A stretch of DNA of 32,833 bases from Arthrobacter crystallopoietes BAB-32 (GTDB lineage: Bacteria > Actinomycetota > Actinomycetes > Actinomycetales > Micrococcaceae): contig NZ_ANPE02000076.1 of assembly GCF_000328305.2 (NCBI RefSeq), forward strand, positions 1-32,833, written 5' to 3'. Below the pieces are notes generated by a model. That model worked only from the letters and a program-made list of their open reading frames with translations, ran no database searches and was not told the origin of the DNA. A program made the position numbers and the translations under genes. Shown here one piece after another: positions 1-32,833 of this stretch. The stretch's first letter is position 1, and every line of letters begins with the position of its first letter.

Positions 1-1034
1 GCGGCCGGGGGGCCTTCGCGGCCCGCGCCGAGATCGAAGCGCTGGCGGAACGCATCGGGGCGTTGCTGACCACCTCGGCGGTGGGCCGCGGAACCTTCAT
101 CGGCAGCCCGTGGTACCTCGATGTCATGGGAGGCTTTTCCACGGACACCACGGCGGAGCTGATCCAGGGGGCCGACGTGGTGGTGGCATTCGGGGCCAGC
201 CTGAACCGCTGGACGACGCGCGGCGGCGAGCTGCTGTCCGGCGCCAGGGTTGTTCAGGTGGATCTGAGTCCGGAGGCCATCGGTTTCCACCGGCCGGTGG
301 AGTTCGGGGTGGTCGGCGATTCCGCGGCCGTTGCTGCTGCCGTGGCAGCTGAGCTGGAGCGCCGCGGCGTGCAGGCCGAAGGCTACCGGACCGACGAGGT
401 GCTGGCCCGGATTAAAGCCGGCAGCGAATGGGTCAATGTCGGCTTCGAGCCGATCGCCCCGGCGGGCACAATCGACCCGCGCACCCTGACCATTGCCTTG
501 AATGACATGCTCCCGATGGAGCGCGTGGTCGTGCCGGACGGAGGCAACTTCAACGGCTATCCGGCGATGTTCTTCCAGATCCCGGATGCGCGCGGCTACT
601 GCCTGCCCCTGGCCTTCCAGTCCATCGGACTGGGCCTGTCCTCCGCCATTGGTTCGGCCGTCGCCAACCCGAACCGGATCGCGGTCGCCGGAATCGGCGA
701 CGGTGGCTTCATGATGAGCCTGGCCGAGTTGGACACTGCGGTCAGGCTGAAGCTGCCCCTCGTCGTCGTGGTCTACAACGACAATGCTTACGGTGCCGAA
801 GTGCATCACTTCGTCCACGAAACCGAGGCATTGGGCACCGTGGAGTTCCCGGACACGGACATCGCCGCTATCGCCCGGGGCTTCGGCTGCACCGCGCTCA
901 CAGTCCGGAACGAAGATGACCTGGACGGTGTCGTGGAATGGCTGGGCTCGGACCGGACCACGCCGTTGGTGATCGACGCGAAAATCAGCTCCTTCCCGTC
1001 CTGGGTCCTGGCGCACACATTCACCGAGGAGTGA
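1..1034 (+). CDS. Thiamine-diphosphate-binding enzyme (acetolactate synthase / decarboxylase family), 5' end missing
   Basis: The reading frame is open from the left edge (codons from position 3) to TGA at 1032-1034, so only the middle and C-terminal (PYR-distal) part is present. The visible start, with GRGAF and a LAERIGALLTTSAVGRG-like stretch, is the central domain typical of this family. The C-terminal ThDP/Mg2+ motif is clear: GIGDGGF at about 720 nt, then some 25 residues to YNDNAYG. PDGGNF and a PLAFQSIGLGLSSAIG stretch are also family-like. The family cleaves or joins 2-oxo acids in the cytoplasm; the substrate cannot be read from this fragment. It lies 90 bp upstream of the binding-protein gene but is separated from it by a promoter/operator, so it may end an upstream operon. 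It may process a 2-oxo acid from aromatic catabolism, which is inference from context only. Confidence 0.85.
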   Translation, partial: GRGAFAARAEIEALAERIGALLTTSAVGRGTFIGSPWYLDVMGGFSTDTTAELIQGADVVVAFGASLNRWTTRGGELLSGARVVQVDLSPEAIGFHRPVEFGVVGDSAAVAAAVAAELERRGVQAEGYRTDEVLARIKAGSEWVNVGFEPIAPAGTIDPRTLTIALNDMLPMERVVVPDGGNFNGYPAMFFQIPDARGYCLPLAFQSIGLGLSSAIGSAVANPNRIAVAGIGDGGFMMSLAELDTAVRLKLPLVVVVYNDNAYGAEVHHFVHETEALGTVEFPDTDIAAIARGFGCTALTVRNEDDLDGVVEWLGSDRTTPLVIDAKISSFPSWVLAHTFTEE

Positions 1035-1049
1035 CAGCGACCGCCGCCT

Positions 1050-1079
1050 TTGACCACTCACTATGCCAATAGTTAGCAT
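1050..1079 (+). promoter_or_regulatory. Promoter with PadR-type operator in the spacer (binding-protein gene)
   Basis: TTGACC (1050-1055) and TAGCAT (1074-1079) form a -35/-10 pair with an 18-nt spacer. The 22-bp palindrome at 1056-1077 (left arm ACTCACTATG, centre CC, right arm AATAGTTAGC) fills that spacer. It matches the vanA-side operator at 17 of 20 arm positions. A repressor bound here would block RNA polymerase directly. The motif match is seen; the identity of the bound protein is inferred. Confidence 0.6.
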
Positions 1080-1124
1080 GTGGCGCAGCGCACAATCGTG
1101 CATCGGGGAATCCTGAGGAGAGAA

Positions 1125-2111
1125 ATGATGAAGAAACTGGGTGCGGTCCTGGCGATGACGGCGGTCCTGGGCCTGACTGCTTGCGGCGGCGGAAGCCCGT
1201 CGGGGAACGGCGAGGAGGCGGCCTCCCCGGGGGCCGGCGGCGAGCTGACGCCGGTCAACGTCGGTGTCATCCCCATCGTGGACGTCGCCCCGATCTACCT
1301 CGGCGTGCAGGAGGGCATCTTCGAAGAGCATGGCCTCGACGTCGAGCTCACCCCGGCCCAGGGCGGCGCGGCCATCGTCCCGGCGATCACCAGCGGCCAG
1401 ATGGACTTCGGCTTCAGCAACGTCACCTCGCTGATCATCGCCCGTTCGAAGGGCCTGCCCCTGCAGATCCTCGCCAGCGGCTCCTCCTCCACAGGTGACC
1501 AGGATGCTGACTTTGCCGCTGTCATGGTCAAGCCGGACAGTGGCATCGAGGAGATCGCGGACCTTGCCGGTAAGAGCATCGCGGTCAATACGCTGAACAA
1601 CATCTCCGACTCGACCATCAGTGCTGCCGTCGAGGAGGCCGGCGCCGACGCCTCCACCATCGACTATGTGGAGATGCCTTTCCCTGACATGCGGGCAGCG
1701 CTTGAGCAGGGCAATGTCGACGCCATCGCGGCTGTCGAGCCGGTCGTGACCATGGCCAAGGGCGACGGCGCCGTTCCCGTCTTTTCCAACTATGCCCACC
1801 CCGTCGACGACCTCACCGTTGCCGCCTATTTCACCTCGGACCAGATCGCCGAGCAGAAGCCGGAGGAAACGCAGGCCTTTATTGACGCCATGAAGGAGTC
1901 CCAGGCCTTCGCCGACGCCAACCCGGACAAGGTCCGCGAGATCCTGCCGACTTACACCCAGCTGGATCCTGCCGTCATCGAACAGCTGACCCTGCCCAAG
2001 TTCGCCCAGGAGGTCAATGCGGACTCGCTGCAGACCATCGCCGACATCTCCCTCAAGGACGGCCTGATCGAGGAGATCCCCGACATGGAGGCCCTCCTCC
2101 CACACCAGTAA
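1125..2111 (+). CDS. ABC transporter substrate-binding lipoprotein, NitT/TauT (NMT1/THI5-like) family
   Basis: The 328-residue protein has a lipoprotein signal: MMKK, a hydrophobic stretch and lipobox LTAC with Cys20, followed by a Gly/Ser/Glu linker. The mature part begins VNVGVIPIVDVAPIYLGVQ and continues EGIFEEHGLDVEL, the hallmark of the NMT1/THI5 and SsuA/TauA fold. It would sit outside the membrane and deliver a small, often anionic, ligand to a permease. ATG 1125 (or 1128) is chosen because GAGGAG lies just upstream; a GTG at 1080 in the same frame would bury the signal peptide and lacks a ribosome site. No permease or ATPase gene adjoins it, so its partners are upstream of the window or elsewhere. 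NitT-type importers are known for phthalate-like aromatic acids in other actinobacteria, which fits the neighbourhood. The ligand itself is unknown. Confidence 0.85.
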   Translation: MMKKLGAVLAMTAVLGLTACGGGSPSGNGEEAASPGAGGELTPVNVGVIPIVDVAPIYLGVQEGIFEEHGLDVELTPAQGGAAIVPAITSGQMDFGFSNVTSLIIARSKGLPLQILASGSSSTGDQDADFAAVMVKPDSGIEEIADLAGKSIAVNTLNNISDSTISAAVEEAGADASTIDYVEMPFPDMRAALEQGNVDAIAAVEPVVTMAKGDGAVPVFSNYAHPVDDLTVAAYFTSDQIAEQKPEETQAFIDAMKESQAFADANPDKVREILPTYTQLDPAVIEQLTLPKFAQEVNADSLQTIADISLKDGLIEEIPDMEALLPHQ

Positions 2112-2155
2112 AACAACGACGACGGCGGGCTGCGGCCCGGTTGTTGCTGCCACTT

Positions 2156-2183
2156 GGGTGCCGGGCCATTAGGCTCGGCACCC
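2156..2183 (+). terminator. Hairpin terminator after the binding-protein gene
   Basis: A 12-bp stem (GGGTGCCGGGCC / GGCTCGGCACCC, one G-U pair) closes an ATTA loop, 45 nt after the stop codon. There is no long T tract, as is common in high-GC actinobacteria. A weaker CGGGC/GCCCG hairpin precedes it near 2126. Confidence 0.6.
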
Positions 2184-2248
2184 TTCGGCTGTGCCCGCGC
2201 CATAGGCAGCTGGCCCGGCGGAATGCTGCGACATGGGTTTTACAACTA

Positions 2249-2278
2249 TTGACTTTCTCAATCATATGTCCCTACTGT
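2249..2278 (+). promoter_or_regulatory. Probable promoter of the acyl-CoA ligase gene
   Basis: TTGACT (2249-2254), an 18-nt spacer and TACTGT (2273-2278) resemble a housekeeping promoter and predict a leader of about 80 nt. No good copy of the PadR-type palindrome is present here; only a 5-bp ATTGA/TCAAT inverted pair lies in and beside the -35 element. Confidence 0.45.
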
Positions 2279-2362
2279 GAGAGTGGCTCTGTGAGGCGAC
2301 TCACCATGGGCTGAGGCTGAATAGGCTGGGGTCCGCTCGTCGGAAATAAGCGAAGGGTACGT

Positions 2363-3945
2363 GTGGCGATGCACAACCAAGGGGTTGGAACGTGGATTCA
2401 CCGCCGGCGGGAGAAGTCCGCCGGAAAGGTCGCGCTGGTCAGCAGCGGCAAGGAACTGCGTTACGAGGAGTTCGCCGCGCGGGTGGACCGGCTCGCCAAT
2501 GCCTTTGCCGGCTGGGGCATCGCCAAGGGCGACCGGGTCGCTTACTTGGGAGAGAACCACGCGGCCTTCCTCGAGACGTTCTTTGCCTGCGGCACCCTCG
2601 GGGCCATTTTCGTTCCCCTCAACACCCGCCTCGCCGCGCCGGAGATCGAGTTCGCGCTGGAGAATTCCGGCAGCCGCATCCTGGTCAACGCGCGCAGCGT
2701 TGAGGGGCTCGCGGTCCCCGGCTCCCGTGGAACCCAGGTTGAGCGCCGCCTGGTGGTCGAAGATGTCCCCGCGGCAGGCAGCGCCGACGATAGCCCCGCG
2801 GCAGGCAACGCAGAAGATGGCCAAGCGCCGCCGTCGTACTTCTTGAAGACGCGATTGCTGCCGCAGACGATACGCACCTGGATGTGGAGGTGTCGCTGGA
2901 GGATCCGGCGATGATCCTCTACACCTCCGGCACGACCGGCCGGCCCAAGGGGGCGCTGCTGACCCATGGCAACATGACGTGGAACAGCATGAACGTGCTC
3001 GTGGACTACGACCTGGCCAGCAGCGATGTCGCACTGATGATCGCGCCGATGTTCCATGTGGCCTCGCTCGGCATGGGCGTGCTGCCGGCGCTGCTGAAGG
3101 GGGCCACGGTTATCCTCGAGCCGCGCTTCGATCCCGGCCGGACCCTGCGCCTGATCGAGCAGCACAAGGCCACGAGCATCAGCGGGGTGCCGACGACGTA
3201 CCAGATGATCTGCGAGCACCCGGACTGGGATAAGACGGACATCAGCTCGCTGCAGAAGCTCACCTGCGGCGGATCAGCGGTGCCGATGCGCGTGCTGGAG
3301 GCGTACGAATCGCGCGGGCTGTCCTTCACCGGCGGCTACGGGATGACCGAAACCGCGCCCGGGGCCACCAGCCTGGCACCGAACAAGTCCCGCGAGAAGG
3401 CCGGGTCGGCCGGGCTGCCGCACTTCTTCACCGACATCCGCATCATGGATCCGGTGGACGGGCCGGCAGGTCCGGGTGAGGTGGGCGAGATCCAGATCCA
3501 GGGGCCCAACGTCATCAAGGAGTATTGGCAGCGGCCTGACGCGACGGCGGAGAGCTATGCCGACGGCGTCTGGTTCCGTTCCGGGGACATGGGTTATGTC
3601 GACGACGAGGGGTACCTCTACATTTCCGACCGGCTCAAGGACATGATTATTTCCGGCGGCGAGAACATCTATCCGGCCGAGGTCGAGCAGATCATCGTGG
3701 AGCTGGAGGCGGTCAGCAGCGTCGCGGTGATCGGCGTGCCGGACGAGAAATGGGGCGAGGTGCCGCGCGCAATCGTCACCGTCCGCGAGGGCTTCCAGTT
3801 GACTTCCGAGGATGTTGTGGAGCATCTGAATGGCCGGGTGGCGCGGTACAAGATCCCGAAGAGCGTAGTGATTGTCGACGACCTGCCGCGCACGGCCAGC
3901 GGCAAGATCCGCAAGGCGGACCTGCGCAAGCAATATTCAAGCTGA
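2363..3945 (+). CDS. fcs: Feruloyl-CoA synthetase-like acyl-CoA ligase (ANL superfamily), frameshifted
   Basis: Two frames together give one ANL enzyme of about 527 residues. The first frame (GTG 2363, ribosome site GAAGGG) carries the N-terminal domain, beginning MHNQGVGTW after two residues and containing VPLNTRL. The second carries P-loop YTSGTTGRPKG, GYGMTE, the hinge DRLKDMIISGGENIYP and the C-terminal catalytic-lysine motif PRTASGKIRK. The N-terminus and the GSAGLP-FFTD stretch closely resemble actinobacterial feruloyl-CoA synthetases as I recall them. Such enzymes activate hydroxycinnamic acids with ATP and CoA. The break lies between 2794 and about 2835, because the second frame has a stop at 2791-2793. 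One missing base, for example a C in GCGCC-GCC near 2830, restores the frame and makes the length divisible by three. A 27-bp tandem repeat sits just upstream of the break. Other aryl- or fatty-acid-CoA ligase specificities remain possible. Confidence 0.75.
2767..2820 (+). repeat. 27-bp imperfect tandem duplication inside the ligase gene
   Basis: Units 2767-2793 and 2794-2820 match at 23 of 27 positions and each begins CCCCGCGGCAGGCA. They encode PAAGSADDS and PAAGNAEDG, an acidic linker between the N-terminal domain and the P-loop. The duplication keeps frame; the frameshift is just downstream. Confidence 0.85.
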
Positions 3946-3958
3946 CCGGCGGGCGGGC

Positions 3959-3978
3959 CCCGGCCAGGCCTGGCCGGG
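3959..3978. terminator. Palindrome between convergent ligase and padR genes
   Basis: CCCGGCCAGG followed by its exact complement CCTGGCCGGG lies 13 nt after the ligase stop and 55 nt after the padR stop. It is a candidate bidirectional terminator. No T tract follows on either strand. Confidence 0.45.
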
Positions 3979-4033
3979 CTCGAGAGTTCGACCGGTTTCC
4001 TGGTGGGGGAGAAGGTGCCAGTCCTGCTGCGGC

Positions 4034-4621
4034 TCAGCCCGCGGGGTACAGCTCGTCGATCAGGGCGAGGCCCTGCTGTGCCCAGGCGATTTCCTGTTCG
4101 GCGCGGGCGATCAGGCCCTGGTAGGTGAACTTCTTGAAGGCCGTGGTTTTACTGTGCTCGGACGCCGGAAGGGTGGCCAGCCGGCGGGTGAGCATCGGGC
4201 TGGTGCCCTGCTCGATCTCGCGGACCTTCTCCCGCCATTGCTCCAGCTGCGCAGTGTGGTGCCGGATGTGTGCGCGCATCTGCTCGCGCGCGGCCTCGGG
4301 TTCGGCCCATTCCAGGTAAGCCGCCTTGAGATGGGCCGGGTCCCGGACGCGCGAATACTCCAGCGTGCCGTTCATCCAGTCCCGGAAGGCCGCGGTGCCG
4401 GCCTCGGTGATGTGGTACTGGCGTTTCTTGCCGCGCTGGCCCCAGACGACCTCTTCGCCTTCCAGCAGGCCGTCCTTCTCCATCCGCCGGAGCTCGGGAT
4501 AGATCTGCGAGTCCGGGGCATGCCAGACGTGTCCCACGGAGGATTCGAATTCCTTGTAGAGGTCGTAGCCGGTCATCGGTTCGACGCTCAGCAGCGCCAG
4601 CAAGGCGTATCGCAGGCTCAC
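4034..4621 (-). CDS. padR: PadR-family transcriptional regulator
   Basis: The 195-residue protein starts V/MSLRYALLALLS and continues with PMTGYDLYKEF, the winged-helix N-terminus of the PadR family (first helix, then recognition helix near SQIYPELRRMEKDGLL). The wing is HIT-type (KKRQYHITEAG). The C-terminal half is helical (long PadR type, with a VirR-like dimerisation domain). GTG 4621 is chosen over a TTG at 4654 because AAGGAG (4636-4631) is 9 nt upstream and the family begins at SLRYALLALLS. PadR proteins repress phenolic-acid genes and release DNA on binding the phenolic compound. It is divergent from the vanA-type gene, with palindromes in both promoters, so it probably represses itself and the oxygenase. 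Effector identity is inferred. Confidence 0.88.
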   Translation of the reverse strand: MSLRYALLALLSVEPMTGYDLYKEFESSVGHVWHAPDSQIYPELRRMEKDGLLEGEEVVWGQRGKKRQYHITEAGTAAFRDWMNGTLEYSRVRDPAHLKAAYLEWAEPEAAREQMRAHIRHHTAQLEQWREKVREIEQGTSPMLTRRLATLPASEHSKTTAFKKFTYQGLIARAEQEIAWAQQGLALIDELYPAG

Positions 4622-4652
4622 GGCCAGAATCTCCTTCACGTGAAGTGTTGCC

Positions 4653-4674
4653 AATCACTATATCCATAGCTACT
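4653..4674 (-). promoter_or_regulatory. PadR-type operator over the padR promoter
   Basis: A degenerate copy of the palindrome (15 of 20 arm positions match the site at 4690-4711) overlaps the padR -10 hexamer TATAGT (plus-strand 4657-4662). A weak -35, TGAACC, lies 17 nt further upstream on the minus strand. This arrangement suggests autorepression. Confidence 0.55.
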
Positions 4675-4689
4675 GTTGTGGTTCAGAAC

Positions 4690-4711
4690 ACTAACTATGG
4701 ACATAGTTAGT
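4690..4711. promoter_or_regulatory. PadR-type operator, near-perfect 22-bp palindrome before vanA
   Basis: Arms ACTAACTATG and CATAGTTAGT are exact reverse complements around a 2-nt centre GA. The site ends 23 bp before the GTG start of the oxygenase gene, so a bound repressor would cover the promoter or initial transcript. The same arms recur at 1056-1077 and, more weakly, at 4653-4674. Confidence 0.7.
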
Positions 4712-4734
4712 TGGAAAGTGGAAAGGAATCCGCC

Positions 4735-5829
4735 GTGACTGTTGTCCAGTCCCAGAGCTCGACGACCAACAAGGTCCTCGGCCATCCGCTGAACGCCTGG
4801 TACGTCGCCGCGTGGGACCACGAGGTCACCCGGAAGCCGATGTCCCGGCGGATCGCGAACCGACCGGTGGCGCTGTACCGGACGGAGGATGGCAAAGCGG
4901 TAGCGCTCGCCGACGCTTGCTGGCACCGGCTGGCGCCGCTGTCGATGGGCAAGACCATCGGCAAGGACGGCATCCAGTGTCCGTACCACGGCATCGTCTA
5001 CAACTCCGCCGGCCGCTGCGTGTCCATGCCGGCCCAGGAGACCATCAACCCGAGCGCCACGGTCCCGTCCTTTCCCGTCGTCGAACGCTACCGCTACGTC
5101 TGGGTGTGGCTGGGTGACCCGACCATGGCGGATCCCGACCTGGTCCCGGACATGCACCAGATGACGTCGCCCGAGTGGGCCGGCGACGGCGAAACCATCC
5201 ACGCCGACTGCAACTACCAGCTCGTGCTGGACAACCTGATGGACCTGACGCATGAGGAATTCGTGCACTCGTCGTCGATCGGGCAGGAGGAGCTCAGCGA
5301 ATCCGACTTCGTGGTCTCGCACGACGGGAACACCGTGACGGTCACGCGCTGGATGCTCAACATCGACGCGCCGCCCTTCTGGCTGAAGAACATGCGGGAC
5401 AAGTTCCCCGGTTTCGAGGGCAAGGTGGACCGCTGGCAGATCATTCGCTTCGAAGCCCCGTCGACCATCCGCATCGACGTCGGGGTCGCGAAAGCCGGCA
5501 CCGGCGCGCCGGAGGGCGACCGCAGCCAGGGCGTCAACGGCTACGTCATGAACACCATCACGCCGGAGACGGACCGCTCCTGCCACTACTTCTGGGCCTT
5601 CATGCGCAACTACCGGTTGGAGAGCCAGCTCATCACCACCCAGCTGCGCAATGGCGTGCACGGCGTGTTCGGCGAGGACGAGGCCATGCTCAAGGCGCAG
5701 CAGGAAGCCATCGACGCCAACCCGGACTACGAGTTCTACAACCTCAATATCGACGGCGGCGGCATGTGGGTGCGGCGGCTGATCGAGCGGATGCTGGTGG
5801 CCGAGGGCCGCCTGGCCACCTCGGCCTGA
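4735..5829 (+). CDS. vanA: Rieske non-heme iron oxygenase, vanillate O-demethylase oxygenase subunit type
   Basis: The 364-residue protein begins with a Rieske [2Fe-2S] domain: CWH (Cys62, His64) and CPYHG (Cys82, His85). The catalytic domain follows with DNLMDLTHEEFVH (His173 and His178 as mononuclear-iron ligands, Asp170 nearby). APPFW, VDRWQI, ITPETD and the C-terminal NIDGGG-RR pattern match the VanA family closely. VanA, with VanB, uses O2 and NADH to remove the methyl group of vanillate as formaldehyde, giving protocatechuate. GTG 4735 is preferred because GAAAGGA (4721-4727) is 7 nt upstream; a TTG at 4711 would overlap the operator. The reductase gene follows after 31 bp. A different methoxy- or alkyl-aryl substrate is possible, since this family is used widely. 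Confidence 0.85.
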   Translation: MTVVQSQSSTTNKVLGHPLNAWYVAAWDHEVTRKPMSRRIANRPVALYRTEDGKAVALADACWHRLAPLSMGKTIGKDGIQCPYHGIVYNSAGRCVSMPAQETINPSATVPSFPVVERYRYVWVWLGDPTMADPDLVPDMHQMTSPEWAGDGETIHADCNYQLVLDNLMDLTHEEFVHSSSIGQEELSESDFVVSHDGNTVTVTRWMLNIDAPPFWLKNMRDKFPGFEGKVDRWQIIRFEAPSTIRIDVGVAKAGTGAPEGDRSQGVNGYVMNTITPETDRSCHYFWAFMRNYRLESQLITTQLRNGVHGVFGEDEAMLKAQQEAIDANPDYEFYNLNIDGGGMWVRRLIERMLVAEGRLATSA

Positions 5830-5860
5830 GCCGGCCGGGCGAGAGACAGGTAAGAGGACA

Positions 5861-6871
5861 ATGGCAGCAACGAATATCGAAGTCTGGCAGCGGGCCACGG
5901 TCGCCGAGGTCCGCAACGTGGCCCAAGGAATCCAGCGGATCGAGCTGGAGCCGGAACAGCCCAAGAGGGCGGAACCGGGCTCGCACATCGACGTGAACGT
6001 GGTGATCGAGGGGAACGTCCAGAAGCGCTCGTACTCCGTGGTCGAGTCCAGCGAGGATGGCAGACGCCTGGTCATCAGTGTGATGAAGGCGCCGCAGTCC
6101 CGCGGCGGCTCGCTCTACATGCACACCCTGCAGGCGGGGGACACGCTGGAAATCACCCAGCCGCTGCAGAACTTCCCGCTGCGGGTGGGAGCCGAGCGCT
6201 ACATCCTGCTGGCCGGCGGTGTCGGGATCACCGCCATCGTCAACATGGCCCGCGTGCTGAAGAGCCTCAGGGCCGACTACACGCTCGTCTATGTCGGCCG
6301 GAGCCGGACCGCGATGGCGTACCTGGCCGAGCTGCAGGAGCTGCATGGGGAGAACCTGGTGGTGCATGTCGACGACGAGGGCACCGCGCTGAAGGTCGAC
6401 GAGCTCATCGCCAGCGCCGGCCTGGACACCGAGCTCTACATGTGCGGGCCGATCCGGCTGATGGACGCGGTCCGCCGCGCATGGACCGAGCGCGAGCTGG
6501 ACCTCCCCAACCTGCGCTACGAGACCTTCGGCAACAGCGGCTGGTACGACCCGGAGGAGTTCATCGTCAAGGTCCCGCGGCTCGGGATCGAGGCCAAGGT
6601 GGGCCAGGGCCGGTCCATGCTGGAGGCCCTCGAAGACGCCGGCGCGGACATGATGTTCGACTGCCGCAAGGGCGAGTGCGGTCTCTGCGAGGTGCGGATC
6701 CTGGAGCTCGACGGCGCGATCGACCACCGCGACGTTTTCTACAGCGAACGCCAGCAGCACGCCGCGGAAAAAATGTGCTGCTGCGTCTCCCGCGGCATCA
6801 CATCGAAGACCGGGGCCAAAGCGGACGCCTCGCCGGACGGTCCGGCCGTGATCACCATCGACGTCTCCTGA
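5861..6871 (+). CDS. vanB: VanB-type oxidoreductase (FMN/NAD(P)H ferredoxin reductase), electron donor to the Rieske oxygenase
   Basis: The 336-residue class IA reductase has its domains in the usual order. The flavin-binding barrel contains RSYS (56-59). The NAD(P) domain contains AGGVGITAI (near 118-126) and CGP (195-197). A C-terminal plant-type [2Fe-2S] ferredoxin has CRKGECGLC (Cys268, 273, 276) and a further Cys in MCCCVS (306-308). It moves electrons from NADH through flavin and the cluster to the Rieske centre of the upstream oxygenase. AAGAGGA lies just before ATG 5861, and the 31-bp gap indicates co-transcription with vanA under PadR-type control. Confidence 0.88.
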   Translation: MAATNIEVWQRATVAEVRNVAQGIQRIELEPEQPKRAEPGSHIDVNVVIEGNVQKRSYSVVESSEDGRRLVISVMKAPQSRGGSLYMHTLQAGDTLEITQPLQNFPLRVGAERYILLAGGVGITAIVNMARVLKSLRADYTLVYVGRSRTAMAYLAELQELHGENLVVHVDDEGTALKVDELIASAGLDTELYMCGPIRLMDAVRRAWTERELDLPNLRYETFGNSGWYDPEEFIVKVPRLGIEAKVGQGRSMLEALEDAGADMMFDCRKGECGLCEVRILELDGAIDHRDVFYSERQQHAAEKMCCCVSRGITSKTGAKADASPDGPAVITIDVS

Positions 6872-6895
6872 GCCGGCTGACCTCCAATCACTGTT

Positions 6896-6936
6896 CAGCT
6901 GATGCCCGATTTGCGGCGGATAAGGGGCATCAGCTG
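6896..6936. terminator. 12-bp inverted repeat between convergent vanB and MFS genes
   Basis: CAGCTGATGCCC (6896-6907) is perfectly complementary to GGGCATCAGCTG (6925-6936) across a 17-nt loop. The right arm covers the MFS stop codon. It probably terminates both converging transcripts. Confidence 0.6.
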
Positions 6937-8219
6937 CCCAGTTGCTGGGCGGCGGCCGGCACGCGGTCCAGCGGATGGGCGATTTCGTCCTTGAGCATGC
7001 CGCCGAACGCGATGGCCAGCACGGACAGCACGGGCGAGACCAGCCCAACGACCAGGAAGATCAGCCAGATGGGCACCACGGCGGCCAGCGGCCCGGCCAG
7101 CGCCATGGACACCGGCATCAGGGCCAGGGACACGAAGAAGTCCAGGCTGGAGATCCGGCCGAGCAGGTGGGGCGGGACGCGCCGCTGGAGCAGCGTGCCC
7201 CAGATGACCTGGCCAGCCCCGCCCGTCACTCCGACGACGAACAGCACGGCGGCCAGCAGCCAGAAATTCGTGACGAAGCCCGTGACGGCCAGCGGCACCG
7301 AACCGGCGCCCCAGAGCATGAGCATGCCGCTGAGGTAGCGGCGGGGGAGCCGGACCGAGGCGGTGGCCATCGCGCCGACGGCACCACCGGCGCCGTACGT
7401 GCCAAGCAGGAAACCGAAGGTGCTGGAATCGCCGTCCAGCTGCTCCTCGACGGCGAACGGCAGCAGCACCTCGATGGGCCCCATGAAGAGCAGCACCCAG
7501 ACGACGGCCCACAGCAGCGTCCAGAACAGCCACGGCGTCCTGACCGTGTAGGCCACGCCCTCGCGCAGGTCCTTCCACATCGAGGATTTCGCCGGCGGTC
7601 CGTCGGAGCCGACCGGGGCCGGGGTCGCGACCGCACGGCTCAGGAACGTCAGGATAACCAGCGCGGACAGGTGGCACAGCGCGATCCAGGCGGTGGCGCT
7701 GGCCGGCGAGAAGGCCGCCACGATCATGCCCGCGGCGGCAGGACCGGCAGCCATCTGCAGCAGCGGCCGCATCGTCCCCTCCATCCCGTTGGCCGCCAGC
7801 AGGTCCTCGGCCGGCAGGATCCGGGGCAGGATCGCGGAGTAGGCGGGGAAGAAGAACGCTGCGCCGACCCCGAGCAGGAACGCTGCGGCCGCCAGGTGCC
7901 AGAGCTGCAGCAGGCCGGCAATCGAGAGCGCCGCGACCGCGCCGATCGCCAGCAGATTGGCCCCCTCCACCGCAATGATCAGCCGCCGCTGCGGCAGCCG
8001 GTCGGCGGCGATGCCGCCCAGCAGCACGAAGGCGAGCAGGCCGACGCTCGAGGCCGTGGCAACGATGGACAGTTCCACCGGGCCGCCGCCGAGGTGGATG
8101 ACCTGGTAGACCATGGCGACAGCCCACATTCCGGTGCCGAAAATGGAGATCGCCAGGGCAGCGATCAGCACGCGGTAGTCGCGGTGGACAAAGGGGCGCA
8201 TGGCGCGGGGCAAGGACAT
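6930..8219 (-). CDS. MFS transporter, EntS/MFS_3-like exporter
   Basis: The 429-residue, strongly hydrophobic protein has about 12 membrane segments. It opens with RPFVHRDYRVL, typical of the EntS-like group, and has the MFS loop motif GGIAADRLPQRR after segment 2. Such proteins export siderophores, drugs or metabolites by proton antiport; the substrate is not evident. ATG 8219 is chosen because GAGGGA is 5 nt upstream, while a start at 8258 in the same frame has no ribosome site. It converges on the vanAB operon and may export an aromatic intermediate, but the separate promoter shows no PadR-type site. Confidence 0.8.
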   Translation of the reverse strand: MSLPRAMRPFVHRDYRVLIAALAISIFGTGMWAVAMVYQVIHLGGGPVELSIVATASSVGLLAFVLLGGIAADRLPQRRLIIAVEGANLLAIGAVAALSIAGLLQLWHLAAAAFLLGVGAAFFFPAYSAILPRILPAEDLLAANGMEGTMRPLLQMAAGPAAAGMIVAAFSPASATAWIALCHLSALVILTFLSRAVATPAPVGSDGPPAKSSMWKDLREGVAYTVRTPWLFWTLLWAVVWVLLFMGPIEVLLPFAVEEQLDGDSSTFGFLLGTYGAGGAVGAMATASVRLPRRYLSGMLMLWGAGSVPLAVTGFVTNFWLLAAVLFVVGVTGGAGQVIWGTLLQRRVPPHLLGRISSLDFFVSLALMPVSMALAGPLAAVVPIWLIFLVVGLVSPVLSVLAIAFGGMLKDEIAHPLDRVPAAAQQLGS

Positions 8220-8230
8220 GGTTTTCCCTC

Positions 8231-8279
8231 GGGTGGATGGCAGGGCACCAGTATCCACCCAGTGATTGGGAAATGTAAA
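8231..8279 (-). promoter_or_regulatory. Promoter and inverted repeat of the MFS gene
   Basis: On the minus strand TTTACA (8279-8274), an 18-nt spacer and GATACT (8255-8250) form a candidate promoter. An 8-bp inverted repeat, GGGTGGAT (8231-8238) and ATCCACCC (8253-8260), overlaps the -10 element and the early leader. It could be an operator. Confidence 0.4.
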
Positions 8280-8303
8280 CCACTCATGTGGGTTAACGAC
8301 GAC

Positions 8304-8333
8304 GGCGGCGGTCCCTTGACGTGGACCGCCGCC
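8304..8333 (-). terminator. Hairpin terminator downstream of putP
   Basis: GGCGGCGGTCC and GGACCGCCGCC form a perfect 11-bp stem with an 8-nt loop, about 60 nt past the putP stop codon. On the minus strand it is followed by GTCGTCGTTAA. It insulates the MFS gene from putP transcription. Confidence 0.6.
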
Positions 8334-8394
8334 AATCGCGGGAGGTGGGTGAAGGTTCAGGAGGCGCCGGCACGCAGGTGGGGCGCCGCCGTCG

Positions 8395-9900
8395 TTAGTG
8401 CCCCTGGCGTTCGCCGGCTCCCACGGGTTCCGGCCGGAGTGCGCCGAGCGCCGCTTCGAACTCGGCGTCGATCTCGGGCGTGGGCTTATAGGTGAGCAGG
8501 CTGACCACGACCGCGACCAGCACGTTCAGGATGAAGCCGGGAACGATTTCGTACATGGTGTCGGCCAGCGTGGAGTTGCCCCAGGCGAAGACCGTGACGG
8601 CGCCGGCGACCATGCCAGCCAGCGCGCCGGGCATGGTGAGCTTCCGCCAGAAGAGGGACAGGATGATGGTCGGGCCGAAGGAGGCGCCGAACCCGGCCCA
8701 GGCGAACGCGACCAGACCGAGGATGGTGTCGTTGCGGCTCCAGGCCAGCAGGGCGGCGACGACGGAGACGACCAGCACGCCCATCCGGCCGAGCATGACC
8801 TGCGTCTTAGGCGAGGCCTCACGCTTCGCCACGATCTTGAACAGGTCCTCGACCAGCGCCGACGAGCACACGATCAGCTGCGAGGACACGGTGCTCATGA
8901 TGGCGGCGAGGACTGCGGCCAGGACGAGGCCGGCGAGGAACGGGTGGAAGAGGATCTGGGCGAGGTCCAGGAAGACGGACTCCGGGTCGGTCAGGGTGGC
9001 GTCCGGATTCTGCTGGAAGTAGGCGATGCCCACCAGCGCGGTCGCGACCGCGCCGAGCACGGTCATGACCATCCAGCCGATGCCGATCCGGCGGGCGGCC
9101 TTGGCTTCGGCGGGGGAGCGCAGCGCCATGAAGCGGACGATGATGTGCGGCTGGCCGAAGTAGCCCAGGCCCCATGCTGCGGCGGAAATGCCGGCAACCG
9201 CGCCCCCGGTGAAGAGGCTCAGGTGGGTGGGGTCGACTTGCCGGATGGATTCGAAGGTGGCGCCGAGCCCGCCGGTGGCGAAGAGCCCGGCGATGGGAAC
9301 GACCAGCAGCGCGGCGAACATGAGCAGGCCCTGGGCCACGTCGGTGTAGCTGGCGCCGAGGAAGCCGCCGAAGAGCGTGTAGAGCACGGTCACGCCCCCG
9401 ACCAGCAGCATGCCGATGGTGTAGGTCGAGTTGAAGGAGGCCTCGAAGAAGATGCCGCCGGCGACCATGCCGGAGGAGACGTAGAACGTGAAGAAGACCA
9501 GGATGATCAGGCCGGAGACCACCCGCAGGATGTGCGAGTTGTCTTTGAGCCGGTTCTCCAGGAAGCTCGGCACGGTGATGGAGTTGTTCGCGACCTCGGT
9601 GTAGGTGCGCAGCCGCGGGGCGACGAACTTCCAGTTGAGCCACGCACCGATGGTGAGGCCGATGGCGATCCACGCTTCGAAGAGGCCGCCGAGGTAGAGC
9701 GCTCCGGGGAGGCCCATCAGCAGCCAGCCGGACATGTCGGACGCGCCGGCGCTCAGTGCTGCCACGCCCGGTTTGAGGCCGCGGCCGGCGAGCATGTAGT
9801 CGTCAAGGTCGCTGGTCCGCCGGTACGCCCACCAGCCGATCGCGAGCATGCCGGCCATATAGAAGGCCATGGCGATGTACTGGAAAAACTGGTCGTTCAC
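8395..9900 (-). CDS. putP: Sodium/proline symporter PutP (SSS family)
   Basis: The 501-residue protein has about 13 membrane segments and matches E. coli PutP in length and landmarks. SAGASDMSGWLLMGLPGA contains Asp55 and Ser57 at the same positions as the Na+-binding residues of PutP. The family signature region is GGFLGASYTDVAQG. It imports proline with Na+ for nutrition or osmoprotection. The GTG start at 9900 has GGAAGGA 7 nt upstream. It is monocistronic: a hairpin follows it, and the next minus-strand gene upstream ends with its own hairpin once its frameshift is corrected. Confidence 0.92.
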   Translation of the reverse strand: MNDQFFQYIAMAFYMAGMLAIGWWAYRRTSDLDDYMLAGRGLKPGVAALSAGASDMSGWLLMGLPGALYLGGLFEAWIAIGLTIGAWLNWKFVAPRLRTYTEVANNSITVPSFLENRLKDNSHILRVVSGLIILVFFTFYVSSGMVAGGIFFEASFNSTYTIGMLLVGGVTVLYTLFGGFLGASYTDVAQGLLMFAALLVVPIAGLFATGGLGATFESIRQVDPTHLSLFTGGAVAGISAAAWGLGYFGQPHIIVRFMALRSPAEAKAARRIGIGWMVMTVLGAVATALVGIAYFQQNPDATLTDPESVFLDLAQILFHPFLAGLVLAAVLAAIMSTVSSQLIVCSSALVEDLFKIVAKREASPKTQVMLGRMGVLVVSVVAALLAWSRNDTILGLVAFAWAGFGASFGPTIILSLFWRKLTMPGALAGMVAGAVTVFAWGNSTLADTMYEIVPGFILNVLVAVVVSLLTYKPTPEIDAEFEAALGALRPEPVGAGERQGH

Positions 9901-9940
9901 GTGGGTTTCCTTCCGGTTGGACCGGGGTTGGTTGCTTGGG

Positions 9941-9981
9941 GGAACGTTCCAGTATGGCCACGTGGCCTAGCTCTCGGCCAA
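9941..9981 (-). promoter_or_regulatory. putP promoter region with two palindromes
   Basis: GGAACGTTCC (9941-9950) and GGCCACGTGGCC (9956-9967) are perfect palindromes. On the minus strand TTGGCC and CATACT, 19 nt apart, form a candidate -35/-10 pair with the 12-bp palindrome in and beside the -10. This is a likely repressor site; the regulator is unknown. Confidence 0.45.
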
Positions 9982-10011
9982 ATGCATGACTGACGGGCGG
10001 AGTCCTGGTCG

Positions 10012-10032
10012 GGCCGGCTGCCCATGCCGGCC
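10012..10032 (-). terminator. Hairpin just after the corrected adenosyltransferase stop
   Basis: GGCCGGC and GCCGGCC form a 7-bp stem with a 7-nt loop, 3 nt beyond the stop codon at 10036-10038 predicted after frameshift correction. Its position supports that stop as the real gene end. Confidence 0.4.
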
Positions 10033-10035
10033 GGC

Positions 10036-10667
10036 TCAGGCCTCGCCGGCCTCCGGCTCCATCTCGAGGGGCGCCGGCCGGACCGAGGCCTCGGAACCCA
10101 CATCACGTCGCCGTGCTCGGTGTTGGCGCCGCGGGCCAGCACGAACAGCAGGGTCGAGAGCCGGTTGAGGTAGCGGGCGCACTCCGAATTAACGCTATCG
10201 GGGAATTCCTCCACCGCGGTCCAGACGGCACGTTCCGCGCGGCGGACGGACGCACGGGCCTGGTAGAGCAGCGCGGCGAGCAGCGTACCGCCGGGCAGCA
10301 CCATGCCGCTGAGGTCCTCGACGTCCTGGGCGAAATGCTCGATGGCCCGCTCCAGCCGCTCGGTGTGGCCGGGGACGATCCGTGCCTGTGCGGGTTCTTC
10401 GCTGCCGGTCGGCTGCATCAGGTCCGCGGCGAGGTCGTAGAGATCGTTCTGTATGCTGAGCAAGGTGGCGTTGATGTTCGGCGGCATGCCCGCGGTAGCC
10501 ATCACAACGCTGATGGAGGCGTTACCCGCATCGCACTCGGCATAGGCGACAACCCGCGCGTCGTTCTTGGAAACGTTCCCGTGCCCGCCGAAATCCGTCC
10601 GGCCGTAGTCGCCGGCATTGGCCGATTCGGCAGGGATGATCGGATGCGATGCGCCATGCTCGTTCAT
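10036..10667 (-). CDS. PduO-type ATP:cob(I)alamin adenosyltransferase, frameshifted near the C-terminus
   Basis: The protein follows the PduO/MMAB layout: GDYGRTDFGGHG near residue 20 (degenerate TGDxGxT loop), VSKNDARVVAYAECD, LLSIQNDLYDLAADL, MVLPGGT and the ATP-site RRAERAVW, then YLNRLSTLLFVLARGAN. It would adenosylate reduced corrinoid to make coenzyme B12. The usual DE pair is DA here, so activity may be altered. As read, the frame runs on to 9897 with an Arg/Pro-rich tail overlapping putP. One missing base near 10090-10097 (GTTCC to GTTCCC) instead gives VPEASVRPAPLEMEP and a stop at 10036-10038, with nearly all codons ending in G or C. That makes 210 residues. ATG 10667 lacks a ribosome site and appears leaderless. 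Confidence 0.72.
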
Positions 10668-10674
10668 GGCTGAC

Positions 10675-10680
10675 ACTATA
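10675..10680 (-). promoter_or_regulatory. -10 element for a leaderless adenosyltransferase transcript
   Basis: TATAGT on the minus strand ends 7 nt before ATG 10667. Transcription would begin at, or one base before, the start codon. No ribosome-binding sequence precedes the ATG, which agrees with leaderless initiation. No clear -35 is seen. Confidence 0.4.
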
Positions 10681-10769
10681 CGTAAAGGATACGTCCGGCG
10701 TCGAAGAGAGGAATGCTGGGACAACGCGTCCCGCCGGGCAAGGAACCGACCGCAACCAGCGAGGTATTC

Positions 10770-12458
10770 ATGAGCAACGAACCGTCCGGTGAAAGCGCAC
10801 AATCCAGGCTGGGGGACGCCGTATCAGCCCCTCCCGCCAAGGGCTGGGCGACGGTGGACAAGACAGTTTTCGGGGTCTCCGTAGGCATTATCGTGGTGCT
10901 TTGCCTGCTCGGGGTGTTCGCGACGGAGTGGTTCGAGGCCACAGCTGCTGCGGCTTTGTCCTGGATTACGACGACGTTCGGCTGGCTGTTCGTTCTCGGC
11001 GCCACAGGGTTCGTGGTCTTCTCCCTGGTGCTGGCCTTCGGACGGTACGGCAGCATTCCGCTCTCCAAGGAGGGGGAGGAAGCAGAGTACTCCACGTTGT
11101 CCTGGATCGCGATGATGTTCAGTGCCGGCATGGGGATCGGGCTGATGTTCTTCGGCGTGTACGAGCCGGTGACGCACCTGGCCTCGCCGCCGCCGTTCGC
11201 CGAAGTCGACGCCGGCAGCGAGGCCGCTGCCCAGACCGCCATGGCCTACACCTTCTTCCACTGGGGCCTGCACCCCTGGGCGATCTACGCCGTCGTGGGC
11301 CTGGCGCTGGCGTACTCCACCTACCGGATGGGCCGCGGCAACCTGATGAGCGCACCGTTCCACTCCCTGTTCGGCCGGGAACGGATCGAGGACAAGGGCT
11401 GGGGCAAGCCGATCGACATCCTGGCGATCATCTGCACCAAATTCGGTTCCGCGACGTCGATGGGCCTTGGTGCCTTGCAGATCGCGGCCGGCCTGGCGCT
11501 GCTGCGGACGGGACAGTTCGAGGACGACCCCGGCGCGGCGATGCCGATCCTCATCATCTGCGTGCTGACCGTCGGCGTGATCATTTCCGCGGCCAGCGGC
11601 GTGTCCCGCGGCATCAAATGGCTCAGCAACACCAACATGGTGCTGGCCTTCGTGCTGCTGGTCTTCGTGTTTGTCGTCGGCCCAACGGTGTTCATCCTGG
11701 ACCTGCTGCCGTCCTCGATCGGCGCCTACTTCTCCAGCTTCGTGGACATGAGCTTCAACTCCGGCGTCTTCGGCGGGCATGATTGGCTGGCCAGCTGGAC
11801 CATTTTCTACTGGGCGTGGTGGATCTCCTGGACGCCGTTCGTCGGCACCTTCATCGCGAAGATCTCCCGCGGCCGGACCATCCGCGAATTCGTGCTCGGC
11901 GTGATGCTGGTTCCTACCGCCGTGAGCGTCGTGTGGTTCACCATCTTCGGCGGTGCCGGCATCAACCTGCAGCTCGGCGGCGTGGACATCGCCGGCACCG
12001 GCAGCGAGGCCGCAGGCTTCTTCGCGGCGCTGCAGCAGTACCCGTTCTTCTTCGGGGCGGCCCTGGTGGTCATGGTGCTGACCGCGGTGTTCTTCGTCAG
12101 CGGCGCGGATGCCGGCTCGCTGGTGCTGGGCACGCTCACCTCCCGCGGCGCCAAGGACCCGTGGATTCCGCTGGTCATCATGTGGGCCATCCTGACCGGA
12201 GCCGTGGCCGCGATGCTGCTGTTCGTCGGCGGCCTCGGCGCGCTGCAGACCTTTACCATCCTGGCCGCCAGTCCGTTCGTGCTCATCATCATCGGGCTCT
12301 GCGTCGCGCTCTATGTCGACCTGCGGCGCGACCCGCTCCGGCAGCGGCGCGCCGGCCCCGTCCGCGGCGCGGTGACGGTCCCCAGCAACGTTCCCTTCGC
12401 CGAAACGGGGCAGATTCCCATCACGGAGGAGCCGCCCGCGGGACGGGACAAGCCCTAG
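10770..12458 (+). CDS. BCCT-family transporter (glycine betaine/carnitine/choline type)
   Basis: The 562-residue protein has 12 predicted membrane segments. It carries BCCT landmarks: SWIAMMFSAGMGIGLMFFG, FFHWGLHPWAIY, and the Trp-rich signature FYWAWWISWTPFVGTFIAKISRG. Charged cytoplasmic N- and C-terminal extensions are present, as in osmoregulated BetP-like carriers. It likely imports betaine-type compatible solutes with Na+ or H+. ATG 10770 is preferred over ATG 10713, which has a purine-rich stretch touching it and too little spacing; GAGGT lies just before 10770. It is divergent from the adenosyltransferase gene. With PutP nearby, an osmoprotectant uptake role is plausible. The exact solute is not determinable. 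Confidence 0.9.
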   Translation: MSNEPSGESAQSRLGDAVSAPPAKGWATVDKTVFGVSVGIIVVLCLLGVFATEWFEATAAAALSWITTTFGWLFVLGATGFVVFSLVLAFGRYGSIPLSKEGEEAEYSTLSWIAMMFSAGMGIGLMFFGVYEPVTHLASPPPFAEVDAGSEAAAQTAMAYTFFHWGLHPWAIYAVVGLALAYSTYRMGRGNLMSAPFHSLFGRERIEDKGWGKPIDILAIICTKFGSATSMGLGALQIAAGLALLRTGQFEDDPGAAMPILIICVLTVGVIISAASGVSRGIKWLSNTNMVLAFVLLVFVFVVGPTVFILDLLPSSIGAYFSSFVDMSFNSGVFGGHDWLASWTIFYWAWWISWTPFVGTFIAKISRGRTIREFVLGVMLVPTAVSVVWFTIFGGAGINLQLGGVDIAGTGSEAAGFFAALQQYPFFFGAALVVMVLTAVFFVSGADAGSLVLGTLTSRGAKDPWIPLVIMWAILTGAVAAMLLFVGGLGALQTFTILAASPFVLIIIGLCVALYVDLRRDPLRQRRAGPVRGAVTVPSNVPFAETGQIPITEEPPAGRDKP

Positions 12459-12464
12459 CCGTCG

Positions 12465-12575
12465 CAGCAGCGGGCCAGCGCCGGGCGCCGGACTACGCCG
12501 TGTCGGCGCAGGGCATCCCGTGGCGTCGTGCCCGCTGCTGACGCAGTCGCTCCTGCCCCGCAGATCCAGCGGGGC
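12465..12575. terminator. Inverted repeats between convergent BCCT and jetD genes
   Basis: GCCCCGC and GCGGGGC (12555-12575, 7-nt loop) form a compact hairpin 17 nt beyond the jetD stop. An 11-bp pair, CAGCAGCGGGC (12465-12475) and GCCCGCTGCTG (12530-12540), brackets further GC-rich sequence after the BCCT stop. Together they probably end both transcripts. Confidence 0.5.
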
Positions 12576-12592
12576 GTTCAGGCGGGGCTGGC

Positions 12593-13897
12593 TTACCTGC
12601 GGGCAGAGGCCAGCCGCCCCAGCGCCCAGTCCCACGGGATCTGTTCCTGTTCCAGCCGCAGGGCCGGTCCGTGCTCATCGTTGACGAGCGCGGTATACAG
12701 CTCCGCCTCGTCCGCTGTCAGGCGGGTGAGCCGGGCGCTGGAAGGTTTGGCCTCCCGTCCCCAAAACTGCCGGTGGGCGAGGAAAGTCCCGGTATCCATC
12801 ATGACGCTTCGCACATGCGGGTGACCGGACCGGAGCTGGTCCAGGATCTGGAAACCGTGAGTGTCGATGTCGCCCCAGTAGATGGTCTCGCACCGCTTCA
12901 GCCAGGCCGCGTGGCGCAGCGCAGAGAATCCGTAGCCGGCACCAAAAAGGGCCATTGTCCCGGGCAGCTCCGGCAGGGCCAGGAAGTTGACCAGGTTCTC
13001 TGTGACGATGATTCTCTGCACGGGCAGCTCGAGGCTGGCGAAGGCTTCGGCCGTGACCGACAGATCCCTGGCAGCACCCAACAGCGGGATGGACGGATCA
13101 AGCACCCTGAAGCGGACCAGCTCCGGTGGGCTCAGGAAGCCGTGACGCGCGGCGAAGCCGGTGCCCGGCCCGCTGACAGGGCCGGCTGCCGGCGGCGCCC
13201 CTGGTTCCATCAATGCGTCAGGCTCCCCGGCCGCCGTGGCGGTTCCCGCGGCAGGAGGCGGGGGAACGGACGACGTGCCGGCAGCATCCGAACGGAGGAG
13301 GATGGCCATTTCGTCGATGGTCCGGCGGTGGGACGCCACGAACTTCGTGTGGACGTTGGGCAAGCTGAGCTGGCGCACGTAGATGCCAGGCGCCGGATGG
13401 TCCCGGAGCCACGCCGCCACGGCCGCGGCGGTGAGGGCGGCCTCATCCAGTTCCAGAAGGGCCAGCGGCCGCTTCAGGGCCCAATGTCGCAGGGTCGGGT
13501 CGAGCTGTTCCAGCCGTGCCGCCAGTTCGAGGAAGCGCCGGGCCTTCCGCTGGTGCCCGAGGAACGCGATCTCGTCGTCTGCCGCGGCGAACAGCGCGCC
13601 GGCAGGGACTTTGTTGGCCCCGATCGTCGTGCGGCCGATGCTGACTGATTCCAAGGTAAAGTCCGTAGCCCCGACGTGCAGTTCCGCGGCCCAGTCCCGT
13701 GCAGCGCCGTAGTTGTCGCGCAATTGGGCTGCGGTGGGGTGCTTCAACGGACGACGGCGGGGATAGGCGCCCGTAGGCGCCAGCAGTTCGCGCAGCAGGT
13801 CGCCTTTGTCCCAGGCTCGTTCGGACTGCTGGCGAAGCGCAGACAGCGTGGTCCAGCCGCTGCTTTGAGCAGCGGCCTTTCCGCCGCTAGCCGGCAC
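12593..13897 (-). CDS. jetD: Wadjet component JetD (DUF3322 + DUF2220, Toprim-like nuclease)
   Basis: The 434-residue protein has an N-terminal DUF3322-like half and a C-terminal Toprim-like DUF2220 half. Catalytic-type motifs visible are TENLVNF (Glu300), GAGYGF (319-324), YWGDIDTHGF (340-349, with Asp343, Asp345 and His347), MDTGTFLAH and LRLEQEQI. JetD is the endonuclease of Wadjet and cuts closed circular DNA trapped by the JetABC motor. A Pro/Ala/Gly-rich linker at about 204-248 separates the halves and looks longer than usual. GTG 13897 overlaps the end of jetC by 11 nt and has GAGGAA upstream. It is the last gene of the operon. Confidence 0.92.
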   Translation of the reverse strand: MPASGGKAAAQSSGWTTLSALRQQSERAWDKGDLLRELLAPTGAYPRRRPLKHPTAAQLRDNYGAARDWAAELHVGATDFTLESVSIGRTTIGANKVPAGALFAAADDEIAFLGHQRKARRFLELAARLEQLDPTLRHWALKRPLALLELDEAALTAAAVAAWLRDHPAPGIYVRQLSLPNVHTKFVASHRRTIDEMAILLRSDAAGTSSVPPPPAAGTATAAGEPDALMEPGAPPAAGPVSGPGTGFAARHGFLSPPELVRFRVLDPSIPLLGAARDLSVTAEAFASLELPVQRIIVTENLVNFLALPELPGTMALFGAGYGFSALRHAAWLKRCETIYWGDIDTHGFQILDQLRSGHPHVRSVMMDTGTFLAHRQFWGREAKPSSARLTRLTADEAELYTALVNDEHGPALRLEQEQIPWDWALGRLASARR

Positions 13898-16800
13898 GCC
13901 GATCGCGTTCCTCGCGGTATTCCTGGATGGTCATGTTGCGCAGCTGGGAATCTTCGCCGCTGGTGTTCGCGACGAAGCCCACATTGGCCACATACGGCTC
14001 GATCACGTGGATCTTCTGCAGGGGCGTGACGATAAGCAGCTGCAGCTTCATCCGTTTGAACAGTTCCAGGCCGTAGCGTGCCGACTCGTCCGATCCCCGG
14101 CCGAAGGCTTCATCGATGACCACGAAGCGGAAGCTCCGTCCGGCGCCGGTCCGGGAACCGTGTCCTGGCACTCGGCCCAGGCCGAACTGGAAGGCCAACG
14201 CGGCGGCCAGGATAGTGTAGGCGAGCTTTTCCTTCTGGCCGCCGGACTTCCCGCCGGAATCGGTGAAGTGCTCGTGTTCCTCACCGGTTTCGGTCCACTT
14301 TTCCGAGGCGGAGAAGGTGAACCAGTTGCGGACATCCGTGACCTTGGCGGTCCAGCGCTCGTCCAGGCTGGTCAGGCCTTCGCGGCCGCGGAAGCGGCTG
14401 ACCAGCTTCTCCACTTGGAGGAACTTCTGCTCCGAATACTGGTCCTCGTCGCCCAAGGTCCCTTCGGAACAGGCCCGGAGGTCGGCCCCGAACTCCCGCA
14501 CGTCCATGTCGGTGGTGTTCTGGTGCTCAAGCTGGATGTGCCGGCCGGGGTTGTACTCGATGCCGGCCAGTGACTGGTTGATCTCCCCAATCCGCTTGAC
14601 GATATCCTGCCGGCGGGACTCGAGGAAGGCGTTGAAGGCCACGACCTCGTGGATCGTGTTCTGGTTCAGCGAGTCCTTGAAATGCGCTTCGAAGCGCGGC
14701 AGGTCGTTGTCCACCAGCTGGTCCAGCAGCCGGTTGTACTCGCCGGCAGCGTCCAGGGCAGCGTCGATCTCGGTGGTTTCCTCCGGGTACTTGTTCCGGA
14801 ACTCCGCCATGAGCCGGACCGTTGATTCGGCCGCCCGGGCAAGCTGTTTTGCCAACGCGTCGATGGCGGAACTGAGGTCGCTGCGCACAGCGGCCTCTGT
14901 GCGGTCGGTGTTCTTGTAGGTCAGTTCCGCTTCGCCCAGTGCACGCAAGGCGAGGTCTTGCAGCTCTCCGAGCAAACCGCCGTCGTTAGTCAGCGGAGTC
15001 TCCACCAGGATGGTCCGGCACTCGGCAATGGCCTCCCGGATCTTGTCCAGATCCGACTTATTGCGTCCGATCCGCTCGTACATGGTCCGGGCCTTGGCAT
15101 TTGCCCGGTCCAGGTGCTGCCGGGTTTCCGCTTCCCGTGCGGTGAGCTGCTGCAGCACGTTGCTGGCGGCCTCCAGGGCCGCCTTCTCGGTCTTGAGCTC
15201 CTCGATCCGCCGCGAAGTCAATTGCCAGGCGATCGCCCCGAAATCCTGCACGCCGCGCACGGTCCCCAGATGCTGCCATTGCCGGCCGAGCTGCCCCAGG
15301 GCGGCATCCAGCGTGGCGATCCGGTTTTCTGCGCTGCGGAGCTGGCCCTGGGCCTCTTCCAGTTCGGCGTGGAACCGGCTGATTTTGGCATGGTTGTCCC
15401 AGCCAAGCACGTAGTGGCGCCGGTCCGACAGCGCCTGGCGGTCATCCTTCTCGTGCCGTCCGCGCCCGCCCTTGAGTTGCCCGTTCAGCGTCACCGCCTT
15501 GGGATAGCGGCGGAAGTCCTCCAGCGAATCGCAGCAGACATGGTCGAACCGGGTTGCCAGTTCCTCCAGCAGGAAATTGCGGAATTCGGTAGCCGGTTTG
15601 AGGACGATCTTGGCCGCGAGTGTCCCGGGCTCCGCCGTCCGATGTGCCCCGGCCGGACCGACCTTCAGGTACACCAGCCGGTTGCCCAGGTGAGTCCTGT
15701 CGACCCAACCGGTGACCGCGGCGTAATGCGCGGCGGGAACCAGCAGGGAGAGCGCGAAGCCGCGCAGCGTCCGTTCCGCCGCTCCTTCCCAGGCAGCCTC
15801 TTCATCCCGCACTTTGAGCAGCTCACCGGCGAACGGCAGCTCCGCTTCCGGGATGCCGGTTCCTTCACACAGACGACGGCGGAGCTCCAGTTGGGTGCGC
15901 GGCATGAGGTTTTGCCGGGACTGCAGGCTCTTGAGCTCGGCGCGCAGCTCATCCGCACGGGCGGAGGCCTCGTTCCGCTGTTGCGAGGCGGCGGTTCTGC
16001 TGTCCTGGAGACCCGTGTTCTCCGCGCGGAGGCTGTCCTCGACCTCCGCCAGCCGGGCCGCGTTGCCGTCGAACAGTACCTGGTCTTCGGGCGTGCGCAG
16101 GCCGAGTGCCTCGGCAGCCGTCGTGTAGCTGTCGAAGCGTGACCGCTGGGCCCGGGCCTCCTCGGCCAGCCGCGAGATGTCCGCGTCCAGGGCAGCCAGC
16201 CGTCCGCCGCCGTTGGTGCGGATGTCCTCCTGGATGCCGGAGAGCTCGTGGGCCAACCGGGTCAGCTCTGCCTGGAGTTTTTCCTGTTCATCCTCCAGCC
16301 GGCTGCCGGTGCGTTCGAGTTCCTGCTCGTGCGCCAGGCTCAGCTCGAGCTTCCGGGCCGTGAACCACGGATGCAGCTGGTCCCGCTGGAGCCTGCCGCG
16401 CTGCTCGCGCTGGGCCAGGTCCTCATGCCTGGCGGCGCCGTCCCGGATGGGCGTCAGCCGCTGGATCTGGTCCTTGGCCCGCAGGACCGCGTCATGGGCC
16501 TTCTTCAGATCATCGAAGTGGCCGATCAGGTTCTTGATCCGGGACGCAATGTCATCCTGTTCCAGCATGTTGGTCCGCACGAAGTGCGTGATGTTCTCCA
16601 CCTGTTTCATGGAAACGGTCCGGTGGAAGAGTTCCATCGCCTGGCTCCCGGAGATGCCGAACTGCCGGCGGAACGCGGCCGCGTAGGGCTCGAAGGAGTC
16701 ATGCACGGTTACTCCCGCGGCGCGCAGCTTCTTCTTGAGCTTCGCCGGATCCTTGCCAAAATCGGCGAAGTCGCGGGCAATCGCCTGCTCCGTCTCGGCA

Positions 16801-17282
16801 AGCGAGTAGAAGCGGTTGGGCTGTCCTGCTTCCTGCACAGCCCAGAGCGTGATTGCCAGGGAGACGGTCTTGTCCAGGCCGGCATGGTGGAAAACGCCCA
16901 GCACCACCGAGTAGGAACCCGGTCCACGGAGCGCCACGGGCTTGGAATTGTCCCCGGCTGTGGTCCTGGTGCTCTTGTGGTAGCCCCGCACATAGGACAT
17001 CAGGCTGCGCTCTTTCTTCTGCGCGCCGGCTGCCTTGTTGTACTCGATCCGGTTGGCTGGCAGCAGCAGCGTGGTGATGGCATCCACCACTGTCGATTTG
17101 CCGGAGCCGATGTCACCGGTCAAAAGGCTGTTTTCGCCGTCGAGCCGGAAGGTCCGGACGCCTTGGTGGAAGGTGCCCCAGTTCAGCAGCTCCAAACGGC
17201 GAAGGCGGAACCCCGGTGCCGGACCGGCGCCGTCGTCGATGTCTTCCAGCGAGAACAGGCTGTCCTGCAGATCGATCGTCAC
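13887..17282 (-). CDS. jetC: Wadjet component JetC (SMC/MukB-like ATPase)
   Basis: The 1131-residue SMC-like ATPase has Walker A GDIGSGKST at 56-64, preceded by ELLNWGTFHQG. Long heptad-rich coiled-coil arms flank a hinge-like middle (roughly 260-480 and 620-920). The C-terminal head carries signature KSGGQKEKLAY (about 1012) and Walker B FVVIDEAF (about 1053-1060). JetC dimers, with JetA and JetB, form a loop-extruding MukBEF-like motor that recognises small circular DNA. The start is GTG 17282: its GTGA overlaps the jetB stop, and GAAGGGGG is 7 nt upstream. A longer frame to 17390 lies inside jetB. All key motifs are intact. Confidence 0.94.
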   Translation of the reverse strand: MTIDLQDSLFSLEDIDDGAGPAPGFRLRRLELLNWGTFHQGVRTFRLDGENSLLTGDIGSGKSTVVDAITTLLLPANRIEYNKAAGAQKKERSLMSYVRGYHKSTRTTAGDNSKPVALRGPGSYSVVLGVFHHAGLDKTVSLAITLWAVQEAGQPNRFYSLAETEQAIARDFADFGKDPAKLKKKLRAAGVTVHDSFEPYAAAFRRQFGISGSQAMELFHRTVSMKQVENITHFVRTNMLEQDDIASRIKNLIGHFDDLKKAHDAVLRAKDQIQRLTPIRDGAARHEDLAQREQRGRLQRDQLHPWFTARKLELSLAHEQELERTGSRLEDEQEKLQAELTRLAHELSGIQEDIRTNGGGRLAALDADISRLAEEARAQRSRFDSYTTAAEALGLRTPEDQVLFDGNAARLAEVEDSLRAENTGLQDSRTAASQQRNEASARADELRAELKSLQSRQNLMPRTQLELRRRLCEGTGIPEAELPFAGELLKVRDEEAAWEGAAERTLRGFALSLLVPAAHYAAVTGWVDRTHLGNRLVYLKVGPAGAHRTAEPGTLAAKIVLKPATEFRNFLLEELATRFDHVCCDSLEDFRRYPKAVTLNGQLKGGRGRHEKDDRQALSDRRHYVLGWDNHAKISRFHAELEEAQGQLRSAENRIATLDAALGQLGRQWQHLGTVRGVQDFGAIAWQLTSRRIEELKTEKAALEAASNVLQQLTAREAETRQHLDRANAKARTMYERIGRNKSDLDKIREAIAECRTILVETPLTNDGGLLGELQDLALRALGEAELTYKNTDRTEAAVRSDLSSAIDALAKQLARAAESTVRLMAEFRNKYPEETTEIDAALDAAGEYNRLLDQLVDNDLPRFEAHFKDSLNQNTIHEVVAFNAFLESRRQDIVKRIGEINQSLAGIEYNPGRHIQLEHQNTTDMDVREFGADLRACSEGTLGDEDQYSEQKFLQVEKLVSRFRGREGLTSLDERWTAKVTDVRNWFTFSASEKWTETGEEHEHFTDSGGKSGGQKEKLAYTILAAALAFQFGLGRVPGHGSRTGAGRSFRFVVIDEAFGRGSDESARYGLELFKRMKLQLLIVTPLQKIHVIEPYVANVGFVANTSGEDSQLRNMTIQEYREERDRRAG

Positions 17283-17923
17283 TTCGAGGCCCCCTTCGGG
17301 CGGTTGGTCTCCGGAGCCTGCCCGCCGCCCGATCCGCCGTCCAGCGAGGCTCGGTAGTCCGCCAGCCGGGCGTCGAACTCTTCGAGCCACTGCGCGTCAA
17401 CGAAAGCCTTCAGGATGCGGGCAACTTCGTAGGTCCCCTGCTGGCCGCGGAGTTTTCGCAGGAACCCCAATTCGACGACCTTCTTGATGTTGGCTCCGAG
17501 CTGGTCCAAGATGCGGGCCTCGTTGCTGGAGTCGGCCAGGAACACGGAAACCATGTCCGCGATGTCCTGTTCGGTCATGACCAGCCGGGATTCGCCGGCG
17601 CGCTGGTCGAACTCGGCCAGGCGTGCGCGGAGCAGCGCGAGCAGCAGGCTCACATTGAACGTCAGCTGCCGGCGCGGCACCAGGCGCGGGAGCGTGCCGT
17701 CGGCGTCGGGGCGGGACTTCAGGAAAGCGAAGCCTTCACTTTCGTCCAGGAAAAGCTCCAGGCCAAGGACAGCCACGTAGTCGCGCACATGCGAGGCGAG
17801 CGGCAGCAGGGACTGCCAGGCCTTCTCGTCGGCTTCGGCATAGAGTACGCCGCGGAACAGCCGGGTCACGACGGCGGGAAGTTCGTCCGGGTGGGCCGGT
17901 GCGGAGTTGGGTTCTGCGGTCAT
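17279..17923 (-). CDS. jetB: Wadjet component JetB (DUF4194, MukE-like)
   Basis: The 214-residue protein has winged-helix character and matches the DUF4194/JetB pattern. It contains AVVTRLFRGVLY near the start, a central LVPRRQLTFNVSLLLALLRARL, and MTEQDIADMVSVF. A C-terminal winged helix follows (LDQLGANIKKVVELGFLRKL). JetB plays the MukE role, bridging the kleisin JetA to the JetC heads. ATG 17923 overlaps the jetA stop as ATGA, and its own stop overlaps jetC as GTGA, so translation is coupled throughout. The Gly-rich C-terminal tail (DGGSGGGQ) is probably disordered. Confidence 0.92.
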   Translation of the reverse strand: MTAEPNSAPAHPDELPAVVTRLFRGVLYAEADEKAWQSLLPLASHVRDYVAVLGLELFLDESEGFAFLKSRPDADGTLPRLVPRRQLTFNVSLLLALLRARLAEFDQRAGESRLVMTEQDIADMVSVFLADSSNEARILDQLGANIKKVVELGFLRKLRGQQGTYEVARILKAFVDAQWLEEFDARLADYRASLDGGSGGGQAPETNRPKGASK

Positions 17924-19380
17924 GAGGGCCTCGCAAAGATGATCTGTTCGACGGTGGCTTCGCGGATGCTGCCGTCCGGCAGGGTCCAAACCAGCTGCTG
18001 GGTCACATCCGGACTGATGCTCGCCCACGGTGAATCCGAGGCCAGCTGGAAGTAGGTGACGATCTCCGCCAGGCCTTGACTGAGCGGGAAGGCATCGGTG
18101 ATATCCGCCAGGGTGGCCTGGTCAGCGCCGTCAAGCACGGCGTCAATGTTGTCCTGCAGGCGTGCTTTGTCCACGTGGAACTGCTCGAACAGGGCGGCTG
18201 GGTCCACGTCCCCGTCCTCGGCCAGGAAGACTTCGTCGTCCACCGCGACCCGGCGTGCCGGTTCATAGAGCGGGCGTTCGAACGGCAGCACCACGTCCAC
18301 TGCCTGTGCGGAAACCTCCATGAACGTTGCGGGCGGGCGGTCGTTGCGCACCGCCAAAGCATTTCCTTCGATGGACCGGATCAACTGCATGATCCGTTTG
18401 TTCTCCAGGAACACCTTGTCATCAAGCAGCCGGCGCATCTGCTGGGACAGCTGCCGGACCGTTGACTGGGTCTGTTCCACCGCTGGCAGCCAGTCCTGGT
18501 GCAGCTCGCCGATGGCATGAATGTTGTCCAAACCGGCCAAAGCCTCGATTTGGGTGGCCCGGTCCAGCAGGTCCTGCAGCTCGGAACGCAGTTGCGGGGA
18601 CATGAGGTAGTCCCAGAATCCTTGGAATGTTCGGCCTTGGATGGAACCGGAAATGTCCTGCTGGTTGGCAAAAATGGACTCGAGGAGTTCGCCCTGGCTG
18701 CCGTCCCAGGTAGCGATCTGCTCGCGGACCTGCCGGTCCAGCTGCCTGAAGTTCTGTTCCACCTCGCGGAAGTCGGACAACAGGTCCTTGGCCAGGGCGG
18801 TCAGCTGCTGGAAATGGTCCAGCGCCTCCGGCCCGCTCATCACCTGGATCCTGCCGTCCCGGATCTGCTGCATCTGGGCGTCGATGGCATCGCGCTGCTT
18901 CTGCAATTCGGCGAGCCTGACTTCCGGGTCCGTTTCGGACTCCTGGACGAGGGTCTTGAGCAGCTGGAAGATGCTGGTCAGGCGGGATTGGGTGGCCACG
19001 AAGTCCCGTCCGCGCAGGTTCTCCACCCACCGGACCACGTCCTCTGCCGTGGCGGTGAGGTCATACAGCGGTTCATCCTCGCCCGGGGCATAGTACTTGC
19101 GCAGCCAGGCTTTTTCCGGGGCTGCCCAATCATCGAGATACTCTGCCGCCGGGCGGGGAAACCTGTCCTCGCCCAGCCCATCCCGGAGGCCGAAGAGCAC
19201 ATCGTCCAATGTGTCGATCAGAGCCTGCCTGCCAATGTTGCGCTGGTTGGGGCCGGTGAAGGCAGCCATGAAAAATGCGATGGCCAACGGCCCGTTCTGG
19301 GCACGCAGCAAGGACCAGCCTGCATGGTTCTCGCGCAGAGAATTAACGGCGTAGAAGTCCATTGGTCCCCAAGTAGTCAC
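17920..19380 (-). CDS. jetA: Wadjet component JetA (DUF3375, MukF-like kleisin)
   Basis: The 486-residue protein matches DUF3375/JetA. The N-terminus has FYAVNSLRENHAGWSLLRAQNGPLA as a winged-helix start. A heptad-rich central region follows (about 150-330, with LAELQKQRDAIDAQMQQI). The acidic C-terminal domain is expected to contact the JetC head. JetA is the kleisin that closes the SMC ring. GTG 19380 with GGAG 7 nt upstream is chosen; ATG 19362 is an alternative. It is the first Wadjet gene, 72 bp after lysR on the same strand. No strong promoter was seen in that gap, so read-through from lysR is possible. Confidence 0.92.
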   Translation of the reverse strand: MTTWGPMDFYAVNSLRENHAGWSLLRAQNGPLAIAFFMAAFTGPNQRNIGRQALIDTLDDVLFGLRDGLGEDRFPRPAAEYLDDWAAPEKAWLRKYYAPGEDEPLYDLTATAEDVVRWVENLRGRDFVATQSRLTSIFQLLKTLVQESETDPEVRLAELQKQRDAIDAQMQQIRDGRIQVMSGPEALDHFQQLTALAKDLLSDFREVEQNFRQLDRQVREQIATWDGSQGELLESIFANQQDISGSIQGRTFQGFWDYLMSPQLRSELQDLLDRATQIEALAGLDNIHAIGELHQDWLPAVEQTQSTVRQLSQQMRRLLDDKVFLENKRIMQLIRSIEGNALAVRNDRPPATFMEVSAQAVDVVLPFERPLYEPARRVAVDDEVFLAEDGDVDPAALFEQFHVDKARLQDNIDAVLDGADQATLADITDAFPLSQGLAEIVTYFQLASDSPWASISPDVTQQLVWTLPDGSIREATVEQIIFARPS

Positions 19381-19452
19381 AGTTCAGCTCCGCCACCCAT
19401 GGTAGAGCCTGGCGCCGACAATTCAGTTTCGGGGCCGCTTCGGTCCAGGGGT

Positions 19453-20376
19453 TCAGCCGCTGCGGCCTTGGCCGAGCAGTTCCTGTTCGAATCCGGCGGT
19501 TTGCTCCCGCAGCGCTTTTGCGACGGCGGCGACGGCGGGCTGGCGCAGGGATTCCTGGCGCAGCACCATCCAGTACGGCAGCAGCTCGGCGAAGTCTTCG
19601 GGCAGCAGTCTGACCAGGTCGGCGTGCCGATCGGCCATGAAGCAAGGCAGGAAGCCGATGCCGGCGCCGGCGCGGGTGGCTTCGACGTGCACGAACACGT
19701 TGGTGGAGCTGAGCGAGTCCAGCATCGAGGGGACCAGCCGGCGGGGCGCATCGAGGTCGTCGACCTGGAGCATCGAATCGACGAAGTAGACCAGGCCGTG
19801 CCGGGTCAGCTCGCGGGTGTCGGCCGGGGTGCCGTGCTCCTCGAGATAGCTGCGCGAGGCATACATCCCGAGCATGTAGTGGCCCAGCAGGATGGCTTCG
19901 GCCCGGTGCACCTGCGGCTCGCCAACCACCACTTCGATGTCCAGCCCGGAGCGGTGCTGCAGCGCCCGCCGGGTGACGTTGACGATTTCCACGCTCAGGT
20001 TGGGATGCCGCCGCCGCAGCTTGGCCACCGCAGGAGCAATGATGTAGCCGCTGAAGCCGTCAGTGGAGGAAATGCGTACGACGCCGGAAATCTGGTCCGC
20101 TTCTGCCTCGCCTTCGTGGATCCGGGCGACGGCGGTCTCGATATGTTCCGCCGCACCGGCGGCACGGCGGCCCAGCTCGGTCAGTTCCCAGCCGCCCACG
20201 GTCTTGGCCAGGACCCGGCCGCCCAGCGCCTTCTCGAGGGCCGCAATCCGGCGCGAAACAGTGGTGTGGTTCAGGCCCAAGCCCTCCGCCGCCGTCGTAA
20301 ACCTCCCGCTGCGCGCCACCGCGAGCAGGATCAGCAGGTCGTCGGGATTGGGGGCGGTTCCGGACAGCATCGTCAT
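19453..20376 (-). CDS. LysR-family transcriptional regulator
   Basis: An N-terminal winged helix-turn-helix is clear: LLILLAVARSGRFTTAAEGLGL followed by NHTTVSRRIAALEKALGG. A LysR substrate domain follows, with GVVRISSTDGFSGYI and late FVHVEATRAGAGIGFLPCF. The start is uncertain: ATG 20376 leaves a normal short N-terminus, while ATG 20415 adds 13 residues; neither has a good ribosome site. It is divergent from the MHS symporter/SDR operon and so probably controls it, responding to a substrate of that pathway. The jet operon lies immediately downstream on the same strand. Confidence 0.87.
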   Translation of the reverse strand: MTMLSGTAPNPDDLLILLAVARSGRFTTAAEGLGLNHTTVSRRIAALEKALGGRVLAKTVGGWELTELGRRAAGAAEHIETAVARIHEGEAEADQISGVVRISSTDGFSGYIIAPAVAKLRRRHPNLSVEIVNVTRRALQHRSGLDIEVVVGEPQVHRAEAILLGHYMLGMYASRSYLEEHGTPADTRELTRHGLVYFVDSMLQVDDLDAPRRLVPSMLDSLSSTNVFVHVEATRAGAGIGFLPCFMADRHADLVRLLPEDFAELLPYWMVLRQESLRQPAVAAVAKALREQTAGFEQELLGQGRSG

Positions 20377-20394
20377 ATCTGCAATTCTGCACTC

Positions 20395-20521
20395 TGTCTC
20401 TGCGGAACTGGTCATTGATGCACATCGGCGCGTATGGCGATACTCGAGGGAACCTGCCTGTGGTGCGCGCCACAGGAGAAGAGGCTGCAGCCAGCAGACA
20501 GAGCTGCATGCCGCAGAGACA
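20395..20521. promoter_or_regulatory. Divergent lysR / symporter control region with split 11-bp inverted repeat
   Basis: TGTCTCTGCGG (20395-20405) and its exact complement CCGCAGAGACA (20511-20521) are 105 bp apart. One flanks the lysR start and the other the symporter ribosome site. They may be paired operator half-regions used through DNA looping. LysR binding is inference. Confidence 0.4.
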
Positions 20522-20534
20522 AAGGAGTGCTCCG

Positions 20535-21905
20535 ATGAGCGTCAACAAACCGGCTGCCCCGGCGAAGGAGCAGGGCGGCCTGAAGAAGATCGTGGCGGCC
20601 TCGATGGTCGGCACCGTGGTGGAGTGGTACGAGTTCTTTCTCTACGCCACCGCCGCGTCGCTGGTGTTCGGCCAGTTCTTCTTCCCGAATACCGGCACTG
20701 AACTCGACGGCATCATCGCCGCGTTCCTGACCTACGCCGTCGGCTTCGTCGCCCGGCCGCTGGGCGGCATCGTGTTCGGCCAGATCGGCGACAAGCTCGG
20801 CCGTAAGCACACGCTGCAGGTCACCATCATCCTGGTCGGCGTGGCCACGTTCCTGATGGGCTGCCTGCCCGGCTTCAACTCGATCGGCTACTGGGCGCCG
20901 GCACTGCTGGTGATCCTGCGGTTTGTCCAGGGCTTCGCCGTCGGCGGCGAATGGGGCGGCGCGGTGCTGCTCGTGGCCGAGCACAGCCCGAACAAGCAGC
21001 GTGCATTCTGGTCCAGCTGGCCGCAGGCGGCCGTGCCGGTGGGCAACCTGCTGGCCACGCTGGTGCTGCTGAGCATGTCCTGGATCCTGCCGTCCGACCA
21101 GTTCCTCAGCTGGGGCTGGCGCGTGGCGTTCTGGCTCTCCGCCGTGATCGTGCTGGTGGGCTACTACATCCGCACGCATGTCAGCGAGGCGCCGATCTTC
21201 CTCGAAGCGCGCGAGAAGGTGGAGCAGGAGCAGGCCGCCAGCTACGGCGTGCTGGAGGTTGTGAAGAAGTACCCGAAGGGCGTGCTCAAGGCGATGGGCC
21301 TGCGTTTTGCGGAGAACATCATCTACTACATCATCGTCAGCTTCACCATTGTCTACTTGAAGACGGTCCACGAGTACGACACGAGCCAGCTGCTGCTGGC
21401 CCTGCTGGTGGCGCACGTGGTGCACTTCCTGGTCATTCCGCAGGTGGGCCGGCTGGCCGATGCCTTCGGCCGCAAGCCGGTCTACCTGGCCGGCGCGGTG
21501 CTCTCCGCCAGCTGGGCGTTCTTCGCCTTCCCGATGTTCGATACGCTCAACGACTTCGTCATCATCCTGGCCGTGACCATCGGCCTGTGTGTCCACGCCC
21601 TGATGTACGCGGGCCAGCCGGCGATCATGGCCGAGATGTTCCCCACCCGGATGCGCTACTCCGGCGTCTCGCTCGGCTACCAGGTCACCTCGATCCTGGC
21701 CGGGTCCATGGCTCCGATCATCGCGACAGCCCTGCTGCAGGAAACCGGCAGCTGGGTTCCGGTCGCGGTCTATGTCCTGGTGGCCTGCGCCATCACCGCC
21801 GCCACCGTGCTGACGCTGCGGGAGACCAAGGGCTTCTCGCTCCATGACGTCGACGCCGAGGATGCGCGCAAGCACGGCCTCGAGGCACCGCGGGTGGCCC
21901 GGTGA
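20535..21905 (+). CDS. MFS metabolite:H+ symporter (MHS family)
   Basis: The 456-residue carrier has the MHS signatures: VGTVVEWYEFFLYATAA at the start, GFVARPLGGIVFGQIGDKLGRK (MFS motif A), and RFVQGFAVGGEWGG in segment 4. MHS proteins bring in organic acids such as shikimate, ketoglutarate or hydroxy acids with protons. ATG 20535 has AAGGAG 7 nt upstream; a frame open to 20415 lacks one. The stop overlaps the next start as GTGA. Pairing with a 3-hydroxybutyrate-dehydrogenase-like enzyme suggests uptake of 3-hydroxybutyrate or a similar acid, which is an inference. Confidence 0.88.
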   Translation: MSVNKPAAPAKEQGGLKKIVAASMVGTVVEWYEFFLYATAASLVFGQFFFPNTGTELDGIIAAFLTYAVGFVARPLGGIVFGQIGDKLGRKHTLQVTIILVGVATFLMGCLPGFNSIGYWAPALLVILRFVQGFAVGGEWGGAVLLVAEHSPNKQRAFWSSWPQAAVPVGNLLATLVLLSMSWILPSDQFLSWGWRVAFWLSAVIVLVGYYIRTHVSEAPIFLEAREKVEQEQAASYGVLEVVKKYPKGVLKAMGLRFAENIIYYIIVSFTIVYLKTVHEYDTSQLLLALLVAHVVHFLVIPQVGRLADAFGRKPVYLAGAVLSASWAFFAFPMFDTLNDFVIILAVTIGLCVHALMYAGQPAIMAEMFPTRMRYSGVSLGYQVTSILAGSMAPIIATALLQETGSWVPVAVYVLVACAITAATVLTLRETKGFSLHDVDAEDARKHGLEAPRVAR

Positions 21906-22678
21906 GTGCCGTAGCGCCGCAGACGCTGAAGGGGCGCCGTGCGCTTATCACGGGCGGAGCGGGCGGGATCGGCCTGGCCGCCGGCCGCTCCTTCGCCGCG
22001 CGGGGAGCGCACGTGGTGGTGGCGGACTTGGACCGTGATGGCGCCGAGGCGGCGGCCGCCGAGCTGGGCGGCTCCGCCTGGGTGGTGGACCTGCTGGACC
22101 CGGAAGCCGTGACGGATGAGCGGCTGGCCGAGGCGCTGGACGGCGTGGACATCCTGGTCAACAACGCAGGCATCCAGCGGGTCAGTGCCATCGAGGAGTT
22201 CGACCCGCAGGACTTCCGCCGGATCATCACGCTCATGCTGGAGGTCCCCTTCCTGCTGGTCCGCGCCGCCCTGCCGAAGATGTATGCCAACGGCTTCGGC
22301 CGGATCATCAACATCTCCTCCGTGCACGGGCTGCGGGCGTCTGCGTTCAAAAGCGCTTACGTCACCGCCAAGCACGGGCTCGAGGGCCTGTCGAAGGTGA
22401 CCGCGCTCGAGGGCGGGCCGCACGGAGTCACCAGCAACTGCGTCAATCCCGGCTATGTCCGGACGCCGCTGGTGGAGAAGCAGATTGCGGACCAGGCCCG
22501 GGTGCACGGGATCGACGAATCCGAGGTGCTGGCCAAGATCATGCTGACCGAGAGCGCCATCAAGCGGCTGGTCGAGCCGGAGGAAGTCGCCTCGCTGATC
22601 GCTTGGCTGGCCTCCGACGACGCGGCCATGGTCACCGGCGCGAGCTACACCATGGACGGCGGCTGGTCCGCCCGGTAG
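21902..22678 (+). CDS. Short-chain dehydrogenase, 3-hydroxybutyrate dehydrogenase-like
   Basis: The 258-residue classical SDR has TGGAGGIG (17-24) for NAD(H), NNAG (87-90), catalytic Ser139/140, Tyr153 and Lys157 (YVTAK). The C-terminal region NPGYVRTPLVEKQI, then a helix with HGI and KRLVEPEEVA, and final MDGGW closely follow bacterial D-3-hydroxybutyrate dehydrogenases. These oxidise 3-hydroxybutyrate to acetoacetate. The GTG start overlaps the symporter stop by 4 nt, so the two proteins are translationally coupled. Related hydroxy acids remain possible substrates. Confidence 0.82.
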   Translation: MSAVAPQTLKGRRALITGGAGGIGLAAGRSFAARGAHVVVADLDRDGAEAAAAELGGSAWVVDLLDPEAVTDERLAEALDGVDILVNNAGIQRVSAIEEFDPQDFRRIITLMLEVPFLLVRAALPKMYANGFGRIINISSVHGLRASAFKSAYVTAKHGLEGLSKVTALEGGPHGVTSNCVNPGYVRTPLVEKQIADQARVHGIDESEVLAKIMLTESAIKRLVEPEEVASLIAWLASDDAAMVTGASYTMDGGWSAR

Positions 22679-22692
22679 CCGAGCCTTCAGCA

Positions 22693-22731
22693 AAGCGCCG
22701 GTGTTCCGTCTGACGACGGATGCCGGCGCTT
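22693..22731. terminator. Hairpin terminator between convergent SDR and epimerase genes
   Basis: AAGCGCCGG (22693-22701) pairs with CCGGCGCTT (22723-22731). An inner CCGTC/GACGG stem continues it across a small internal loop. It starts 15 nt after the SDR stop. Confidence 0.6.
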
Positions 22732-22799
22732 CGCCGTGCTGGCGGCTCGTTCCGCTCAACGCGGGGCGGGGTTCGCGTGCCGCGGCGCGGCCGGGTGGA

Positions 22800-23849
22800 T
22801 CAGCTTTCGGGACGGCCGCGATAGTGCAGCGGGGGAGAGCCGGCAACGCCGTTGCCGGAGCTGAGGCCCTCCAGCACTTCCTGCAGAGCCTCAACCGAAG
22901 TCTTCTTCGGCTCCCAGCCCAGCACCTCCCGCGCCCGGCTCGTGTCCATCACCGGGACGGTACGGCCCATGTCCACCCAGCCGGGATCGGAAGCGAGCAG
23001 GCGCAGCGACCACGCTGCTCCCACGGCGGCGCGCACCAGCGGGACGGGCGTATGCAGCACCCGCTTCGCGCCGAAAAAGCCGCCCAGCAGCTGCGGCGTG
23101 ATCACCGGATCCGCGGCAATGTTGAACGCCCCGGAGGCGCCCTGGTCCAGCACGCGCCAGTAGGCGTCGCCCGCGTCCTCGGCGTGCACGGCCTGGAATA
23201 CGAACTCGCGGGGGAACGGCAGCAGCGGCGTCCGCACCTTGTCCAGGAAGAACTTCGGGATCGCCCGGCCGAGGAAGTAGCGGCCGATCTCGGTGCCGGC
23301 GTCCGACTGGAAGATCAGCGCGGTCCGCATCCGCGCCACCTTGATGTCCGGATGCCGGCGTTCGAAACCGTCCAGCAGCGCCTCCTGCTCGCCCTTGAAC
23401 CGGCTGTAGTGCGAACTCGCAATGCCGCGCGCCGGCCAGCCCTCATCCACGCGCGTGTCCTTCGGTCCCGGGCTGTAGGCACCCAGCGACGACGCGCACA
23501 CGAACTGCCTGACGCCGGCATCCGCGGCCGCCGCCAGGGCGTTGGCCGTGCCGTCCACGTTGACCCGCCGCATGAAGTCCTCGTCATGGTTCGGCTGCAG
23601 CACCCAGGCCAAATGTACGACGGCGTCGCAGCCAGCCAGTGCCTCCGCAAGCCTTTCGCGTGCCGCATCGGAGGCGACGTCCACGCTATGCCAGGTGACG
23701 CCGTCGTACGGTTCCTGCGACTGGTCCGGGAGTCGCCGGGAGATACCCACCAGCTCTACCCCGTCTGGCCGTTCCGCCGCGGCCTGCTTGATCCGCCGCA
23801 GGACGGCAGTGCCGACATTGCCGGTGGCTCCGATGATCCCGATCCGCAT
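22800..23849 (-). CDS. NAD-dependent epimerase/dehydratase family protein (extended SDR)
   Basis: The 349-residue protein has an N-terminal Rossmann motif GATGNVG (7-13). VHLAWVLQPN and VNVDGTAN follow, then SSLGAYSPG and the catalytic pair Tyr148/Lys152 in HYSRFKGEQ. The family acts on nucleotide sugars or other hydroxylated compounds; this one has no neighbouring sugar genes and its substrate is unknown. No strong ribosome site precedes ATG 23849. The promoter probably lies in the 86-bp gap after the SMR gene. Confidence 0.8.
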   Translation of the reverse strand: MRIGIIGATGNVGTAVLRRIKQAAAERPDGVELVGISRRLPDQSQEPYDGVTWHSVDVASDAARERLAEALAGCDAVVHLAWVLQPNHDEDFMRRVNVDGTANALAAAADAGVRQFVCASSLGAYSPGPKDTRVDEGWPARGIASSHYSRFKGEQEALLDGFERRHPDIKVARMRTALIFQSDAGTEIGRYFLGRAIPKFFLDKVRTPLLPFPREFVFQAVHAEDAGDAYWRVLDQGASGAFNIAADPVITPQLLGGFFGAKRVLHTPVPLVRAAVGAAWSLRLLASDPGWVDMGRTVPVMDTSRAREVLGWEPKKTSVEALQEVLEGLSSGNGVAGSPPLHYRGRPES

Positions 23850-23935
23850 GCGCCCAGACTACGCCGCGGGACTGACAGGAAGTAGGTTCACGCCGAAGTT
23901 CCGGCCGCTGGGGCAGGACCCGAGCACCGGGACGG

Positions 23936-24256
23936 TCAGTGCGCGCCGCCGAGGTTGAGCACAACAACGCCGGCGACGATCAGGCCGATGCCCAGGACCT
24001 TCACCAGGCTGAGTGGTTCGCCCAGGAAGGTGGCGCCGATGGCCACGATGGCCACGGTGCCAAGGCCGGACCAGAGGGCGTAGGCCACGCCAACCGGAAC
24101 GCTCTTGACGACCTGGGACAGGAGGGCGAAGGAGGCGGCATAGGCCGTGAGGCACAGGACGGTCGGCCACAGCCTGCTGAAACCTTCCGTAGATTTCAGC
24201 AGGCTGGTGCCGCAGACTTCGGCGGCGATTGCGAGCAGCAGGAAGACGTATCCCAT
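23936..24256 (-). CDS. Small multidrug resistance (SMR) family transporter
   Basis: The 106-residue protein is almost entirely four membrane helices. The first carries the conserved glutamate in LAIAAEVCGTSLLK (Glu13). VGVAYALWSGLGTV in the third and EPLSLVKVLGIGLIVAGV in the fourth are SMR signatures. SMR proteins work as dual-topology dimers exporting cationic compounds or guanidinium by proton antiport. The KSTEGF and AYALWSG pattern fits QacC/EmrE-like members rather than SugE with certainty, but this cannot be settled by eye. It lies 80 bp downstream of the LysE-type gene on the same strand. The ribosome site is weak. Confidence 0.87.
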   Translation of the reverse strand: MGYVFLLLAIAAEVCGTSLLKSTEGFSRLWPTVLCLTAYAASFALLSQVVKSVPVGVAYALWSGLGTVAIVAIGATFLGEPLSLVKVLGIGLIVAGVVVLNLGGAH

Positions 24257-24336
24257 GGAGGCAGTCTTTCACCTGCCGGGCAACCGGATGGTGGCCGCCA
24301 TCAGGATGACCTGCCGCGGACCGCTTGCTGCCGGGC

Positions 24337-24987
24337 TCAGGCGGCAAGGAGCGCGCTGTTGGCGGCCAGCGGGGCGAGCTGCTCGAACAGGAGCACGGCA
24401 CCGAGGGCGATCATGATCAGGCCGCTGGCCAGGGTGACGACGCGGGCAGCAGCCGGCCGCGACTGCAGCAGCTTCTGTGCGGCCAGCGCCACGATGCTGT
24501 AGACGACGGCGACCATCAGCACGAAGGACAGGCCCAGGATGCCCAGCTGCACGGGGGCGGGCAGGCCGGCGGCCGGGCTGATGAACTGGGGAACGAGGGC
24601 CAGGAAGAGGAGCAGGCCCTTGGGGTTGATGCTGCTGGTGCCCAGACCGCGGAGGAAGCTGCGCAGCCGGGAGGAGCCGGACTGTTCCAGGCTCGAGAAC
24701 CGGGCGCCGCGCCAGGATCGTGCGGTAGTGAAGCCGAGCCAGAGCAGGTACGCGGCGCCGGCGATCGTCAGCCAGCCGAGCAGCGCGGGGATGCTGGCGA
24801 TCAGTGCGGCGACGCCGGCAGCCACGAGGAGCGTGAGCACCACGTAGCCGCTGCAGAGTCCGGCGATGGCCGGAGCGAAGCTGCGCTGGTTCAGTCCGGC
24901 GGCGATGGAGTAGGCCCAGTCCGCGCCGGGGGTGCAGGCCAGGGTCAGGGCGACGGCGGCGAAGCCGAGAAACAGCTGCTGGTCCAT
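24337..24987 (-). CDS. LysE/RhtB-family amino-acid exporter
   Basis: The 216-residue protein has about six membrane segments and the family N-terminus FLGFAAVALTLACTPGADWAY, a LysE/RhtB hallmark. SFLRGLGTSSINPKGLLLFLALVPQF is a second conserved block. These carriers export amino acids or derivatives. ATG 24987 is chosen because AAGGAG is 8 nt upstream; GTG 24996 is too close to it. The gene is divergent from an Lrp/AsnC regulator, the usual arrangement for exporters induced by amino-acid excess. Confidence 0.88.
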   Translation of the reverse strand: MDQQLFLGFAAVALTLACTPGADWAYSIAAGLNQRSFAPAIAGLCSGYVVLTLLVAAGVAALIASIPALLGWLTIAGAAYLLWLGFTTARSWRGARFSSLEQSGSSRLRSFLRGLGTSSINPKGLLLFLALVPQFISPAAGLPAPVQLGILGLSFVLMVAVVYSIVALAAQKLLQSRPAAARVVTLASGLIMIALGAVLLFEQLAPLAANSALLAA

Positions 24988-25080
24988 GGGCCACACTCCT
25001 TAATCAATCTGACGGAGCAACCCTATGAAAAACCGCGGCGGAAGTGCTTGCCGATTTAGCTCGGTTCGCCGGACTCGCGA

Positions 25081-25093
25081 TAAGATCTTTGCG
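25081..25093 (+). promoter_or_regulatory. -10 element for a leaderless lrp transcript
   Basis: TAAGAT (25081-25086) ends so that transcription would begin at 25093, the first base of the GTG start. There is no ribosome site upstream, in keeping with a leaderless message. A -35 is not clear. Confidence 0.4.
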
Positions 25094-25548
25094 TGATTGA
25101 CGGGATTGACCGAAGTATTTTGCGCGAGCTCCAGCACGACGGGCGAATGACTGCCACGGCGCTGGCATCGAAGATCGGACTGACCGTCGCTCCGTGCCAC
25201 CGCCGGCTGCGCGAGCTGGAGTCGACGGGTGTCATCCGCGGTTACCGCGCCGAGCTCGACGCCCGGTCGCTGGGGCTGGGCTTCGAGGCCATCGTCTTCG
25301 TCACGCTGCGGCAGGTGGACCGCGCCACCCTGGCCGGATTCGAGGAGCAGGTGGCTGCGAATGCGCACATCATCGAGGCCCAGCGCCTGTTCGGCGATCC
25401 CGATTACCTGCTGAAGGTAGTGGCGCAGGATTTGCCGGCCTACCAGAAGTTCTATGACGAGGAGCTGTCCGATCTGCCGGCGGTGGAGAAACTGACCTCG
25501 ACCATCGTGATGAAGAACCTGAAGGCGAACACAGCCCTGCCGATCTGA
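25093..25548 (+). CDS. Lrp/AsnC-family transcriptional regulator
   Basis: The 151-residue protein is a full-length feast/famine regulator. The N-terminal helix-turn-helix reads IDRSILRELQHDGRMT, then ALASKIGLTVAPCHRRLRELESTGVI. The RAM effector domain follows, with LGLGFEAIVFVTLRQ, LFGDPDYLLKVVA and a late KLTSTIVMK. It binds DNA as a multimer in response to amino acids. The GTG 25093 start is two residues before the conserved IDR. It is divergent from the LysE-type exporter and very probably regulates it. Confidence 0.9.
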   Translation: MIDGIDRSILRELQHDGRMTATALASKIGLTVAPCHRRLRELESTGVIRGYRAELDARSLGLGFEAIVFVTLRQVDRATLAGFEEQVAANAHIIEAQRLFGDPDYLLKVVAQDLPAYQKFYDEELSDLPAVEKLTSTIVMKNLKANTALPI

Positions 25549-25565
25549 GCAGGGTGGGTCGACGT

Positions 25566-25616
25566 GATCCGGGGCCGGTGCCGGAGGGCTGTTCGTCCGC
25601 CGGCACCGGCCGGATC
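25566..25616. terminator. Strong hairpin between convergent lrp and FAD-monooxygenase genes
   Basis: GGCCGGTGCCGG (25573-25584) pairs perfectly with CCGGCACCGGCC (25600-25611) over a 15-nt loop. GATCC/GGATC extends the stem past a 2-nt bulge. It serves both converging genes. Confidence 0.65.
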
Positions 25617-26738
25617 ATGCCGCCGCAGGGACCGGCGTCCGGTCCGTCGTGCGGCGCGACAGCAGATGGTGAACAACGTAGCCGGCATCCGCGCCCGCCC
25701 CGCCGATGAGCATGGACCGGAACGAGGACTGGAAGGACAAACCGGTGAAGTAGAGTCCGGGCGCAGACGGCACAACGCCACGGGTCTCCAATGGCCAGCC
25801 GTCGTCGCCGATGACGGGCAGGTCGATCCAGCTGAAGTCCTGCCGGAATCCGGTGCACCAGATCACGTTGCTACGTCGGCCACTCGATCCTCGCCGAGCA
25901 CGGGGAGCCCGCCTCGTACGCCGGTCAGCCGATCGGTGACCCGTTCGACACCTGCTGCCGCCAGGTCGGACCCCTTCACCCGCAGGAGCGGAGCGCCATG
26001 CGTCCGTGCGTTGATCCGCCCCTTGCGGCCCATCGGGGTCCGCACCGAGAGGACGTGTCCCCATACCTGCCAGAGGACCGGCAACAGTATCCGGAACCGG
26101 CGGGATTCGAGGCGGACCGGGATCTGGCCGTGATCCCTGCCGCAGAGGATGGTGCTGTGGGAGCGTGCCACCTCAAAGGCAATGTCCGCGCCGGAGTGGG
26201 ACGCGCCAACCACGAGCACTCGTCCCTCCTGTAGCTGCGACGGGTTGTGGTATTCGCTCGAGTGCAGCTGCACGATCCGCGGATCCAGGTCGGCCCCGAT
26301 TCGGGGTATATAGGCGCCGCGACCGAAGGGGCCCGTCGCGACGACGACGTTGTGTGCTTCGAACCGTGCGTCAGCGCACTCCACGACATAGTTGTCGCCG
26401 TTTCGCGCCAGGCGCTGCACCCGAGTGCTTGGCCGGATGGGCAGGTCGAAGGTCTTGGCGTAGGCCTCGAGGTAGTCCGCCACCTCGTCCTTCGTGGGGA
26501 ACGCCGATGCCGGGCCGGGGAAGTCCAGGCCCGGGAGCCCATCGTGGTCCGCTGGGCTGTAGAGCCGCAGTGAGTCCCAGTGGCAGCGCCAGTTGTCGCC
26601 CACGCGGGCATTGGCGTCGAGGATGACGAATTTCCCGCCCCGGCGCTTCAGGTGGAAGCCCGTGGCGAGACCCGCCTGGCCTGCGCCGATCACGACGGTA
26701 TCCAGGCGCTCTGCGCGGTGTGTCCTTGTGGTGTTCAT
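25615..26738 (-). CDS. FAD-dependent monooxygenase-like flavoprotein (CzcO/FMO type), frameshifted
   Basis: The N-terminal FAD site is VVIGAGQAGLATGFHLKRRG. The NADPH site is VLVVGASHSGADIAFEVA, and ATGPFG lies between them. This is the single-component flavoprotein monooxygenase layout of COG2072. In the read sequence the first frame stops at 25863-25865 just after VADVAT. The next frame resumes as NVIWCTGFRQDFSWIDLPVIG and ends with GLYFTGLSFQSSF and LIGGAGADAG, which are the expected C-terminal blocks. One missing base near 25866-25880 (GC-AAC for GCCAAC) restores DVANVIWCTGF and a 374-residue protein. The ATG at 26738 has AGGAGG upstream and overlaps the PQ-loop gene stop as ATGA. The substrate is unknown. 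Confidence 0.8.
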
Positions 26739-27112
26739 GGTTTCCTCCTGGGAAGTGGTGGACGGGACCCGATAAGGACAGCCGGCAGGGCTTCGCGGGA
26801 ACGATCCGACGGCTCCTGCTGTTCGTCGCCGGTAGTGGTGCCGAAACGGGACACCTCGTAGCGCAGGTACCAGGCCAGCATCAGCACGCTGGAGACCAGG
26901 TAGAAGGAATGCAGCACCCACACTGGTCCCGCCGGCAGGCTGAACACGTACACGGAGTGCACGAGGTTGCCGAGGTTGGACAGCGCAATGTTGCCGAGGC
27001 TGTAGGAACTCAGGTCCTTGCTCCGCCCCGCCTTGACGAGCATCGGCAGCATGCTGACGGTGAAGATGACCGTCGACGCTGCGCCCGCTAGCAGCGGGAA
27101 TGGCAGTTCCAC
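26735..27112 (-). CDS. Small PQ-loop repeat (SemiSWEET-like) membrane protein
   Basis: The 125-residue protein has three membrane helices in a PQ-loop-like pattern: ASTVIFTVSMLPML, then AGRSKDLSSYSLGNIALSNLGN, and a third helix in FYLVSSVLMLAWYLRYE. The SKDLSSYSL turn after a Pro-containing helix is typical of PQ-loop/SemiSWEET proteins, which dimerise to move small solutes. A charged tail follows. GTG 27112 is chosen because a near-perfect GGAGGTGA lies 5 nt upstream; GTG 27121 would be inside that site. Its stop overlaps the monooxygenase start, so the two are translationally coupled. Family assignment is moderate. Confidence 0.68.
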   Translation of the reverse strand: MELPFPLLAGAASTVIFTVSMLPMLVKAGRSKDLSSYSLGNIALSNLGNLVHSVYVFSLPAGPVWVLHSFYLVSSVLMLAWYLRYEVSRFGTTTGDEQQEPSDRSREALPAVLIGSRPPLPRRKP

Positions 27113-27258
27113 CGGACTCACCTCCCGGACGCCTTGCCTTTGACATCAAGTTTGGCCGGGAGGGGCCCGCCGCAGCGTCGGGCGAACTATGCAACTATGC
27201 GCTCGCCCGCGGCTGGGTAATTGTATGTACGGCTTGGCTGCCGGCGGTTGTACGGGCG
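27113..27258 (-). promoter_or_regulatory. Control region of the PQ-loop/monooxygenase operon with tandem AACTATGC
   Basis: This 146-bp gap follows the luxR stop. It holds two adjoining copies of AACTATGC (about 27184-27199), which could be a binding site for the LuxR-type regulator. No confident -35/-10 pair was found. Confidence 0.35.
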
Positions 27259-28896
27259 CTACAGCAGGTTGTGCTGGTAGGCGTACGCGGTCGCCGCGGA
27301 GCGGGAAGAGAGGTTGAGCTTGGTGAAGATGTTGCTGAGATGCCGTGCAACGGTTTTCTCGCTCAGGAAAAGTTCTTCGGCGATCATCCGGTTGGTGCTT
27401 CCTGTGGCCACGGCGCGGAGGACCTGGACCTCGCGCGGGGTGAGGCCTCCACCGTCGGTCCGGGTGGTGCGTGCGCCCAATTGCTGGACTGCCGTCAGGT
27501 CAGGGATGGCTCTGAGCTGCCGGAACACGTTGGCGGCGGAGTCGAACTCCAGCTGGGCGGCGTCCTGATCGCCGAGTTCCTGGCAGCATCTGCCCTGCAG
27601 GACACGTACCCGCGCAGCATGGTAGGGCGCGTCAAGGATATGCCAGCAGTCTCCAGGCCCGGCGCAACTCGTCCAGCGAAGCCCGCGATTGTCCCTCTGC
27701 CAGCAGCACAGAGCCCATGGCCTGGGCCGATAGTGCCGACAACAGAGTTGTGGTCCGCTCAGCAGCGATCCCGGTCAGCTCGAGCGCCGCGAGGCGGGCC
27801 TGCTTCACGTCCCCAGCGGCCAGTGCTACTTCCACCGAGGCCGCCAGGAGGAGTGGCCGGCGGGCCGCCTGCCGTGGCTCTTCCAGCGCACGCCGGATCC
27901 CCGACTGCGCGGCATCCAGCCGGTTTTGAGCGGCCCGGAGCAGGGCAAGTCCGGGTTGCACCTCGTGGCCGCACTCGCTCGAACGGCCGTACGAGTTCTC
28001 GGCGGCAGCGTACTCGCCGCGGAGCCGGTGCAGTTCTCCCTCCTCGTAGTAGGCCATGCCGATTGCGGCCTGGCCGGGAGGTTCCGAGAGACGACGGCAA
28101 GCGAGGCGCACCTGTTCCGCGGCGTCTGGCCATTCACCGTTCAGGATGAGGATCTGCGTGCGGTGCACCAGGCATTGACCCCTGAACGGCACCAGGTCGG
28201 GCTGCTCATTGCACCAGCGGCTGAGGGCCCGGGTCCACTCGATGGCGCGGCGGATTTCGAAGGTGTCGTGGCACGCGATGATCACCGCGCAGTACACCAG
28301 CCCGGAGACGATCGGAGAGACCTCGCCTGCCGTGACCGCGACCATAACCTCGTCCAGCTTGGCCAGGCCCGCGGCGACTTCGCCCATCGCGATCTTCGTC
28401 TGGCCGATGCCGAGGCCACTGAGGGCAATCAGCTCCGGCTGCCCCGAGGAGCGGCCAATCCGGCTGGCCAGGGTGAAGAGCTCGAGGGCGCTGGCACCGT
28501 CGCCCTGCATGAGTGCCTGCAGGCCGCCGGGACGAGCAGCAGCCCACGAATCGGTGAGTCGTCGGGCGTGGCAGGCACCAGTTTTTCGGCTCGCGCCAGC
28601 CAACCGCCAGCCTGGGCCATCTCGCCACGATTAATGAGATTGAAGCCCAGCCAGAAGGCGCACTCGGCTGCCTGCTCGTGCTCTCCACTGTCGAGCAGCT
28701 GGTGATAGGCGCGGTCCAGCAGCGACACGCAGGCGTCGTCGCGGCCGGTGAGGAAGGACGCCCGTGCGTAGAGTTCGAGATCGGCGGGTGCGAGCCGGCT
28801 GTCGCTGTCCGCTACGCCAAAGCGCGCGTAGGCCTGCCCCCAGGCCTGCTCACGGAAGGCATCCCGTGCAAGCTCAAGCGCATCCCTGCCGCTCAT
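27259..28896 (-). CDS. LuxR-family regulator with TPR-like sensor region, two frame breaks
   Basis: Three frames join into about 545 residues. The first (ATG 28896, with AGGGG upstream) encodes [22 protein letters not shown] and further TPR-like helices up to [10 protein letters not shown]. The second continues [17 protein letters not shown] through many helical repeats to RRAWRLL. The third runs [17 protein letters not shown] to a C-terminal LuxR helix-turn-helix: [22 protein letters not shown] and [19 protein letters not shown]. The first break (28522-28530) fits one missing C. The second (27632-27650) needs one extra base removed or two restored. Total length is divisible by three, so the breaks cancel. 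It probably controls the downstream PQ-loop/monooxygenase genes on the same strand. Effector unknown. Confidence 0.75.
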
Positions 28897-29231
28897 CACC
28901 AACCCCTGCCGCCACAGCATCCGCGTCCCACGCCGGGCATAGTTTGCGGATACGGCACTACACCGCGGACGTGACCGAACACCTCCATCCAGCCTACGCT
29001 TCCGGCCGGAACGGCAACATGAGGAGCGCCCACGGCAGGCGGCGCATCCGATCCGTCCCGCGCCTGCACAACCGCCCCTGCACCACAGTCCCGCCTCTGC
29101 ACAACAAGGTACTGATGGCCAAGGTAGGGGAGCTAGCAGAAATAACCCGGGCGCCGGCGTCGTTATGGCCAATGTCCGCCGCACTTGTGTTGCGGACGCA
29201 AAATAACGACGACGAAAGGCCGGCCGCCGCC
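28897..29231. other. Divergent intergenic region between luxR and the LLM oxidoreductase
   Basis: This 335-bp stretch has no convincing gene on either strand. It must hold both divergent promoters, although I could not pick clear hexamers. Its last quarter contains the nested inverted repeat listed separately. A plus-strand frame runs open through it but lacks family homology by eye and a ribosome site. Confidence 0.6.
29158..29211 (+). promoter_or_regulatory. Nested inverted repeat in the LLM oxidoreductase leader
   Basis: The outer arms CGTCGTTAT (29158-29166) and ATAACGACG (29203-29211) are perfectly complementary. Inside, GTCCGCCGCAC (29174-29184) and GTGTTGCGGAC (29187-29197) pair at 9 of 11 positions. 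The element ends 2 nt before the putative ribosome site GAAAGG. It could be a folded leader RNA or a compound operator. Confidence 0.5.
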
Positions 29232-30236
29232 ATGACTGTTCCCCTCTCCATCCTCGACCTCGCGACGATCGGTAAGGAAGAGACGGTGCGGGACAGCCTC
29301 GAAGGCAGCGTCCGGCTGGCCCAGCTCGCGGAGGAACTGGGCTACCGCCGGGTCTGGTACGCCGAGCACCACAACATGCCGAGCATCGCGTCCTCGGCGA
29401 CGAGCGTGCTGATCGCGCACGTGGCCGCGCAGACCAAGAGCATCCGGCTCGGCGCCGGCGGCATCATGCTGCCCAACCATGCGCCGCTGCCGATCGCCGA
29501 GCAGTTCGGCACGCTGGAGACGCTGCATCCGGGGCGGATCGACCTGGGTCTGGGGCGGGCTCCGGGCAGCGACCAGCAGACCATGCGCGCGATGCGGCGG
29601 GACCCGATGAGCGCCGAGTCGTTCCCGCAGGACGTGCTGGAACTGCAGGGCTACCTGACCGGCAACTCCCGGATCCCCGGGGTGGATGCGACGCCGGGCA
29701 AGGGGACCAATGTTCCGCTGTACATCCTGGGCTCCTCGCTGTTCGGGGCGAAGCTGGCCGCGGCGCTCGGGCTGCCGTACTCGTTCGCGTCCCACTTCTC
29801 ACCGGCCGCGCTGCACGACGCCGTGGCCGCCTACCGCCGGGAGTTCCAGCCGTCGGAGCAGCTGGCCGAGCCGTACGTGATCGCCGGGGTCAACGCGATC
29901 GCGGCGGATTCCAATGAGGAAGCGCAGGCCCAGTTCCAGGTGGTCCGGCGCGCCCGCGTCTCGCTGCTCTTCGGGCGCGGACGGACCTTCACGGACGAGG
30001 AAGCCGACATGGTGCTGGACTCGCCGCAGGGGCAGCACGTGGAGCAGATGGTCAAGTACACCGCCGTGGGCACGCCCGAGGCCGTGCGCGAGTACCTGGA
30101 CGGGTTCGCCAAACACGCCGACGCCGACGAGCTGATCGTCGCGCACCAGGCGCCGACCGTCGGGCAGCGGCTGCGCTCGCTGGAGCTGACGGCGCGGGCC
30201 ATGGACCTCAAGCCCGCCGCTCTGCCCGCGTCCTGA
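29232..30236 (+). CDS. LLM-class (luciferase-like) flavin-dependent oxidoreductase
   Basis: The 334-residue protein follows the bacterial-luciferase barrel. [12 protein letters not shown] opens the first strand, and [20 protein letters not shown] is the diagnostic AEHH block. [16 protein letters not shown] and [15 protein letters not shown] follow, then SFASHFSP. Members use reduced FMN and O2 to oxidise small molecules; this subgroup is usually annotated only as LLM-class, MsnO8-like. ATG 29232 begins right before the conserved start; GAAAGG is 12 nt upstream, a long spacing. It is divergent from the LuxR regulator. The natural substrate is unknown. Confidence 0.87.
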
Positions 30237-30302
30237 ATTTGCGCTCGGACCGGCCGAGGTGCGTGAGTCTTCCTTCGAAATATATGGCGGCGGTTTCAGA
30301 GG

Positions 30303-30321
30303 TTAAGTTAGGCTAACCTCC
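30303..30321 (+). promoter_or_regulatory. DtxR/IdeR-type iron box
   Basis: The 19-bp site beginning TTAAGTTAGG and ending CTAACCTCC matches the consensus (TTAGGTTAG-S-CTAACCTAA) at 16 of 19 positions. It lies 48 bp before the iron-binding-protein gene, where an iron-loaded DtxR/IdeR/DmdR1 repressor would block transcription. Confidence 0.8.
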
Positions 30322-30368
30322 ATCTAGTTTCACGCGGCCGCCGCCGCTTCTTCCCAGGAGTACCCCTC

Positions 30369-31397
30369 ATGCATCGTTCCAAGCTTTTCGCTGCCTGCGT
30401 GGCGATCACGGTGCCCGCGTTGGCCCTGTCCGGCTGCGGCGTACTGGGCATTGGCCAGGCCCCTGCCGATCTGCAGATCTACTCGGCCCGGCACTATGAC
30501 CTTGAGGGCGCCTTCGCCGATTTCACCGAGGAAACCGGGATTTCGGTCGAGTTCATCACCGGCGACGATGCGGAGCTCCTGGAGCGGCTCAAGGCGGAGG
30601 GAAGCGAGGGCCCCGCGGACGTTTTCATGACGGTGGACGCCGGCAACCTCTGGAACGCCGCACGCCAGGACGTGCTGGCCCCGGTCAGCTCGGCCACGCT
30701 GGAGAAGGCGGTTCCGGAGGACCTGCGCGACCCGGAGGGGCAGTGGTTCGGACTGGCCATGCGTGCCAGGACCCTCACTTACAACCCGGACAACGTCGAT
30801 CCTGCCGAGTTTGACGCGCAGGACAGCTACGCGGGCCTGGCTGATCCGAAGTGGAAGGGCCGGCTGTGCATGCGCGATGCCACCTCGTCCTATACCCAGT
30901 CCCTGGTGGCAAGCCTGATCGACCTGCACGGGCGGGACAAGGCCCTGGAGATCGTCAAGGGGTGGGTGGCCAACGACGTGGAGATCATGAGCAACGACAT
31001 CCTCCTGCTCGAAGCGATCGACGCCGGAGCCTGCGACGTGGGCATCAACAACCACTACTACCTGGCCCGCACACTGGTGGAGAAGCCCGACCTTGCCGTC
31101 GACCTGTTCTGGGCCAGCCAGGAAGGCGCCGGCGCCCACGTCAATATCTCCGGCGCCGGTGTCGTGGCGAACTCCGACAACGCCGCGGAAGCGCAGCAGC
31201 TCATTGAGTGGCTGGCGACGACGGGACAGAACGCCTTTGTGGACGCCAACCACGAGTTCCCCGTCAATCCCTCGGTCGAACCGGAGCCCGTGATCGCCGG
31301 GTTCGGCGAATTCAGCCGGATGCCGCTGAACGCCAAGGCCTACGGCGACCTGAATGCGGAGGCCACCGAACTGCTGGCCGAAGCTGGCTACAAGTGA
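30369..31397 (+). CDS. Fe3+ ABC transporter substrate-binding lipoprotein (FbpA/FutA-like)
   Basis: The 342-residue protein has a lipoprotein signal with lipobox LSGC (Cys23). The mature part begins LQIYSARHYDLEGAFADF, the FbpA/FutA start. PADVFMTVDAGNLW and a late NNHYYLAR follow; the adjacent tyrosines (Tyr230, Tyr231) match the Fe3+-ligand pair of FbpA. It would bind ferric iron outside the membrane and hand it to the permease encoded next. ATG 30369 has AGGAG 8 nt upstream, and an iron box lies in its promoter. Its stop overlaps the permease start as GTGA. Confidence 0.9.
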   Translation: MHRSKLFAACVAITVPALALSGCGVLGIGQAPADLQIYSARHYDLEGAFADFTEETGISVEFITGDDAELLERLKAEGSEGPADVFMTVDAGNLWNAARQDVLAPVSSATLEKAVPEDLRDPEGQWFGLAMRARTLTYNPDNVDPAEFDAQDSYAGLADPKWKGRLCMRDATSSYTQSLVASLIDLHGRDKALEIVKGWVANDVEIMSNDILLLEAIDAGACDVGINNHYYLARTLVEKPDLAVDLFWASQEGAGAHVNISGAGVVANSDNAAEAQQLIEWLATTGQNAFVDANHEFPVNPSVEPEPVIAGFGEFSRMPLNAKAYGDLNAEATELLAEAGYK

Positions 31398-32833
31398 GCA
31401 AGCCGGACGTCCTGGCTGCGACCGGGGCTTCCGCGCGCAGGCGGCGCCTGACCGGCGGCGGCCGTCCCCTGTGGTCGGCGGCCGTGCTGGTGGCCGCGGC
31501 CTTGGTGGCGACGCCGGTCATCGCCGTCGTGGTGGACGGGTTGGGGAGCTTGGCAACCTCACGGTCCCGCGCGACCTCGGCGGGATGGTGCTGACCACCG
31601 CTGTGCTGATGGCGGGAGTCGGGGCCGGAACGCTGCTGGTCGGCGGCGGACTGGCCTGGCTGGTCACCGCCTATACTTTTCCGCTCCGCAACATGCTGCT
31701 CTGGGCGCTGGTCCTGCCGCTGGCCATGCCGGCCTACATCCTGGGCTTCGTTTTCCTCTCCACCTTCGACGTCGGCGGCCCGGTGCAGGGCCTGCTGCGC
31801 TCGCTGCTGGGGCCGGGCGGATGGTTGCCGGAAGTGCGCTCCCTGCCCGGCGCCGTCATTGTCATGACCCTGACGCTTTACCCGTACGTCTATCTCCTCG
31901 CGCGGGCGGCTCTCGTTGAGCAGGGGGCGGCAACGTACGACGCCGCCCGCACCCTGGGTGCCAGCCGCACCCGTACGCTGTGGCGGGTTATCGCGCCTCT
32001 GGCCAGGCCGTCGCTTGCCGCGGCCCTTGCCCTGGTCATGATGGAAACGCTGACGGACTTCGCCACCGCCCAGTATTTCAATGTCCAGACTGTCTCCGTG
32101 GGCGTCTACCTCGTCTGGAAGGGAAGCTTCGACTTCCACGCGGCGACCCAGCTGTCCGTGCTGGTGCTGCTGTTCGCGGTGGCCGTGCTGGCAGGGGAGC
32201 GGCTGTTCCGGGGGCGCTCGCGCTTCCACCAGAAGAACACGCGCGGCGAGGGCCTGCAGGCCCAGCGGCTCAGCGGCTGGACCGGGTGGGCGGCAGCTCT
32301 GGCCGGACTCGGCGTGCTCGGCGCCGGCTTCGTCCTTCCGGTGGCCCAGCTGCTCACCTGGGCCGCGGCGGAGGCTCTCTCCGGCGGCGGGCCCCTACTG
32401 GATCCCCGGTTCCCGGAGTACCTGATGAACAGCATCGCCGTCGCCGCCATCGCCGCGCTGGTGTGCGCCGGGCTCGCCCTGACCATCGGGCACAGCCTGC
32501 GTCTGGGCGGCGGCGCGCTGGTGGCCTCCGCCGCGCAGGCGACGACGTTCGGCTACGCAGTGCCGGGCGCCGTGATCGGCATCGGCGTGCTCATCGCATT
32601 CGCCCGGCTCGACGATCTGCTCGAGCAGGCAGGCGTTCCCGGCGGCACGGGGCTGCTGGTGACCGGGTCCGTCGCAGGCATCCTCTTCGCCTACGTGGTG
32701 CGTTTCCTCGCGCCCGCTTACCAGGCGGTGGACGCGAGCTTCTCGAAGATCTCGCCGGCGCTGACCTCCTCCGCCCTGAGCCTCGGTGCGTCGCCGCACC
32801 GGCTGCTCGCCCGCGTGCACCTGCCGCTGGCCC
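31394..32833 (+). CDS. Fe3+ ABC transporter permease (FbpB-like), frameshifted, 3' end missing
   Basis: GTG 31394 overlaps the binding-protein stop. The first frame gives a cytoplasmic Arg-rich N-terminus and one membrane helix, then stops near 31594. The second frame, open from about 31546 to the window edge, gives LTVPRDLGGMVLTTAVLMAG and the remaining helices. The first EAA coupling loop is AARTLGASRTRTLWRVIAP, and a second is starting at SLGASPHRLLARVHLPLA. Two fused permease domains are usual for FbpB-like proteins. The break fits one missing G in the G run at 31543-31546, since GGGGG would give VDGLGELGNL and continuous sense. The ATPase gene is expected just past the window. Confidence 0.82.

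What the first reader, a model, noticed from the sequence alone, without database searches (positions are those of the whole stretch)
12593..19380. Complete Wadjet (JetABCD) defence operon
All four genes are present in canonical order with ATGA, GTGA and 11-nt overlaps. ATPase motifs in JetC and Toprim-type motifs in JetD are intact. Wadjet restricts small circular plasmids and would limit transformation of this strain. There are no mobile-element genes nearby, so it appears to sit stably between core metabolic genes.
Basis: partly seen in the sequence, partly recalled or inferred. Interest (0 to 1): 0.6.

Follow-up and report, generated by a model that had tools for sequence, protein, structure and literature searches.

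The report
Ordinary type I Wadjet anti-plasmid operon
This is a complete four-gene bacterial defence system of a well-known kind (Wadjet) that most likely finds and cuts small circular plasmids; it looks intact, but it is ordinary for this group of bacteria, and in some close relatives it is missing or sits somewhere else.

Summary
Window 12593-19380, minus strand, carries jetA, jetB, jetC and jetD in that order, with ATGA, GTGA and 11-nt overlaps. Every protein's best PADLOC match is a type I Wadjet model. JetC keeps its ATPase motifs; JetD keeps acidic Toprim residues (E300, D343, D345), the first two aligned with residues whose mutation impairs C. glutamicum MksG. The JetD model's best fold matches are MksG and P. 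aeruginosa JetD.

'Sits stably between core metabolic genes' is not supported. The two nearest relatives held have the flanking genes (LysR, BCCT) side by side without jet. In the sister clade the operon lies beside another gene (SSF) in two species and is deleted there in two more, which keep jetD 3' remnants. No mobile genes or convincing flanking repeats were found here.

Function is inferred from studied homologues; nothing was measured. The nearest JetC relatives are in Arthrobacter (79%). Wadjet is reported in 42% of actinobacterial genomes (PMC10482375), and a type I system in Paenarthrobacter (PMC11719660), so this is a new member of a known kind, of low interest. The only mildly unusual part is a long, variable, probably disordered JetD linker, which relatives share.

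The parts
17920..19380 (-). jetA: kleisin-like subunit, DUF3375, 486 aa (start GTG 19380, or possibly ATG at 19362)
   Evidence: PADLOC JetA1 PDLC00457 1.3e-195; PF11855 2.2e-131; JetA 8q72_E 5.8e-20
17279..17923 (-). jetB: KITE/MukE-like subunit, DUF4194, 214 aa
   Evidence: PADLOC JetB1 PDLC00474 9.4e-91; PF13835 5.8e-42 and MksE PF21980 1.4e-17; JetB 8as8_C (same sequence in 8q72) 4.2e-05
13887..17282 (-). jetC: SMC/MukB-like ATPase, 1131 aa
   Evidence: PADLOC JetC1 PDLC00512, 1436.7 bits; AAA_29 and SbcC_Walker_B; JetC 8dk2_C 2e-58 over residues 25-1125
17091..17117 (-). JetC Walker A GDIGSGKST (aa 56-64)
   Evidence: motif located; motif name recalled
14226..14258 (-). JetC ABC signature region SGGKSGGQKEK (aa 1009-1019)
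   Evidence: motif located; motif name recalled
14091..14126 (-). JetC Walker B FVVIDEAFGRGS (aa 1053-1064)
   Evidence: motif located; inside the PF13558 match
12593..13897 (-). jetD: nuclease subunit, N-terminal DUF3322 (CAP-like) and C-terminal Toprim, 434 aa
   Evidence: PADLOC JetD1 PDLC00530 1.6e-134; PF11795 and PF09983; best fold matches 8b7f MksG and 7til JetD
12998..13000 (-). JetD E300, aligned with E. coli JetD residue 248 (solved as E248A) and, by counting, C. glutamicum MksG E236
   Evidence: invariant in 23 of 23 aligned
12863..12871 (-). JetD D343-I344-D345; D343 aligned, by counting, with MksG D279
   Evidence: D343 and D345 invariant in 23 of 23 aligned
13157..13279 (-). JetD inter-domain linker (aa 207-247), Pro/Ala/Gly-rich, predicted disordered, variable in length
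   Evidence: pLDDT below 50; length variation

Best explanation
A complete, probably functional type I Wadjet (JetABCD, also called MksBEFG) anti-plasmid operon in an Arthrobacter-like actinobacterium. JetC, JetA and JetB form an SMC motor that extrudes DNA; on a small circular plasmid the two motor units of the dimer collide once the whole circle is extruded; this switches on the JetD Toprim nuclease, which cuts the plasmid. Shown here: the genes, order, overlaps, domains and conserved active-site residues. Inferred from studied homologues: the extrusion and collision mechanism, and plasmid restriction in this organism. The operon belongs to a lineage shared within the genus that occupies two different sites there and has been deleted at least once.
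For: PADLOC best hits are type I models for all four proteins. Pfam domains match each role. PDB sequence relatives are the Wadjet subunits: JetC 8dk2/8as8, JetA 8q72 and others, JetB, JetD 8b7f/7til/8q72. E300/D343/D345 are invariant in 23 of 23 aligned; E300 and D343 align with residues whose alanine mutants are drastically impaired in MksG. The JetD model matches 8b7f and 7til best. The order A-B-C-D is present in 22 of 24 relative loci examined; the other two, divergent, showed A, C and D with no jetB detected. Type I mechanism: passages of PMC10586767 and PMC10123090. Nearest JetC relatives are in Arthrobacter.
Against: No activity or expression data. No sigma-70-like promoter consensus was found in 12300-20500 (weak test in a 67% GC genome), and there are only 72 nt between the LysR stop and jetA. 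The JetB N-terminus did not align with solved JetB, and the literal IFDR motif reported at the JetB N-terminus is absent. JetD is less conserved than the rest (63% to G003, against 79-87% for JetA-C).
Confidence: 0.94

Rival explanations
1. The genes mainly serve chromosome organisation, as a MukBEF/MksBEF-like condensin, and plasmid cutting is minor.
For: JetA/B/C resemble MukF/E/B (PMC10123090 passages) and JetB also matches MksE.
Against: A fourth gene with intact Toprim residues overlaps jetC by 11 nt. No intact close copy was found in 7 of the 10 genus genomes, all about 99% complete; two of these seven carry a divergent set instead, so dispensability rests mainly on the other five.
Confidence: 0.04
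2. The operon is a silent or decaying copy that looks intact but is not expressed.
For: No promoter-like consensus upstream of jetA. Nucleotide homology to the sister-clade operon stops near the jetA start and the jetD end, so upstream sequence is not shared. Related copies are deleted in G001 and G002.
Against: Four full-length frames with no internal stop and conserved motifs. JetA, JetB and JetC divergence from G003 is in the range of neighbouring genes, which argues for maintained selection.
Confidence: 0.1
3. On origin (compatible with the best explanation): the operon was newly inserted at the LysR|BCCT junction of this lineage from a congener, rather than inherited in the clade and lost in G005 and G009.
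For: The junction lacks jet in both nearest relatives. JetABC and rpoB distances agree only loosely across 23 genomes (Spearman 0.28, 253 pairs), and some jet copies are closer than their hosts, for example G159 and G064 (tree distance about 0.15 in rpoB, 0.05 in JetABC), so transfer probably happens.
Against: JetABC groups with the congeners G003 and G007 (support 0.987) at a divergence like that of neighbouring genes. Loss is documented in the sister clade: two species with deletions; their end points differ but one lies inside the other, so this may be one loss later extended. No mobile genes or convincing flanking repeats were found.
Confidence: 0.45

Closest known systems
Corynebacterium glutamicum MksBEFG (type I Wadjet), MksG structure 8b7f
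   Same: Gene order mksFEBG = kleisin-KITE-SMC-nuclease (PMC10123090 passages); E236/D279 match E300/D343 and Y258 matches Y322, by counting along; best sequence and fold match for JetD
   Different: JetD here has about 41 low-confidence residues between its two domains
E. coli JetABCD (plasmid-borne, 8q72; 8as8 carries the same JetC and JetB sequences)
   Same: All four subunits align by sequence; residue 248 corresponds to E300
   Different: Distant in sequence; the JetB N-terminus does not align
Pseudomonas aeruginosa JetABCD (7til JetD; 8dk1-8dk3 JetABC, organism of these recalled)
   Same: JetC aligned over residues 25-1125, JetD over both domains
   Different: Distant in sequence. PMC10123090 (passage) says PA14 MksB seems to lack Walker A, yet the solved 8dk2 JetC chain shows a GSGKT stretch opposite ours, so I claim no difference there
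   Same: Nearest JetC relatives found, 79% identity; same gene order
   Different: Different site, beside SSF; shorter JetD linker (47 against 72 residues over the same span)
Paenarthrobacter lasiusi S21 type I Wadjet (PMC11719660, Table 6 row seen in passages)
   Same: Type I JetA1-JetD1 set found with PADLOC

Membership tests
Wadjet (JetABCD) type I | Four contiguous genes jetA-jetB-jetC-jetD on one strand | tested here: met
   same order in 22 of 24 relative loci examined
Wadjet (JetABCD) type I | JetA DUF3375, JetB DUF4194/MukE-like | tested here: met
   PF11855 2.2e-131, PF13835 5.8e-42
Wadjet (JetABCD) type I | JetC SMC-like ATPase with Walker A, signature and Walker B | tested here: met
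Wadjet (JetABCD) type I | JetD with DUF3322 and Toprim domain and conserved acidic metal-binding residues | tested here: met
Wadjet (JetABCD) type I | Type I rather than II or III | tested here: met
   best PADLOC model of every protein is a type I model; the only other-type Jet model listed is JetC2 at 1.3e-04
Wadjet (JetABCD) type I | IFDR motif at the JetB N-terminus (contact with JetD reported by cross-linking, PMC10586767 passage; not strictly defining) | tested here: inconclusive
   literal IFDR absent; an LFRG stretch lies at aa 22-25; N-terminus not aligned with solved JetB
Wadjet (JetABCD) type I | ATP-dependent cleavage of circular DNA and reduced plasmid transformation | not testable with these tools
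   needs experiment

The most novel reading that the evidence does not exclude
In this branch of type I Wadjet, JetD carries a long, length-variable, probably disordered tether between its CAP-like and Toprim domains, which might tune how readily the nuclease opens and so which plasmids are cut; and within this genus the operon changes site and disappears around one small metabolic neighbourhood without a recognisable mobile element.
Probability: 0.12. Interest if true: 0.35.

Novelty: new member of a known kind. Interest (0 to 1): 0.13.

Why it matters
Mostly practical: small circular plasmids may be hard to establish in this strain, and deleting jet could help its genetics. The genus offers a natural comparison set: intact, deleted and absent jet loci in close relatives. 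The finding itself changes nothing about what Wadjet is.

Tried and rejected
NCBIfam gave no family above its cut-off for the four proteins. Promoter and terminator consensus scans gave nothing above shuffled expectation (0 and 3 found, means 0.5 and 5.5). Repeats at the operon edges that could mark an insertion: the listing shows 20 of 49 direct families and 25 of 54 inverted pairs; one direct pair straddles the operon (12495-12518 and 19532-19555, 24 nt, 75% identical), which I judge a chance match. tRNA as an insertion target: none in the window. The idea that the SSF-jet-ABC transporter block of G003 is shared: the best match to one ABC permease of that block in G000, G005 and G009 is only 27-32% identical (BPD_transp_1). 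Searches gave rpoB trees with wrongly oriented sequences; they are discarded and only one search is used (one search also supplied JetD coordinates, which are unaffected). One search for published losses found no paper (Wadjet, deletion, loss, Micrococcaceae together); it is narrow and covers an open-access library only. VIA-align matches to topoisomerase VI, Spo11 and primases reflect the shared Toprim fold only.

Full report
What is there. The window (66.9% GC) carries on the minus strand jetA 17920-19380, jetB 17279-17923, jetC 13887-17282 and jetD 12593-13897. jetA and jetB share ATGA, jetB and jetC share GTGA, and jetC and jetD overlap by 11 nt. Start codons are not proven: jetA could begin at ATG 19362 (15 of 22 close homologous loci align from residue 7, the other 7 from 2, 5 or 6), and an upstream in-frame GTG would lengthen jetC to 1167 aa.

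What it is. PADLOC gives type I Wadjet models as best match for all four proteins: JetA1 1.3e-195 (residues 7-485 of 486), JetB1 9.4e-91 (9-196 of 214), JetC1 1436.7 bits (21-1129 of 1131), JetD1 1.6e-134 (13-432 of 434). Pfam gives DUF3375; DUF4194 with MksE; AAA_29 with SbcC_Walker_B; and DUF3322 with JetD_C. NCBIfam has no model above its cut-off for them. In the Protein Data Bank the significant sequence relatives are solved Wadjet or MksG subunits.

Which organism. No call names the genome. Of the 53 loci, 44 are from Arthrobacter, Pseudarthrobacter, Sinomonas, Specibacter or Paenarthrobacter; 9 are from elsewhere at 28-47% identity. So an Arthrobacter-like actinobacterium is inferred.

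Active sites. JetC has GDIGSGKST (aa 56-64), SGGKSGGQKEK (1009-1019) and FVVIDEAFGRGS (1053-1064). In the alignment, JetD E300 lies opposite residue 248 of E. coli JetD (the chain solved as E248A). Counting along the MksG row of that alignment, E300 lies opposite E236 and D343 opposite D279; passages of PMC10123090 say that alanine mutants of these two have drastically impaired nuclease activity. Y322 lies opposite MksG Y258, which that paper discusses as a likely catalytic residue. E300, D343, D345 and Y322 are invariant in 23 of 23 proteins aligned. AlphaFold2 with that alignment gives mean pLDDT 81, pTM 0.58. Foldseek's best hits are 8b7f (MksG) and 7til (JetD) at 9.6e-21 and 4.7e-16, and VIA-align gives Z 23.9 and 20.9 with rmsd 16-18 A, which I read as different domain placement.

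JetD linker. Residues 207-247 have pLDDT below 50. Between reference residues 190 and 262 the 23 proteins of this branch have 36 to 85 residues, and two divergent JetDs have 27. It is a variable tether; I have no evidence for a function.

Mechanism. From passages of PMC10586767: type I JetABC is an SMC complex proposed to extrude DNA; on small circles the two motors meet and may activate JetD, while linear DNA and circles above about 100 kb escape. The anatomy here fits; the activity in this organism is inferred.

Surroundings. Downstream of jetD lies a convergent BCCT transporter gene (10713-12458, +). Upstream lies a LysR regulator (19453-20415, -), divergent from an MFS transporter and an SDR gene (20415-22678, +). 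The rest holds SSF and MFS transporters, a cobalamin adenosyltransferase, a Rieske oxygenase and reductase, an SMR efflux protein, LysE, AsnC, a luciferase-like monooxygenase and ABC transporter genes. None of the 26 non-jet ORFs scanned matched a mobile-element family; 5 of the 26 had no Pfam match, and some of these may be spurious frames. The ORFs scanned were my choice from 147 listed.

Distribution. For the genus 10 genomes are held. JetD_C occurs in 6 of 10, but only 3 of 10 (G000, G003, G007) have an intact operon close to this one; G002 has a remnant, and G004 and G009 have divergent sets. G005 and G009, the closest by rpoB (94.5% and 94.8%), have LysR and BCCT adjacent, with no jet between them. 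In G003 and G007 the operon lies beside the SSF gene; in G003 two ABC transporter permease genes follow on its other side. In G002 about 6.5 kb is missing there, from within jetD to just upstream of jetA, leaving about 75 codons of jetD with stops; in G001 a larger deletion leaves about the last 60 nt of jetD. The G002 gap lies inside the G001 gap, so these may be two losses or one loss later extended. In the family, 97 of 395 genomes (a sample of a larger group) have a JetD match, divergent copies and fragments included. Published frequency: 42% of Actinobacteria against 7% of others (PMC10482375, passages).

Origin. Protein identity to G003 is 86.7, 82.8, 78.5 and 63.4% for JetA-D, against 84.6% SSF, 81.8% LysR, 85.4% MFS, 84.6% SDR, 77.1% MFS3 and 82% BCCT. 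JetD is the outlier. The JetABC tree puts G000 with G003 and G007 (0.987); rpoB puts G000 with G005 and G009 (0.989) and that trio next to the G003 clade only weakly (0.734). Both inheritance with loss and local relocation, and recent gain from a congener, fit; I lean slightly to the former. Across the 23 genomes jet and rpoB distances correlate weakly (Spearman 0.28 over 253 pairs), so transfer between species probably occurs. The 20 loci from other genera, chosen from the best plus two lower ones, show none of the 13 window neighbour proteins tried (over 50 aa and 35% identity) within the 14-20 kb fetched.

Verdict. Observation confirmed; identity as type I Wadjet well supported; 'stable' placement not supported; function not measured. 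Ordinary for this group.

Noticed in passing
L061 6467-9633 and L062 15707-17970 against window 12458-19453: The LysR|BCCT junction without jet in the two nearest relatives; intergenic gaps of roughly 50 bp (G005) and 460 bp (G009).
   Followed up: yes
L068 6882-7106 (G002) and L070 15593-15876 (G001): Deletions of the jet operon in two species of the sister clade, leaving jetD 3' remnants; different end points, one gap inside the other.
   Followed up: yes
L075 3314-9913 (G009) and L076 3105-9563 (G004): A divergent second Wadjet-like set (JetA about 25%, JetC 29-32%, JetD 27-30% identical); jetB was not detected by tblastn.
   Followed up: no
L083 18543-18944 (G164): An extra partial JetD C-terminal piece (aa 296-429) about 6 kb downstream of an intact operon.
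   Followed up: no
window 9897-9900 against L061 10292-11292: CobA and SSF genes overlap by 4 nt in the window, but about 1 kb separates the end of the CobA match (aa 257 of 301) from SSF in G009.
   Followed up: no
L137 and L142 (Arthrobacter sp. ISL-72, contig NZ_JAGGPP010000013.1): Two JetC copies (72% and 70% identical to ours) about 20 kb apart on one contig.
   Followed up: no
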